DNA of 64,000 nt from Oxalobacteraceae bacterium. GTDB lineage: Bacteria > Pseudomonadota > Gammaproteobacteria > Burkholderiales > Burkholderiaceae_D. The notes beneath the pieces were generated by a model. It made no database searches and was not told where the DNA came from. It saw nothing but the letters and a program-made list of their open reading frames with translations. The number at the start of each line of letters is the position of its first letter. The stretch's first letter is position 1. Below are positions 1-64,000 of this stretch, one piece after another. The DNA is taken from positions 1-64,000 of the forward strand of contig RGFZ01000004.1 of the NCBI GenBank assembly GCA_010024875.1, read 5' to 3'. The position numbers were made by a program, and so were the translations under genes.

Positions 1-353
1 CTGACTCCCCCTGGGACGTGTTGTTGAATTTGTTCCCGCTGTCGGAACGCTTGCACTATGCGACAGCACGATGTGCAGAGTTATCTGCACTGAATATTAG
101 ACTCGTCGCCACCCGTTAGTGTCAAGAAATTTACCTGATAACACTATTCAAAAAAGAAGAATTTCCGACCTAACAAAGCTTACAAAACAAATCAGCCATG
201 TCACAAACTCTCCGAAACATTTGGTTTGCGATCACAAAACACTGCTAACTCGTTGATTACGCAAGTCTTGCCCATCCTATGACCAACTTTGCTCTTGCAC
301 AGCACAAAAAAGTCTTGTCGAAAGAATTTCAGCTGACATAGAAATTTTGCATC

Positions 354-380
354 AAAAAAGCGCTCCGTAGAGCGCTTCTT
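354..380 (-). terminator. Rho-independent terminator downstream of lon
   Basis: On the minus strand GAAGCGCTCTACGGAGCGCTTTTTT: perfect stem followed by a T tract, just past the lon stop. Confidence 0.85.
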
Positions 381-398
381 CATGGTGCTTGAACAAGC

Positions 399-2813
399 TC
401 AGTGCTTAACCACCGGCGCCTTCGATTTTTCTTCTGACGAAGCAACCGCAGGCGCTGGTGCGGCTTCTTCATCGGTCAGTGGCACTGGCTGGCGTTCTAA
501 CGCGATCTCAAGCACCTTGTCGATCCATTTGACTGGTACGATTTCGAGGCGGTTTTTCACGTTTTCAGGAATCTCTGCGAGATCTTTCACATTCTGGTCG
601 GGAATCAGCACCGTCTTGGTGCCACCGCGCAGTGCAGCCAGCAGTTTTTCCTTCAAACCACCAATCGGTAGAACCTCGCCGCGCAATGTGATCTCGCCGG
701 TCATCGCCACATCCGCGCGCACCGGAATACCGGTGAATACCGACACCAACGCCGTGGTCATCGCAATACCAGCCGATGGACCATCTTTCGGTGTCGCACC
801 TTCAGGTACATGAATATGAATGTCGGTTTTATCGAACACGTCGTTTTTGATGCCCAACACCTTGGACCGGCTGCGCACTACGGTGCGCGCTGCCTCAATG
901 GATTCTTTCATCACATCGCCCAGTGTGCCGGTACGGATGACATTACCCTTGCCCGGCATGGTCATCGCTTCGATCGTGAGCAAATCACCGCCGACTTCCG
1001 TCCAGGCCAGACCGACAACTTGCCCGATTTGATTATCTTTTTCGGCGACGCCAAAGTCATAGCGGCGTACACCGAGAAACTTACCGAGATTCTTACTGGT
1101 GACGGTGATTTTTTTCTCCTGCTTTTTGAGCAGCAGCATCTTGACCACCTTACGGCAGATCTTGGAGATTTCCCGTTCGAGCGAACGAACACCAGCCTCG
1201 CGCGTGTAATACCGGATGATGTCTCGCACTGCGGATTCGGCGACGCTGATCTCATTGTCCTTCAGACCATTGTTCTTGATCTGTTTCGGCAAGAGATAAC
1301 GCTGAGCGATGCTGGTCTTTTCATCCTCGGTATAACCCGATAGACGAATAACCTCCATCCGGTCGAGAAGCGCCATGGGGATATTCAGCGAGTTCGCGGT
1401 CGCGACGAACATCACGTCCGAGAGATCGAAATCAACCTCGACGTAGTGATCAGCAAAAGTATGGTTTTGCTCGGGGTCGAGCACCTCGAGTAGCGCCGAT
1501 GCGGGATCGCCCCGGAAATCCTGGCCGAGTTTGTCGATCTCGTCCAGCAGAAACAGCGGGTTGCGAACTCCCGTTTTAGTCAGACTCTGCAAGATCTTGC
1601 CCGGCATGGAGCCTATGTAGGTGCGACGATGGCCACGAATCTCGGCTTCGTCACGCACACCACCTAGCGCCATGCGAACGAATTTGCGATTCGTCGCGCG
1701 CGCAATCGATTGTCCAAGCGAGGTCTTGCCGACACCCGGCGGGCCAACGAAGCAGAGAATGGGCGCCTTGACCTTGTCGACCCGCTGCTGTACGGCGAGA
1801 TATTCGAGGATGCGTTCCTTGATCTTGTCGAGTCCGTAGTGATCGTCCTCGAGTACTTTCTCTGCATGGGTCAGGTCATTGTTGACCTTGGACTTTTTAC
1901 GCCACGGAAGACCTATCAGCACATCAATGTAATTTCGAACTACAGTGGCCTCGGCCGACATGGGCGACATCAGCTTAAGCTTCTTGAGTTCGCTTTGCGC
2001 CTTCTCGCGCGCTTCTTTCGGCATCTTTGCAGCGATGATCTTCTTTTCCAGATCTTCGAGGTCTGCGCCTTCTTCGCCTTCGCCGAGTTCTTTCTGAATC
2101 GCCTTAACCTGCTCGTTCAGGTAATACTCTCGCTGAGATTTTTCCATCTGGCGCTTCACGCGGCCACGGATGCGCTTCTCAACCTGCAGAATGTCGAGCT
2201 CTGCTTCGAGTTGTCCGAGCAAATGTTCGTGGCGCTTGGCGACATTGAAGATTTCGAGAATGACTTGTTTTTGCTCGAGCTTCAGGGGTAAGTGCGCGGC
2301 GATAGTATCGGCAAGCCGGCCGGCATCATCGATGCCTGCGAGCGAAGTAAGGATCTCCGGCGGTATCTTTTTATTGAGCTTTACATACTGATCGAACTGC
2401 TGGACGATCGCGCGACGCATCGCCTCAACCTCGGACTCGTCGCCCGGCTCAGATTCAACTGGCGACAAATCTGCCATGAAGTGTGTATCGACTTCGGTGA
2501 TCTGATGGATACGCGCGCGCTGTGCGCCCTCGACCAGCACCTTCACGGTGCCATCGGGCAGCTTTAGCATTTGCAAGATATTGGCGATACAGCCGATTTC
2601 GTAGATGTCATCAGCGGAAGGCTCATCCTTGGCGGCCGCTTTTTGCGCGGCGAGCATGATGCTCTTGCCCTGCTCCATCGCAGCCTCGAGTGCCTTGATG
2701 GATTTGGGACGACCAACGAACAGTGGTATCACCATATGCGGGAACACCACCACATCGCGCAGCGGAAGCAAGGGCAATTGGGTGGGTTCGGAAAATTGGG
2801 AAGTGATCGTCAT
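399..2813 (-). CDS. lon: ATP-dependent endopeptidase La (Lon)
   Basis: 804 aa; Walker [16 protein letters not shown]; proteolytic motif [15 protein letters not shown]; full-length Lon architecture. Confidence 0.98.
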
Positions 2814-3192
2814 TGCGAGCCTTTTGATAAAACCTGAGGCCTATGTTGGCATGTTTTGGCCAATCACAAGTCCTTTGCCAGCCAAACCTTACAACAGCTA
2901 ATGCATTTTTGCCTTAAAAACCTGACAAATCGGCTATTTACCCCTGTTTATGGCCCGAAAATGCGAGGAAAAGCGCACTGGCGGGCGACAGCAGGATCCG
3001 TTTCCATCGACTAAGCGCCCGAAGCTCGCTGGGAACGGCTTGCGATGTCCACCGGAATGCATAGTTGTGAGTCGATTGTACTTTGTTTGTTCAAAAAACT
3101 GACGTAAGACAGCGTTTTTCAGCAGTTTTTTGCGATTTTTGCAGGAATTTGACGAGTAGACAGCCAAGCTGGATCGCAGCGGCCCGCCGGGT

Positions 3193-4461
3193 TTACTTCG
3201 CGCCGGAGACCTTGGGCTGTTCGTGATAGATCAGCAGAGGCTTGGCGCCATTCGTGATCGTGTTCTCGTCGATCACGACCTTGGCGACATTTTGCTCATT
3301 TGGCAATTCAAACATCACATCGAGCAGTGCATGCTCGACAATCGAACGCAAGCCTCGGGCGCCGGTCTTGCGAGCGAGTGCTTTCTTGGCGATCGCATGC
3401 AGCGCCGCAGGGCGCACCTCGAGTTCAGCGCCTTCCATCTCGAGCAGCTTCGAATACTGTTTGATGAGTGCGTTCTTGGGTTCAAGCAGAATCTGTATCA
3501 GTGCCTCTTCCGTGAGCTCGGACAAGGTCGCCACGACAGGCAAGCGGCCAACCAGCTCGGGAATGAGACCAAACTTGATCAGATCCTCCGGCTCGGCATC
3601 GGTCATGACCTCGCTCGCCGTGCGCTCTGACTGGCTTTTTACCTCGGCGGAGAAACCGATGCCACTTTTCTCAGAGCGATTGGAAATGATCTTTGCCAGG
3701 CCATCGAACGCGCCGCCACAAATGAACAAGATGTTGGTCGTGTCGATCTGCACGAAGTCTTGATTCGGGTGTTTGCGTCCGCCCTGCGGCGGCACGGACG
3801 CCATCGTGCCTTCGATCAGCTTCAGTAGCGCCTGCTGAACTCCCTCACCCGATACATCGCGCGTAATCGATGGGTTGTCCGACTTGCGTGAGATTTTGTC
3901 GATCTCATCAATGTAGACAATACCCTTCTGGGCCTTCTCGACTTCGTAGTTGCAGTTTTGTAGCAGCTTCTGAATGATGTTCTCTACATCCTCGCCCACG
4001 TAGCCGGCCTCGGTCAGCGTCGTGGCATCGGCAATTACGAAGGGCACATTCAGCATGCGCGCCAGCGTTTGTGCGAGCAGGGTCTTTCCCGAGCCCGTCG
4101 GGCCGATCAGCAAAATGTTGCTCTTGGCAAGCTCGACTTCGTCTTTCTTGCCCAGATGACGCAGACGCTTGTAGTGGTTGTATACCGCGACCGACAGTGT
4201 GCGCTTAGCGGTCTCCTGTCCGATCACATACTGACCAAGTAAGTCGCAGATTTCCTGAGGGGTAGGAAGGTCCGATTTCGGGGTGGCAACCGTCTCGACC
4301 GTGGACGCTTCATCCCGGATGATGTCATTGCAAAGATCGATACATTCGTCGCAGATAAATACGGATGGGCCGGCGATTAGCTTTTTAACCTCGTGCTGGC
4401 TCTTCCCGCAGAATGAGCAGTAGAGCAACTTTTCGCCGCTGGACGACTTTTTTTCGGACAT
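3193..4461 (-). CDS. clpX: ATP-dependent Clp protease ATP-binding subunit ClpX
   Basis: 422 aa; N-terminal zinc finger [27 protein letters not shown]; Walker [16 protein letters not shown]. Confidence 0.98.
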
Positions 4462-4587
4462 GGACTGACCAGAAATGGTGAATTTGGCTTGATCTTACCT
4501 GCGAAATCGAAATCCGTCACGCAGGGGCACCGCCCCCAGCGGCCGAGATATTTTGCCGACAGGACAATTATTATAGAAATGCTATTT

Positions 4588-5074
4588 TTAGGCGCGGTGG
4601 GTCAGTACCTTGTCGATCATTCCGTACTCGACCGCCTGATCGGCGGACATGAAGTTGTCGCGGTCGGTGTCGCGGCTGATCTGCTCAATATCGCGGCCGG
4701 TCTTCTCCGAGAGAATGCTATTGAGCCGTTCGCGCAAGTAGAGAATTTCGCGGGCCTGAATCTCGATGTCCGATGCCTGTCCCTGTGCGCCGCCCAAGGG
4801 CTGGTGAATCATCACGCGGGAATTCGGCAGCGAAAAACGCTTGCCCTTGGCGCCTGCGGCCAGCAGGAAAGCGCCCATTGATGCTGCCAGCCCGGTGCAC
4901 AAGGTGGAGACATCCGGCTTGATGAACTGCATGGTGTCATAGATCGCCAGACCGGCCGAGACCGAACCGCCCGGCGAATCGGCCGCTCTGCTCGATCACC
5001 ATTGGCACCATGCCGAGCATCTCGGTATCGATTGCAGATTTGCGATAAACGCTGTCTACCATAGTCATTCCCAT
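4588..5074 (-). pseudogene. clpP: ClpP protease subunit, disrupted: N-terminus and C-terminal two thirds in different frames with an internal segment missing
   Basis: From 5074/5068 minus: [30 protein letters not shown]; continues in another frame with [38 protein letters not shown]...; about 50 residues normally between these motifs are absent. Confidence 0.88.
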
Positions 5075-5117
5075 CTTCAAATGTTGAGTGGCGGTCAGGC
5101 TGGCGGCGCCGGAGCAG

Positions 5118-6461
5118 TCAGTCCTGCGAGTTGTTCATCAGATCATCAAACGGTACCGTCGTTTCCTTGACTTTGGCTTTTTCCAGCACAAAATTCACCA
5201 CGTTTTCCTCAAGCACCAGCGCCTCGACCTCAGCAATGCGATTGCGGTCGCTGTAGTAGTACTTGATGACTTGCTGAGGATCTTCGTAGGCCTTCGAGAA
5301 ATCTTCGATGTACGTCTTGATCTGATCGGGCGTCGCACTCAGCGAGTTCGCTTTGACCATTTCAGACAAGATCAGGCCAAGACGCACGCGGCGGTCTGCC
5401 TGCTGAGTGAACAGGTCGGCAGGGAAAGGCATGTCTTTCACATTGACACCACGCTGACGCATGTCTTCGCGGGTCATTTCGGCCAGACGCTCGGCATCTT
5501 GTTCGAGCAGAGATTTGGGAACGTCCAGTTCGGCGACCTTCAGCAGCGCATCCATCACGCTCTGCTTGGTGCGCGATTTGACTCGGCTGCCGACTTCGCG
5601 TTCCAGATTCACACGAATATCGTCGCGCATTTTTTGCAGATCGCCATCAGGGATGCCCAGACTCTGAGCGAACTCGGTATTCACTTCGGGCATGTGCGCC
5701 CATTCGACGTTCTTCACCGTGATGGTGAATTCTGCGGTCTTGCCGGCGACATCTTTGCCGTGGTAGTCCTCGGGAAAGTCCAGTGGAAAGGTACGGCTCT
5801 CCCCGACTTTCAGGCCAATGGTGGCTTTTTCAAAATCCGCCAGCATGCGGCCCTCGCCCAGCACGAACGAGAAATTGTCAGCCTTGCCGCCAGCGAACTC
5901 AACGCCGTCGATCTTACCAACGAAATCAATGGTCACGCGATCGCCATTGAGTGCGGCGACATCGGCACCGCCGTCGCCGTGAGCATGATGCTCTCCCTTG
6001 GTATGGAAGTGAACGCGCTGCTTGCGCAGGATGTCAATGGTCTTGTCGATCTCGGCGTCGGTAATATCGGAGCGGCTTTTCTCGATTTCGATCGCTGACA
6101 GATCGCCGATCTTCACTTCAGGGTAGATCTCGAAAGTCGCCTGAAACACCAGCGAGCCTTCGACACTGGCACCCTCTTTCGGCTCAATGCGCGGATAACC
6201 GGCGACCCGCAGATTGTTCGATGCCGCCGTCGTCGCGAATGCACGGCCCACGGTGTCGTTCAGCACCTCGTTCTCGACCATCGGGCCGTACTGCGCAGCG
6301 ATCATCTTCATCGGCACTTTGCCGGGCCTGAATCCGGGTGCCTTGGCAGTCCGAGCGCGCACTTTCAGGCGCTTCTCGACCTCGGCGTTAATCTCAGCCA
6401 GAGGCACGGTCAGCGTCACGCGGCGTTCGAGTTTTTCGAGGGTTTCGACTTCAGTTGACAT
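5118..6461 (-). CDS. tig: Trigger factor, peptidyl-prolyl isomerase chaperone
   Basis: 447 aa; ribosome-binding motif [12 protein letters not shown]; synteny with clpP-clpX-lon. Confidence 0.97.
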
Positions 6462-6492
6462 GTGCTTCGTCCAAAAATGTTAATCAGAACCG

Positions 6493-6579
6493 TGGTGCGA
6501 GGAGGGGGACTCGAACCCCCACACCATTGCTGGCGTCAGGACCTAAACCTGGTGCGTCTACCAATTTCGCCATCCTCGC
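6493..6579 (-). tRNA. tRNA-Leu (anticodon UAG)
   Basis: Minus strand GCGAGGATGGCGAAATTGGTAGACGCACCAGGTTTAGGTCCTG...GGGGGTTCGAGTCCCCCTCCTCGCACCA: complete cloverleaf with long variable arm and encoded CCA. Confidence 0.95.
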
Positions 6580-6639
6580 GGCTATCGGGCACAGCGCCCA
6601 AAAAGAGAAGCTGACCCGACACAGTTTCAACAAAAGCAA

Positions 6640-6670
6640 AGGGCGACCCAGCGTCAAGAGCGGTCGCCCT
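6640..6670 (-). terminator. Hairpin, probable terminator of the RND efflux operon
   Basis: Perfect 9-bp arms AGGGCGACC...GGTCGCCCT, T-rich sequence following on the minus strand (TTTGCTTTTGTT). Confidence 0.5.
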
Positions 6671-6789
6671 GCGTTGCCATTGTGGTGGCTGTGACTCTAA
6701 GTCCGAATTTTACTGGAAAATCAAGCAAAATGCTCCGGTTCCGCACCCCGCTGCCACAGTAATCGCGGAAGATTCTGCTTCATTCCGGC

Positions 6790-9700
6790 TCATCGCGCCC
6801 CAGAAGAAACCGGGCGCTTCACCCTGAACCACGCCGCATACAGCGCAGGCAGGAACAGCAGCGTGAGCACGGTCGCCAAGATCAGCCCGCCCATGATCGC
6901 CACCGCCATCGGCCCCCAGAACACCGAGCGCGACAGCGGAATCATCGCCAGCACCGCCGTGGCCGCCGTCAGCATGATGGGGCGACAGCGCCGGACCACT
7001 GAACCAACGATCGCATCCCAGGCCGGGATCCCGGCCGCGATATCTTGCTCAATCTGATCCACCAGAATGACAGAATTTCGGATGATCATCCCGAACAGCG
7101 CAATCACCCCGAGCTGTGCGACAAAGCCGAAAGGCCTCTGCAAGATCAACAGCGCCATCGCCGCCCCCGCCACGCCCAGCGGACCCGTCAGGAACACTAG
7201 TACCGAACGTGAAAAGCTGTGAAGCTGCAGCATCAGCAAAGTAAAGACAATGAAAATCACCAGCGGTACATTGGCCGCGATGGATTCCTGTGCCTTGCCG
7301 CTGTCGGCAATCGCGCCCTCCAGACTGATCTTGTAGCCCGGCGGTAGCTTCTCGCGCAGGCCATTCAGCTGCGGATCGATCTGCATCGAGACAGTGGGCC
7401 CCTGAATGCCGTCGGCCACATCGGATTGCACCGTGATCGCCCATTCGCGACCATAGCGCCATATGACGCCAGGCTCCCACACGAAACGCGGTGTCGCCAG
7501 TTGCGACAGCGGCACAGCACGGCCGGTGGGCGTCGGTATGCTGGCGTTACTGAGCGCGGTAATCGTGCTGCGTTCCTCCACCGGTTGCCGCATCACGATA
7601 TCGATCAGCTTGTCACCGGTGCGGAACTGCCCGATGGTCGATCCGCTGAGTATCGTGTTCGCCGCCCGCATCACTGTCTGAGAGCTGATGCCCATCGCTC
7701 TGAGCTTGTCCTGATCCAGATCGATGCGAAGCACCTTGACCGACTCGTTCCAGTTATCGTTCACGCCAATTGCATGCGGGTTCTTGCGCATGATCGCCTT
7801 GACCTCATCTGCGATCACTCTCACCTTGTCGATCTCGGTACCCGTCACGCGGAACTGCACCGGATAAGGCACGGGCGGACCATTCGGCAGCAATTTCACC
7901 CTGCCCCGCACTTCCGGAAAATCCGTTTTGAACACCTGAACAATCTTCAGGCGAAGCGCCTCGCGCGATTTCGCATCCTTTGGCAGCACAACGATTTGCG
8001 ACACATTCGTCTGCGGGAAGATCTGGTCCAGTGGCAGATAAAAGCGCGGGCTGCCCGTGCCGACATAGGTCGTGACACTATCCACGCCCGGTTGCTGGGT
8101 GATGAATCGCTCGAATTTTTTCGCCTGTGTCTCAGTCGCTTGATAAGACGAACCCTCGGGAAGCCACAGCTCGACCATCAGTTCGAGACGGCTGGAATCC
8201 GGAAAGAACTGCTGCTCAATGAATTTGAAGCCAAACACACCCAGGAAAAATCCGGCCAGCGTCAGCATGATCGTGGTCTTGCGCCAATTCACGCACCAGT
8301 TCACTACACGCCGCAAGCGCGTGTAGAACGGTGTATCGAACATCTCATGATGACCATCCGCTGTCGTCGCCGGCTTCACTCGCAACAGCACGTAACCAAT
8401 GTATGGCGTAAAAAGTACGGCAGCGAACCACGAAATCATCAAGGCGATGGCATTCACCGAAAACATCGAAAAGGTGTACTCGCCCGCAGCGGATTTTGCA
8501 AAACCGATCGGCAGGAAACCGGCCGCCGTGATCAAGGTGCCGGTCAACATGGGCATCGCGGTGGAGGTGTAGGCAAAGGTCGCTGCATCAAAACGAGACA
8601 GACCTTCTTCCATTTTGCGCACCATCATCTCCACTGCGATGATTGCGTCATCGACCAGCAGACCCAGTGCAATGATCAGCGCGCCCAGCGAAATTTTGTG
8701 TAGGTCAATGCCAAAGATGCGCATCGCGAGAAAAGTGGCAGCCAACACCAGCGGGATAGTCAATGCGACGACCAGTCCGGGACGCACATCGATGCGCAAA
8801 GGCTGAGTATGCAAGCCTAGCGAGACAAAACTGACGGCCAGAACGATGAGCACCGCCTCAGCCAGCACCTTCAGGAATTCATTGACCGAGGAACTGACCG
8901 CGCGCGGCTGATCAGCGACGCGCTCCAGCGTGATACCGACCGGGAGCTTTGCGCGTATCTGTTCGGCGGCGGCATCAAGATGATGTCCCAGCTCGATGAT
9001 GTCGCCGCCCTTTTCCATCGACACGCCCAGCCCGATCACCTCCTTGCCGTTGTAGCGCAGCTTGTCGCGCGGTGGATCGGCATAGCCGCGCGTGATGGTC
9101 GCGAAATCACCCAGCCGGAAGCTGTTGCCATTCGCGCGTAAAGGCAAGTTCTCCAAGTCTTTCGCGGTGATCAGCGCGCCCGTCACACGTACCTGCAAGT
9201 TATCGGTGGGTGTTACCAGCACGCCACTGCCCTCGACCGCATTTTGCGTATTGATTTGTGCGATCACGCTGTCGACAGGAATACCTAGCTGAGCAAATTT
9301 TTTTGTCGAGAAATCGATGTACAGCTTTTCGTCCTGCACGCCGTAAAGCTCTACTTTGGAGACCGCGGGTACCGATAGTAGTTGCTGGCGCACAAAGTCT
9401 GCGTAATCTTTGACCTCGGCATGACTGAAGCCGTCGCCGGACAGAGCAAAGATGGAACCAAAGGTGTCGCCAAATTCATCATTGAAAAAAGGTCCCTGCA
9501 CGCCCGACGGCAACGTGCTGCGAATGTCACCGATCTTTTTGCGCACCTGATACCAGACCTGAGACACCTCTCTCGGTGGTGTCGACTCGCGCAGCTCAAT
9601 GATGATTAGTGTCTCTCCGGGCTTGGAGTAGCTGCGGATCTTGTCGATGTAAGGCGTCTCCTGGAGTTTTTTCTCCAGCTTGTCGGTCACCTGCTCTGCC

Positions 9701-9888
9701 ATCTGCACCGAGCTGCTGCCCGGCCAGTAGGCGCGGATGACCATCGCGCGGAAGGTGAAGGGCGGATCTTCATCCTGCCCGAGCTTGCTGTAGCTCATCA
9801 CGCCGCCCAGCAGCAGCACCACGATCAGATAGCGAATGAAGGGTATGTGCTCCAGCGCCCAGCGAGAGAGATTCAGTCTGCCTTTCAT
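6790..9888 (-). CDS. Efflux RND transporter permease subunit (AcrB/HAE-like, COG0841 type)
   Basis: 1032 aa; RND topology; IALGLLVDDAIIAVEMM motif and repeated TM blocks. Confidence 0.93.
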   Translation of the reverse strand: MKGRLNLSRWALEHIPFIRYLIVVLLLGGVMSYSKLGQDEDPPFTFRAMVIRAYWPGSSSVQMAEQVTDKLEKKLQETPYIDKIRSYSKPGETLIIIELRESTPPREVSQVWYQVRKKIGDIRSTLPSGVQGPFFNDEFGDTFGSIFALSGDGFSHAEVKDYADFVRQQLLSVPAVSKVELYGVQDEKLYIDFSTKKFAQLGIPVDSVIAQINTQNAVEGSGVLVTPTDNLQVRVTGALITAKDLENLPLRANGNSFRLGDFATITRGYADPPRDKLRYNGKEVIGLGVSMEKGGDIIELGHHLDAAAEQIRAKLPVGITLERVADQPRAVSSSVNEFLKVLAEAVLIVLAVSFVSLGLHTQPLRIDVRPGLVVALTIPLVLAATFLAMRIFGIDLHKISLGALIIALGLLVDDAIIAVEMMVRKMEEGLSRFDAATFAYTSTAMPMLTGTLITAAGFLPIGFAKSAAGEYTFSMFSVNAIALMISWFAAVLFTPYIGYVLLRVKPATTADGHHEMFDTPFYTRLRRVVNWCVNWRKTTIMLTLAGFFLGVFGFKFIEQQFFPDSSRLELMVELWLPEGSSYQATETQAKKFERFITQQPGVDSVTTYVGTGSPRFYLPLDQIFPQTNVSQIVVLPKDAKSREALRLKIVQVFKTDFPEVRGRVKLLPNGPPVPYPVQFRVTGTEIDKVRVIADEVKAIMRKNPHAIGVNDNWNESVKVLRIDLDQDKLRAMGISSQTVMRAANTILSGSTIGQFRTGDKLIDIVMRQPVEERSTITALSNASIPTPTGRAVPLSQLATPRFVWEPGVIWRYGREWAITVQSDVADGIQGPTVSMQIDPQLNGLREKLPPGYKISLEGAIADSGKAQESIAANVPLVIFIVFTLLMLQLHSFSRSVLVFLTGPLGVAGAAMALLILQRPFGFVAQLGVIALFGMIIRNSVILVDQIEQDIAAGIPAWDAIVGSVVRRCRPIMLTAATAVLAMIPLSRSVFWGPMAVAIMGGLILATVLTLLFLPALYAAWFRVKRPVSSGAR

Positions 9889-11030
9889 TTTCCAGCCCCG
9901 GCGTCCGGCTTGCCGGTCTCAGTCGCCTGAGCTTTCGCCGACAACTCGTCACCGAGCAAACGGACTTTTTGTCCGACCTGCAGTTGGTTGACGCCGGCAG
10001 TCACCACCACCTGCCCCGGGTTCAGGCCAGAGGCCACCATCAACTCATTACCTGTCGTACCAGCGACTTGCACCGCGACCAGCGAGACCTTGCCGCCTTC
10101 GACCACCCAAACCGCTGTGCCATCTTGCTGCCGGACCAGCGCCGATAGCGGCAAGCGGATCGCGGCCGGCGCTGGCACGGCAAATTGCACCGTCGCCGTC
10201 ATACCCAGCCGGACATCTACCCCAGCCTTGGGCAAAGCGATCTTCGCCGTGTAGGTCCGTGTCGCCGGATCCGCGACTGGGGAGAGCTCGCGCAGCTTGC
10301 CCTCCATCACCGCACGCGGATTGGCCCAGGTGCGCACCTTCAGATCGCTCACCTGACGCAGCGCATCGACCTGATCTTCAGGAATACTGACCCGAACTTC
10401 CTTATCGCCAGCACGCGCAAGTCGCACCACCGGAACACCTGCGGCGACCACCTGTCCCACCTCGGCATCGATGCCAGTGATCACCCCCGCTGCATCGGCA
10501 TACAAATTGTTGTAGCCGCTCTGATTGGTCTGAATTTTCAAGGCGGCGCTGGCCTGCTCATGCGAGGCGAGGGCCGATTGGTAGGCCGCTTCTTTCCCAT
10601 CAAGCAGCGCCTGACTGACAAAGTTCTTCTGACGCAGCTCCCGATAACGCTGCAGCTCGGCGCGCGCCAGTGACAAGTTGCTGTCCGCTGCACTAACTGC
10701 CGCCTTTGCCTGCGACTGCGCGAGCTGCAGGTCCGCAGGATCGAGCTGCATCAGCAACTGGCCACGCTTGACCAGGCTCCCGATCTCGACCTGTCGCCCG
10801 ATCAGCTTGCCGCCGACGCGAAAACCCAGTCGTGATTCGTAGCGCGGCTGGATCTCGCCGGATAACTCCACCAGCGCGCGATTTTCAGCGGGCGCAACGG
10901 TCACGGTCCTCACCGGTCGCACAATCTCGACCCGCTCGACCGGCTTGGAACAGGCGGCGACAGCAAGCACTAGCGAGAGCGCTAGCCCATGTAGCGAGGT
11001 GGCCAGGGTACGGGAAGCGAAGCGGACCAC
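9885..11030 (-). CDS. Efflux RND transporter periplasmic adaptor (membrane fusion lipoprotein)
   Basis: Lipobox LAVAAC; lipoyl/beta-barrel region GRQVEIGSLVKRGQLLMQLDPADLQLAQ; overlaps the RND start; GTG start near 11030 chosen over the longer ORF to 11273. Confidence 0.88.
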   Translation of the reverse strand: MVRFASRTLATSLHGLALSLVLAVAACSKPVERVEIVRPVRTVTVAPAENRALVELSGEIQPRYESRLGFRVGGKLIGRQVEIGSLVKRGQLLMQLDPADLQLAQSQAKAAVSAADSNLSLARAELQRYRELRQKNFVSQALLDGKEAAYQSALASHEQASAALKIQTNQSGYNNLYADAAGVITGIDAEVGQVVAAGVPVVRLARAGDKEVRVSIPEDQVDALRQVSDLKVRTWANPRAVMEGKLRELSPVADPATRTYTAKIALPKAGVDVRLGMTATVQFAVPAPAAIRLPLSALVRQQDGTAVWVVEGGKVSLVAVQVAGTTGNELMVASGLNPGQVVVTAGVNQLQVGQKVRLLGDELSAKAQATETGKPDAGAGK

Positions 11031-11271
11031 GTTTTTTCCTTTACTATTCGGCCTGCGAAATGAAGATGAACCACAGACGTTGCAAAGCAGAGATCGCCAT
11101 GCTGCACTGACGGCCTTGATCCGGCAGTGCTGATGAAAGCCACAGCCGGCGTGCCAGCCAAGTCGACATCTGACGCTGCCGCCGACCCATTCATTACTGA
11201 CTGCGCGGTTAGTAATTATAGCGAAAGCACATTCCTGTGCATTAACAACATCTCCGCCCGTCCTCGTCTGC

Positions 11272-12114
11272 ATGCCTAATCAACACTACGAAAATTTCCC
11301 GGTCGCCTCGCCGCTCTTGCCCCGCGAGATGCGCGCCCCGGTCAGGGTGTTGTATGCATTCGCTCGCAGCGCCGACGATCTGGCGGACGAAGGCCATGCC
11401 AGACCGGAAGAACGTATCGCGGCGCTTGATGCGTACGAGAGAGAGCTCGACCTGATCGATGCTGGTCAGAGCCCAACCTCGACCCTCTTTCGTCAGTTGT
11501 CCGCGACGCTGCGTGAGCGACGCATCGGCACGGCTTTGCTGCGCGATCTGCTGTCCGCGTTTAGGCAAGATGTTCGTCAGACTCGCTATGCCACTTTTAC
11601 CGCGCTGCTCGACTATTGCCGGCGCTCGGCCAACCCCGTGGGGCGTCTGATGCTGGCGCTCGCTGGCGAGGCACGCGAGAGCTCGCTCAGGATGAGCGAT
11701 GCGATCTGCAGTGCGCTGCAGATCATCAATTTTTTGCAGGATGTGGCGATCGACTGGGAAAAATCGCGCGTTTACCTGCCGCAGGAAGATATGCATCGCT
11801 TCGGAGTGACTGAGCAGCAGATCGCGAATGCCGACATGAACGAGCGCTGGCACGCGCTGATGCAGTTCGAGATTGATCGGGCCCGCGAGATGATGTGCGC
11901 CGGCGCACCGCTGGCACTGACAATCGGTGGCCGACTGGGGTGGGAGTTGCGGCTGGTGGTGCAAGGCGGACTGCGTATCCTCGAAAAAATCGAGGCTGCC
12001 GGTCATGATGTTTTTTACCGCCGTCCCACGCTACATGCGGCTGACTGGCTGCTGATGATCTGGCGTGCGTGGTCACAACCCGTGCCCACGCAGCGTCGGT
12101 ATTCTGCGCGCTGA
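11272..12114 (+). CDS. hpnC: Squalene synthase HpnC (hydroxysqualene synthase)
   Basis: 280 aa; SQS/PSY fold; DDLADEG Asp-rich motif and INFLQDVAIDWEKSRVYLP; first gene of hpnCDE order. Confidence 0.92.
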   Translation: MPNQHYENFPVASPLLPREMRAPVRVLYAFARSADDLADEGHARPEERIAALDAYERELDLIDAGQSPTSTLFRQLSATLRERRIGTALLRDLLSAFRQDVRQTRYATFTALLDYCRRSANPVGRLMLALAGEARESSLRMSDAICSALQIINFLQDVAIDWEKSRVYLPQEDMHRFGVTEQQIANADMNERWHALMQFEIDRAREMMCAGAPLALTIGGRLGWELRLVVQGGLRILEKIEAAGHDVFYRRPTLHAADWLLMIWRAWSQPVPTQRRYSAR

Positions 12115-12148
12115 TCTTTTTGTTCTTGAGAGTCTCCCCGGTCTGACG

Positions 12149-12982
12149 ATGACACCCGACGAATACTGCCAACAAAAAGCCGCACAAAGCGGCTCGAGCT
12201 TTTACTACAGTTTTCTCTTCCTTCCGCCGCAGCGGCGCAAGGCCATCACCGCACTGTATGCGTTCTGCCGCGAAGTTGACGATGTGGTGGATGAGACCAG
12301 CGATCCTTCCATCGCACGCACCACGCTCGACTGGTGGCGGCGCGAGGTACAGAGCTTGCTGTCAGGCTCGCCGACCCACCCCGTGACCCAGGCGCTGCAG
12401 CCACACCTGTCCGCGTTCGGTGTGCGCGGCGAGCATCTGCTGGCCGTCATCGATGGGATGGAAATGGACCTGACGCAGACCCGCTATCTTGATTATCCTG
12501 CGCTGCAGCGCTATTGCTGGCACGTCGCTAGCGTCGTCGGCATCATGTCGGCCAGTATCTTCGGCTACAGCGACGAGCGCACGCTGAGCTATGCAGAGAA
12601 ACTCGGACTGGCTTTTCAGCTCACGAATATCATCCGCGATGTCGGTGAAGATGCTCGCCGGGGCCGCATCTACCTGCCGATCAGCGAATTACAGGAATAT
12701 CGGGTCACTGCCGCTGAGGTCCTCCAGGCGAGGCACAGCGAACGATTTGAAGCGCTGATGCAGTTCCAGACACAGCGCGCGCAGTCGCTGTATGACGAAG
12801 CCTTCGCCGCACTGCCCGGCGCCGACCGCCGCGCGCAACGGCCCGGTCTGATCATGGCGGCAATCTATCGCACCTTGCTTGACGAAATACAGCGCGATGG
12901 CTTCCAGGTGCTTCAGCATAAAGTGTCGCTGACGCCGCTGCGCAAGTTATGGCTGGCATGGAAAACCTGGGTCAAACCCTGA
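12149..12982 (+). CDS. hpnD: Presqualene diphosphate synthase HpnD
   Basis: ALYAFCREVDDVVDE and TNIIRDVGEDARRGRIYLP motifs; ATG at 12149 preferred to the ORF start at 12065. Confidence 0.93.
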   Translation: MTPDEYCQQKAAQSGSSFYYSFLFLPPQRRKAITALYAFCREVDDVVDETSDPSIARTTLDWWRREVQSLLSGSPTHPVTQALQPHLSAFGVRGEHLLAVIDGMEMDLTQTRYLDYPALQRYCWHVASVVGIMSASIFGYSDERTLSYAEKLGLAFQLTNIIRDVGEDARRGRIYLPISELQEYRVTAAEVLQARHSERFEALMQFQTQRAQSLYDEAFAALPGADRRAQRPGLIMAAIYRTLLDEIQRDGFQVLQHKVSLTPLRKLWLAWKTWVKP

Positions 12983-12995
12983 AAAACACCTCCTC

Positions 12996-14327
12996 ATGAA
13001 GAAAACACAGGTCGCCATCGTTGGCGCTGGCTGGGCGGGCTGCTCAGCGGCAGTCGAACTGGCACGGCGCGGCGCGCGCGTCACGCTGTTCGAGGCGTCT
13101 CGCACGGCCGGCGGGCGCGCGCGGCGTGTCGAGCATGCAGGTCGCACGCTCGACAATGGCCAGCACATCCTGCTGGGCGCGTATCGCGACACCCTGCACA
13201 TGATGCGGCAAGTCGGCATCGACCCTGCGAGAGCGATGCTCCGCTTGCCGCTCCAAATGCGCTACCCGCCAGGCACCGGTGGCATGGACTTCATTGCGCC
13301 ACGACTTCCCGCGCCTTTTCATCTGCTGGTCGCAGTCCTGCGTGCGAAAGGATTGAGCTCGGCCGACAAGCTCTCTCTGGCACGTTTTTCTACTGCTGCT
13401 CGCTGGATGGACTGGCAGCTCGACATTGATTGCAGCGTGGATGCGCTTCTGGACCAATTCGACCAGACCGAGCGACTGGCGCAACTGATGTGGCGACCGC
13501 TCTGTATCGCTGCGCTGAACACCCCGCCCGAGCGCGCATCGGCGCGGGTGTTTCTGCGCGTGCTGGGTGACTCGCTGGGCGCTACCCGCAACGCATCCGA
13601 CATGCTGCTGCCCAAGGAGGATCTGTCCACACTGTTCCCGGACGCCGCCATCGCTTATCTCGAGAAGCATCATGGCCATTACCAACCGGGTGCACGAGTG
13701 CGCTCGCTGCAGGCAATGAACCGACAGTGGACACTGGAGATCGAAGGAAACGATCTGCCTTCGGCAAGCTTCGAGCGGATCATCATCGCCAGCCCGGCGC
13801 CGGTAGCGCAGTCGCTACTGGCACCGCACGACAGCGCGCTGGCGGCATCGCTGCAGTTTGAGCACGAGCCGATCACGACCTGCTATCTGCAGTACGACGC
13901 CGGCATTCGGCTTGCGCAACCTTTTTATGCGCTGGCAGACCAGCCTGCTGACAATCAGTGGGGGCAATTTGTCTTTGATCGCGGCTGGCTGGACGAGGCG
14001 CAGGCGGGCACCATGGCCGTCGTGATCAGTGCGTCATCGGAAGCGATGCAACTGTCTCATCAGTCATTGATCAACGCCGTAGCAAACCAACTGGCAGCCG
14101 TGTTCCGCGATCCTGCGCTTGCCTCACCAGTCTGGACACAAATCATTACCGAGAAGCGCGCGACGTTTGCTTGCACGCCTGATCTGCAGCGCCCGACGAA
14201 TCAGACCTCGCTGCCGAATGTCTGGCTGGCGGGGGATTACACCGCCGGACCTTATCCTGCAACGATAGAAAGCGCGGTGCGCAGCGGCCTTGCAGCGGCA
14301 CAACTTGTGCTGGCATCAATGCATTGA
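12996..14327 (+). CDS. hpnE: Hydroxysqualene dehydroxylase HpnE (FAD-dependent)
   Basis: 443 aa; N-terminal FAD motif VAIVGAGWAGCSAAVELARRGARVTLFEA; C-terminal NVWLAGDYTAGPYPATIESAVRSG. Confidence 0.93.
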   Translation: MKKTQVAIVGAGWAGCSAAVELARRGARVTLFEASRTAGGRARRVEHAGRTLDNGQHILLGAYRDTLHMMRQVGIDPARAMLRLPLQMRYPPGTGGMDFIAPRLPAPFHLLVAVLRAKGLSSADKLSLARFSTAARWMDWQLDIDCSVDALLDQFDQTERLAQLMWRPLCIAALNTPPERASARVFLRVLGDSLGATRNASDMLLPKEDLSTLFPDAAIAYLEKHHGHYQPGARVRSLQAMNRQWTLEIEGNDLPSASFERIIIASPAPVAQSLLAPHDSALAASLQFEHEPITTCYLQYDAGIRLAQPFYALADQPADNQWGQFVFDRGWLDEAQAGTMAVVISASSEAMQLSHQSLINAVANQLAAVFRDPALASPVWTQIITEKRATFACTPDLQRPTNQTSLPNVWLAGDYTAGPYPATIESAVRSGLAAAQLVLASMH

Positions 14328-14420
14328 GATGGGCTAGTGAATAGCAAGAAAGGCTCACGCGGTGCATGATGCCAGTCAGTGAAGCAGGCAGATTGTTCGA
14401 GATCATTGAACATCTTAAAG

Positions 14421-14545
14421 TCACTGGATCCCGGCCTGCGCCGTGCTGAGGTTTCAGCTGCTACCGGCTCTCATGTCGTCGTCCCGGCGCAGGCCGGGAC
14501 CCAGCGTCTTTTGTTGCGTGTAGAGACGCTTGGGCTTGACTCACT
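14421..14545. repeat. REPIN-like composite repeat: two inverted palindromic cores plus flanking sequence
   Basis: ACTGGATCCCGGCCTGCGCCGTGCTGA (14423-14449) opposite to GTCGTCCCGGCGCAGGCCGGGACCCAG (14478-14504), followed by AGCGTCT...AGACGCT-type sequence shared with about 25.0 kb. Confidence 0.7.
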
Positions 14546-14569
14546 GGAGAGGAAGAAAGACTTCGGGAG

Positions 14570-15940
14570 CTACTGCAACTCCCGCACGCGATTCATCGCT
14601 TCATCAATACGCTCAACGCCAATCACCTGAAGTCCTTCGATCTTCTGCTTCGGCAGGTTCGACTTGGGCACTAGCGCGACCGAGAATCCCAACTTCGCCG
14701 CTTCCCTCAGACGCTCCTGACCGCGCGGCGCCGGACGAATTTCGCCCGCAAGACCCACCTCGCCAAACGCCACCAGACCGCGCGGCAAGGGTTTGTTGCG
14801 CATCGAGGACTGTATCGCCAGCAGCACCGCCAGATCCGCTGCAGGCTCGGTGATCTTCACGCCGCCGACAGCATTGATGAATACATCCTGATCGTAGGCA
14901 GCAACGCCCGCATGCCGGTGCAGTACCGCGAGCAGCATCGCCAGCCGATTCTGCTCCAGCCCGACCGAAAGCCGGCGCGCATTCGGCACATGCGAGGCAT
15001 CGACCAGCGCCTGTATCTCCACCAGCAGCGGACGTGTGCCCTCTTGGGTGACCATCACACAAGAACCGGGTACCTGACTGTCATGCTGCGACAGGAACAA
15101 CGCCGAGGGATTGGAAACGCCTTTCAGGCCTTTCTCGGTCATGGCGAATACACCCAGTTCGTTTACAGCGCCAAAGCGATTCTTGAAGGCGCGCACCAGA
15201 CGAAAGCTGGAATGGGTATCTCCCTCGAAATACAGCACGGTATCAACGATGTGCTCCAGAACGCGCGGACCCGCCAGCGCGCCCTCTTTGGTGACATGTC
15301 CGACCAAAATGATGGTGATACCCGATTGCTTGGCCACGCGTGTCAGCTGCGCCGCGCATTCGCGCACCTGCGCAACCGAACCCGGCGCAGAGGTCAGTGC
15401 ATCCGAGTACAAGGTCTGTATCGAATCGATGACCGCGACTTCCGGCTTGTGCTCGGCCAGCGTGTTGAGAATTTTTTCCAGCTGAATTTCTGCCTGTAGC
15501 TGCAAACGATCGGCGTCGATCGCCAAACGTCGTGCGCGCAATGCGACTTGTGCACCGGATTCTTCACCACTTACATACAGCGCACGCTTGACGCGTGACA
15601 GATTGGCCAGCGCCTGTAATAGTAAGGTGGATTTGCCGATGCCCGGATCGCCGCCGATCAGCACCACACCACCGGCCACCAATCCGCCGCCAAGCACGCG
15701 ATCGAATTCATCGATATCCGTGCCGAACCGGGGCACATCGCTGGCTTCGATATCGGCCAGCCGCAGAACAGGTGAGCCTTGCACCAGGCCTTTCTGTGAC
15801 GAGAAGCGGTTGCCACCGGAAGGCTCGGCGAGGCTTTCGACCATGGTATTCCAGCTGTGGCACGAAGGGCATTGCCCTGCCCATTTGTTGCTGACGCCGC
15901 CGCACTCGGTGCAGCTGTACTGGATTTTTTGTTTGGCCAT
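14570..15940 (-). CDS. radA: DNA repair protein RadA
   Basis: Zinc finger CTECGGVSNKWAGQCPSC; Walker A GGDPGIGKSTLLLQ; KNRFG motif; start MAKQKIQYS at 15940. Confidence 0.97.
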   Translation of the reverse strand: MAKQKIQYSCTECGGVSNKWAGQCPSCHSWNTMVESLAEPSGGNRFSSQKGLVQGSPVLRLADIEASDVPRFGTDIDEFDRVLGGGLVAGGVVLIGGDPGIGKSTLLLQALANLSRVKRALYVSGEESGAQVALRARRLAIDADRLQLQAEIQLEKILNTLAEHKPEVAVIDSIQTLYSDALTSAPGSVAQVRECAAQLTRVAKQSGITIILVGHVTKEGALAGPRVLEHIVDTVLYFEGDTHSSFRLVRAFKNRFGAVNELGVFAMTEKGLKGVSNPSALFLSQHDSQVPGSCVMVTQEGTRPLLVEIQALVDASHVPNARRLSVGLEQNRLAMLLAVLHRHAGVAAYDQDVFINAVGGVKITEPAADLAVLLAIQSSMRNKPLPRGLVAFGEVGLAGEIRPAPRGQERLREAAKLGFSVALVPKSNLPKQKIEGLQVIGVERIDEAMNRVRELQ

Positions 15941-15948
15941 TGCGGCGC

Positions 15949-17025
15949 TCAACGCGTGGTCGCGCGCTGCACACGCGGCGTTATCGAGCACATCAATTCA
16001 TAGCCGATGGTACCCGCCGCTTGCGCGACCTCATCAACCGGCAGCCCCGGGCCCCAGAGCATGACCTCGCTACCAACCCGGGCATCAGGAATGCCGGACA
16101 GATCAACATTGAGCATGTCCATCGACACGCGGCCCAGCAACTGCGACCGTTTGCCATTGACCAGCACCGGCGTCCCGGTCGGCGCATGACGCGGATAGCC
16201 ATCGGCATAACCGCAAGCGACAATGCCTATGCGCATGTCGCGCTCGGCGCGGAACAGGCTGCCATAGCCGACCGAGTCGCCCGCTTTCAGGGATTGCACT
16301 GCGATCAGGCGGGTGGTCAGACTCATCGCGGCTTGTAGACCAAACGAATGCGCGCTACCTCCCCCCGGAGAGCCGCCGTACAACATCACGCCCGGCCTGA
16401 TCCAGTCGCAGCGGATCTCAGGATGCAGCAAAATGGCGGGGGAATTCGATACGCTGACCTCAGCCTGCATCTCAGAGGTGGCCTCATGGAAGCGACGCAT
16501 CTGCTCTTCTACATCGGGATCCGCGCTCTTTTGATCAGCATTCGCGAAATGCGTGATCAGCGACACTTTGCCTACTGCCGGCATGGCTGAGAGGCGCTGC
16601 CACACCGCCTTTGCCTGCGCAGAGGGAAAGCCGAGGCGGTTCATGCCCGTGTTGATCTTCAGATGCACGTCGACGGGCTGCAACGGCTTGAAATGCTCCA
16701 GCATGTCGAGTTGCTCGGACGTGTGGATCACCGGCTGCAGGCCATAGTCGCCGATCATTTTCAAGTCGCTGCTGTCGAACATACCCTGCATCATCATGAT
16801 CGGTCGGTGCCAGCCAAGTTCGCGCAAGTGCGCGGCGCGGTCAAACTCGATCAGTGACAATCCGTCTGCCTGCGCAAAGGCGATCAGTCCGTTCTCCAGT
16901 CCGTGACCATAGGCATCGGCCTTGACGACTGCCCAGACCTTTGCGCCCGGGGCAGCGGTGCGCACAAGCGCAAGGTTGGCACGCATGGCGGCAAGGTCGG
17001 TAGTCGCAACGATGGGACGCGGCAT
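15949..17025 (-). CDS. alr: Alanine racemase
   Basis: PLP-Lys motif AVVKADAYGHG; start MPRPIVATTDLAAMRANLA. Confidence 0.95.
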   Translation of the reverse strand: MPRPIVATTDLAAMRANLALVRTAAPGAKVWAVVKADAYGHGLENGLIAFAQADGLSLIEFDRAAHLRELGWHRPIMMMQGMFDSSDLKMIGDYGLQPVIHTSEQLDMLEHFKPLQPVDVHLKINTGMNRLGFPSAQAKAVWQRLSAMPAVGKVSLITHFANADQKSADPDVEEQMRRFHEATSEMQAEVSVSNSPAILLHPEIRCDWIRPGVMLYGGSPGGGSAHSFGLQAAMSLTTRLIAVQSLKAGDSVGYGSLFRAERDMRIGIVACGYADGYPRHAPTGTPVLVNGKRSQLLGRVSMDMLNVDLSGIPDARVGSEVMLWGPGLPVDEVAQAAGTIGYELMCSITPRVQRATTR

Positions 17026-17210
17026 TGAGAAGAGTCGAATCAAATGAAGTGGAAAACCCTGAATTCTACCGGACGCCGAACCTGTACTGCCGAGGAAAGG
17101 ATAAGATTTCATGGTATAAAGCCGGGGTCGCTGCGCAAGCAGGCCGCTCATCGGCTCAATTTAGCAGCGACAGAAAAAGCGCAGATCAATCGCAGGCAGC
17201 CTGTCTTTCC

Positions 17211-18479
17211 ATGAATCCCGGCTTTTACACCATCATGGCGGCGCAGTTTTTTTCGTCGCTCGCCGACAATGCGCTGCTAATCGTCGCCATCTCATTGCTG
17301 GCGTCCGCCGAGTCCCCCGGCTGGATGACGCCCATGCTCAAGCTGTTCTTCGTCACCTCCTATGTCGTGCTGGCACCCTTTGTCGGTGCATTTGCCGATT
17401 CGTTGCCCAAGGGCCGGGTGATGTTCATCACCAACCTGGTAAAAATTGTCGGCTGCTTGATGATGTTCTTCAGCATCCACCCGCTGCTGGCCTATGCGGT
17501 CGTGGGCTTTGGCGCAGCGGCGTACTCGCCGGCCAAATACGGCATCCTGACCGAACTCCTGCCCGCAGAAAAACTCGTCGCAGCCAATGGCTGGATCGAA
17601 GGCCTGACCGTGCTCTCGATTATTTTGGGTACCGTGTTGGGCGGCGCGCTGGTGAGTGAAAAGTTTGCTGCGGCAATCGCCGCGATGCTACCCGTGAATC
17701 ATTTCGAACTCAGTGTGTCGCTGGAAATTGCCCTGGGCGTGGTCATGGTGGCCTACTTACTCGCCGCCTTATTCAACTTGAAGATACCCGACACCGGCGC
17801 GCACTATCCCGCTCAAGAGCGCCATCCGGTGCGGCTAATCGTTGACTTTTCGCATTGCTTTGTCGCACTCTGGAAGGACCGACTCGGCCAGATCTCATTG
17901 TCAGTGACTTCGCTGTTCTGGGGCGCGGGTGCAACACTGCAATTCATCGTGCTGAAGTGGGCCGAGAAAGCGCTGAACATGCCTCTCGCGCAAGGCGCGA
18001 TCCTTCAGGGTGTGGTGGCCTTTGGTGTCGCCTTCGGCGCCATGGCGGCGGCGCGGCGCGTGCCCCTGAAAAAATCACTGACCGTGATGCCGCTCGGCTT
18101 TGCAATGGGCATCATCGTTATCGTGATGGTGACGGTGACGAAGGTGTTTTTCGCTTACCCTCTGCTGGTACTGATCGGCGCACTGTCTGGCTATTTTGTG
18201 GTGCCGATGAATGCCTTGCTGCAGCATCGGGGACACGTGCTGATGAGCGCAGGGCACTCGATCGCGGTGCAAAATTTCAGCGAGAACCTATCCATCCTGA
18301 TGATGCTCGGCCTCTATGCGCTACTGGTGAAGCTGGATTTCAGCGTCAACGTGGTGATCGTGCTGTTCGGTTTATTTGTGGCGGGTGTGATGTGGGCCGT
18401 GATGAAACGACATGCCGCCAACCAGCGGGAATATGATTCACTGCATCTGATTGGCGAGCAAAAGCACGTCGGCACCTGA
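17211..18479 (+). CDS. lplT: Lysophospholipid transporter LplT-like MFS protein
   Basis: MNPGFYTIMAAQFFSSLADNALLIVAISLL typical LplT N-terminus; 12-TM MFS pattern. Confidence 0.88.
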   Translation: MNPGFYTIMAAQFFSSLADNALLIVAISLLASAESPGWMTPMLKLFFVTSYVVLAPFVGAFADSLPKGRVMFITNLVKIVGCLMMFFSIHPLLAYAVVGFGAAAYSPAKYGILTELLPAEKLVAANGWIEGLTVLSIILGTVLGGALVSEKFAAAIAAMLPVNHFELSVSLEIALGVVMVAYLLAALFNLKIPDTGAHYPAQERHPVRLIVDFSHCFVALWKDRLGQISLSVTSLFWGAGATLQFIVLKWAEKALNMPLAQGAILQGVVAFGVAFGAMAAARRVPLKKSLTVMPLGFAMGIIVIVMVTVTKVFFAYPLLVLIGALSGYFVVPMNALLQHRGHVLMSAGHSIAVQNFSENLSILMMLGLYALLVKLDFSVNVVIVLFGLFVAGVMWAVMKRHAANQREYDSLHLIGEQKHVGT

Positions 18480-18480
18480 T

Positions 18481-19455
18481 TCATGCGTGCGCAGGCGCTC
18501 TCTTCTGCGCACGTTCTTCCCAATCCGTAGGCACCACGAAACCGCGATCGGTTTCTGTCCATCGTCCGTTATCTTCCGAAAGATTGGCAATCATCACGGG
18601 CATGTCGTGGGATGCCAATCGTTGTTTCAGTGCGATATCGGCTTGGCCGAATGAGCTGAATTCTGTATGTGCAACCTGCGCCGGTGCAAGCCACGACAGG
18701 CGAGGAAGTATCAGCGAAGACTCCGACAGATGGTCCTTGAGTTCGTCGATACGGCACCACCAGCCTCGGCAATGTGGCAACGACACGCCGAATGCGTCGC
18801 CATTGATCGGATCATCTCGGCGGTAGAACAGCCAGCCCTTGATCAGCGCCTTCGCAGCTGCCAGTGGCTCACCCAGCAATGCCCTCGCTGCAGGACGTTC
18901 ACCCAGCGCCAACTGCCGGCCAAAGATCTTTTGCATCTTCGCGCCTAGCGTATCGGCAAGATTCGGGCCGATGAAATAATCGGGCCTATCCACTCGTTGG
19001 TCCGTTGCTGCGCCTTCAGCCGGCTGCGGACGCAGCAGGTAAAACTTCGTCGCCAGTTCCCAGTGCTCCAGCCCCGTTGGCAAACGCAGCAGAAAATCGA
19101 ATTCTCCCAACGTTCCTTCTACCGGGTCGCGTACTTGAAGACCGTGCACATGCAGCACCCCCGATTGCGCGAAGTACCAGGCAAGCAGTTTTTCGGCATA
19201 ACGTCCCAGTCGGACCAGCGGCTGCTCATTCAAAAACTGATGCAGGCCTGCTGGTTGCTGATCCAGCGCGTGCAGCCAATCGGCGTGATCGCGACCGATC
19301 AGACTGGCAAGTCTGCCCTGCCAGCGAGGCGAGCTGATATCCAGCAGATCAGGAGCATCCAGCAACCAGGCCAGCGAGCGCACATGCGGATCGCGCAGTG
19401 CGCCCCAGCGGTGATGAAATTCAGATTGAAATACTGAAAAATCAGCGCTCATCAT
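18481..19455 (-). CDS. DUF1853-like protein (possible PD-(D/E)XK-type nuclease fold)
   Basis: GTLGEFDFLLRLPTGLEHWELATKFYL segment typical of DUF1853 proteins; start MMSADFSVFQSEFHHRWG. Confidence 0.75.
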   Translation of the reverse strand: MMSADFSVFQSEFHHRWGALRDPHVRSLAWLLDAPDLLDISSPRWQGRLASLIGRDHADWLHALDQQPAGLHQFLNEQPLVRLGRYAEKLLAWYFAQSGVLHVHGLQVRDPVEGTLGEFDFLLRLPTGLEHWELATKFYLLRPQPAEGAATDQRVDRPDYFIGPNLADTLGAKMQKIFGRQLALGERPAARALLGEPLAAAKALIKGWLFYRRDDPINGDAFGVSLPHCRGWWCRIDELKDHLSESSLILPRLSWLAPAQVAHTEFSSFGQADIALKQRLASHDMPVMIANLSEDNGRWTETDRGFVVPTDWEERAQKRAPAHA

Positions 19456-20200
19456 AGAGCCGCTGCGCGAGGCAAAGGTCTTGCCAGCTCTTGGCCTTGT
19501 CGGCCGGCTTGCGCAGCAAATACGCCGGGTGATAGGTGACAACCAACGGTATGCCCGCATACGAATGCGGCTTGCCGCGCAGCCCGGACAAGGCCGTGTC
19601 TTCACCTACGCCCAGCAGCGACGCGGCCGCTGTCTTGCCCAGCGCGATGATGACATCCGGCTTGATCAGCGCGATCTGGCGTTCGAGATAAGGCATGCAT
19701 GCCGCCGCCTCATCTGCCGAAGGCGGACGATCGCGGCCGTCATCGCCAACTGGCCGGCACTTCACGATATTGGCGATGTAGGTGTGCTTGCCGCGCGCGA
19801 GACCAAGGGCGCGCATCATGTTGTCCAGCAGCTTGCCTGCCGGACCGACAAAGGGCTCGCCCTGCAAATCTTCATGGCGACCCGGCCCTTCGCCAATGAA
19901 CAGCCAGCGTGCCTGCCGATCGCCGATGCCGGGAACGGCGTGCGTTCGACCCTGGCACAATCCGCAGCTAGTACAGCTGCGTATGGTCGACTCGAGTGTG
20001 TCCCAATCCATCGCAGGTATGGCACCGTTGGCATGCGCTGACGAATAGTCTTCCGACCGAGGCGCTGGCACGTGTACCGAAGGTGCAGCTGACTCGGAGC
20101 GCGACGCATCGAGAGCGTGCCCTACCGGCATGCGCAAGACCCAGACCGGGCCCAGACCCATCTGCTCCAGCCGCCTCGCCTTGAGCTGATCAATCGCCAT
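19442..20200 (-). CDS. Uracil-DNA glycosylase family 4/5 (Fe-S type)
   Basis: CTSCGLCQGRTHAVPGIGD; GEGPGRHEDLQGEPFVGPAGKLLDNMM; TYHPAYLLR. Confidence 0.93.
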   Translation of the reverse strand: MAIDQLKARRLEQMGLGPVWVLRMPVGHALDASRSESAAPSVHVPAPRSEDYSSAHANGAIPAMDWDTLESTIRSCTSCGLCQGRTHAVPGIGDRQARWLFIGEGPGRHEDLQGEPFVGPAGKLLDNMMRALGLARGKHTYIANIVKCRPVGDDGRDRPPSADEAAACMPYLERQIALIKPDVIIALGKTAAASLLGVGEDTALSGLRGKPHSYAGIPLVVTYHPAYLLRKPADKAKSWQDLCLAQRLYDER

Positions 20201-20684
20201 GGCTATCCAGCATCAATCGCATCACGATTGCATCCTCGCGCGATGTGCCGGCGGCGGGGTAATACTGTTTGCGAACGCCAATCGGCTGAAAACCGCAATG
20301 GCGGTACACCGCCAATGCATGTTCGTTCGACGGACGAACTTCCAGCAGCACCGAGTGCATGTTGGCATCAAGCGCGAGCTGAATCACCTTGTCCAACAGC
20401 ATTCGTCCATAGCCTCGCCCGTGCAGATCGGGCCGGACGGTAATGTTCAGCAGATGCGTTTCATCGACCGCATGCATCAGCAAAAAATATCCAGCGAGGC
20501 GCGCGTCCGCCTCGCGTAGCGTCCATGCCTCATAGCGACTGGCAAGGGAATCGAGGAAATTACCGCGCGTCCAAGGAAAAGGATAGGCATCGTTCTCTAC
20601 CGCGACCACCGCTTCCACATCCTGCGCACGCATCATCGCAAAACGCAGCGCCGCTGCCGTACCGGTCATTGACGCACTGCTCAT
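20190..20684 (-). CDS. rimI: Ribosomal-protein-alanine N-acetyltransferase RimI
   Basis: GNAT motif RPDLHGRGYGRMLLDKVIQLA; overlaps tsaB. Confidence 0.92.
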   Translation of the reverse strand: MSSASMTGTAAALRFAMMRAQDVEAVVAVENDAYPFPWTRGNFLDSLASRYEAWTLREADARLAGYFLLMHAVDETHLLNITVRPDLHGRGYGRMLLDKVIQLALDANMHSVLLEVRPSNEHALAVYRHCGFQPIGVRKQYYPAAGTSREDAIVMRLMLDSHGD

Positions 20685-21376
20685 GCCGTGGCCCCGGCCA
20701 TGCGCTCGCGTGTGGTCAGCGCCACCTTGTTGCGCAGATAAATGGGTTGCGCTTCTCTCGCATGGACCGACTTGCCCTCATGGAGGGCGATGAGCGCCAG
20801 CGTCAGAACATCGGTGGCATGCGGCATCACCTCCGGCAGAAAAGAAGTCACTCCCAAATGCGAGAGATCACTCTGATAAGCGTTGAGTCCACTACCGCAA
20901 ACGGCAGGCAAACCGCTCGCTGTCAATTGCGAGGCAAACGACAAGGTCGGCCCGGTGATCGTGCTCCAGCCATTGTTGAACTGATACTGCGCCCAGTACA
21001 CCTCGCCCATGCGCGCGTCGAGCAATGGCAGCACATTGTCTGCGCCCAAGGTGCGCGCGCGTTCCGCCATCGCCAGCAAAGTCACGACAGGCACCACAGG
21101 CAAACCTGCACCGAAAGCCATTCCTTGTGCGAGACCGCACGCCGTTCTCACCCCGGTGAAAGCGCCTGGGCCTGCGCCAAATGCCAGCGCATCGCAATCC
21201 GACAAGCGAATGCCCGCCTCTTTCAGCATGGACTGAATCATCCCCGGCACAGTGGCCGAGTGCGTTTGCGCGCCCAGAGATTCTCTGCTGAATCGCGCTC
21301 CGCGATGGAGTAGCGCGACCGATGCGAGTTCCGTCGAGGTTTCAATGGCGATCAGCGTGGTAGAAACGGGTGACAT
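20681..21376 (-). CDS. tsaB: tRNA threonylcarbamoyladenosine biosynthesis protein TsaB
   Basis: LIAIETSTELASVALLH and FGAGPGAFTGVRTACGLAQG motifs. Confidence 0.94.
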   Translation of the reverse strand: MSPVSTTLIAIETSTELASVALLHRGARFSRESLGAQTHSATVPGMIQSMLKEAGIRLSDCDALAFGAGPGAFTGVRTACGLAQGMAFGAGLPVVPVVTLLAMAERARTLGADNVLPLLDARMGEVYWAQYQFNNGWSTITGPTLSFASQLTASGLPAVCGSGLNAYQSDLSHLGVTSFLPEVMPHATDVLTLALIALHEGKSVHAREAQPIYLRNKVALTTRERMAGATA

Positions 21377-21466
21377 ATTGACTATTTTACCGCGCAGGAC
21401 TGCGCGGGTTGGGGGATGTCTTGATGGCGATGGGCCGCTCGGTGCGCTGCGGTAAAATCTTGGTTC

Positions 21467-21892
21467 ATGAGCAGCTTGTTCCTCGTTCCCGATAATTTTT
21501 CTCAGCTGTCCGCCGCGCTCGCGTCGGGCCGCTGGGTAGTGGCCTGCCTGTGCGCGGCCTGGTGCGATGTATGCAAACAGTACCGACCCGGATTTGATGC
21601 GCTGGCTGCGCAATACCCTCAGCACCAATTCGTCTGGATCGACATAGAAGACCAGGCAGATCTGGTCGGTGATCTTGACGTGGAAAATTTTCCAACGATT
21701 CTGATCCAGAAAGATGACATTGTCGCCTTCTACGGCACGATGATGCCGGAGCCACGCCTGATTGCGCGCATGATGGAAGCGCAATTAACTCGCTCGGAAG
21801 ACGAATTGCGGCGTGAAGCGTCGAGCACGCCGGAGCGGCAGAAATGGCAAACGGAGTGCAATCTGATCGCGCGGCTGGATGAGGTCAGTTAA
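21467..21892 (+). CDS. Thioredoxin-family protein
   Basis: 141 aa; AAWCDVCKQYRPGF active-site CxxC; cis-Pro region VENFPTILI. Confidence 0.85.
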   Translation: MSSLFLVPDNFSQLSAALASGRWVVACLCAAWCDVCKQYRPGFDALAAQYPQHQFVWIDIEDQADLVGDLDVENFPTILIQKDDIVAFYGTMMPEPRLIARMMEAQLTRSEDELRREASSTPERQKWQTECNLIARLDEVS

Positions 21893-22019
21893 GGGCCGGG
21901 ATCCATCGTCAATCTGACAGCATGTGTTCTTGGCGAACGCTTTCAGTTCCCCACGATATCGTCTGACTTTATTCAGGATACCCGGTTACAGCAAGGCAGG
22001 CTCGCTGATCTGACAGCCC

Positions 22020-24284
22020 TCACCCGGTCAACCGCAATGGCAAACTGCGCAAGCGTTTCCCGGTGAGCTTGAACACGGCATTCGCCACCGCCGGCGCAAT
22101 CGGCGGCGTGCCAGCTTCGCCAACCCCGCCGGGACTGGCTTCGCTGTCGATGATGATGACATCGATATCCGGCATCTCATCGATACGCAGGATTGGCGCG
22201 TCGTGAAAATTCTTCTGTTTTACGCGACCCTGGGCAATCTTCAGATCGCCATGCAGTGCTGCCGACAATCCGAACGCAATACCGGATTCCATCTGCTGCC
22301 GAACGATGTCAGGATTCACCACGAGACCACAATCAATCGCGCACACGACTTTGTGCACGCGCACGCGGCCATCTTCGATGCCCACCTCGGCGACCTGCGC
22401 GACGATGCTGCCGTAGCAATCATGCAGCGCCACGCCGTGCGCGCGCCCGCCCGGAATTTTGCCCGCACGCGCCACGGCCTTGTTCAGCACAGCGAGATGC
22501 CTGCTGTGCGCCGAGAGCAGGTCCCGCCGGAACTGCACAGGGTCTGCGCCTGCTGCATGCGCCATCTCATCAATGAAGCTCTCTTTGAAAAACGCATGAT
22601 GCGAATGACCAACCGAGCGCCACGGACCGACAGGCACCGGGGCCTCAGCGATAACATGCTCTATCTGCTGGTTGGGTATCTCGTACGGATGGTCGAACAA
22701 GCCCTCGGCTGCTGTTTTGTCGGGCCCGGCAACCGGCAAACCAAACGCGCGATGCAGTAACTGCTGTATGGGCGCTGCCGACGCCGATTTGATGTGTAGC
22801 GATTTGATTTTGTGCTCGGTGCCCAGCACCCCGGTCAGCCGCGCCACCGAGGCCGGTCGATAAAAATCATGGGCGATGTCATCCTCGCGCCGCCAGACCA
22901 ATTGCACCGGCACACCCGGCATTTCCTTGGCCAGCGCCACTGCCTGCGCCACCATGTCAGTTTCCAGCCTGCGACCGAAGCCGCTGCCGATCAGCGTCGT
23001 TTGCAAGTCCACCTGATCTTGACTGATATCGGCGACGCGCGCTGCCGTGCTAACAGCGATCGAGGGCGCTTGCGTTGGCAGCCACAGACGAAGCCGGCCA
23101 TCGATCAACTGCGCGGTACAGTTCAGCGGCTCCATGGGCAGATGCGGCAGATAGGGTGCGCTGTACTCTGACTGCAGGGCCTGAGGAAGATCGTCCTGAT
23201 CCACGCCATCACCGACACTGTGCAGCGTGGTTCCCGATCCGTGCGTGAGACTGTGCGACAGCTGTTCCATCAGCGATTCCGTGCTCAGCGAGGCCTGTTG
23301 TCCTTCATCCCACTCTGGGGTTAACAGGGCCAGCGTGCTCTGCGCGGTCCACCAGCTGCCCGCGATCACCGCCACGGCGTCCGGCGCGCCTGAACGATCC
23401 CCGGCGAGCTTGACGACTCTTAGCACACCGGGTTGTTCATTTGCTTGTCGGGTATCGACACTGATCAGCTTGCCGCCGAACACCGGGCACATCATCACGG
23501 CGGCGTACACCAGGCCTTTCGGCCGTATATCCATGCCGAATCTTGCAGTGCCATCGGACTTTGCCGGCACATCAAAACGGGGAATGTCTTTGCCGATCAG
23601 ACGGAAGCTGGCTGCTGGCTTCAACTGGAAACCCGGGGAGGCCATCTCAGCCGCTTCGGCCGCGAGATCGCCATAAGGCGCCACCAGTCCGCGCGCGTGT
23701 TTCACCTTGCCGTTGCTGGTCTCGCACTCGGAGACCGGCACACCCCAGCGAGTCGCAGCTGCCGAGATCAGGCGCGCGCGTGCCTCGGCGCCAGCCTCGC
23801 GCATCGGTAGCCAGCTGTCCCTGACGCTGGATGAACCACCGGTGGCAATCACGCCGATCTCTCTGGCTAACTTACGCGAGAGCCAGTGACCGAGATGCCG
23901 CATCGCGCTCTGGTCTTCGGGATGAAACGGCAACCCATCGGCCAGCAAGGTCGTGTCACCATAGATCTTGTCGATTGGCGCGGCGAGCACGCGCACCATG
24001 GACAAGGGCACATCCATTTCTTCCGCGACCAGCATCGCCAGCGCAGTCATCACGCCCTGTCCCATTTCATTCTTTGCCAGCATCACACTGACCAGATTAT
24101 CTTTGCCGACCATTACCCAGCCGTTCAATGCCACATCTGTCTCGCGTCCGGGCAAGGGTGTGTCGCCCTCAAGGCGCTGCCGTGGGGGCAGGAAGCCCCA
24201 ACCCACGAGCAAAGCACCAGCCATTGCTGCGCCACCCAGCAAAAAGTGCCGGCGATGGCTGGAACTCGAGACAGGCTCAAACAT
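22020..24284 (-). CDS. Xanthine dehydrogenase-family molybdopterin-binding subunit (IorB-like), Tat-exported
   Basis: 754 aa; Tat-like N-terminus SSSHRRHFLLGGAAMAGALLVGWGF; GSGFGRRLETDMVAQAV; C-terminal GVGEAGTPPIAPAVANAVF. Confidence 0.88.
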   Translation of the reverse strand: MFEPVSSSSHRRHFLLGGAAMAGALLVGWGFLPPRQRLEGDTPLPGRETDVALNGWVMVGKDNLVSVMLAKNEMGQGVMTALAMLVAEEMDVPLSMVRVLAAPIDKIYGDTTLLADGLPFHPEDQSAMRHLGHWLSRKLAREIGVIATGGSSSVRDSWLPMREAGAEARARLISAAATRWGVPVSECETSNGKVKHARGLVAPYGDLAAEAAEMASPGFQLKPAASFRLIGKDIPRFDVPAKSDGTARFGMDIRPKGLVYAAVMMCPVFGGKLISVDTRQANEQPGVLRVVKLAGDRSGAPDAVAVIAGSWWTAQSTLALLTPEWDEGQQASLSTESLMEQLSHSLTHGSGTTLHSVGDGVDQDDLPQALQSEYSAPYLPHLPMEPLNCTAQLIDGRLRLWLPTQAPSIAVSTAARVADISQDQVDLQTTLIGSGFGRRLETDMVAQAVALAKEMPGVPVQLVWRREDDIAHDFYRPASVARLTGVLGTEHKIKSLHIKSASAAPIQQLLHRAFGLPVAGPDKTAAEGLFDHPYEIPNQQIEHVIAEAPVPVGPWRSVGHSHHAFFKESFIDEMAHAAGADPVQFRRDLLSAHSRHLAVLNKAVARAGKIPGGRAHGVALHDCYGSIVAQVAEVGIEDGRVRVHKVVCAIDCGLVVNPDIVRQQMESGIAFGLSAALHGDLKIAQGRVKQKNFHDAPILRIDEMPDIDVIIIDSEASPGGVGEAGTPPIAPAVANAVFKLTGKRLRSLPLRLTG

Positions 24285-24375
24285 AAACGTGGAGTCGAGA
24301 TAGTATGAACAGCCTGAATGCTAGCCTATCTTCGGTTTACTACCCGAAATATCTTGCTTTGCGAACGGAGACTGT

Positions 24376-24984
24376 ATGCCGGAGAGTTTTTTTCAGACCT
24401 TTGTGCTCCTGCTGCTAGTTACCGACCCGTTCGGAAATGTGCCGCTATTCACCAGCACCCTGGCTGGCGTCGCTCCCGAGCGGCGAGCGCGCGTGATCGT
24501 ACGCGAATGCCTGATCGCGTTCTTCCTGCTGCTGCTGTTCATGTTTGGCGGTCGGCATTTTCTTGGCGCGCTGCAGCTCACCGATATCTCGCTGCGCATC
24601 GGCGGTGGCGTGATCCTGTTTCTTATTGCGCTACGCATGGTTTTCCCACAACCCGGCGGCGTGTTCGGCATGCAGCAAATGACCCATGAGCCGCTCATCG
24701 TGCCGCTGGCGATTCCCGCGCTGGCCGGTCCCTCGGCGCTGGTCACGGTGCTGCTGTTCTCTTCGGCGCAGAAGATGCCCATGCCGCTGTACGTCGCCGC
24801 ACTGATGCTGGTCGCGATGGTGTGGCTGGTGGTGTTGCTGTCGGCGGAGCGGCTGCAGCGAGTGCTGGGGCCCGCTGTAATGACCGCCTTCGAACGGCTG
24901 ATGGGGCTGATACTGACGGCGCTGGCGATAGAAATGCTGCTGGCCGGGATCAAAGACTATGTGGCCGCGCTGAATGCAGGCTAA
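24376..24984 (+). CDS. MarC-family integral membrane protein
   Basis: 202 aa; LLVTDPFGNVPLFTSTL; LAIPALAGPSALVTVLL; about 6 TM segments. Confidence 0.88.
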   Translation: MPESFFQTFVLLLLVTDPFGNVPLFTSTLAGVAPERRARVIVRECLIAFFLLLLFMFGGRHFLGALQLTDISLRIGGGVILFLIALRMVFPQPGGVFGMQQMTHEPLIVPLAIPALAGPSALVTVLLFSSAQKMPMPLYVAALMLVAMVWLVVLLSAERLQRVLGPAVMTAFERLMGLILTALAIEMLLAGIKDYVAALNAG

Positions 24985-24997
24985 AGCCCAATGCGAG

Positions 24998-25057
24998 TCA
25001 GTGAAGCCCAAACGTCTCTATACGCAACAAAAGACGCTGGGTCCCTGCCTGCTCGAC
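24998..25057. repeat. Partial dispersed repeat related to 14499-14545 (opposite orientation)
   Basis: GCCCAAACGTCTCTATACGCAACAAAAGACGCTGGGTCCC is nearly identical to the reverse complement of the 14.5 kb element. Confidence 0.75.
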
Positions 25058-25182
25058 TGACTGGCATTACGCTAAGGCCGGTTTGCAAGTTAAATCGCCA
25101 CGATGGCCGCGAATCTGGCTGTATTATTGCGTTTTAGTCACAAGTTATCGATAGCTTCGGCCGTCCGACCTGTCTCTTTCCG

Positions 25183-26088
25183 ATGGATCAGTTCAAGCAG
25201 ATCTCCACGTTTGTGGATGTGGCTGCGCGCGGCAGCCTGTCGGCGTCGGCGCGTGCCGAAGGCGTCGCACCAGCGGTGATCGGCCGACGGCTGGATGCAC
25301 TTGAGGCACGGCTTGGGGTGAAACTGCTTCAGCGAACCACGCGCAAAATCGCGCTGACCAACGAAGGGCTGGCGTTTCTGGAGAACTGCCAGCGTATCCT
25401 GCACGATCTCGAAAATGCCGAAGCGCAGGCTTCCGAGCGCAGCGCGCGACCGAGTGGCCATCTGAGCGTCTCAGCGCCCGCCGGCTTCGGACGGCAGATC
25501 GTCGCGCCCCTGATTCCCGCATTCATTGCTGAACATCGCGAAGTGAACGTGACCCTGGACCTGAACGATCGCGTGGTCGATCTGATCGGCGAAGGCATCG
25601 ATGTCGCCATCCGTATCGCCGACCTCTCGGACTCCAGTCTGGTGGGCGTAAAGCTCGCCAGCAACCGACGGGTGGTGGTCGGCGCTCCGGATTATTTTCG
25701 CCGCCACGGCAAACCAGCGACCCCCGATGAATTGTTGCGGCATAACTGCCTCGCCATTTCCGGCGCCGGTAGCCAGCGCGGCTGGACCTTTCGTCAGGCC
25801 GGCAAGACAGTCACTATGAAAGTCGGCGGCAACATGGCCTGCAATGACGGCGCGGTGCTGCATGACTGGGCACTGGATGGTAAAGGCTTGTCTTGGCGCT
25901 CGATCTGGGAAGTGGGTGCGGAAATCGAGCAAGGCTTGCTGGAGACGGTGCTTGATGACTTTGCGGCACCGGGCAACGATATCTATGCCGTTTTCGCGCA
26001 AAGGCAGCACCGGCCGCTTCGCATCCGGGTCTTTGTGGATTTTCTGCGGAAGGCCTTTGCGGAGCCGGATTACTGGCGCCGACACTGA
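25183..26088 (+). CDS. LysR-family transcriptional regulator
   Basis: 301 aa; N-terminal HTH MDQFKQISTFVDVAARGSLSASARAEGVAPAVIGRRLDALEARLGVKLLQRTTR. Confidence 0.93.
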   Translation: MDQFKQISTFVDVAARGSLSASARAEGVAPAVIGRRLDALEARLGVKLLQRTTRKIALTNEGLAFLENCQRILHDLENAEAQASERSARPSGHLSVSAPAGFGRQIVAPLIPAFIAEHREVNVTLDLNDRVVDLIGEGIDVAIRIADLSDSSLVGVKLASNRRVVVGAPDYFRRHGKPATPDELLRHNCLAISGAGSQRGWTFRQAGKTVTMKVGGNMACNDGAVLHDWALDGKGLSWRSIWEVGAEIEQGLLETVLDDFAAPGNDIYAVFAQRQHRPLRIRVFVDFLRKAFAEPDYWRRH

Positions 26089-26133
26089 AACGATATGAAA
26101 TTCAGGGAAACCCTGAATGACTCCTTTACGGCG

Positions 26134-26165
26134 AAAAAAAATCTCCGCGAGCGGAGATTTTTTTG
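26134..26165. terminator. Bidirectional Rho-independent terminator
   Basis: AAAAAAATCTCCGCGAGCGGAGATTTTTTT between convergent lysR and csp genes. Confidence 0.88.
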
Positions 26166-26202
26166 TTTCAATGCGTTTGCAGCTGGGCTTTAGCCCGGTG
26201 CT

Positions 26203-26406
26203 TCAGATAATCTGAATGTTCGATGCCTGCTTGCCCTTGGGGCCCGTGGTCACATCGAACTGAACACGCTGATTTTCCTGCAGTGACTTGAAGCCCGAGG
26301 ATTGAATCGCCGAGAAGTGTGCGAACAGATCTTCGCCGCCCTCGTCGGGTTTGATGAAACCAAAGCCTTTTGCGTCATTGAACCACTTAACAATACCAGT
26401 TGCCAT
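26203..26406 (-). CDS. Cold-shock protein (CspA family)
   Basis: 67 aa; [31 protein letters not shown]. Confidence 0.97.
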
Positions 26407-26522
26407 TGCAATTTCCTGTCTTAGTTAACAAAGGCGGAACATCCGCCAGATAAGCGTCTCAACCAAGTAAGGAATTACAGAACACACTGCACCACTACTA
26501 CTCGAATCTCAACGTGGGCCTG

Positions 26523-26528
26523 ATTATA
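26523..26528 (-). promoter_or_regulatory. Candidate -10 element of the csp gene; implies about 110-nt 5' UTR
   Basis: Consensus TATAAT on the minus strand upstream of the csp start; no convincing -35 seen. Confidence 0.4.
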
Positions 26529-26733
26529 CTTGAGAAGATGTCTACATCTGCCCTGCCCGACCAAGAATTTGATCCAGATCGAGTACCTGACAATAAGCAA
26601 CAAACATGCGACACTGGCAACTAGGCTTCGGCAACGAGATCCCGGGCATCAGCCCCTGCCGAACTGAACTCCCTTGTTAGCGTATAGTCTGCTCACACAA
26701 CCGTCCGCGTATCCTCACCGAAGCACCTCAATC

Positions 26734-28353
26734 ATGAATTTTGATGTCGCCATCGTCGGCAGCGGCCTGGCAGGCCTGTCAGTTGCCCTTCATCTCGCAG
26801 ACCGCCGCAAGGTGGCCGTGATCTCCAAACGCTCGCTGCGCGATGGCGCCAGCGACTGGGCCCAGGGCGGCATTGCCGCCGTGCTCGACGCGGCGGATAG
26901 CCATGAGCAGCATGTGACCGACACGCTAGTGGCCGGCGCCGGGCTGTGCGACGAAAGCGCGACCCGCTTCATCGTCAGTCAAGGCCGTGAGGCCATTGAA
27001 TGGCTTGTCGCTCAGGGCGTTCCCTTCACCCGCGACGAGCAGGCCGCGCTGGGACTTCATCTGACCCGAGAAGGCGGCCACAGCCAGCGCCGCATCATCC
27101 ATGCGGCCGATGCTACTGGCCATGCGGTACAGGTAACACTCGAGCAGAGAGTGCGCGAGCATCCGAACATTACGCTGCTCGAACATCACTACGCCATTGA
27201 TCTGATTACCTCGGACAAGCTAGGCCTGCCCAACGGCGCTGACCGCTGCCTCGGCTTGTACGTGCAAGACGTACATAACGGCGAGGTGCTCACGATCTCG
27301 GCGCCGCAGACCGTACTGGCGACCGGTGGCGCGGGCAAGGTGTATCTGTACACGACCAATCCCGACACTGCCACTGGTGATGGCATCGCGATGGCCTGGC
27401 GTGCCGGCTGCCGGGTGTCGAACATGGAGTTCATCCAATTCCACCCGACCTGCCTGTATCACCCTTATGCCAAATCCTTTCTGATCACCGAGGCGGTGCG
27501 CGGCGAAGGCGGCGTGCTCAAACTGCCGGCATCGGCGGGTGCCGCTGCGGGTCAGCGCTTCATGCCTGCGCATGATGCGCGCGCCGAGCTCGCGCCGCGT
27601 GATGTCGTGGCGCGCGCCATTGACTTCGAGATGAAAAAACGTGGCCTGGATTATGTCGATCTCGACATCAGTCATCAGCCACCGGAATTCTTGAAAGAGC
27701 ACTTTCCAACGATCTACGCGCGCTGTCTCGAACTCGGCATTGATATCACGCAGCAGCCGATACCCATCGTTCCGGCAACACACTACACCTGCGGCGGCAT
27801 TGTCACTGATCTCTACGGACGCACCGATCTGCATGGTTTGTATGCGGTGGGCGAGACCGCCTGCACCGGGTTGCACGGCGCGAACCGACTCGCCAGCAAT
27901 TCGCTGCTGGAGTGCGTGGTACTGGGTCGTGCAGCGGCCATGGATATCGAAAAGCAATCGGTTGCCCAGCATACCGTCCTGCCGGCATGGGACGAGAGCC
28001 GCGTGACGGATGCGGATGAGGAAGTCGTCATCACGCAAAACTGGGACGAGCTTCGCCGCTTCATGTGGAATTTTGTCGGCATCGTGCGTACCACCAAGCG
28101 ACTGGAGCGCGCTCAGCACCGTATCGCGCTGCTCAAAGAAGAAATCGACGAGTACTACGCGAACTTCCGCATCACCCGCGATTTGCTGGAGCTGCGCAAT
28201 CTGGTGGAAGTAGCCTCTCTGATCGTTGGCAGCGCACTATCGCGCCGAGAAAGCCGTGGTCTGCATTACAGTCTTGATTTCCCCGAGACCTTGCCCAAGG
28301 CACTGCCGACGGTACTGAATCCGCTGAAAAAAATCTTGCCGCACAAGCGATAA
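26734..28353 (+). CDS. nadB: L-aspartate oxidase
   Basis: [79 protein letters not shown]. Confidence 0.97.
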
Positions 28354-28356
28354 AAC

Positions 28357-29223
28357 TCAGGCTTGCACGCGCAGCGAAAAATCGATTGCGCGCACATCCT
28401 TGGTTAGGCTGCCAATTGAAATACGATCCACGCCCGTCTCGGCGATGGCTCTGACCGTACCGCGATTCACACCACCCGAGGCTTCCAGAATGGCACGCCC
28501 TGCCGTGAGGCGAACTGCCTCGCGCATCTGCTCTGTGCTGAAGTTATCGAGCAAGATGGACTCGGCACCTGCCAGCAATGCCTGCTGCAGCTCATCAAGA
28601 TTTTCCACTTCGATCTGAATGCTGACACCCGCATTCAGCGCGCGTGCCGCTGTGATTGCGGCCGGGATGCTGCCAGCAGCAGCAATATGATTTTCTTTGA
28701 TCAGGATACCGTCGTACAAGGCCAGCCGCTGGTTCTTGCCACCGCCGACACGCACCGCATATTTCTGCGCAAGCCGCAAGCCAGGCAAGGTCTTGCGAGT
28801 ATCGAGTATCGCGGCATGCGTGCCATCGATCAGCTGCACGTAATCGCGCGTCGCGGTGGCGACTGCGGATAGCAATTGCAGGAAGTTCAGCGCCGCACGT
28901 TCGGCCGTCATCAGCGAGCGCGCCGGGCCGTGAATACGGCAGACCTCGGCCTGCACAGGCATGGTGTCTCCTTCGGCAAAATGCCATTCGATGTGCAGGT
29001 GCGGATCTATTTGCACCATCACGCCTTCGAACCAAGGCGCGCCGCATAGCACCGCCGGTTCGCGCACGATCACGTTTGCCGTGACCTCCGTCGTGCCCGG
29101 CACCAGCAGCGCGGTCCAGTCGCCGCTGCCGATATCTTCAGCGAGCGCGGCTCGGATGTTGGATTCAAACGCCAGCGTCAGCGCCTCGTCAAAGGGCGCA
29201 TAAGGGTTCTTCAGTGTGCTCAT
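28357..29223 (-). CDS. nadC: Nicotinate-nucleotide pyrophosphorylase (carboxylating)
   Basis: [39 protein letters not shown]; start [14 protein letters not shown] at 29223. Confidence 0.97.
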
Positions 29224-30347
29224 GCCGGGCCGATGCCGGAGAACAACGTCTGCTCTGCAGCCAGATCGGAGGAAGGACGAATATTCGCCTTTTTTGCGGC
29301 GGCGAAATCCAGCATGCGATTGATACAAGTAACCGCCTTCTCGCGTACCGTTGGGTCCACCTCGATACGGTTGCTGCCGCTCTCGAGCACTTCGGCGAGA
29401 TTCTGCAAACCGTTCATTGCCATCCACGGACAGTGCGCGCAGCTCTTGCAGGTCGCACTATTGCCTGCCGTCGGGGCTTCAATGAACACCTTGCCGGGCG
29501 CGGCCATACGCATCTTGTGCAAGATGCCATTGTCGGTCGCGACAATGAATTCCTCGGCGTCCAGCGTGGCCGCTGCGGCGATCAACTGAGAGGTCGAGCC
29601 GACGACATCGGCCTGCGCAACGACCGATTCGGGGGACTCGGGGTGAACCAGAACTTTCGCACCGGGATGGTCCTTCTTCAGAAGATCCAGCTCGATCCCT
29701 TTGAACTCGTCATGCACCAAGCAGGAACCCTGCCAGAGCAGCATGTCGGCACCGGTCTGCTTTTGGATATAACTGCCCAGATGACGATCCGGCGCCCAAA
29801 GGATTTTTTTTCCTTGGGCATGCAGATGGGCGACGATATCCAGGCCAATGGATGAGGTCACCATCCAGTCGGCGCGCGCCTTCACCGCAGCGCTGGTATT
29901 GGCATAGACCACCACCGTGCGATCAGGATGTGCATCGCAGAAGGCGGAAAACTCGTCGGCGGGGCAACCCAGATCCAGTGAACAAGTCGCATCGAGATCA
30001 GGCATCAGCACGGTTTTTTCAGGAGACAGTATCTTCGCGGTCTCACCCATGAAGCGCACACCGGCCACCACCAGTGTCTTCGCCGGATGATCGCGGCCAA
30101 AGCGCGCCATCTCCAGCGAATCGGATACGCAACCGCCGGTCTCTTCTGCCAGATCTTGCAAGTCGGCGTCCACGTAGTAATGCGCGACCAGCACGGCTTC
30201 TTTTTCTTTCAACAGCCGACGAATCTTGTCTTTCAGCTGCGCTCGGTTTTGTGGCGTCAACGACTCAGGCACACGCGCCCATGCCGAGGCGACGCAGCTA
30301 GCACCCTCGCCCGAGGGCCGCTCGAACTCAACCGTCTTGATTTCCAT
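29220..30347 (-). CDS. nadA: Quinolinate synthase
   Basis: [49 protein letters not shown]. Confidence 0.97.
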
Positions 30348-30376
30348 TCATGATCTCCACAGATAGAGCACGTGCT

Positions 30377-31975
30377 TTATTGAATGCCTTGTGATGCCAG
30401 ATAGTCATCATAGCTGCCCTTGAAGTCGATAATCTCGCCATTGCGGATCTCCAGAATTCGCGTGGCCAGCGACGACACGAACTCACGGTCATGCGACACG
30501 AATATCAGGGTGCCTGCGTATTTTTCCAGAGCGATGTTCAGAGATTCGATGGATTCCATATCCATATGGTTCGTCGGCTCATCCATCAGCAGCACATTGT
30601 GACGACCCAGCATCAGCTTGCCATACATCATGCGGCCCTTCTCGCCACCAGAGAGCACTTTGACCGACTTCTTTACCTCGTCGCCCGAGAACAACAGTCT
30701 GCCAAGGATGGAGCGCACTGCCTGATCGTCATCACCCTCCTGGGTCCAGTAGCCCATCCAGTCGGTCAGACTTTTGTCTTGCGCAAACTCCTCTGTCGGA
30801 TCCTGCGGCATATAGCCGACGTTCGCGTTTTCCGCCCATTTGACCGTGCCTTTGTCTGCAGTCAGTCCGCAGACCTCACCACCCAGGCAACGCAGCAACG
30901 TGGTCTTGCCCGCGCCGTTCTCGCCGATGATCGCGATTTTCTCACCCGCCTCCACCGCGATACTGAAATTCTTGAATAAGGTGTGGTCATAGGCTTTCGA
31001 CAAGCCCTGTGCCTCGACCGCCAGACGATGCAGCTTTTTCTCACCCTCGAAACGGATGAAAGGATTCTGCCGCGACGAGGGCTTCACATCGTCGATCTTG
31101 ATCTTGTCGATCTGTCTCGCGCGCGAAGTGGCCTGACGTGCCTTGGACTTGTTCGCCGAGAAGCGGCGCACGAAATCCTGCAGCTCGGCGATCTTTTCCT
31201 TGGCCTTCGCATTCGCCGCCAGCTGCTGCGTACGAGCCTGCGCTGAGGCCAGCATGTAATCGTCATAGTTACCGGGATAGATCTTCAGCGTGCCGTAATC
31301 CATGTCAGCCATGTGCGTGCAGACTTGATTCAGAAAGTGTCGGTCATGCGAGATGATGATCATCGTCGAATCACGTTCATTGAGCACGTCTTCCAGCCAA
31401 CGAATCGTATTGATATCGAGATTGTTGGTCGGCTCGTCAAGCAGCAGGATGTCCGGGTTGGAGAACAGCGCCTGCGCCAGAAGCACACGTAATTTCCAGC
31501 CGGGCGCGACCGCGCTCATCGGTCCCTGATGCTGCTCGGTCGGAATGCCTACGCCAGAGAGCAACTCACCTGCGCGCGCCTCGGCGGTGTAGCCGTCATA
31601 CTCGGCGAACTTGGCCTCCAGCTCGGCCGCCTTCATGTAATCATCGTCGGTGGCCTCGGGGTTGGCGTAGATCGCGTCGCGCTCGGTCATCGCCGCCCAC
31701 ATCTCGATATGGCCCATCATCACCACATCCAGCACGCGCATATCCTCATAGGCAAACTGATCCTGGCGCAGCTTGCCGAGCCGCTCATTCACATCAAGGC
31801 TGACATTGCCTGCGCTCGGTTCGAGATCGCTTCCGAGAATTTTCATGAAGGTCGACTTGCCGCAGCCGTTAGCGCCGATCAGACCGTAGCGATTACCGTC
31901 GCCAAACTTGACCGAGATGTTTTCAAACAGCGGCCGGGCGCCGAACTGCATCGTGATGTTTGCGGTGGAAAGCAA
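30377..31975 (-). CDS. ABC-F family ATPase (YbiT-like)
   Basis: 532 aa; two ABC domains, [14 protein letters not shown] and [14 protein letters not shown]; no TM. Confidence 0.92.
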
Positions 31976-32075
31976 GGAATAACCTGAAAAGACGAGATTG
32001 GGTCAAAGGGGTCGGCAGCGCTGTTTGGCTGCCAAGATTAGCGGCCACTGCCCAACGAAAAGAGCAGAAGTTTAA

Positions 32076-32103
32076 CATTCGCCGGCCTGCGCCGGGATGA
32101 CGC
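32076..32103. repeat. Single REP-like core (degenerate relative of the 14.4 kb repeat)
   Basis: CATTCGCCGGCCTGCGCCGGGATGACG resembles CCCGGCCTGCGCCGGGATGAC-type core. Confidence 0.5.
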
Positions 32104-32128
32104 GTGATGGGAGTACAAGGTTAGTTAG

Positions 32129-33022
32129 CTAGCGAGACAAATGCAAACTGAATCCGGCGGCATCCGCCTCCAGCCGGCAGTGCCCGCCCACCGGCAGGCT
32201 CAGCTTGTCACGAACATGACCGAAGGGCAGCCCGGTCAGCACCGGCAACCCGAGACGGTCGCGTAGATAATCGACCATTGCGGCAAAGTCGTAGCCATTG
32301 TCATAGTCGCTCAGCCGGTAGCCAGAAAAATCGCCGAGCAGAACCGCACGCTGATGGCTCAGCACACCGGCATGCATCAGTTGCAGCAGCATGCGCTCGA
32401 CCCGATAGGGATGCTCATTGATGTCTTCCACGAACAGAATGCCGCCATCGACCTCCGGCATCCAGCGCGTGCCCACAAGATGAGAGAGCATCGCCAGATT
32501 GCCGCCCCATAGCGCACCCTCGACAGTCACTACCGGATTTGCTGAGGCATTGACGCGCACGCTGAACGAAGGCGCTGACACCGCCTGCCAGAAATGCGCG
32601 TGTGTGAATTCGCTGGGATCTTCGCGAGAGAAATCATCGCAGATCATCGGACCAGCAAGGCTTGTGGCCCCGTGTGCCAGCAAGCCCATCTGAAGCACGG
32701 TGAAGTCGCTGTGGCCGACAAACAATTTGCCGCTGTTTGCCAGTAGCGAAAAATCAATCTCTGGCAGAAGCCGAGAAAGACCATAACCACCGCGCACTGC
32801 GATCACGATCTCGGCATCGGGATGGGCAGCTGCGGCATGAAGCTGAGCCACACGCTCTGCGTCGCTGGCCGCAAAGCGCTGATAACGCGAGGCGCCGGTA
32901 GACAAATCATGTACGGTATGCCCCTGCTCGCGCAGGCGCTGCAGTCCACGCAGGTACGCTGCCTCATCCGGCGCATAACCGCTGGGCGCGACAATCGCTA
33001 TATGGTGTGGCTGGGGCGTCAT
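32129..33022 (-). CDS. ldcA: Muramoyltetrapeptide carboxypeptidase (LD-carboxypeptidase)
   Basis: VAPSGYAPDE; AVRGGYGLSRLLPEIDF; GHSDFT; LFVEDINEHPYRVERML. Confidence 0.93.
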   Translation of the reverse strand: MTPQPHHIAIVAPSGYAPDEAAYLRGLQRLREQGHTVHDLSTGASRYQRFAASDAERVAQLHAAAAHPDAEIVIAVRGGYGLSRLLPEIDFSLLANSGKLFVGHSDFTVLQMGLLAHGATSLAGPMICDDFSREDPSEFTHAHFWQAVSAPSFSVRVNASANPVVTVEGALWGGNLAMLSHLVGTRWMPEVDGGILFVEDINEHPYRVERMLLQLMHAGVLSHQRAVLLGDFSGYRLSDYDNGYDFAAMVDYLRDRLGLPVLTGLPFGHVRDKLSLPVGGHCRLEADAAGFSLHLSR

Positions 33023-33036
33023 GGTCGCGGTCCTGT

Positions 33037-33950
<914 letters not shown>

Positions 33951-33972
33951 CGGGTCATCATTGAAATACTGG

Positions 33973-34602
33973 TCAGGGTATCTGCAAGAGCTTATGCGTC
34001 TGCAAAGAAAGCCGCCATTGGGGATGCGCCTTGCACGTGTCGATCGCAAGGCGCGTATGTTTTTCTTTGTCCGGTCCGTCCATTGGCTGCAGGAAAAAAT
34101 GGCGGAAATTCAGCGCAGCCAGCGCGTCGAGGTCTTGCGCTGCCTGGGGTATCACGACCTTGATCTCGTCCCCTTCATGTACTACCAGTGGGGCGCCCTG
34201 CTTGGGGCTAACGCAGACCCAGTCAACGCCGATCGGCACTGGCAGCGTGCCATTGGTTTCTATCGCCACTTCGAAGCCCTGCGCATGCATCGCCGCAGTC
34301 AGTGCCTCATCGAGTTGCAAGAGCGGCTCGCCACCAGTGAAGACTACATAGCGACGTGCTTGGTCCGCTGGCCACTGCGAGGCGATCGTGTCTGCGAGCG
34401 ACTCGGCACTGGCATATTTCGCACCCAGCACGCCATCCGTGCCGACGAAATCCGTGTCGCAGAAACGGCAGATCGCGGCCGACCTGTCTTGTTCGCGACC
34501 AGACCACAGGTTGCAGCCGGCAAAGCGACAGAACACCGCTGGCCGCCCGGCATGCGCGCCTTCGCCTTGAAGCGTGTAGAAAATTTCCTTGACGCTGTAC
34601 AC
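33973..34602 (-). CDS. queE: 7-carboxy-7-deazaguanine synthase QueE
   Basis: Radical-SAM protein: FCRFAGCNLWSGREQDRSAAICRFCDTDFVGTDG; YVVFTGGEPLLQ. Confidence 0.95.
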   Translation of the reverse strand: MYSVKEIFYTLQGEGAHAGRPAVFCRFAGCNLWSGREQDRSAAICRFCDTDFVGTDGVLGAKYASAESLADTIASQWPADQARRYVVFTGGEPLLQLDEALTAAMHAQGFEVAIETNGTLPVPIGVDWVCVSPKQGAPLVVHEGDEIKVVIPQAAQDLDALAALNFRHFFLQPMDGPDKEKHTRLAIDTCKAHPQWRLSLQTHKLLQIP

Positions 34603-34668
34603 CAGCGAGGCTCCGCGGAAAACCCAAAACGGGGATTATCCAACAAATTCGACGGATACCTGATCAGC

Positions 34669-36027
34669 TCAAGCTTCCACCCTCGGGAATCGCACGATAA
34701 ACACGGTTCCTCGGCCGTGGGAACCCGAGCGTACCTCGATAGCGGCGTCATGGTCTTTGGCGATATCACGCACGATGGCAAGCCCCAGCCCGCTGCCGGG
34801 CTGTGATTTGTCCAGACGATAGAACCGGCTGAAGATCTTGTCCTTTTCTGATTCCGGAATGCCGGGGCCGTCATCTTCGATTTTCAGCACCCCATGGCCG
34901 TCGATCTGGGAACAGCTCACGGTCACCGAGCTCCCTTGTGGTGAGTAGCGGACAGCGTTGTCGATCAGATTGTCGACCATGTCACGCAGTAGAAAGCGGT
35001 CGCCCTTGACGAAGGTCGGCTGAAGATGAAAACCAATGTCGATACTTTTCTTTTGGGCCTCTTCCACGAAATGCTGTACCGACTCGGACACCAGCTGATC
35101 GAGCGACAAGCGCTCAAGACGCTCGCGCTCGAAACCTCCGGGCTCGGATCGCGCCAGCACCAGCAGCTGATTCGCTTGGCGAACCATGCGCTCGGTCGAG
35201 GCCATCATCAGCGATACTGAGCCAGCGGTATCGGGATCATTCTTGTTCTGCGCCTGTAACCACTCCAGTTGCGCCTTGAAACCGGCCAGCGGCGTGCGTA
35301 GCTGGTGCGCCACATTGGCCAGAAAATCCTGCTTCGCCCGAGCACTACTCTGCACGCGGGAGAGCAAGTCATTGATCGCGCGTATGAATGGCACTAGCTC
35401 GACCGGCGCGTTGGCGATCTGCAGCGCGGAAAGATCATCCGACTTGCGGCTTTCAAGATTCTCCTGCATCTCACGCAGCGGCAGCAGACCCCGGTTCAGT
35501 GCCATCCAGATTACGGCCGGGATCAAAACCACCAGCAACAGCTCAAGCAAAACAAGCGACAGCAGTATGCGCAGCTTGAACTGGAAGCGCTTCACCCGCG
35601 TCTCGGCGACGCCGATCAGCACCGTCTCTCCGCCGACCCGCGTTCGCAGCGAGATCACGCGCACGTCCTGGTCGCGCATCTCGGACAAATAAGCTTCCCA
35701 GGTGTTGTCGCGCGCAGGGACGCGCAATCGGGGAAAGTCGCGGTCACCAGCAATGGTCCTACCCTCGATATTTCGTACCACGAGATAGGTCTGGTCAAAG
35801 TGATCAACACGCAGCACCTGCTCGGCCTGCTGGGACAGCCGCAGCTCGACAGAGTCTCCGGTGTCCTGCACGTGCGGTACCAGTGCCCAGGCGGCATCGG
35901 CAAGACTCTGATCGAAGGCCGTTTGGGCGGGGATCCATGCGAGCCAGTACACCGCTGCGGCCCCGGCGAGATTGACGGCAACCAGCGGCACCACCAGCCA
36001 TTTGAGCAGCTTGACCCTGAGGCTCAT
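34669..36027 (-). CDS. Sensor histidine kinase (TctE/QseC-like)
   Basis: VAHQLRTPLAGFKAQLEWL H-box; DNAVRYSPQG; DDGPGIPESEKDKIFSRFYR; start MSLRVKLLKWL. Confidence 0.92.
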   Translation of the reverse strand: MSLRVKLLKWLVVPLVAVNLAGAAAVYWLAWIPAQTAFDQSLADAAWALVPHVQDTGDSVELRLSQQAEQVLRVDHFDQTYLVVRNIEGRTIAGDRDFPRLRVPARDNTWEAYLSEMRDQDVRVISLRTRVGGETVLIGVAETRVKRFQFKLRILLSLVLLELLLVVLIPAVIWMALNRGLLPLREMQENLESRKSDDLSALQIANAPVELVPFIRAINDLLSRVQSSARAKQDFLANVAHQLRTPLAGFKAQLEWLQAQNKNDPDTAGSVSLMMASTERMVRQANQLLVLARSEPGGFERERLERLSLDQLVSESVQHFVEEAQKKSIDIGFHLQPTFVKGDRFLLRDMVDNLIDNAVRYSPQGSSVTVSCSQIDGHGVLKIEDDGPGIPESEKDKIFSRFYRLDKSQPGSGLGLAIVRDIAKDHDAAIEVRSGSHGRGTVFIVRFPRVEA

Positions 36028-36037
36028 CGGTGCGGGG

Positions 36038-36724
36038 TCAGTGGGACGTCGGTTCGAGCATGTAACCAAAACCACGGATGGTCTTGATCGCGATGCCGGC
36101 CTGCGCGATCTTGGCGCGTATGCGCGAGACATAGACCTCGACCGCATTGAGCGTGACTTCTTCGCCCCACGGCAGAATGGCGTCAATGATCTGCTGCTTG
36201 GACACCACCCGCGACGCGTGCTGCATCAGATATTCCAGCACAGCCCATTCACGGGCGGACAGTTCGATGGTCTGACCATCCACGGTAGCGCGGCGCGCGA
36301 ATGGATCAAGCTGCAAGCCGCCGAGCCGGAGTTCCGCAGGACGCGGATTGCTGCGACGGACCAGTGCCTTCAGGCGCGCGACCAGCTCCGGCGCGGCAAA
36401 TGGCTTGACCAGATAATCATCGGCACCGGTCTCCAGCCCGCGCACACGGTCCTGCACATCATCGCGTGCGGTCAAGAGCAGCACGGGCAGGCTGCTGCCG
36501 CGCGCTCTCAGCCGGCGTACGACTTCGAACCCGTCAATGCCCGGCAATCCGATGTCCAGCACCGCGACCGACACTTCGCGGGACTGCAGTGCACGGTCTG
36601 CATCATCGCCATTGTGGACGACATCGACCACCATGCCATGCCCCCTGAGTATCCGGGCAACGCCATCGGCGAGCACCATGTCATCTTCTACCAGCAATAC
36701 GTGCATGTTTTGCTCAATCTTCAT
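36038..36724 (-). CDS. OmpR-family response regulator
   Basis: Receiver LVEDDMVLADG / LDIGLPGIDG / LVKPFAAPEL; C-terminal winged helix. Confidence 0.94.
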   Translation of the reverse strand: MKIEQNMHVLLVEDDMVLADGVARILRGHGMVVDVVHNGDDADRALQSREVSVAVLDIGLPGIDGFEVVRRLRARGSSLPVLLLTARDDVQDRVRGLETGADDYLVKPFAAPELVARLKALVRRSNPRPAELRLGGLQLDPFARRATVDGQTIELSAREWAVLEYLMQHASRVVSKQQIIDAILPWGEEVTLNAVEVYVSRIRAKIAQAGIAIKTIRGFGYMLEPTSH

Positions 36725-36737
36725 AACGAGTCCTTCG

Positions 36738-39700
36738 CTATTTTGCCAGAGAGTTTGGCTGCGGCTGAGGCGGTAGGGGCTGCGGCGGGATCACTGGCGC
36801 CTGACGATCGTTGAACCAGGGGTAAGCGAGTGGCAGCAACAGCAAAGTAAAAAAGGTTGCCGAAACGATGCCGCCAACAATCACGGCAGCGAACGGGCGC
36901 TGGGTCTCGGATCCAATGCCATGCGACAGCGCGGCCGGCAACAAGCCCAGACCGGCCATCAATGCCGTCATCAGGATCGGCCGTAGCCGGGAAACCGCAC
37001 CTTCAATGGCAGCCGCCAGTACAGATTTTTCACGATGCAGCAGCTCGACGATCTGCTCGACCATGATCACGCCATTCTGGACCGAGATGCCGGCGACCGC
37101 GATGAAACCGACCGCTGCTGATACAGAGAAATGCAATCCCGCGAGCGCCAGCGCCACGATGCCGCCTATCATCGAGAATGGAACGATCAGCAGCACCAGT
37201 ATCGCCCTGCGCATGGAGCGGAATGCCCAGAACAGCAGAGAGAAAATCAGCAGCAGGGTGATCGGTACGATGATTGCCAGCCGTTTCACTGCGCGTTGCT
37301 GGTTCTCGAACTGTCCACCCCAAGTCATCGTATAGCCGGGTGGCAGCACGACTTGCGCACGTACCTTTTTTTGCGCCTCTTTGACGAAGCTGCCCTGATC
37401 GCGCCCCAGCAGGTTGGCTTTGACCGAGACGTTCCGGACGCCCGCCTCGCGGCTGATGCGCGAGGCCCCCTGACGTACGGTGATCGTCGCGACTTCACCC
37501 AGACTGACGGTACCTGCGCCTCCCGGCAAACTGACCTGCACCAGCGCAATATCGTCGACAGCATTGCGGTAGTTTTCTTTCAGACGAATTGTCACATCGA
37601 AGCGTTTGTCACCCTCGTAGAAAGTATTAACCTGCAAGCCCGCCAGCGCGGTCTGGATGGCGACATTCACGTCAGCGACATTGACGCCGAGCCGCGCGAT
37701 TCTTTCGCGATCAATGGAAATATCCAGTTCACTCTGTCCGCTGATACGAATCGCCGCCACATCCGACGCGCCGCGTATACCTTTGAGGATATTTGCAACC
37801 TGCTCACTTTTTTCGGTCAGGATTTCCAGATCGGGGCCGTAGATCTTGACCGCAATTTCGCCTTTGACGCCCGACAGCGCCTCTTCCACACTGTCTTGAA
37901 TGACTTGCGAGAAGTTGGTCAGCACGCCGGGAACCGAGCGAATCTTTCGGCTCATGTCAGCCACCAGCTGTTCTTTGGCACCGAAACGCCACTCTTTGAT
38001 GGGCTTGAGATCAGCAAGAATCTCAAGATTATTCGGGCCCTTGGGGTCCGTACCGTCGTCTGGCCGACCTACATGAGTAACGACGCTTTTCACCTCCGGA
38101 TAACTGCGCAGAATCTGCCTGACCTGGCGCTCGATATTCTTGGTCGCATCCAGTGAGGTGGAGGGCGGCATCGAAATGGTCAGCCAGATATTGCCCTCAT
38201 CGAGCTTGGGAACGAACTCGCTGCCCAAGAGCGGCGACAGCAGAAAAGTTATAGCGAGCACCGCCGCCGAGCTAGCGATCACCAGAAAGCGATGCAGGGC
38301 CGCCCAGCGCAGAAAGCTGCGGTAACGCTGCTGAAGACGCTCCATCCAGTCAAGATGCTTCTCTTCCAGTGTATGCTTGCGCATAGCCACTGCCAGCAGC
38401 GTGGGCACCAGTGTCATCGTCAGGATGACTGCACCCAGCATCGCGAATGACAAGGTCATCGCGACCGGCGCAAAGATTTTTCCTTCCACACGCTGGAACG
38501 TGAAAATCGGGATGAAGGCCACAATGATGATGGCTTTCGCAAACAGAATGGGATGCCCCATCTCGACCACCGTACGGCGCAGCGATGACAGCCGCAACAG
38601 GTAGTCGGCTTCCGTGTCGGTGGTCGTCTCCATCGACTGCACTGCCAATCGCACCATCAAGGCTTCAACCAGCACTACCGCGCCATCGATAATGATGCCA
38701 AAGTCCACTGCACCCAGCGAGATCAGGTTGGCGGGAATGCTCCTGATGTCGAGCATGATGAATGCGAACAGCAGCGACAAAGGAATCACCGTCCCCACGA
38801 TCAAGGCTGCCATCCAGTTGCGCAGAAAAATCACCAGAATCGCGATCACTAGTGCCGCTCCTATGAGCAGATTTTCCGCCACTGTTGTCACGGTATGACC
38901 GATCAACTCGGTGCGGTCATAAATAGGGTGAATCTTCACGCCCGAGGGCAATTTGGCATTGAGTTCGTCGATTTTGTCTTTCACCTCGGTCACGACTTTG
39001 GTGGCATTACCCCCTTTGGTCATCTGCACGATGCCCTCGACCACGTTGTCGCGGTCGTTGTAGGCCACCACCCCGGAGCGGCTCCGCGCGCCCAGCACGA
39101 CCTCGCCCAGATCCGACACCCGCACGGTCTTACCTTCTCTCGCGCGCACGACCACGCGGCCAATATCCGCGAGGCTGTTGAAAATGCCCATGCCGCGAAT
39201 GACTAATGCCTCATCACCTCGCCGCACAAAACCGCCACCGGCATTGGCGGCGTTGTTCGTTAGCGCGGTGCTGACCTCGTCAATCGCAATGCCATAACGC
39301 TTGAGCGCGTAGGGATCGACGCGGACCTGATATTCCTTGACCGTACCACCAAAACTGACCACGTCCGCCACGTAAGGAACGATACGCAAGCCCGGACGGA
39401 TTACCCAGTCCTGGATCGCGCGCACCTCGCTGATCGGCATTTCTTTCGGCACTTCCAACACGTAGCGGTAAATCTCACCCACCGCCGTGCTGAGCGGAGC
39501 CAACGTGGGCTGCACGCCCGGCGGCAGATTGACGTTCTGGAGTTTTTCGATGACTTGCTGGCGCGCGAAATAATCATCCGTGCCGTCGCCAAAGGTCAGC
39601 GTGACGACTGACAGGCCCGAGATACTGACCGAGCGCAGCTGAGTCTGGCGGGGAACACCGGACATTTCCCGCTCGATCGGCAGAGTGATATTGCGCTCCA

Positions 39701-39881
39701 CTTCCTCTGGCGCCTGACCAGGGTACTGGGTGACCACCAGTACCTGCACATCCTGCACATCCGGAAACGCCTCAATCGACAGATTGTTGATTGCGCGGTA
39801 GCCGAAAGCGCACAGCACAGCTGTCATCACCAGCACGAACACGCGCTGGGTAAGCGCAAACTCGATTAGCTTATTTAACAT
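36738..39881 (-). CDS. Heavy-metal efflux RND pump (CusA/CzcA family)
   Basis: 1047 aa; HME signature SLGAVDFGIIIDGAVVLVEALMVR. Confidence 0.94.
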   Translation of the reverse strand: MLNKLIEFALTQRVFVLVMTAVLCAFGYRAINNLSIEAFPDVQDVQVLVVTQYPGQAPEEVERNITLPIEREMSGVPRQTQLRSVSISGLSVVTLTFGDGTDDYFARQQVIEKLQNVNLPPGVQPTLAPLSTAVGEIYRYVLEVPKEMPISEVRAIQDWVIRPGLRIVPYVADVVSFGGTVKEYQVRVDPYALKRYGIAIDEVSTALTNNAANAGGGFVRRGDEALVIRGMGIFNSLADIGRVVVRAREGKTVRVSDLGEVVLGARSRSGVVAYNDRDNVVEGIVQMTKGGNATKVVTEVKDKIDELNAKLPSGVKIHPIYDRTELIGHTVTTVAENLLIGAALVIAILVIFLRNWMAALIVGTVIPLSLLFAFIMLDIRSIPANLISLGAVDFGIIIDGAVVLVEALMVRLAVQSMETTTDTEADYLLRLSSLRRTVVEMGHPILFAKAIIIVAFIPIFTFQRVEGKIFAPVAMTLSFAMLGAVILTMTLVPTLLAVAMRKHTLEEKHLDWMERLQQRYRSFLRWAALHRFLVIASSAAVLAITFLLSPLLGSEFVPKLDEGNIWLTISMPPSTSLDATKNIERQVRQILRSYPEVKSVVTHVGRPDDGTDPKGPNNLEILADLKPIKEWRFGAKEQLVADMSRKIRSVPGVLTNFSQVIQDSVEEALSGVKGEIAVKIYGPDLEILTEKSEQVANILKGIRGASDVAAIRISGQSELDISIDRERIARLGVNVADVNVAIQTALAGLQVNTFYEGDKRFDVTIRLKENYRNAVDDIALVQVSLPGGAGTVSLGEVATITVRQGASRISREAGVRNVSVKANLLGRDQGSFVKEAQKKVRAQVVLPPGYTMTWGGQFENQQRAVKRLAIIVPITLLLIFSLLFWAFRSMRRAILVLLIVPFSMIGGIVALALAGLHFSVSAAVGFIAVAGISVQNGVIMVEQIVELLHREKSVLAAAIEGAVSRLRPILMTALMAGLGLLPAALSHGIGSETQRPFAAVIVGGIVSATFFTLLLLPLAYPWFNDRQAPVIPPQPLPPQPQPNSLAK

Positions 39882-41025
39882 CAGCCATCGCCTCGGAGTT
39901 GAGCAGCAGCGCGCCTTCGATTACGACTTTCTCGCCTTCTGCAAGACCGCTCTCAATGAAAGAGTGGTCATTGCCGCGCAAACCCAGGTTGACCTTGCGC
40001 TTCTCGAAAGTACCGGGCAACGTCTCGACGAACACGTACACATACAAGCCCTCAGTCACGAGGCTGGTATTGGGCACGCGTATGCCTCTGTGTTCACTGT
40101 CTGGCAGAAATGACACGCGCGCGAACATTTCTGGCTTGAGCTTACGATCGCGGTTCATGATCGCGCAGCGCACCTGCACGCGGCGCGTCACCGGATCGAC
40201 GGCCACACCGATACGCTCAACCTTTGCACTGAAATGCTCATTCGGCCAGGCATCGGTCTCGATGCTTACCGTCTGCCCTGCTTTGACATGGGAGAGACTT
40301 TTTTCGGACACATCGACCAGCACCCAGAGCTGGCTGATATCGGTGACTACGAACAATGGCGCTTGCAGATCAGGGCGCACTTCCTGGCCCGGATTCACGG
40401 TTCGCTCGACCACCACACCAGCGAGCGGGGAGCGCAACTGAAATTTTCCGTTCTCATGGCCCGATGCTTGCAGATTGCGCATGCGAAGCGAGGTACGCCT
40501 GACCTCGGCCTGCGCTTGGCGATAGTCTGCCTCGGCCGCCTCGAAGTCCTTGCGCGCAATGACTTCATGCTCATGAAGATTTTTTGCGCGCTCGTAGGCC
40601 AGTTGCCGGCGCGACGCTTCGCTGGAGGCCTTGGCTAGCTCAGCCTCAGCAGTTGCCAGTTCGGGGGAGTCGATATCGATCAGCGCTGCACCGCGGTTGA
40701 CCTGATCACCGACACCAGCGCGCAGCGCCAGCACCCGCCCCGCGATCGGAGAGCTGATGCGCGCGGTGAGGTTTTCGTCGTAGACCAGTCGCCCGTTCAT
40801 TGGATCGGCTGCAGGCATGGCCTCCGAATCGACCACCTCGGAACGTATTGACGCCAGCTGCGGCTCCCCGGCCTTGAAACTGACGATGCCGGGTTGGTGG
40901 GGCTCGGCATTCACTTTGTCCAGCTCTGCCTCATGCTTGGCGCTGCGATACTGAACGAAGCTCACGATACCGGCGGTGGCAGCCGTGATCACGACGAATA
41001 CCAGAACTTTGGTGACTGTTTTCAT
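39871..41025 (-). CDS. HME-type periplasmic adaptor (CzcB/CusB-like)
   Basis: Start MKTVTKVLVFVVITAATAGIV; RISSPIAGRVLALRAGVGDQVNRGAALIDIDSPELATAEAEL. Confidence 0.92.
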   Translation of the reverse strand: MKTVTKVLVFVVITAATAGIVSFVQYRSAKHEAELDKVNAEPHQPGIVSFKAGEPQLASIRSEVVDSEAMPAADPMNGRLVYDENLTARISSPIAGRVLALRAGVGDQVNRGAALIDIDSPELATAEAELAKASSEASRRQLAYERAKNLHEHEVIARKDFEAAEADYRQAQAEVRRTSLRMRNLQASGHENGKFQLRSPLAGVVVERTVNPGQEVRPDLQAPLFVVTDISQLWVLVDVSEKSLSHVKAGQTVSIETDAWPNEHFSAKVERIGVAVDPVTRRVQVRCAIMNRDRKLKPEMFARVSFLPDSEHRGIRVPNTSLVTEGLYVYVFVETLPGTFEKRKVNLGLRGNDHSFIESGLAEGEKVVIEGALLLNSEAMADVK

Positions 41026-42422
41026 TGAGAGATTTCCGGTGTATCCATGGTGGCCTCGGTGGCGGCTTTCCACGCATGCCAGGCCTTGCTCAGTTCAACT
41101 TGCGCCGCCAGTGCATCCAGGCGCGTGGCGCGCAAGGTGCGGCGCACATCCAGCAAGTCCATCACGCCCACTGCGCCATTGCGATACGCATACTCGGCTG
41201 CGTCTGCTGCTTTTTCTGCGGCCACCAACAACTCATCACGATTGCGCCGAACCCGCTCGGCGGCGGCAGTCAGTGCTGACCATGCGGAGCCGATCTCGCT
41301 CTCGGCGACTGCACGAGCGCGTAGCAGCGCCTGCTGCGCGCTCGTGCGACCCGCCTCGGCGGCAAGGATCTCGCCTTGAAAGTAGTAGCGCGTGAAGAGC
41401 GGCATCTGCACCGAAAAGCCGACGCTGTTGCCATTACCGCCGTTGGCATCGCCAGGCTGTGGAAAATGCTCATACTGCATCCCCACCGTGACATCGCGCG
41501 TGCGGAGCGCCTGGGCGAGGCGGCCTCCGGCATCGGCCGCCGCGATGCGAGACACTGCCGCACGCACATCAGGCCGGCGAGAGATCACTTCATCCAGCGA
41601 GGTGCCCGTCAGCGGCTGCGGAATCTTGGGCTCGGGCCAGGCATCGCTGGCCACTAACTGGTCGATGTGTTCGCTGATACCCAGCAACAGTGCCAATGCG
41701 CGGCGGGCCTGTGCGAGTTCGCTTTCAGCGACAGACACATCATTTTGCGCACGCAGCGCGTCCACGCGTACTCGCTCGACATCAGCGCCAGCAATGTCGC
41801 CGGCGTTTTTTCTGATCTGTGCTGCGGAAAGCACCACGTCGAGCAGTCGTTGGTTATCCCACGCCGCGCTGCGCTTGTCCTGTGCCAGCTTCAAGTCGAT
41901 GTAGGCCCGCGCGACCAGCGCGCGCAGCTGCCGGCCCAGGTCACTGACATCCGATTGCACCGCACGGACCTGCTGCTCGGCGCCCTCGCGACGCAGCTCG
42001 CGCTTGCCGCCACGCTCGATCAGCTGAGCGATCTGCAACACGGTGTCGATGGGTCGTTTCCACAACCCGCCGCCACCTTTGTTGGCTGTGCTGATGCTGC
42101 TGCTCGAAACGGTGAGATTGGGGTTTGGCGCCGCGCCCGCCACTTCAAGGTTTGCGCGGGCGCTGCTGATGGTGGTGCGTGCGAGCTGAAGATCATGATT
42201 GCGCTCAAGCGCGATGCTCTGTGCCTCAGCCAGCGAGAGTGGCCAGCTGCTGTCGGTCGCGCCCAGCGCCTGCATGCTGCACAAGGCCAGACTACTCGCC
42301 CATATCGATAGTGACCTCAATTGCTGCCTCGCTAGTATCCCGATACTTTGACCAAGGGGACAGTAGAGGGTAAGAACACTAGCTGTCTGGCTCCTGAGCA
42401 ATGGCTGACACATCACTGACAT
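41022..42422 (-). CDS. TolC-family outer-membrane factor (CzcC-like)
   Basis: OEP repeats: LSLAEAQSIALERNHDLQLARTTISSARANLEVAGAAPNPNL; exact start uncertain. Confidence 0.9.
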   Translation of the reverse strand: MSVMCQPLLRSQTASVLTLYCPLGQSIGILARQQLRSLSIWASSLALCSMQALGATDSSWPLSLAEAQSIALERNHDLQLARTTISSARANLEVAGAAPNPNLTVSSSSISTANKGGGGLWKRPIDTVLQIAQLIERGGKRELRREGAEQQVRAVQSDVSDLGRQLRALVARAYIDLKLAQDKRSAAWDNQRLLDVVLSAAQIRKNAGDIAGADVERVRVDALRAQNDVSVAESELAQARRALALLLGISEHIDQLVASDAWPEPKIPQPLTGTSLDEVISRRPDVRAAVSRIAAADAGGRLAQALRTRDVTVGMQYEHFPQPGDANGGNGNSVGFSVQMPLFTRYYFQGEILAAEAGRTSAQQALLRARAVAESEIGSAWSALTAAAERVRRNRDELLVAAEKAADAAEYAYRNGAVGVMDLLDVRRTLRATRLDALAAQVELSKAWHAWKAATEATMDTPEISQ

Positions 42423-42450
42423 CTGTCAGAAGCTGTAAAACTCGGGATAC

Positions 42451-42485
42451 GCAAAAAAACACCGGGCAACGCCCGGTGTTTTTGC
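42451..42485. terminator. Rho-independent terminator after the trpB2-like gene
   Basis: CAAAAAAACACCGGGCAACGCCCGGTGTTTTTG. Confidence 0.88.
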
Positions 42486-42502
42486 TTCCCAACTAAACGT
42501 TA

Positions 42503-43873
42503 TCAAGCCGCTTCCGGAACACTCGGCAAACCTGCCAGCGCCATCGCCAATTCTTTTTCGTCGTATTTTTCATCCTTCAGGTTGCCGGCGAAATAGCTCG
42601 AGTAGGCCGCCATATCGAAATGTCCATGACCGCACAGGTTGAACAAGATGACCTCGCTCTTGCCTTCGCGCTTGCAGCGCAGCGCTTCTTCGATCACGCC
42701 CTTGACCGCATGGTTTGCTTCCGGCGCCGGCACGATGCCTTCGTGACGGGCAAACAGCACACCGGCGGCAAAGCACTCGGTCTGGTGATAGGCGACGGCT
42801 TCGATCAGGTTCAGTTCTTTGAGGTGCGAAACCAGCGGCGCCATGCCGTGATAACGCAGGCCGCCCGCATGGAAACCCGGTGGCGTGAACGACGAGCCGA
42901 GCGTGTGCATCTTGGTCAGCGGTGCCATGTGACCGGTATCACCGAAGTCGTACGCGTACTTGCCGCGCGTGAGTGACGGGCAGGCTGCCGGTTCGACCGC
43001 GACGATGCGTGGCTTCGGACCGCCGCGGAGACCGGCGCCAATGAATGGGAAAGTGATACCCGCGAAGTTCGAGCCGCCGCCAGTGCAACCCACGATAACG
43101 TCGGGATAAGCATCGGCCATCGCCATCTGCTCCATCGACTCGATACCCACGATGGTCTGATGCATCAGCACATGGTTGAGCACCGAACCCAGGGCGTATT
43201 TGGTGTCGTCATTGGTCGCGGCGACTTCCACGGCCTCGGAGATCGCGATGCCCAGACTGCCCGGATGATTCGGCGTCTTTTCCAGCACCGACCGGCCGTA
43301 GTGGGTCTCGTTGGACGGCGACGGCAAGCATTTGGCACCGTAGGTTTCCATCACGGCACGGCGATAGGGTTTCTGGTCATATGACACGCGCACCTGAAAC
43401 ACCGTCACGTCGATATCGAACAGCGAACCCGCGAACGACAGCGACGTACCCCACTGCCCCGCTCCGGTCTCGGTAGTCAGGCGCTTCACACCCGCCTGCT
43501 TGTTGTAGAACGCCTGGGGAATCGCGGTGTTCGGCTTGTGGCTTCCGGCAGGGCTGACCCCCTCGTATTTGTAGAAAATCTTCGCGGGCGTGCCCAGCGC
43601 TTTTTCGAGCGCATACGCACGAAACAGCGGCGCGGGACGCCACAGACGATACACATCGCGCACTGGCTCAGGAATATCGATCTCGCGCTCTTGCGTGACC
43701 TCTTGCATGATCAGATCCATCGGGAACAGCGGTGCGAGATCATCGGGACCAATCGGCTGGAGCGTGCCAGGATGAAGCACCGGCGGCAGCGGTTTGGGCA
43801 GATCAGCTTGAATGTTGTACCAGCGCTTGGGGATACGGTCCTCTGGCAAGAGGAATTTCACTTGATGCGACAT
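42503..43873 (-). CDS. TrpB2-like PLP-dependent tryptophan synthase beta chain
   Basis: EGVSPAGSHKPNTAIPQAFYNKQAGVKRLTTETGAGQWG; GCTGGGSNFAG; extended N-terminus typical of TrpB2; start MSHQVKFLLPED. Confidence 0.9.
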   Translation of the reverse strand: MSHQVKFLLPEDRIPKRWYNIQADLPKPLPPVLHPGTLQPIGPDDLAPLFPMDLIMQEVTQEREIDIPEPVRDVYRLWRPAPLFRAYALEKALGTPAKIFYKYEGVSPAGSHKPNTAIPQAFYNKQAGVKRLTTETGAGQWGTSLSFAGSLFDIDVTVFQVRVSYDQKPYRRAVMETYGAKCLPSPSNETHYGRSVLEKTPNHPGSLGIAISEAVEVAATNDDTKYALGSVLNHVLMHQTIVGIESMEQMAMADAYPDVIVGCTGGGSNFAGITFPFIGAGLRGGPKPRIVAVEPAACPSLTRGKYAYDFGDTGHMAPLTKMHTLGSSFTPPGFHAGGLRYHGMAPLVSHLKELNLIEAVAYHQTECFAAGVLFARHEGIVPAPEANHAVKGVIEEALRCKREGKSEVILFNLCGHGHFDMAAYSSYFAGNLKDEKYDEKELAMALAGLPSVPEAA

Positions 43874-44054
43874 CAGCGGTTCTCCATCGTTTTTTTGTTT
43901 ATCTGTGTGCTTTGACGGACGCTCTGCCAGTGTCTCAACCAGCAGAAAAATGCGTGCCATTTTAGCAAGGCGTCGACCTCTGCATCATGCGAGGCCTGAA
44001 CCGAGAATTTACTTGGTGAACGCCCTTCTCGTCCATCCTCCGATCAACATCCCC

Positions 44055-44089
44055 AAAAAAACAAAGCCCCCTGACGGGCAGGGGGCTGT
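44055..44089 (-). terminator. Rho-independent terminator downstream of psiF-like gene
   Basis: AAAAAAACAAAGCCCCCTGACGGGCAGGGGGCT: minus-strand hairpin followed by T-rich tract. Confidence 0.8.
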
Positions 44090-44107
44090 ATCAAGCCACT
44101 GGCGGGC

Positions 44108-44401
44108 TTATTTGGCCTTCAGGCACTCGCTCATGAATTTCTTTCGCTCGTCGCCCTTCATGCCCGCGGCGTCCTTGTTACAGGTAACCATCTTGTTCTG
44201 CTGAGCGGTCTTCGGGGCTTCCGCAGGGGCCTCTGGCTTTTTGCTCAGGCAGTCCTTCATGAAAGCCTTGCGCTCATCACCCTTTTTGCCCGCGGCGTCC
44301 TTGTTACAGGTGGCCATCTTGTTCTGCTGCTCAGTCGCGGCAAATGCAGGGGGGATGGCAAACAGACCCAAGAGGGTCAGTGCAGCAATGATTGATTTCA
44401 T
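44108..44401 (-). CDS. PsiF-repeat secreted protein
   Basis: Signal peptide MKSIIAALTLLGLFAIPPAFA then two repeats QQNKMATCNKDAAGKKGDERKAFMKDCLSKK / QQNKMVTCNKDAAGMKGDERKKFMSECLKAK. Confidence 0.9.
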   Translation of the reverse strand: MKSIIAALTLLGLFAIPPAFAATEQQNKMATCNKDAAGKKGDERKAFMKDCLSKKPEAPAEAPKTAQQNKMVTCNKDAAGMKGDERKKFMSECLKAK

Positions 44402-44573
44402 GATGTCTCCAGGCAGGCCAGGAACGAAGTGAAAAGCGCGCGAGACCAGCCCGCCACCTTGGGGACACGCACGCTCTTGCCGAACACTTGAAAGGTTCTC
44501 ACCCAACTATAGATCCAGATCCTGACACAAAGCTTAAGCGTGCTTCTTGTTAATCGTCAGACCCTGTCTCATG

Positions 44574-45860
44574 TCAGTCGTTTAACAAGCGATGCATGAG
44601 CCAGGCGGCCACCCGAAGCGCGACCTTGTCTTCACCATATCGCCCAATCACCTGCAGACCCACCGGCATGCCCGTCGCTCCTCGACTAAAAGGCAGATGC
44701 ACACAAGGCAGCCCCAGCAGCGTCCACACACGCCCGAACACCGGGTCCCCGGTTTGCTCCAGCGTCGCCGGCGCCTCACCGCGCGCGCTGGGCGCCAGCA
44801 CCACTTCATGCTCGCCGAATGCTGCCGAGACCATGCCGCGCGCTGCATGGGCAAGCTGATTCGCAGCGCGATACTGCTCGAGCGATACCTGTAGCCCGGC
44901 GGCCAGCAACTCGCGCAAGCCGGGGCTGAGCGATTCCGAATGATGCATTCGCTCATGCGCCAGCGAGCGCGCCAGATCGAAGCTCATGATGTCCTTCTGG
45001 GCCTGCAATAAACCTGCAAATGCTGCCGGCAGCACTAGCTCACGCACCGGCACACCCGCCTTGGCCAGACTTCGCGCGGCCTGCTCCATCGCGTGCCGGG
45101 TATCGTGATCAGCATGCGGCCATTCATGCGTGTGACAAAGCGCCACCCGTGGTGTGGAAGAAACCTCCAGTTTCATCAGTCCAAGATCGCCCGTGGCGGC
45201 TGCGGCAAATAGCGCAACATCAGGCACCGAACGGGCAAGGAACCCGAGCGTATCGAGCGAATCGGACAATGCTTTCACGCCAGCGCGGTTGACGAGCCCA
45301 AAACTGGGCTTGTAACCCACGATCCCGCAGAACGCCGCGGGACGGATGACCGATGCCGCAGTCTGCGAAGCAAACGCGAGCGGCACCATGTGGTCTGCGA
45401 CCGCCGCCGCCGATCCGCTCGAGGAACCGCCGGGGGTGTGCGTCAGTCGGCGTGGGTTGCGTGTCTTGCCCGGCGTGAAGGTGGCGAACTCGGTCGTGAC
45501 TGTTTTGCCAAGCATGATGGCACCTTGCTCGCTGCACAGGGACACCACTGCGGCATCGGCCAGAGGACGATGGCCAGTATAGATGGCTGAACCATAGGTA
45601 GTCGGCATGTCGTGGGTATCAAACAAATCTTTCACACCGATCGGTAAACCGTGCAACAAGCCCTGAACAGGACCCTCGTCGAGCTGTTTGGCTCGCGACA
45701 GTGCTGCATCGGCAGCGACATAATTCCAGGCACCTACCTGCAGCTCTCGCGACTCGATACGGCTCAGACAGGCGCGCACGAGTTCGCAAGCGCTGATATC
45801 CCGTCGGACGAGCTGTCGCGAGAGCTCAGTTGCACTAAGCGTATTCAACAATTCGTTCAT
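44574..45860 (-). CDS. Amidase signature-family enzyme
   Basis: GLPIGVKDLFDT, HTPGGSSSGSAAAVADHM and QTAASVIRPAAFCGIVGYKPS: Ser-cisSer-Lys catalytic motifs; start ATG at 45860 overlaps the upstream stop. Confidence 0.92.
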   Translation of the reverse strand: MNELLNTLSATELSRQLVRRDISACELVRACLSRIESRELQVGAWNYVAADAALSRAKQLDEGPVQGLLHGLPIGVKDLFDTHDMPTTYGSAIYTGHRPLADAAVVSLCSEQGAIMLGKTVTTEFATFTPGKTRNPRRLTHTPGGSSSGSAAAVADHMVPLAFASQTAASVIRPAAFCGIVGYKPSFGLVNRAGVKALSDSLDTLGFLARSVPDVALFAAAATGDLGLMKLEVSSTPRVALCHTHEWPHADHDTRHAMEQAARSLAKAGVPVRELVLPAAFAGLLQAQKDIMSFDLARSLAHERMHHSESLSPGLRELLAAGLQVSLEQYRAANQLAHAARGMVSAAFGEHEVVLAPSARGEAPATLEQTGDPVFGRVWTLLGLPCVHLPFSRGATGMPVGLQVIGRYGEDKVALRVAAWLMHRLLND

Positions 45861-47029
45861 ACGTGCTCCTCTTGTAATAATGACCGCGCTTCCATGTTTC
45901 GCGCAGCAGCGGTATAGCCGCCTTCGTCGCCATCGACGAAATGCAGGTGTATTTCGGGGGAACGCACAACGCAGGTAAACAGCGCCGATCGGGCAAAATG
46001 CCATCCCCAGCGGACCCCATGCCGGCGGCGTGCCTCATCAAGCAGCTGTGCAATCGATTCTCGCTGAGCGTGGCTAACATCGATGACCATCCTCAGGCAA
46101 TCGTCCAGCTTGAGATAGTCATTGTTTTTGCACAGGCTGACGATGTAGCGCCCAGCGGCAGAATCCGGGTCGTGCCGGGTTCGCTTGACGATCACGGTGA
46201 GGAGTCCGGTAAGCGAGGCCACTCCGAGGTAATGCAGCCACTGCGCCAGCTTCCCCTGCTTTTTCATGCGTGACTCGTGCATCAAGAACTCCGGTGGCCA
46301 ACGATCGGGGAGATTGTCCGGCGTAATGGGCATCGACTCGGGTGCGATCTCCTGAATAGACGACAGCAACTCCCGGTAAAGCGGCAGATGATCACCGTCG
46401 GCGTGAACGATGAGAGAGAGTATGCCGTCGCGCCGCGCCGGAACCGCACACCACCGGCATTCGAGACCTTCCATGCTGGCAGACGCGTTGGCAGCAGCGC
46501 TAATCAAGTACCTGCCATCCAGCGACTTGACCATGGCAGTCGCCGCGTTCAACCCACCACCGGCGAACAGGGCGATGTGATTACCTTTGCTTAACTGGCG
46601 ACGCGCCACCATCACCGGGATTCCTCGCTCGACGATATCGGCAACCGGCACACACCCTACTCTCAGCTCCAGACCAAACTCGAGCAGTGATTTTCGGGCC
46701 AGCGCAGTGAGGGATGCGGTGATCGCCTCAAAACAACTCGGTGGTACGATCAGCGTCGCTCCATCGCCACCAAACACAAAAGGAAAATCAACGCGCGGAC
46801 AGGCATTCTGGGCGCACAGAATGCTTGCTGCCCCCAAAGTGTTCACTTCCTTGTAACGACCCGCAGCAACCGCAGCGGTCGAACCACGTACATCCGTGAT
46901 GAAAATAAACCAGTCGTCTGGCGCCGGACGGTAATGCGAAGAATCTGTCAAGCCTTCCAGCGAGACTATCGGTTCGAGCTGCGCATAGAACGCTTCCGAT
47001 GAGTTCGGTTGATAGGTTGTCTGCGGCAT
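45857..47029 (-). CDS. DUF3095-like protein with class III nucleotide cyclase-like motifs
   Basis: 390 aa; FIFITDVRGSTAAVAAGRYKEVNTLGAASI...FPFVFGGDGATLIVP. Confidence 0.7.
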   Translation of the reverse strand: MPQTTYQPNSSEAFYAQLEPIVSLEGLTDSSHYRPAPDDWFIFITDVRGSTAAVAAGRYKEVNTLGAASILCAQNACPRVDFPFVFGGDGATLIVPPSCFEAITASLTALARKSLLEFGLELRVGCVPVADIVERGIPVMVARRQLSKGNHIALFAGGGLNAATAMVKSLDGRYLISAAANASASMEGLECRWCAVPARRDGILSLIVHADGDHLPLYRELLSSIQEIAPESMPITPDNLPDRWPPEFLMHESRMKKQGKLAQWLHYLGVASLTGLLTVIVKRTRHDPDSAAGRYIVSLCKNNDYLKLDDCLRMVIDVSHAQRESIAQLLDEARRRHGVRWGWHFARSALFTCVVRSPEIHLHFVDGDEGGYTAAARNMEARSLLQEEHV

Positions 47030-47233
47030 GAGTGGCTTTGTTTTTATATTCGCCAGTATAGATTGATGCGCGCTGCAGATGAATACTTGTCGGTTTGAGA
47101 ATCCAGATCGTCGAATGCAGTGGGATAGCGGTCTAACCTATTCGAGAAATGAAAAAGCCGAGGGTAGTGATGCCGCCAAAAATTAAAAAAGAGTGCTGCC
47201 AATCTTAGGTACACTCTTGGAGATTTCTCTCTC

Positions 47234-47255
47234 ACCAAACTAATTTTGGTTTTTT
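47234..47255 (+). terminator. Weak hairpin plus T tract (terminator/attenuator-like)
   Basis: ACCAAA-CTAAT-TTTGGT followed by TTTTT; no plus-strand CDS ends upstream. Confidence 0.3.
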
Positions 47256-47308
47256 CATGAGATTATGTAGGAAATTTGTTCATTCAGAATATCGAAAGAC
47301 ATTACCGA

Positions 47309-47322
47309 TTGGTGATCACCAA
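47309..47322. promoter_or_regulatory. Perfect 14-bp palindrome, candidate operator
   Basis: TTGGTGATCACCAA in AT-rich intergenic DNA. Confidence 0.45.
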
Positions 47323-47346
47323 ATTGTGTTCGCATCAGCAGGCTTG

Positions 47347-47363
47347 GCGAAAATAATTTTCGC
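47347..47363. promoter_or_regulatory. Perfect inverted repeat (8-1-8), candidate operator
   Basis: GCGAAAAT-A-ATTTTCGC about 40 bp upstream of the Cys-rich ORF start. Confidence 0.45.
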
Positions 47364-47404
47364 AACATTCACACTCAGAAAACATTATTGAAATGGAGAA
47401 CGTC

Positions 47405-47593
47405 ATGGAAGACGCGCGTTGCTGTGGCACTGGCACCTGCATTATTAATGCAGATGGAGAATGCTGGTGTGGTCAAAGGTGGAACGGCACTCACATGAGT
47501 TATCCAGACGCCGTACTAGACAAGACCACGGCCGATACTTCGCAGAGTGAAGGAGCATCATCGCCGATGCGTAATTCAGAATCTGAAAAATAA
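47405..47593 (+). CDS. Cys-rich microprotein of unknown function
   Basis: MEDARCCGTGTCIINADGECWCGQRWNG...; GGAG Shine-Dalgarno at 47396 suits the ATG at 47405 (ORF-track start 47393). Confidence 0.7.
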   Translation: MEDARCCGTGTCIINADGECWCGQRWNGTHMSYPDAVLDKTTADTSQSEGASSPMRNSESEK

Positions 47594-47671
47594 CGGTTAA
47601 TTCAGAAACTTCACTACCTACTGCTTACTTGCCTACCTTTTATTAAAATAAGCCGCCAAGTAAAATGAAAA

Positions 47672-49291
47672 TTACTCCCACTCAATCGTTGCGGGAGGCT
47701 TGCCCGAGATGTCGTACACCACCCGATTGATGCCGCGCACCTCATTGATGATCCGGTTTGACACCCGGCCCAGCAAGTCGTGCGGCAGATGCGCCCAGTG
47801 CGCGGTCATGAAATCCTGCGTCTGCACTGCGCGCAGCGCGACCACGTACTCATAGGTCCGCCCATCGCCCATCACGCCGACGGATTTCACTGGCAGGAAG
47901 ACGGCAAAAGCCTGACTAGTGGCGTCATACCAGTTCTTGTGAAAGTAGCCGACCGGCGTCCCCTCCGCCAACTCCTGAGATAGCGGTATCGCGGTATTAC
48001 GGAGTTCTTCGATGAAGATTGCATCGGCGCGTCTGAGCAGATCTGCATATTCTTTCTTTACCTCGCCAAGGATGCGCACGCCAAGCCCCGGTCCGGGAAA
48101 AGGATGGCGATACACCATGTCATGCGGCAGACCCAGCGCAACGCCCAGCTTGCGGACTTCATCTTTGAACAGATCACGCAAGGGCTCCAGTAGTTTCAGG
48201 TTGAGTGTCTCAGGCAGGCCACCGACGTTGTGATGACTCTTGATGGTGTGCGCGCCCTTTTTACCCTTGCCGGCGCTTTCGATCACATCAGGATAAATGG
48301 TGCCTTGGGCAAGCCATTTGGCATTCTTCAGTTTCTCCGCCTCGGTCTGAAAAACTTCCACGAACTCTTTGCCGATGATCTTGCGCTTGGCTTCGGGATC
48401 TGACACTCCCGCGAGCTTGCTCATGAACTGATTGGTGGCATCGACATGCACGACCTTCACGCCCAGGTTCTTGCCGAACATATCCATTACCATCTTGCCT
48501 TCATCAAGACGCAGCAAGCCGTGATCGACGAACACGCAAGTCAGCTGATTACCGATAGCACGATGAATGAGTGCCGCTGCGACGCTGCTGTCCACGCCAC
48601 CAGAGAGACCCAGGATCACTTCTTCCGAACCGACCTGCTGGCGTATGGTCTCGATCGCCTCGGTGACATAATCGGGCATGTTCCAGTCGGACTTGCAGCC
48701 GCAGATGTCATGCACGAATCGCCCCAGAATCGCCGTGCCCTGCACCGTGTGCGTGACCTCGGGGTGAAACTGCACGGCATATAATCGGCGCGCTTCGTCG
48801 GCCATACCGGCGATGGGGCAACTATCCGTCGAAGCCATCAGCTTGAAGCCGGGCGGCATGTCGATCACCTTGTCGCCATGACTCATCCAGACTTTGAGCA
48901 TACCGTGCCCCTCCGGCGTGACAAAGTCATTGATATCTTTCAGCAGCGACGTATGGCCGCGCGCCCGCACCTCGGCGTAGCCGAACTCGCGCACTTTGCC
49001 GTTTTCTACCTTGCCACCCAGCTGCGCTGCCATGGTCTGCATACCGTAGCAAATGCCCAAGACCGGCACACCCAGATCGAACACCGCTTGCGGCGCGCGC
49101 GGTGTGTCACCCTCCGTCACCGATGAGGGGCCGCCAGAAAGAATGATGCCTGCGGCCCCCGATGCGCGGATGAAGTCATCGCTGATGTCATACGGATGCA
49201 CCTCCGAGAAAACCCCTGATTCGCGCACGCGACGAGCGATCAGCTGAGTGACTTGTGAACCGAAATCGAGAATGAGTATCTTGGAATGCAT
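47672..49291 (-). CDS. guaA: GMP synthase (glutamine-hydrolysing)
   Basis: GATase [12 protein letters not shown]-loop [20 protein letters not shown]-terminal [18 protein letters not shown]. Confidence 0.98.
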
Positions 49292-49323
49292 GGGACGTTG
49301 TCAGATTGTCTGATGCGATGTCT

Positions 49324-49357
49324 GAAAAAATTCAGGCGGCATTGCTGCCGCCTGTTG
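49324..49357 (-). terminator. Hairpin between guaB and guaA
   Basis: Minus strand CAGGCGGCAGCAATGCCGCCTGAATTTTTT: stem followed by T tract. Confidence 0.7.
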
Positions 49358-49372
49358 GATGTGCTGCCGGTC

Positions 49373-50977
<1,605 letters not shown>

Positions 50978-50985
<8 letters not shown>

Positions 50986-51408
50986 AGACCACCTCTGCTC
51001 GCTTGCGAAACGACTCGACAAAGCTGTCAGCAATTTTTGAGAACACGGGGCCAATCAGCTTTTCCAGCAGCTTGCTGGAAAATTCATAATTCAGGTCGAA
51101 TTCGACCTTGCAGGCATCATCCCTAAGCGCTGTGAAACGCCATTCGCCATCCAGCTGAGAAAAAGGACCCTCAAGCAGTGTCATCTGCATGCGGGTTGGT
51201 GGGACATGGGTATTTTCGGTAGTGAAGCTTTGACGCACGCCGTGGTAGTCAATCATGATGGTGGCCACTAGCCGGTCTGGCGCACGCTCGCGAACCTCCA
51301 CGCCACCACACCAAGGCAGGAAGGAGGGGTACTCCTCGACCTTGTCGACTAGCGCGAACATTTGCGCTGCGCTGTAGCTCAGCAGTACCGATTTATGAAC
51401 AACTGCCA
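50978..51408 (-). CDS. ratA: RatA-type SRPBCC/START-domain protein
   Basis: MAVVHKSVLLSYSAAQMFALVDKVEEYPSFLPWCGGVEV; stop overlaps the rnfH start; adjacent to smpB. Confidence 0.93.
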
Positions 51409-51495
51409 TGATCGCGTTTGTTAGAATGCCGGGTGGGGATTCTACCCTGATCACCCAATTCACTCCGCCGGTCGTCCCGGCCCTTACTGCACCCC

Positions 51496-51871
51496 ATGAG
51501 CATTGTCGACAACAAGAAGGCGTTTCACGATTATTTCATCGAAGAACGCTTCGAGGCGGGTATGTCCCTCGAAGGCTGGGAGGTGAAGTCGATTCGTGCC
51601 GGGCGGGTGCAGCTCAAGGAAGCCTACGTGATCGTCAAGAAGGGCGAGGTCTATCTGTTCGGCGCCCACATCAGCGCCCTGCCCACCGCCTCCACCCACG
51701 TGCACCCGGATCCTGTGCGCACCCGCAAGCTGCTGCTGCGGGCTGAAGAGATCAAAAAACTGATCGGCAAGGTCGAACGCGCCGGCTACACCATGGTGCC
51801 GCTGAACCTGCACTACACCCGGGGATGCGCAGCGCGAGATCGACAAGGCGATGAAGCAGAATCGTCGCTGA
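51496..51871 (+). pseudogene. smpB: SsrA-binding protein SmpB, with internal segment missing before the C-terminal tail
   Basis: [45 protein letters not shown]...PLNLHYTRG then, in another frame, [15 protein letters not shown]-stop; about 24 residues absent. Confidence 0.85.
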
Positions 51872-52022
51872 CAACATCTCGTAGTACACAATCGATACAC
51901 TGCACAGTCCTTTTTAGGACAAAAGCCGGGCTATCGTAGTTGGGAAAAATTCTCTGCTGACACTCCCCCTGGCTGAGCCCGATACATCTCATGACGAATT
52001 CCAAGCACCGTCTGGTCTGAAC

Positions 52023-52262
52023 GTGTCAGAAATACTGAGTGATGCTTTTCAGATCTATTACGATGAGGGGAAAAAAACTCATCAGACGAGTTTTTCTCAC
52101 CCCGGCTGGGCATTTCGAGCAATTCCTAATACCAGTCAGTATCTGGGTGACCTGTTGACCCATTTAGAAAAAATACGGGGCACGAGCGACCAGGCTCAAC
52201 AACTGATCGAAAAAGCGAAAGTCGCATTGCAAAAACGGATCGCGAGCCTGCAAAGTTCCTAA
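52023..52262 (+). CDS. Hypothetical protein (79 aa)
   Basis: GTG-started ORF with plausible composition; ends immediately before a hairpin; no family recognised. Confidence 0.4.
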   Translation: MSEILSDAFQIYYDEGKKTHQTSFSHPGWAFRAIPNTSQYLGDLLTHLEKIRGTSDQAQQLIEKAKVALQKRIASLQSS

Positions 52263-52300
52263 AAAAACAAAACCCCCGGGCCGTGAGGCGCGGGGGCTGA
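52261..52300 (-). terminator. Rho-independent terminator, probably for ppsA
   Basis: Minus strand CAGCCCCCGCGCCTCACGGCCCGGGGGTTTTGTTTTTT. Confidence 0.7.
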
Positions 52301-52407
52301 AACAGTACTGCTGACTGTTCTTGTTAGTTATTCCGTAATCAGTCGACGTAGTGTAGCGAATTATTTCCGCATGTCAACAAAAGATTCCGGAACTTGACAT
52401 TAACCCA

Positions 52408-54840
52408 TCATTTCCCTGCCAGCTTTTGCCAGGTCTCGATGACCGAATCCGGGTTCAGCGAAATCGAGCTGATCCCTTCCTTCATGAGCCATTCGGCAAA
52501 ATCCGGGTGATCCGATGGGCCCTGACCGCAGATGCCCACGTACTTGCCCTTGGCGATACAAGTCTTGATTGCTTTGGTCAACAGCACCCGGACCGCCGGA
52601 TCGCGCTCGTCAAAGTCGGCGGCCAACAGTTCCATGCCGGAATCCCGGTCCAGACCGAGAGTCAGCTGGGTGAGGTCGTTGGAGCCGATCGAGAAACCAT
52701 CGAAATACTCCAGGAATTCTTCGGCGAGCAGCGCGTTGGACGGAATCTCGCACATCATGATCAAGCGCAGGCCGTTCTCGCCGCGCTTCAATCCGTGCTT
52801 GGCGAGCAGATGCACGACCTTCTCCGCCTGACCAAGCGTGCGCACGAAAGGCACCATCAGCTCGACATTGGTCAGCCCCATGTCGTCGCGCACCCGTTTC
52901 ATCGCGATGCACTCCATCTCGAAGGCTTCGGCGAAATCCGCCGCAACATAACGCGCTGCACCTCGGAAGCCGAGCATCGGGTTCTCTTCATCCGGCTCGT
53001 AGCGTGAGCCACCGATCAGCTTCTTGTACTCATTGGATTTGAAGTCGGAGAGACGAACGATCACGGGGCGCGGGTAAAAAGCCGCCGCGATAGTGGCCAC
53101 GCCTTCGGCCAGCTTGTCGACATAAAACGCCTTCGGCGAGGCATGGCCACGGGCGACGGATTCCACGGCTTTCTTCAGGTCGGGATCGACATTCGGATAA
53201 TCGAGAATCGCCTTGGGATGCACACCGATATTGTTGTTGATGATGAATTCCAGGCGCGCCAGACCGACGCCATCATTCGGGATGCTCTGAAAGTCGAAAG
53301 CCAGCTGCGGGTTGCCAACGTTCATCATGATCTTGACCGGAATTTTCGGCAACTCACCGCGCGCGACTTCGCTGATCTCGGTCTCGAGCAGGCCGTCATA
53401 GATCTTGCCCTCGTCGCCTTCGGCGCAAGAGACGGTGACTAGCGTGCCGTCCTTCAGCACCTCGGTCGCATCACCGCAGCCCACGACCGCGGGCACGCCC
53501 AGCTCGCGCGCAATAATCGCCGCATGGCAGGTACGACCGCCACGATTAGTGACGATCGCGGAGGCGCGCTTCATCACCGGCTCCCAGTTAGGATCGGTCA
53601 TGTCGGCCACCAGCACATCGCCGGGCTGCACGCGCTCCATCTCGTCCGGATCTTTGATCACGCGCACCGGACCGGCACCGATCTTCTGGCCGATCGCGCG
53701 ACCGTGGGTCAGAACGGTACCGCTGCCCTTGAGCTTGAAGCGCTGCTGCACATCCGCATGATGCTCTTGCGATTTGACGGTCTCGGGTCGGGCCTGCAAG
53801 ATATACAGCTTCCCGTCGCGACCATCTTTACCCCATTCGATATCCATCGGGCGGCCATAGTGCTTCTCGATGGTGACGGCATAGGTCGCCAGCTCGGCGA
53901 TCTCGGCATCGTTGAGCGAGTAGCGGTTGCGCAGCTCGATTGGCACGTCGACCGTGCGCACCGAGCGGCCGGCCTTGGCCTCGCCGGTAAATTCCATCTT
54001 GATCAGCTTGGAACCGATGTTGCGGCGGATGATGGGCAATTTGCCGGCGGCCAGCATGGGCTTGTGCACGTAAAACTCGTCCGGATTCACCGCGCCCTGC
54101 ACTACGGTCTCGCCCAGCCCGTAGCTGGAGGTGATGAAGACCACATCCGTAAAGCCGGATTCGGTGTCGATGGTGAACATCACACCAGCCGCGCCGAGAT
54201 CGGAGCGCACCATGCGCTGAATGCCGGCGGACAGCGCTACCTCGGAATGCGTAAATCCCTTGTGCACGCGGTAAGAGATCGCACGGTCGTTGTAGAGCGA
54301 GGCGAACACGTGCTTGATTGCCTCGAGCACGTTGTCGATCCCGACCACGTTGAGAAAGGTCTCCTGCTGGCCGGCGAAAGAGGCGTCGGGAAGGTCTTCG
54401 GCGGTCGCGGAGGAGCGCACAGCAAATGACATCTCACTTGAAGAATCATCTACAAGTCTATGATAAAAATCATCTATTTCTTTTTGCAGGCGCGGCTGGA
54501 ACGGGGTATCGACGATCCATTGACGGATCTCGGCACCGGCTGCTGCCAGCGCGCGAACATCATCGATATCGAGCTTGGCCAGACGGTCGGCAATGCGCTC
54601 AGCCAGCGAAGGGCCGCCATCGCTGTAAGACAGGAAATCCCGATAAGCCTGCGCCGTAGTGGCAAACCCGCCCGGCACGCGCACGTCCATATGGGCGAGC
54701 TGGCTGATCATCTCGCCGAGGGATGCATTCTTGCCGCCGACGGACTCGACATCCGTCATGCGCAGGTTTTCGAAGGAAACGACGTAGGCCGCCCCCTGAT
54801 CAGGGGCTTGATGGACCCCCTTGGTTGCTACGTTGGACAT
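52408..54840 (-). CDS. ppsA: Phosphoenolpyruvate synthase
   Basis: 810 aa; [53 protein letters not shown]. Confidence 0.98.
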
Positions 54841-55017
54841 GACTACTACCTTTTTGATGATGAGAAATCTTCATAAGCGCCTCGCAACCGGGGATCATTT
54901 TGTTATTCTTGGTACAAGCTGCGTGGGAAAAATTAGGTGGCCATCATTTTACAGGTCGCCAGCCTCTTTTTTCTGCGAATGACCGTTCTTTTTGCATTAT
55001 TTTTCTGTCAATTCACG

Positions 55018-55866
55018 ATGCCCGATTCCACTCCTGCTTCCAAATCCAGTTACGACCGCACTGCTTTCTTCGTCTCTGACGGCACGGGTATTACGGCCGA
55101 GACGTTCGGGCATTCCGTCCTGATCCAGTTCGACCTGAGATTTCGTGAAATCCGGCTGCCCTTCGTCGATACGATCGACAAGGCGCATGAAGCAGTTCGG
55201 CGAATCAATGAATCTGCTGCAGCGGATGGCAAGCGCCCCATTGTGTTCACGACGCTGGTCAAGTCTGACCTCTCGGCGATTGTGCGCAAGTCCGACGGAC
55301 TCCACATGGACTTGATACAAACCTTCGTCGAGCCGCTGGAACAAGAACTGGGCGTGCCCTCGACCCACTCCATAGGCCGCAGTCACAACATCGCCGATGC
55401 CAACGACTACAAGAACCGCATCGAGGCGATCAACTTCGCACTGGCGCATGATGACGGGCAATCACATAAGAATCTGGCGACGGCCGATGTGATCCTGGTG
55501 GGCGTCTCGCGCTCCGGCAAGACACCCACCAGTTTGTATCTGGCCATGCAGTATGGGATCAAGGCGGCCAACTATCCACTGATCCCGGAAGATTTCGAGC
55601 GCGGTCATTTGCCAAGCGGGCTGGTACCTTATCGCGGGAAGATCTTCGGATTATCCATCGCGCCTGACCGGCTCTCTGAAGTTCGCAATGAGCGTCGCCC
55701 GGGAAGCAAATATGCATCGCTGGAAAATTGCCGCTATGAAGTCAACGAGGCCGAAAGGATGATGCACCGCGAAGGCATTCGCTGGGTATCGACCACCGTG
55801 AAATCAATCGAAGAAATCGCCACCCTGATGCTGCAAGAACTCAGACTGGAAAAGCGTGCTTACTGA
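55018..55866 (+). CDS. ppsR: PEP synthase regulatory kinase/pyrophosphorylase (PSRP)
   Basis: FFVSDGTGITAETFGHSVLIQF; GVSRSGKTPTSLYLAMQYGIKAANYPL; divergent from ppsA. Confidence 0.95.
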   Translation: MPDSTPASKSSYDRTAFFVSDGTGITAETFGHSVLIQFDLRFREIRLPFVDTIDKAHEAVRRINESAAADGKRPIVFTTLVKSDLSAIVRKSDGLHMDLIQTFVEPLEQELGVPSTHSIGRSHNIADANDYKNRIEAINFALAHDDGQSHKNLATADVILVGVSRSGKTPTSLYLAMQYGIKAANYPLIPEDFERGHLPSGLVPYRGKIFGLSIAPDRLSEVRNERRPGSKYASLENCRYEVNEAERMMHREGIRWVSTTVKSIEEIATLMLQELRLEKRAY

Positions 55867-55879
55867 CAGGCACGCTTCA

Positions 55880-56677
55880 CTACCGATCTAATAGCAGTTG
55901 CCTTCGCTGCTCAAACAGACAAACCGCTGCGGCGGCGGCGACATTCATGGATTCGACGCCGGCTTGCTGAGGGATCGCCAACACGGTCGTCACACGGGAC
56001 AGCAGTTCGGGCGATACGCCAGCACCCTCATGGCCGAAAAGCCAGGCACATGGCGCACGTAGCGGCATATCGAAGATCGATACCGTCGCATGCGAACTGG
56101 TTGCGTACACGGGCACTGTAGCGCTTGCCATCCATTGCCCCAAATCGGCCTGTTCGATGACATCCAGCACGAAGTGCGCGCCCATGCCTGCGCGCAGCAC
56201 CTTAGGCGACCAGGCGGCTGCCGTGCCCTCGCCGCAGATCACCTGTCGTATGCCCGCTGCGGCTGCACTCCTGAGAATTGAACCCAGATTGCCTGGATCT
56301 TGCAGCTTATCCAGCAAGACGGTGGGCGTATCGGGTGCTACTGTGGTCTGCGCGACCGGTACGGGCACCATGAACAGCAGCGCGACACCCTGCTCGACCT
56401 GACTCAGTGGCGAGAACAGCGCATCCGGCAGCTGAATGCACTCCACGTCCATGGACAGGCATCGTTCGAGAATGCCGGACACCTCAGGATGATGGCGCGC
56501 GTTCTCTGAAAATACGCACAGCTCGGGGCGACCGCGATGCTCAAGCCAGGCCTCGCACAAATGCACGCCATCGAGCAAGGTTTTGCCGAACTTGCGCCGG
56601 GCCGGTGAGCTGCTCGCCAGCTGCCTGAGCTGCTTGTAGTGCGGATTATCGCGAGAGGTAACGGGCTTGATGCTCAT
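55880..56677 (-). CDS. TrmH/SpoU-family RNA 2'-O-methyltransferase
   Basis: LQDPGNLGSILRSAAAAGI; LFGHEGAGVSPEL; IPQQAGVESMNVAAAAAVCLFE. Confidence 0.93.
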   Translation of the reverse strand: MSIKPVTSRDNPHYKQLRQLASSSPARRKFGKTLLDGVHLCEAWLEHRGRPELCVFSENARHHPEVSGILERCLSMDVECIQLPDALFSPLSQVEQGVALLFMVPVPVAQTTVAPDTPTVLLDKLQDPGNLGSILRSAAAAGIRQVICGEGTAAAWSPKVLRAGMGAHFVLDVIEQADLGQWMASATVPVYATSSHATVSIFDMPLRAPCAWLFGHEGAGVSPELLSRVTTVLAIPQQAGVESMNVAAAAAVCLFEQRRQLLLDR

Positions 56678-56684
56678 CGCAAGC

Positions 56685-57305
56685 TCATGCGTTGCTGGCT
56701 ATGTTCAGCAATTCGCGCACCGGTGCGTAAGAGCGCCGATGCACCGGCGAGACACCATGCGCACGTAGTCGCTCAAGATGCAGCGCTGTCGGATAGCCCT
56801 TGTGCTGATCAAAGGCGTACTGAGGATAGGTTCGATGCATTTCATTCAGTGCGGCATCGCGCGCTGTCTTGGCAAGTATCGAGGCCGCAGAGATTTCGGT
56901 GACCTTGTCATCGCCTTTGATAATCGCCTCAGTGCGTATGCTGCACACCGGACAGCGATTACCATCAATCAGCGCCAATGACGGAAGCACGGACAGGCCT
57001 TCAATCGCGCGTCGCATCGCGAGCATCGTGGCCTGAAGAATGTTGAGTTCGTCGATCTCGGTTTCTGAGCACTGCGCGATCGCCCAGGCGAGCGCATCAC
57101 GGCGGATGATGACGGCTAATTCATCGCGCCTGACAGCGCTGAGTTTTTTGGAGTCTCTCAGGCCTTCGATAGGACGCGCGGGATCGAGTATCACGGCAGC
57201 GGCAAACACTGGACCCGCGAGCGGCCCTCTGCCGGCCTCGTCGACACCGCAAATCACCTCGCCGCGCGTATCGAACAGCGACAGGCTGGCGGCGGGCTCG
57301 GGCAT
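56685..57305 (-). CDS. rnhB: Ribonuclease HII
   Basis: [36 protein letters not shown]. Confidence 0.97.
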
Positions 57306-57310
57306 CTTGC

Positions 57311-58477
57311 TTAGAGCCTGCCGCTGCGCGACAGCAGTTCCATGACCGCGTGAGCGCTCTGTGACGCGGTGTTGCGCATCAGATCATGATGAAGATCGAC
57401 GAAGCGGCGGCGTAGCCGCTGACGGTTCTGATCATTCGATATCTGCGCCCATAACGCACTGGCGAGACTAGCCGGCGTTGCCCGGTCTTGCAGCAACTCT
57501 GGGACCAGAAATTCGCGCGCCATCACATTCGGTAGCCCGACCCAAGGCTGGTAGGCCATCAGCCGCAGGATCTGCCAACTTGCCGGGTTCATTCGGTAAC
57601 TGATCACCATAGGCTTCTTGAACAGTGCGACCTCGAGCGTTGCCGTACCGCTGGCGACCAGCGCCGCATCGCACGCTGCCATCGCGGTATGAGAATTGCC
57701 TGTCGTGACCGTCAGCGGTAACTTTTTCAGTTCGGGACGATCGATCAGCTGCTCGAAATAAGCGCGCTGCGTCTCGCCCGCCATCGGAATGACAAAACGG
57801 ATGCCAGGATCGCGCTTGACCAGCTGTGCCGCTGTCTCAACAAACACGCGCGAGTTGTACTTCAGCTCCGAGAGGCGGCTGCCGGGCAGGATGGTGACGA
57901 TCCTGCTGTTATGGTCCAGCCCGAGCGCATCGCGCGCTGCCTCCTGATCAGGATCCATCGGGATGACTTCGGCCAGTGGATGGCCGACATAAGTGACGGG
58001 TATGCCGGCCTTGTTGTAGATGGCCTCTTCAAAAGGGAAGATCACCAGCATATGATTGACCGCGCGCGCGATCTTCTTGATGCGGCCACGCCGCCAGGCC
58101 CAGATTGACGGGCTGACGAAATGCATGGTTGGTATGCCCGCCTGCTTGAGCGCAACCTCAAGATCCAGATTGAAGTCAGGCGCATCGACACCAATAAAAG
58201 CAGCCGGTCTCTCTTCGAGCAGCCGATCGCGCAACTCGTCGCGGAACCGTTTCAGCTCACGGTAGTGCGAGATCACCTCGAACAAGCCACGCACGGCGAG
58301 CTTGTCCATCGGATAGTCGGAAATGAAACCATGCTCGGCCATCGCTGGGCCGCCGATGCCGTGAATTCGGGCATCGGACAGCATCAGCCGCAGGCCCGAG
58401 AGCATGCGGCCCGCGAGCAGGTCACCGGAAGCTTCTCCGGCCACCATCGTGAGCGTCAGGTCAGCGGATGATGCCAC
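57311..58477 (-). CDS. lpxB: Lipid-A-disaccharide synthase
   Basis: [42 protein letters not shown]. Confidence 0.97.
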
Positions 58478-59249
58478 GAGTGCTCGTCTCCAGAAATTCG
58501 CGCAGTAGTCTGATGTGGGCAGCGTGCTCAGGCTGTGACTGCTCTTCGTTGATCAACGCAGCCTTCGCCTCATCCAGCGTGTGTCCCGATTTGTAGAGCA
58601 GCTTGTATGCATGCCGCAGCGCCTGAATGGCTTCCTTGGAAAAACCGCGCCGTTTCAGACCTTCGCTGTTGATGCCGTGCGCGGCCGCCGGGTTGCCATT
58701 TAGGATCACATAGGGTGGCACATCTTGCGTGAGGCTGGTGAACATGCCCAGCATTGCATGCGCGCCGATCTTGCAGAACTGGTGCACGCCCGAGTGACCC
58801 CCTAGGATCGCCCAGTCATCCACCTGCACATGACCCGCCAGCTGCGCATTGTTTGCAAAGATGGTGTGATTACCGATCTGACAGTCATGGGCGAGATGCA
58901 CATAGGCCATGATCCAGTTGTCATTGCCGAGGCGAGTAACCCCGAGATCTTGCGCAGTTCCACGGTTGAACGTACAAAACTCGCGGATCATGTTTCGGTC
59001 ACCGATCTCCAGCCTGGTCAGCTCGCCATTGTATTTTTTGTCTTGGGGCGCCGCACCTATGGATGAAAACTGATAAAAAACATTATCCTCGCCAATGGTG
59101 GTTTTACCATCGATGACGACATGTGGTCCGATGCGAGTGCGTGCACCGATCACGACCTCGGGTCCGATGATGCTGTAAGGTCCGATCTCGACGGTTGGAT
59201 GCAGCTCGGCACCCGGCTCGACGATCGCGGTGGGATGAATTTTTGCCAT
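58461..59249 (-). CDS. lpxA: UDP-N-acetylglucosamine acyltransferase
   Basis: Hexapeptide repeats; [41 protein letters not shown]. Confidence 0.97.
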
Positions 59250-59255
59250 GAGGTC

Positions 59256-59720
59256 TTATTCCACTGCCGGCGCGTCAGCGATGCTGCGCATCGTGCACAT
59301 CAGCTCGGCCTCGACCACCAGCTGCTCTTCCACCGTCGCACGCGCGTGAAACTTCCAAATGCCACGCGACTGTCGCAGGATTTCCACTTGCATGCGCAGC
59401 TGATCCCCCGGTTCGACAGGACGCTTGAAGCGCGCACCATCAATCCCCACAAAATAAACAACTGCGTTGTCATCGGGCTTTTGTCCGTTGGTCAAGAAAG
59501 CCAGCAACGCCGCTGTCTGTGCCAGTGCTTCTATGGTCAGCACGCCCGGCATCACCGGTTTGTGCGGAAAATGTCCGTTGAAGAATTCTTCATTGATGGT
59601 CACGTTCTTGATCGCAGTGATCGTCTTGCCGGACTCCCAGTCGATTACGCGATCGACCAGTAGCAGCGGATAACGATGAGGCAAATATTCCTTGATCTGA
59701 TTGATGTCTAGGCTTTTCAT
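59256..59720 (-). CDS. fabZ: 3-hydroxyacyl-[ACP] dehydratase FabZ
   Basis: [37 protein letters not shown]. Confidence 0.97.
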
Positions 59721-59738
59721 TGTGATAGTCGCCTGTTC

Positions 59739-60800
59739 TCAGGATGATGATGAATTTTTGTCGGTGAGCTGTCGGACAATCTTCTCGAGCTCGCGGATGC
59801 GATCGCGCATCGTATCGAGCTGTCGCACCACAGCCGCGGTCTTTTCCCAGTCGGCGTTTTTTGCCAACGGGTAGAAGCCTGTGTACTGCCCGGGCTCGGC
59901 AATCGAGCGCGACACCAGACTTCCAGAAGAAATGTGCACATTGTCGGCAATGCTCAAGTGTCCTAAAACCATCGCAGCACCGCCGAATGTGCAGTTGCGT
60001 CCGATCTTGGCGCTGCCCGCGACGCCCACGCAGCCGGCCATCGCCGTGTTTTCTCCGATCACACAGTTGTGGGCGATCTGAATCTGATTGTCCAGCTTGA
60101 CGCCGTTACCGATCACGGTATCGTCCAGCGCACCCCGATCAATTGTGGTGTTTGCACCGATCTCCACATCGTCACCTAGGCGAACGCCGCCGGTCTGAGG
60201 GATCTTGATCCAGCGCCCCTTGTCATTCGCAAAGCCAAAGCCGTCGCCACCGATCACCGCGCCCGACTGGATGACACCACGCGCACCGATATGGCAATCC
60301 GCAAGAAAACTCACATTCGGATGCAGTACCGTGCCTTCACCCAGACTGGCTGACTTGCCGATCACGCAGCCCGCACCGATGATGCAATGCTCGCCGATCA
60401 CGACACCCGCGTCGATCGTGACATTCGGCCCAATGACAGCCGTCGCTGCGATCTTTGCGCTGGCATCAATGACCGCACTCGGATGAATGCCTGGCTTGGG
60501 CGGCGGCGCGCTGCGCTCTGCGAAAAATTGCGCCACCCGCGCGTAGTAGGCGTAGGGGTTGTCGGTCAGCACCACCGCACCCGTGTACGCGCCACCTATC
60601 TCCGAGTGATCTTTCGCGGAAAGGATCAGCGCCGACGCGCGAGTCTGTGCAGCGCCGGAACGCAGGCGAGGATTGGACAGAAAGGTGATGTGCGATGCGC
60701 TGGCGGCTTCCAGCGGAGCGATCCCGGTGATGGCAATGTCCGGATCGCCTATCAACTCCCCGCCCAGGCTTTCGACCAAATCGCCCAGTCGAGTGCTCAT
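59739..60800 (-). CDS. lpxD: UDP-3-O-(3-hydroxyacyl)glucosamine N-acyltransferase
   Basis: Hexapeptide repeats; [19 protein letters not shown]; position in bamA-skp-lpxD-fabZ-lpxA. Confidence 0.97.
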
Positions 60801-60816
60801 GGCGGAAGGTCCTGTT

Positions 60817-61332
60817 TTATTTGTTCAGTGCCTTGAGCACTTTGTCGGTGATGTCGATGCGAGGGCTGTAGTAGACAGCTTCCTGGAAAACGATATCGTA
60901 CTTTTCAGCGTCGGCGATCTGCTTGATCACTTTGTTGGCGCGCTCGAGAACAACAGCGAGTTCTTCGTTGCGACGCTGGTTCAGGTCTTCGCGGAATTCG
61001 CGCTGACGACGCTGAAAATCCTTGTCCATCTCGGCCAGTTCGCGCTGGCGCTTGCCGCGCTCGGCGTCGCTGATCACCGGCGCGTCCTTGTCGAGTTTTT
61101 CGGCAGTGGATTTCAGCTTGGCTGCCAGCTCTTGCAGATCTTTCTCGCGCTTGGAAAACTCCTGCTCCAGTTTGGCCGTGGCCGCTTTCGCCGGCGCGGC
61201 GTCACGGAAGATACGCTCCGTGCTGACGAAACCCACCTTGAGGTCCTGCTGGGCGCTGGCCGCCACCGGCAAACTCAACGCCATGCCAACGATGATCGAA
61301 GTCGCTGTTGCCTTTTTAATTACAGATTTCAA
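60817..61332 (-). CDS. skp: Periplasmic chaperone Skp/OmpH
   Basis: 171 aa; signal peptide; [20 protein letters not shown]; coiled-coil; downstream of bamA. Confidence 0.94.
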
Positions 61333-61463
61333 TTCATTCTCCGCAATACGGGATGGAACATTCGCCTGAGCGGGCGAACCGGCGGCCTTGGCGCCAATCT
61401 CGCCAAGCCACTGCCGCTAAGCCGGCGTGCGTCAAGCCGGCTCGCTATTATGCCATTCGCTCC

Positions 61464-63848
61464 TCAGAAGCCGGTACCCAGTTGAAACTGGAACCGCTGT
61501 GTCCGGTCGAATGACTTGGGATTCATCGGATAACCAAGCGAGAGCTTGAGCGGTCCGACAGGAGAGATCCAGCTAATGCCCAGACCCGTGCTGTAACGCA
61601 GGTCGCCCAAGCTGATGTTTTCGCCATCTTGGGGATTAAATACCTGACCCGCATCCAGGAAGGTAAACCAGCGCAGGCTGCGGTCTACGCCGGTACCGGG
61701 GAAAGGCATCTGCAGCTCGGCGTTGGCCAGTATCCGCGCCTGGCCACCAATGGGCAATCGGAACAGGCTGCTCGTGCTGGTGCTACCGTAATTGTTCCCG
61801 GCCACCGACAAGGACCCGGCCTGATAGCCCCGGACGGTGCCAATGCCGCCCGCATAAAAATTCTTGAAAATCGGGTAAGGATCACCGCCAAGGCCAGCAC
61901 CGTAGTTGACCTCACCATTGATCGCCAGCGTCGCGGTGTTCGCCAGATTGAGCGGGAAGTAGTACTGATCCTGATACGTCGTACGGTAGTACTTCGCTGA
62001 ACCACCCGGAGAGACCTCGAGGTTCGCGCGACGGTAGCGTCCTTTGGTCGGTATCAGAGCACTGTCGCGGTTGTCTCGCTGCCAAGCCACGGTCAAGGGG
62101 ATGGCCGTGGTGTGGGCATTACCCACGCCATCGGGAGAGATACTGCCGAATTTTTCAACATACTCGATGTATCGCGCCGGACTGCGATCATTGCCATAGA
62201 CGTCCACCGTGGTGTCCTCAACGCCGATACCGAAGAACACCCGATCAAACTCGGTAAAGGGAACGCCGAAGTTGACATTGCCGCCTTTAGTCACCACCTT
62301 GTAGTCCACATTGCTGAGGTAAAGCGGTGGGCGGGCAGTGCGCAAGAAGATCTCGGTGGTGCGGCTGACGCCATCTTCAGTGAAATACGGGTTGGTATGC
62401 GACAGCGCAATGGTCCTGAACACCTTACTGGTGTTCACATTGATACCGATGTTATTGCCGGTGCCGAAAGCGTTTGACTGATTGATCGAGCCAGTCAGGG
62501 TCAGTTTTTCGCTGCTGGAGAAACCCGCGCCAATCATGATGTTACCGGTTGGCTTTTCCGTCACATTGACATTCAGATCCACTTGGTCGGGTGCGCCAGG
62601 CACTTCGAGGGTGTCGACATTGGTGTCGAGAAAAAAGCCCAGACGGCCGAGACGGTCGCGCGAGAGTCTGATCTTGTCTCCGTCATACCAGGAGCTTTCA
62701 AACTGGCGGAATTCACGGCGAATCACTTCATCTCGCGTGCGGTCATTACCACCTACGTTGATGCGACGCACGTAGACGCGTTTGCCAGGATCGACAAAGA
62801 TCGTGAAGCTGACTTCGTTTTTCTCGCGATTGATGTCCGGGACAGCGTTCACGTTCGCAAAGGCGTAGCCGAACACGCCCATCCGCTCCGTGATCTTCTT
62901 GGTGGTCTCGTTCATCTTCTCGCCGGAGTAGGCATCGCCCTTGCTGAGGGTCACCAGACGAGACAGCTCATCCTCGCGACCCAGCATCTCGCCCTCGAGC
63001 TTGATGCCCGAGACGGTGAACTTCTCTCCCTCTTTGATGTTGATGTTGATGTAGATGTCTTTCTTGTCGGGTGAGATAGAGACTTGCGTGGACTCAACCT
63101 GCATCTCGAGGTAGCCGCGATTCAGATAGAAAGAGCGCAGCGCCTCGATATCACCGGCCAGTTTCTGCTTCGAGTACTGATCGGATTTGCTGTACCAAGT
63201 GAACCATCCCGGGGTGCTGAGCTTGATTTGATCCAGCAGCTCGCTATCTTTGAAGGCCTTGTTGCCGACGATGTTGATCTGCTTGATCTTCGACACCTCG
63301 CCCTCGTCAACCGCGAATGTCACGTTGACTCGATTGCGCTCGATAGGCGTGACGGTCGTGGTCACCTGCATCCCGTACAAGCCGCGCGACAGATATTGGC
63401 GTTTCAGTTCCTGCTCGGCGCGATCCACCAGGGCCTTGTCGAGAATGCGTGACTCGCCCAGACCGAGGTCTTTGAGCGATTTGATCAGCTGCTGTTTGTC
63501 GAATTCCTTCACGCCAGTGAAATCCACGCCGGCGATCGCGGGACGCTCTTCCACCATCACGACCAGTACATTGCCATCGGCCTCAATGCGTACATCCTTG
63601 AAAAAACCGGTTGCATAAAGCGCCTTGATTGCCGCCGCCGCTTTCTCGTCATTGAAGGTATCACCGACACGCACCGGCAAGTAACTGAACACCGTGCCTG
63701 CTTCGGTGCGCTGTATGCCCTCGACACGAATATCCTTCACAGTGAAAGGATCAACCGCGAACCCGTGGCCGGCGCACAAGGAGAAAGCTGCTGCAGCAAC
63801 CAGCCGAGGAATGAAGGGCAGCGCGCGGCGATCAGGGTGTGGTGTCAT
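61464..63848 (-). CDS. bamA: Outer membrane assembly factor BamA
   Basis: 794 aa; POTRA repeats; GTVRGYQAGSL; C-terminal FQFQLGTGF. Confidence 0.98.
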   Translation of the reverse strand: MTPHPDRRALPFIPRLVAAAAFSLCAGHGFAVDPFTVKDIRVEGIQRTEAGTVFSYLPVRVGDTFNDEKAAAAIKALYATGFFKDVRIEADGNVLVVMVEERPAIAGVDFTGVKEFDKQQLIKSLKDLGLGESRILDKALVDRAEQELKRQYLSRGLYGMQVTTTVTPIERNRVNVTFAVDEGEVSKIKQINIVGNKAFKDSELLDQIKLSTPGWFTWYSKSDQYSKQKLAGDIEALRSFYLNRGYLEMQVESTQVSISPDKKDIYININIKEGEKFTVSGIKLEGEMLGREDELSRLVTLSKGDAYSGEKMNETTKKITERMGVFGYAFANVNAVPDINREKNEVSFTIFVDPGKRVYVRRINVGGNDRTRDEVIRREFRQFESSWYDGDKIRLSRDRLGRLGFFLDTNVDTLEVPGAPDQVDLNVNVTEKPTGNIMIGAGFSSSEKLTLTGSINQSNAFGTGNNIGINVNTSKVFRTIALSHTNPYFTEDGVSRTTEIFLRTARPPLYLSNVDYKVVTKGGNVNFGVPFTEFDRVFFGIGVEDTTVDVYGNDRSPARYIEYVEKFGSISPDGVGNAHTTAIPLTVAWQRDNRDSALIPTKGRYRRANLEVSPGGSAKYYRTTYQDQYYFPLNLANTATLAINGEVNYGAGLGGDPYPIFKNFYAGGIGTVRGYQAGSLSVAGNNYGSTSTSSLFRLPIGGQARILANAELQMPFPGTGVDRSLRWFTFLDAGQVFNPQDGENISLGDLRYSTGLGISWISPVGPLKLSLGYPMNPKSFDRTQRFQFQLGTGF

Positions 63849-63911
63849 TGATTTTTAACCAAGAGAATTGAACCAGTGCGCGGACCGTGAGCATGACAGT
63901 CGATAAAACCG

Positions 63912-64000
63912 TCACCAGACGAGGCGGACAATATCGTTAAACAATGCGACTGTCATGAGTGCCATCAGGATGCCAAGGCCTGCGCGCTGAGCGATTTGTC
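63912..64000 (-). CDS. rseP: RIP zinc metalloprotease RseP, C-terminal end only (window edge)
   Basis: Minus-strand translation QIAQRAGLGILMALMTVALFNDIVRLVW-stop, immediately upstream of bamA. Confidence 0.85.
   Translation of the reverse strand, partial: QIAQRAGLGILMALMTVALFNDIVRLVW

Follow-up and report, generated by a model that had tools for sequence, protein, structure and literature searches.

Genes at the locus

The window, that is, the whole stretch of 64,000 nucleotides that was analysed, carries on its minus strand a gene of the DUF3095 family followed by a gene for an amidase-signature enzyme. The DUF3095 open reading frame, as given by the list of reading frames and their translations, extends over positions 45857-47029 and encodes 390 amino acids. 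The amidase gene extends over 44574-45860 and encodes 428 amino acids when counted from the ATG at 45860, with a longer in-frame start also present upstream of it. By the coordinates of the two reading frames, the DUF3095 stop codon and the amidase ATG overlap in the tetranucleotide ATGA (45857-45860, minus strand); this overlap is not kept in the nearest relative (locus L040), where about 24 bp separate the stop of one gene from the start of the other. In hmmscan searches the DUF3095 protein matches PF11294 with 338.9 bits (cut-off 22.2, E = 5.2e-101) over profile positions 1-377 of 378, and the amidase matches PF01425 with 249.9 bits (E = 6.8e-74). Coordinates and Pfam matches agree with an earlier sequence-only reading, which had described a 390-aa reading frame joined by an ATGA overlap to an amidase-signature enzyme. 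The DUF3095 protein scores below most intact members and is 30-41% identical to those outside the genus; on these values it is an ordinary but divergent member of the family. The GC content of both genes is near that of the window, and the pair therefore bears no foreign mark.

The nearest solved structure to the amidase is malonamidase E2 (1obj, 3.9e-73), and the likeness to this enzyme (1obj, 1ock) extends over the full length (250 bits). The candidate triad residues K77, S146 and S170 are spaced 69/24, as in the K-S-S triad of malonamidase E2; the numbering of that triad, and hence the Ser-cisSer-Lys roles of the three residues, are presumed here from knowledge of the family. A gene for a small PsiF-repeat protein (44108-44506, minus strand; PF07769, 107 bits) is found 3' of the amidase, and after it an intrinsic-terminator-like site with a 9-pair stem and a T run (44065-44087, minus strand). 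Such sites are no more numerous in the region than in shuffled sequences, and this one may mark where the transcript of DUF3095 and the amidase ends.

Distribution of the family

DUF3095 was found in 54 of 399 Pseudomonadota genomes and 4 of 194 Cyanobacteria genomes; all 14 well-known control genomes lack it. In the genus of the window, two of the searched genomes carry it intact, and a third carries a stub. At least 572 members came from the scan of species genomes. To judge by their titles, the best 80 of these records include Pseudomonadota, Cyanobacteria, Chloroflexi, relatives of Bdellovibrio, Myxococcales, Bacteroidetes/Balneolaceae, Calditrichia, Ignavibacteriales, Verrucomicrobiales/Opitutales, Planctomycetota, Sumerlaeota, Elusimicrobia and Poseidonibacter. 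The distribution is patchy yet extends across about a dozen phyla, and large rhizobial plasmids also carry the gene. No paper naming DUF3095 or PF11294 was found in a literature search, no solved structure related by sequence was found, and searches with PADLOC and PHROGs gave no match.

Predicted structure

The DUF3095 protein gave no match to Guanylate_cyc (PF00211) in hmmscan at E-values up to 1 and none to GGDEF (PF00990), its loop reading GGDGA and not GG[DE][DE]F. Profile-profile comparison with class III cyclases by hhalign, using shallow profiles (Neff ~4), yielded only P of about 0.02-0.05, in a wrong register, and comparison of the first with the second half of the protein, at the same depth, was not significant. 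Sequence homology to class III cyclases or to GGDEF domains, or of one half to the other, was dropped because of these non-significant hhalign results. By sequence, DUF3095 fails class III membership.

An AlphaFold2 model of the whole chain, built from a family alignment of 78 members, has a mean pLDDT of 94.5 and a pTM of 0.91. When this model was compared with the PDB by Foldseek, the soluble C1-C2 domains of adenylyl cyclases (7pdd, 6r4p, 9u3p) were the sole matches at E < 0.001, and the next matches among natural cyclases were cyanobacterial Cya2, mycobacterial Rv1900c and the cyclic-UMP synthase PycC (0.003-0.007). A search of a library of viral structures returned nothing significant. 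Half 1 of the model (residues 14-195; 46445-46990, minus strand) is a predicted cyclase-like domain, in which DSSP assigns a strand at residues 41-47, a helix at 59-76, a hairpin at 84-86/90-95, a helix at 97-118 and a strand at 122-128. It matches adenylyl cyclase C1-C2 with a Foldseek value of 1.4e-4 and single cyclase domains with 0.003-0.05, mostly at probabilities of 0.9-1.0. Single cyclase domains align with the model over about 127-159 columns at 3.6-5.4 Å, and the TM-score of half 1 against class III cyclase domains, taken on the target, reaches 0.48, with deviations of 3.6-4.5 Å. The C1-C2 matches span the whole DUF3095 chain, but with a TM-score of 0.40 and an rmsd of about 15 Å, so that they do not establish both halves in one C1-C2-like frame.

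Half 2 (residues 196-390; 45860-46444, minus strand) was predicted with a pLDDT of 95.4 when modelled alone and gave no significant match in the fold search (best E 0.05), although class III cyclases account for 15 of its best 27 matches and designed ferredoxin folds for several others. As modelled, it is a ferredoxin-like domain into which helices are inserted (at about residues 249-301), and plausibly a second cyclase-like half. The structure prediction and fold comparison that had been proposed as a check thus recovered class III cyclase domains as matches of half 1, and the model supports a cyclase-like protein at the level of the fold. The resemblance to cyclases or GGDEF domains suggested from the letters of the sequence was borne out for the former, by the predicted fold of half 1 and the placement of its Asp residues (see below), and fell away for the GGDEF pattern.

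Conserved residues and candidate active site

The set of sequences used for conservation was drawn by Pfam profile, because the scan for loci had used GGDGA and HFxDGxxGGY as bait; it comprised 51 sequences, of which 35 were kept after those more than 80% identical were dropped. Identical in all 35 are D46, S50, N63, N75, D89, R123, K168 and C191 on the side of half 1, and E252, Y295, D304, K307, G342, T352, C353, H363, D366, G370 and G371 on the side of half 2. Both of the Asp motifs picked out beforehand are present. The first, FITDVRGSTAAVAAGRYKEVNTLGA (residues 43-67; 46829-46903, minus strand), has the form D46-x-x-x-S-T, with D46 as a predicted metal ligand at the end of strand 1, followed by S50 and T51; the second, FVFGGDGATLIVP (residues 84-96; 46742-46780, minus strand), contains GGD89G, with D89 as a predicted metal ligand in the hairpin of strands 2 and 3. 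The motifs are not due to chance, since D46, S50, D89 and R123 are identical in 35/35 members that were gathered by profile and not by motif. An Asp at the end of strand 1 with one or more acidic residues in the strand 2-3 hairpin is common to nucleotide cyclases and palm polymerases, the cyclases having a single one in the hairpin (PMC2904730). In the DUF3095 model D46 ends the strand 41-47, and D89 is the single acidic residue between the strands 84-86 and 90-95. As modelled, the placement of these residues is that of the nucleotide cyclases and not that of GGDEF proteins.

R123, in the sequence LRVG of strand 4 (46661-46663, minus strand), is a candidate triphosphate-binding residue by analogy with class III cyclases, and we take it to correspond by position to their strand-4 Arg. 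In half 2, the hairpin motif D304-x-x-K307-x-D309-D310 (46100-46120, minus strand) also contains less strictly kept acidic residues (D309 in 31/35, D310 in 29/35). K307, which stands 7 residues before a Met, presumably corresponds by position to the base-selecting Lys of C2. The C-terminal motif of half 2 (45902-45976, minus strand) consists of T352 and C353, followed by H363-F-V-D366-G-x-x-G-G-Y. The occurrence of invariant residues in both halves predicts an active site that draws on both. In class III cyclases, the transition state is stabilised by an Asn/Arg pair that the partner domain contributes from its helix 4. This canonical pair was not found in DUF3095: no invariant Asn or Arg is among the tallied residues of the C-terminal helix of half 2, the register of which is uncertain, and residue 377, the best candidate position for the Arg, is variable among the 35 members. 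DUF3095 would be at best a cyclase-like enzyme with a changed catalytic set.

Proposed function and alternatives

From the model and by analogy with known cyclases, DUF3095 is proposed, with a probability of about one half, to be a free-standing pseudo-heterodimer in a single chain, which would hold Mg-NTP in a composite site and carry out a 3'-OH attack or nucleotidyl transfer independently of the amidase. Half 1 would provide the metal Asp pair (D46, D89) and the phosphate-binding R123, as does C1 of the animal adenylyl cyclases, and half 2 the rest of the site (D304, K307, D309, T352, C353, H363, D366), as does C2. Mg-NTP would be held between the halves by D46, D89 and R123, with half 2 closing over the base and the ribose; the remaining chemistry may come from D304/K307 and from T352-C353-H363-D366 of half 2. 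The attack by the 3'-OH, or a related nucleotidyl transfer, would yield a cyclic nucleotide, which is the leading guess, or a similar small product. An unstudied family of hundreds of species thereby gains a candidate activity, metal-dependent NTP chemistry, together with named residues.

The C1-C2 core of the animal transmembrane adenylyl cyclases (7pdd, 6r4p) resembles DUF3095 as its best fold match and in having two halves in one chain, and both the metal Asp pair of half 1 and the candidate C2-type Lys (K307) in the hairpin of half 2 have counterparts in it. DUF3095 differs in being bacterial, 390 aa long, free of membrane domains and without detectable sequence similarity; its half 2 contains inserted helices and an invariant motif of its own, and no Asn/Arg pair was recognised there. 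The bacterial class III cyclases (Cya2, Rv1900c and the Pycsar pyrimidine cyclases) align with half 1 at about 3.6-5 Å and share the Asp residues of strand 1 and the hairpin. They are dimers of a single domain, whereas DUF3095 is predicted to have one site in one chain; in EaPycC, for example, the dimer interface carries two symmetric sites (PMC11224242). GGDEF diguanylate cyclases have the palm fold and a GGD in the hairpin in common with DUF3095, and differ by the GGDGA loop and the missing PF00990 match. A more specific and rather doubtful version of the proposal is that DUF3095 proteins are overlooked pseudo-heterodimeric nucleotide cyclases of about a dozen phyla, in which one chain with a single active site and a non-canonical set of catalytic residues produces a nucleotide signal, either known or new. 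If a cyclic nucleotide is made, bacteria would possess a C1-C2-like cyclase built as one chain, which searches for cyclases by sequence would miss.

Somewhat doubtful, and the strongest of the other explanations, is a palm-fold enzyme of another reaction, such as oligonucleotide synthesis of the Cas10/Csm1 kind, ring opening of an NTP as by GTP cyclohydrolase III, or modification of some other phosphorylated metabolite. The motifs K-x-D-D, T-C and H-x-x-D-G-x-x-G-G-Y of half 2 are unlike those of class III C2, its hairpin carries an acidic dyad, and both Csm1 and GTP cyclohydrolase III are among the weak fold matches. However, these matches are weaker, with E-values of 0.0025 or worse, and their geometry is poor; the pattern of half 1 is the single Asp of cyclases and not GGDD or GGDEF, and no CRISPR genes were found among the DUF3095 neighbours examined. 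It is rather unlikely that DUF3095 is catalytically dead and has kept the fold and the metal site for ligand binding only, as a nucleotide sensor or scaffold. The lack of an identifiable transition-state Asn/Arg pair, a relation to known cyclases that is undetectable at the sequence level, and the lack of an obvious receptor or effector gene adjoining DUF3095 would fit such a protein. Against it, the predicted metal Asp residues and many polar residues are invariant in 35/35 members, beyond the usual need of binding, and neither a sensory nor an output domain was seen to be consistently fused to DUF3095.

Amidase and genomic neighbourhood

The amidase was searched by tblastn against 80 named DUF3095 loci and three plasmid loci, with flanks of up to 8 kb where contigs allowed; many flanks were limited by contig ends, and neighbouring genes were called by a simple script. 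Among the 80 related loci, it stands beside DUF3095 only in a congener (L040, genome G007); the flanks retrieved for the other 79, and the three plasmid loci, gave no match. The gene order in G007 is that of the window, and DUF3095 and the amidase are each about 66% identical between the two, which suggests that they were co-inherited. Full-length orthologues of the amidase, 65-76% identical to that of the window, are present in 12 genomes of the genus, including the window's own; DUF3095 is intact in 2 of these (the window and G007), present as a remnant in 1 and absent from 9. The remnant, in G006 (locus L125), consists of 46 C-terminal residues at 59% identity (2820-2957) with an intact amidase gene directly downstream (1501-2775), and is apparently a case of gene decay in progress. 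Genomes G002, G014 and G017 have 200-300 bp between the amidase and the next conserved gene; their lack of DUF3095 is therefore genuine and not due to a gap in the assembly. In a tree of the amidases, G007 groups with G014 (support 100/99) and the window with G003/G008/G011 (90/93), with the carrier of the remnant in a third place. Since intact and remnant carriers stand apart in this tree, repeated loss of DUF3095 is suggested, and the simplest reading is one ancestral DUF3095-amidase arrangement followed by several losses in which the amidase was kept.

The signalling or small-molecule-modifying pair put forward in the sequence-only reading is very improbable, despite overlapping reading frames on one strand and the shared order in G007, because the two genes adjoin each other in a single genus only, DUF3095 is missing from most congeners in which the amidase is kept, and the neighbours elsewhere are unrelated. 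The neighbourhood survey that had been suggested found no conservation of the adjacency beyond close relatives, and the amidase as a partner was dropped because of its neighbourhoods and the pattern of losses. Its position next to DUF3095 is probably accidental, a matter of history within this genus, and a misleading lead is thereby removed. The amidase orthologues of the genus mostly adjoin the same gene for a PLP enzyme resembling tryptophan synthase beta, as does the amidase of the window. This gene (PF00291; 42503-43960, minus strand) adjoins the amidase in about 10 congeners, a more stable pairing at this locus than that of the amidase with DUF3095. In several congeners, the gene flanking DUF3095 or the amidase encodes a conserved hydrophobic protein with an HELLH motif and no Pfam match (L040:7161-7967, minus strand).

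DUF3095 has no conserved operon partner among 20 upstream and 10 downstream co-directional neighbours, which belong almost all to different Pfam families. With almost no repeats, those elsewhere include glycosyltransferase 41, polyphosphate kinase, CorA, LysR, UbiD, ThiF, ParB, SelO, RF-1, 2HCT, YcaO, pseudouridine synthase and others. The adjacency of GuaA, here and in loci of the Pseudanabaena type, was set aside as probably coincidence. Open reading frames with a response-regulator domain were found within 1 kb of DUF3095 in 8 cases (four confirmed by Pfam), as many as in all remaining flanks, which gives a density about five-fold higher than farther out. In loci of Cyanobacteria and Chloroflexi (L066:9306-9665, L074:2562-3503, L095:6563-6997, L101:9283-9975), such genes immediately follow DUF3095, and their presence in several unrelated lineages is weakly consistent with a role in signalling. 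The rhizobial DUF3095 loci (L037, L038, L039, L082, L086, L107, L119) have a stable block of their own, with a nucleotide-sugar dehydrogenase near or tail-to-tail and one or two class III cyclases near.
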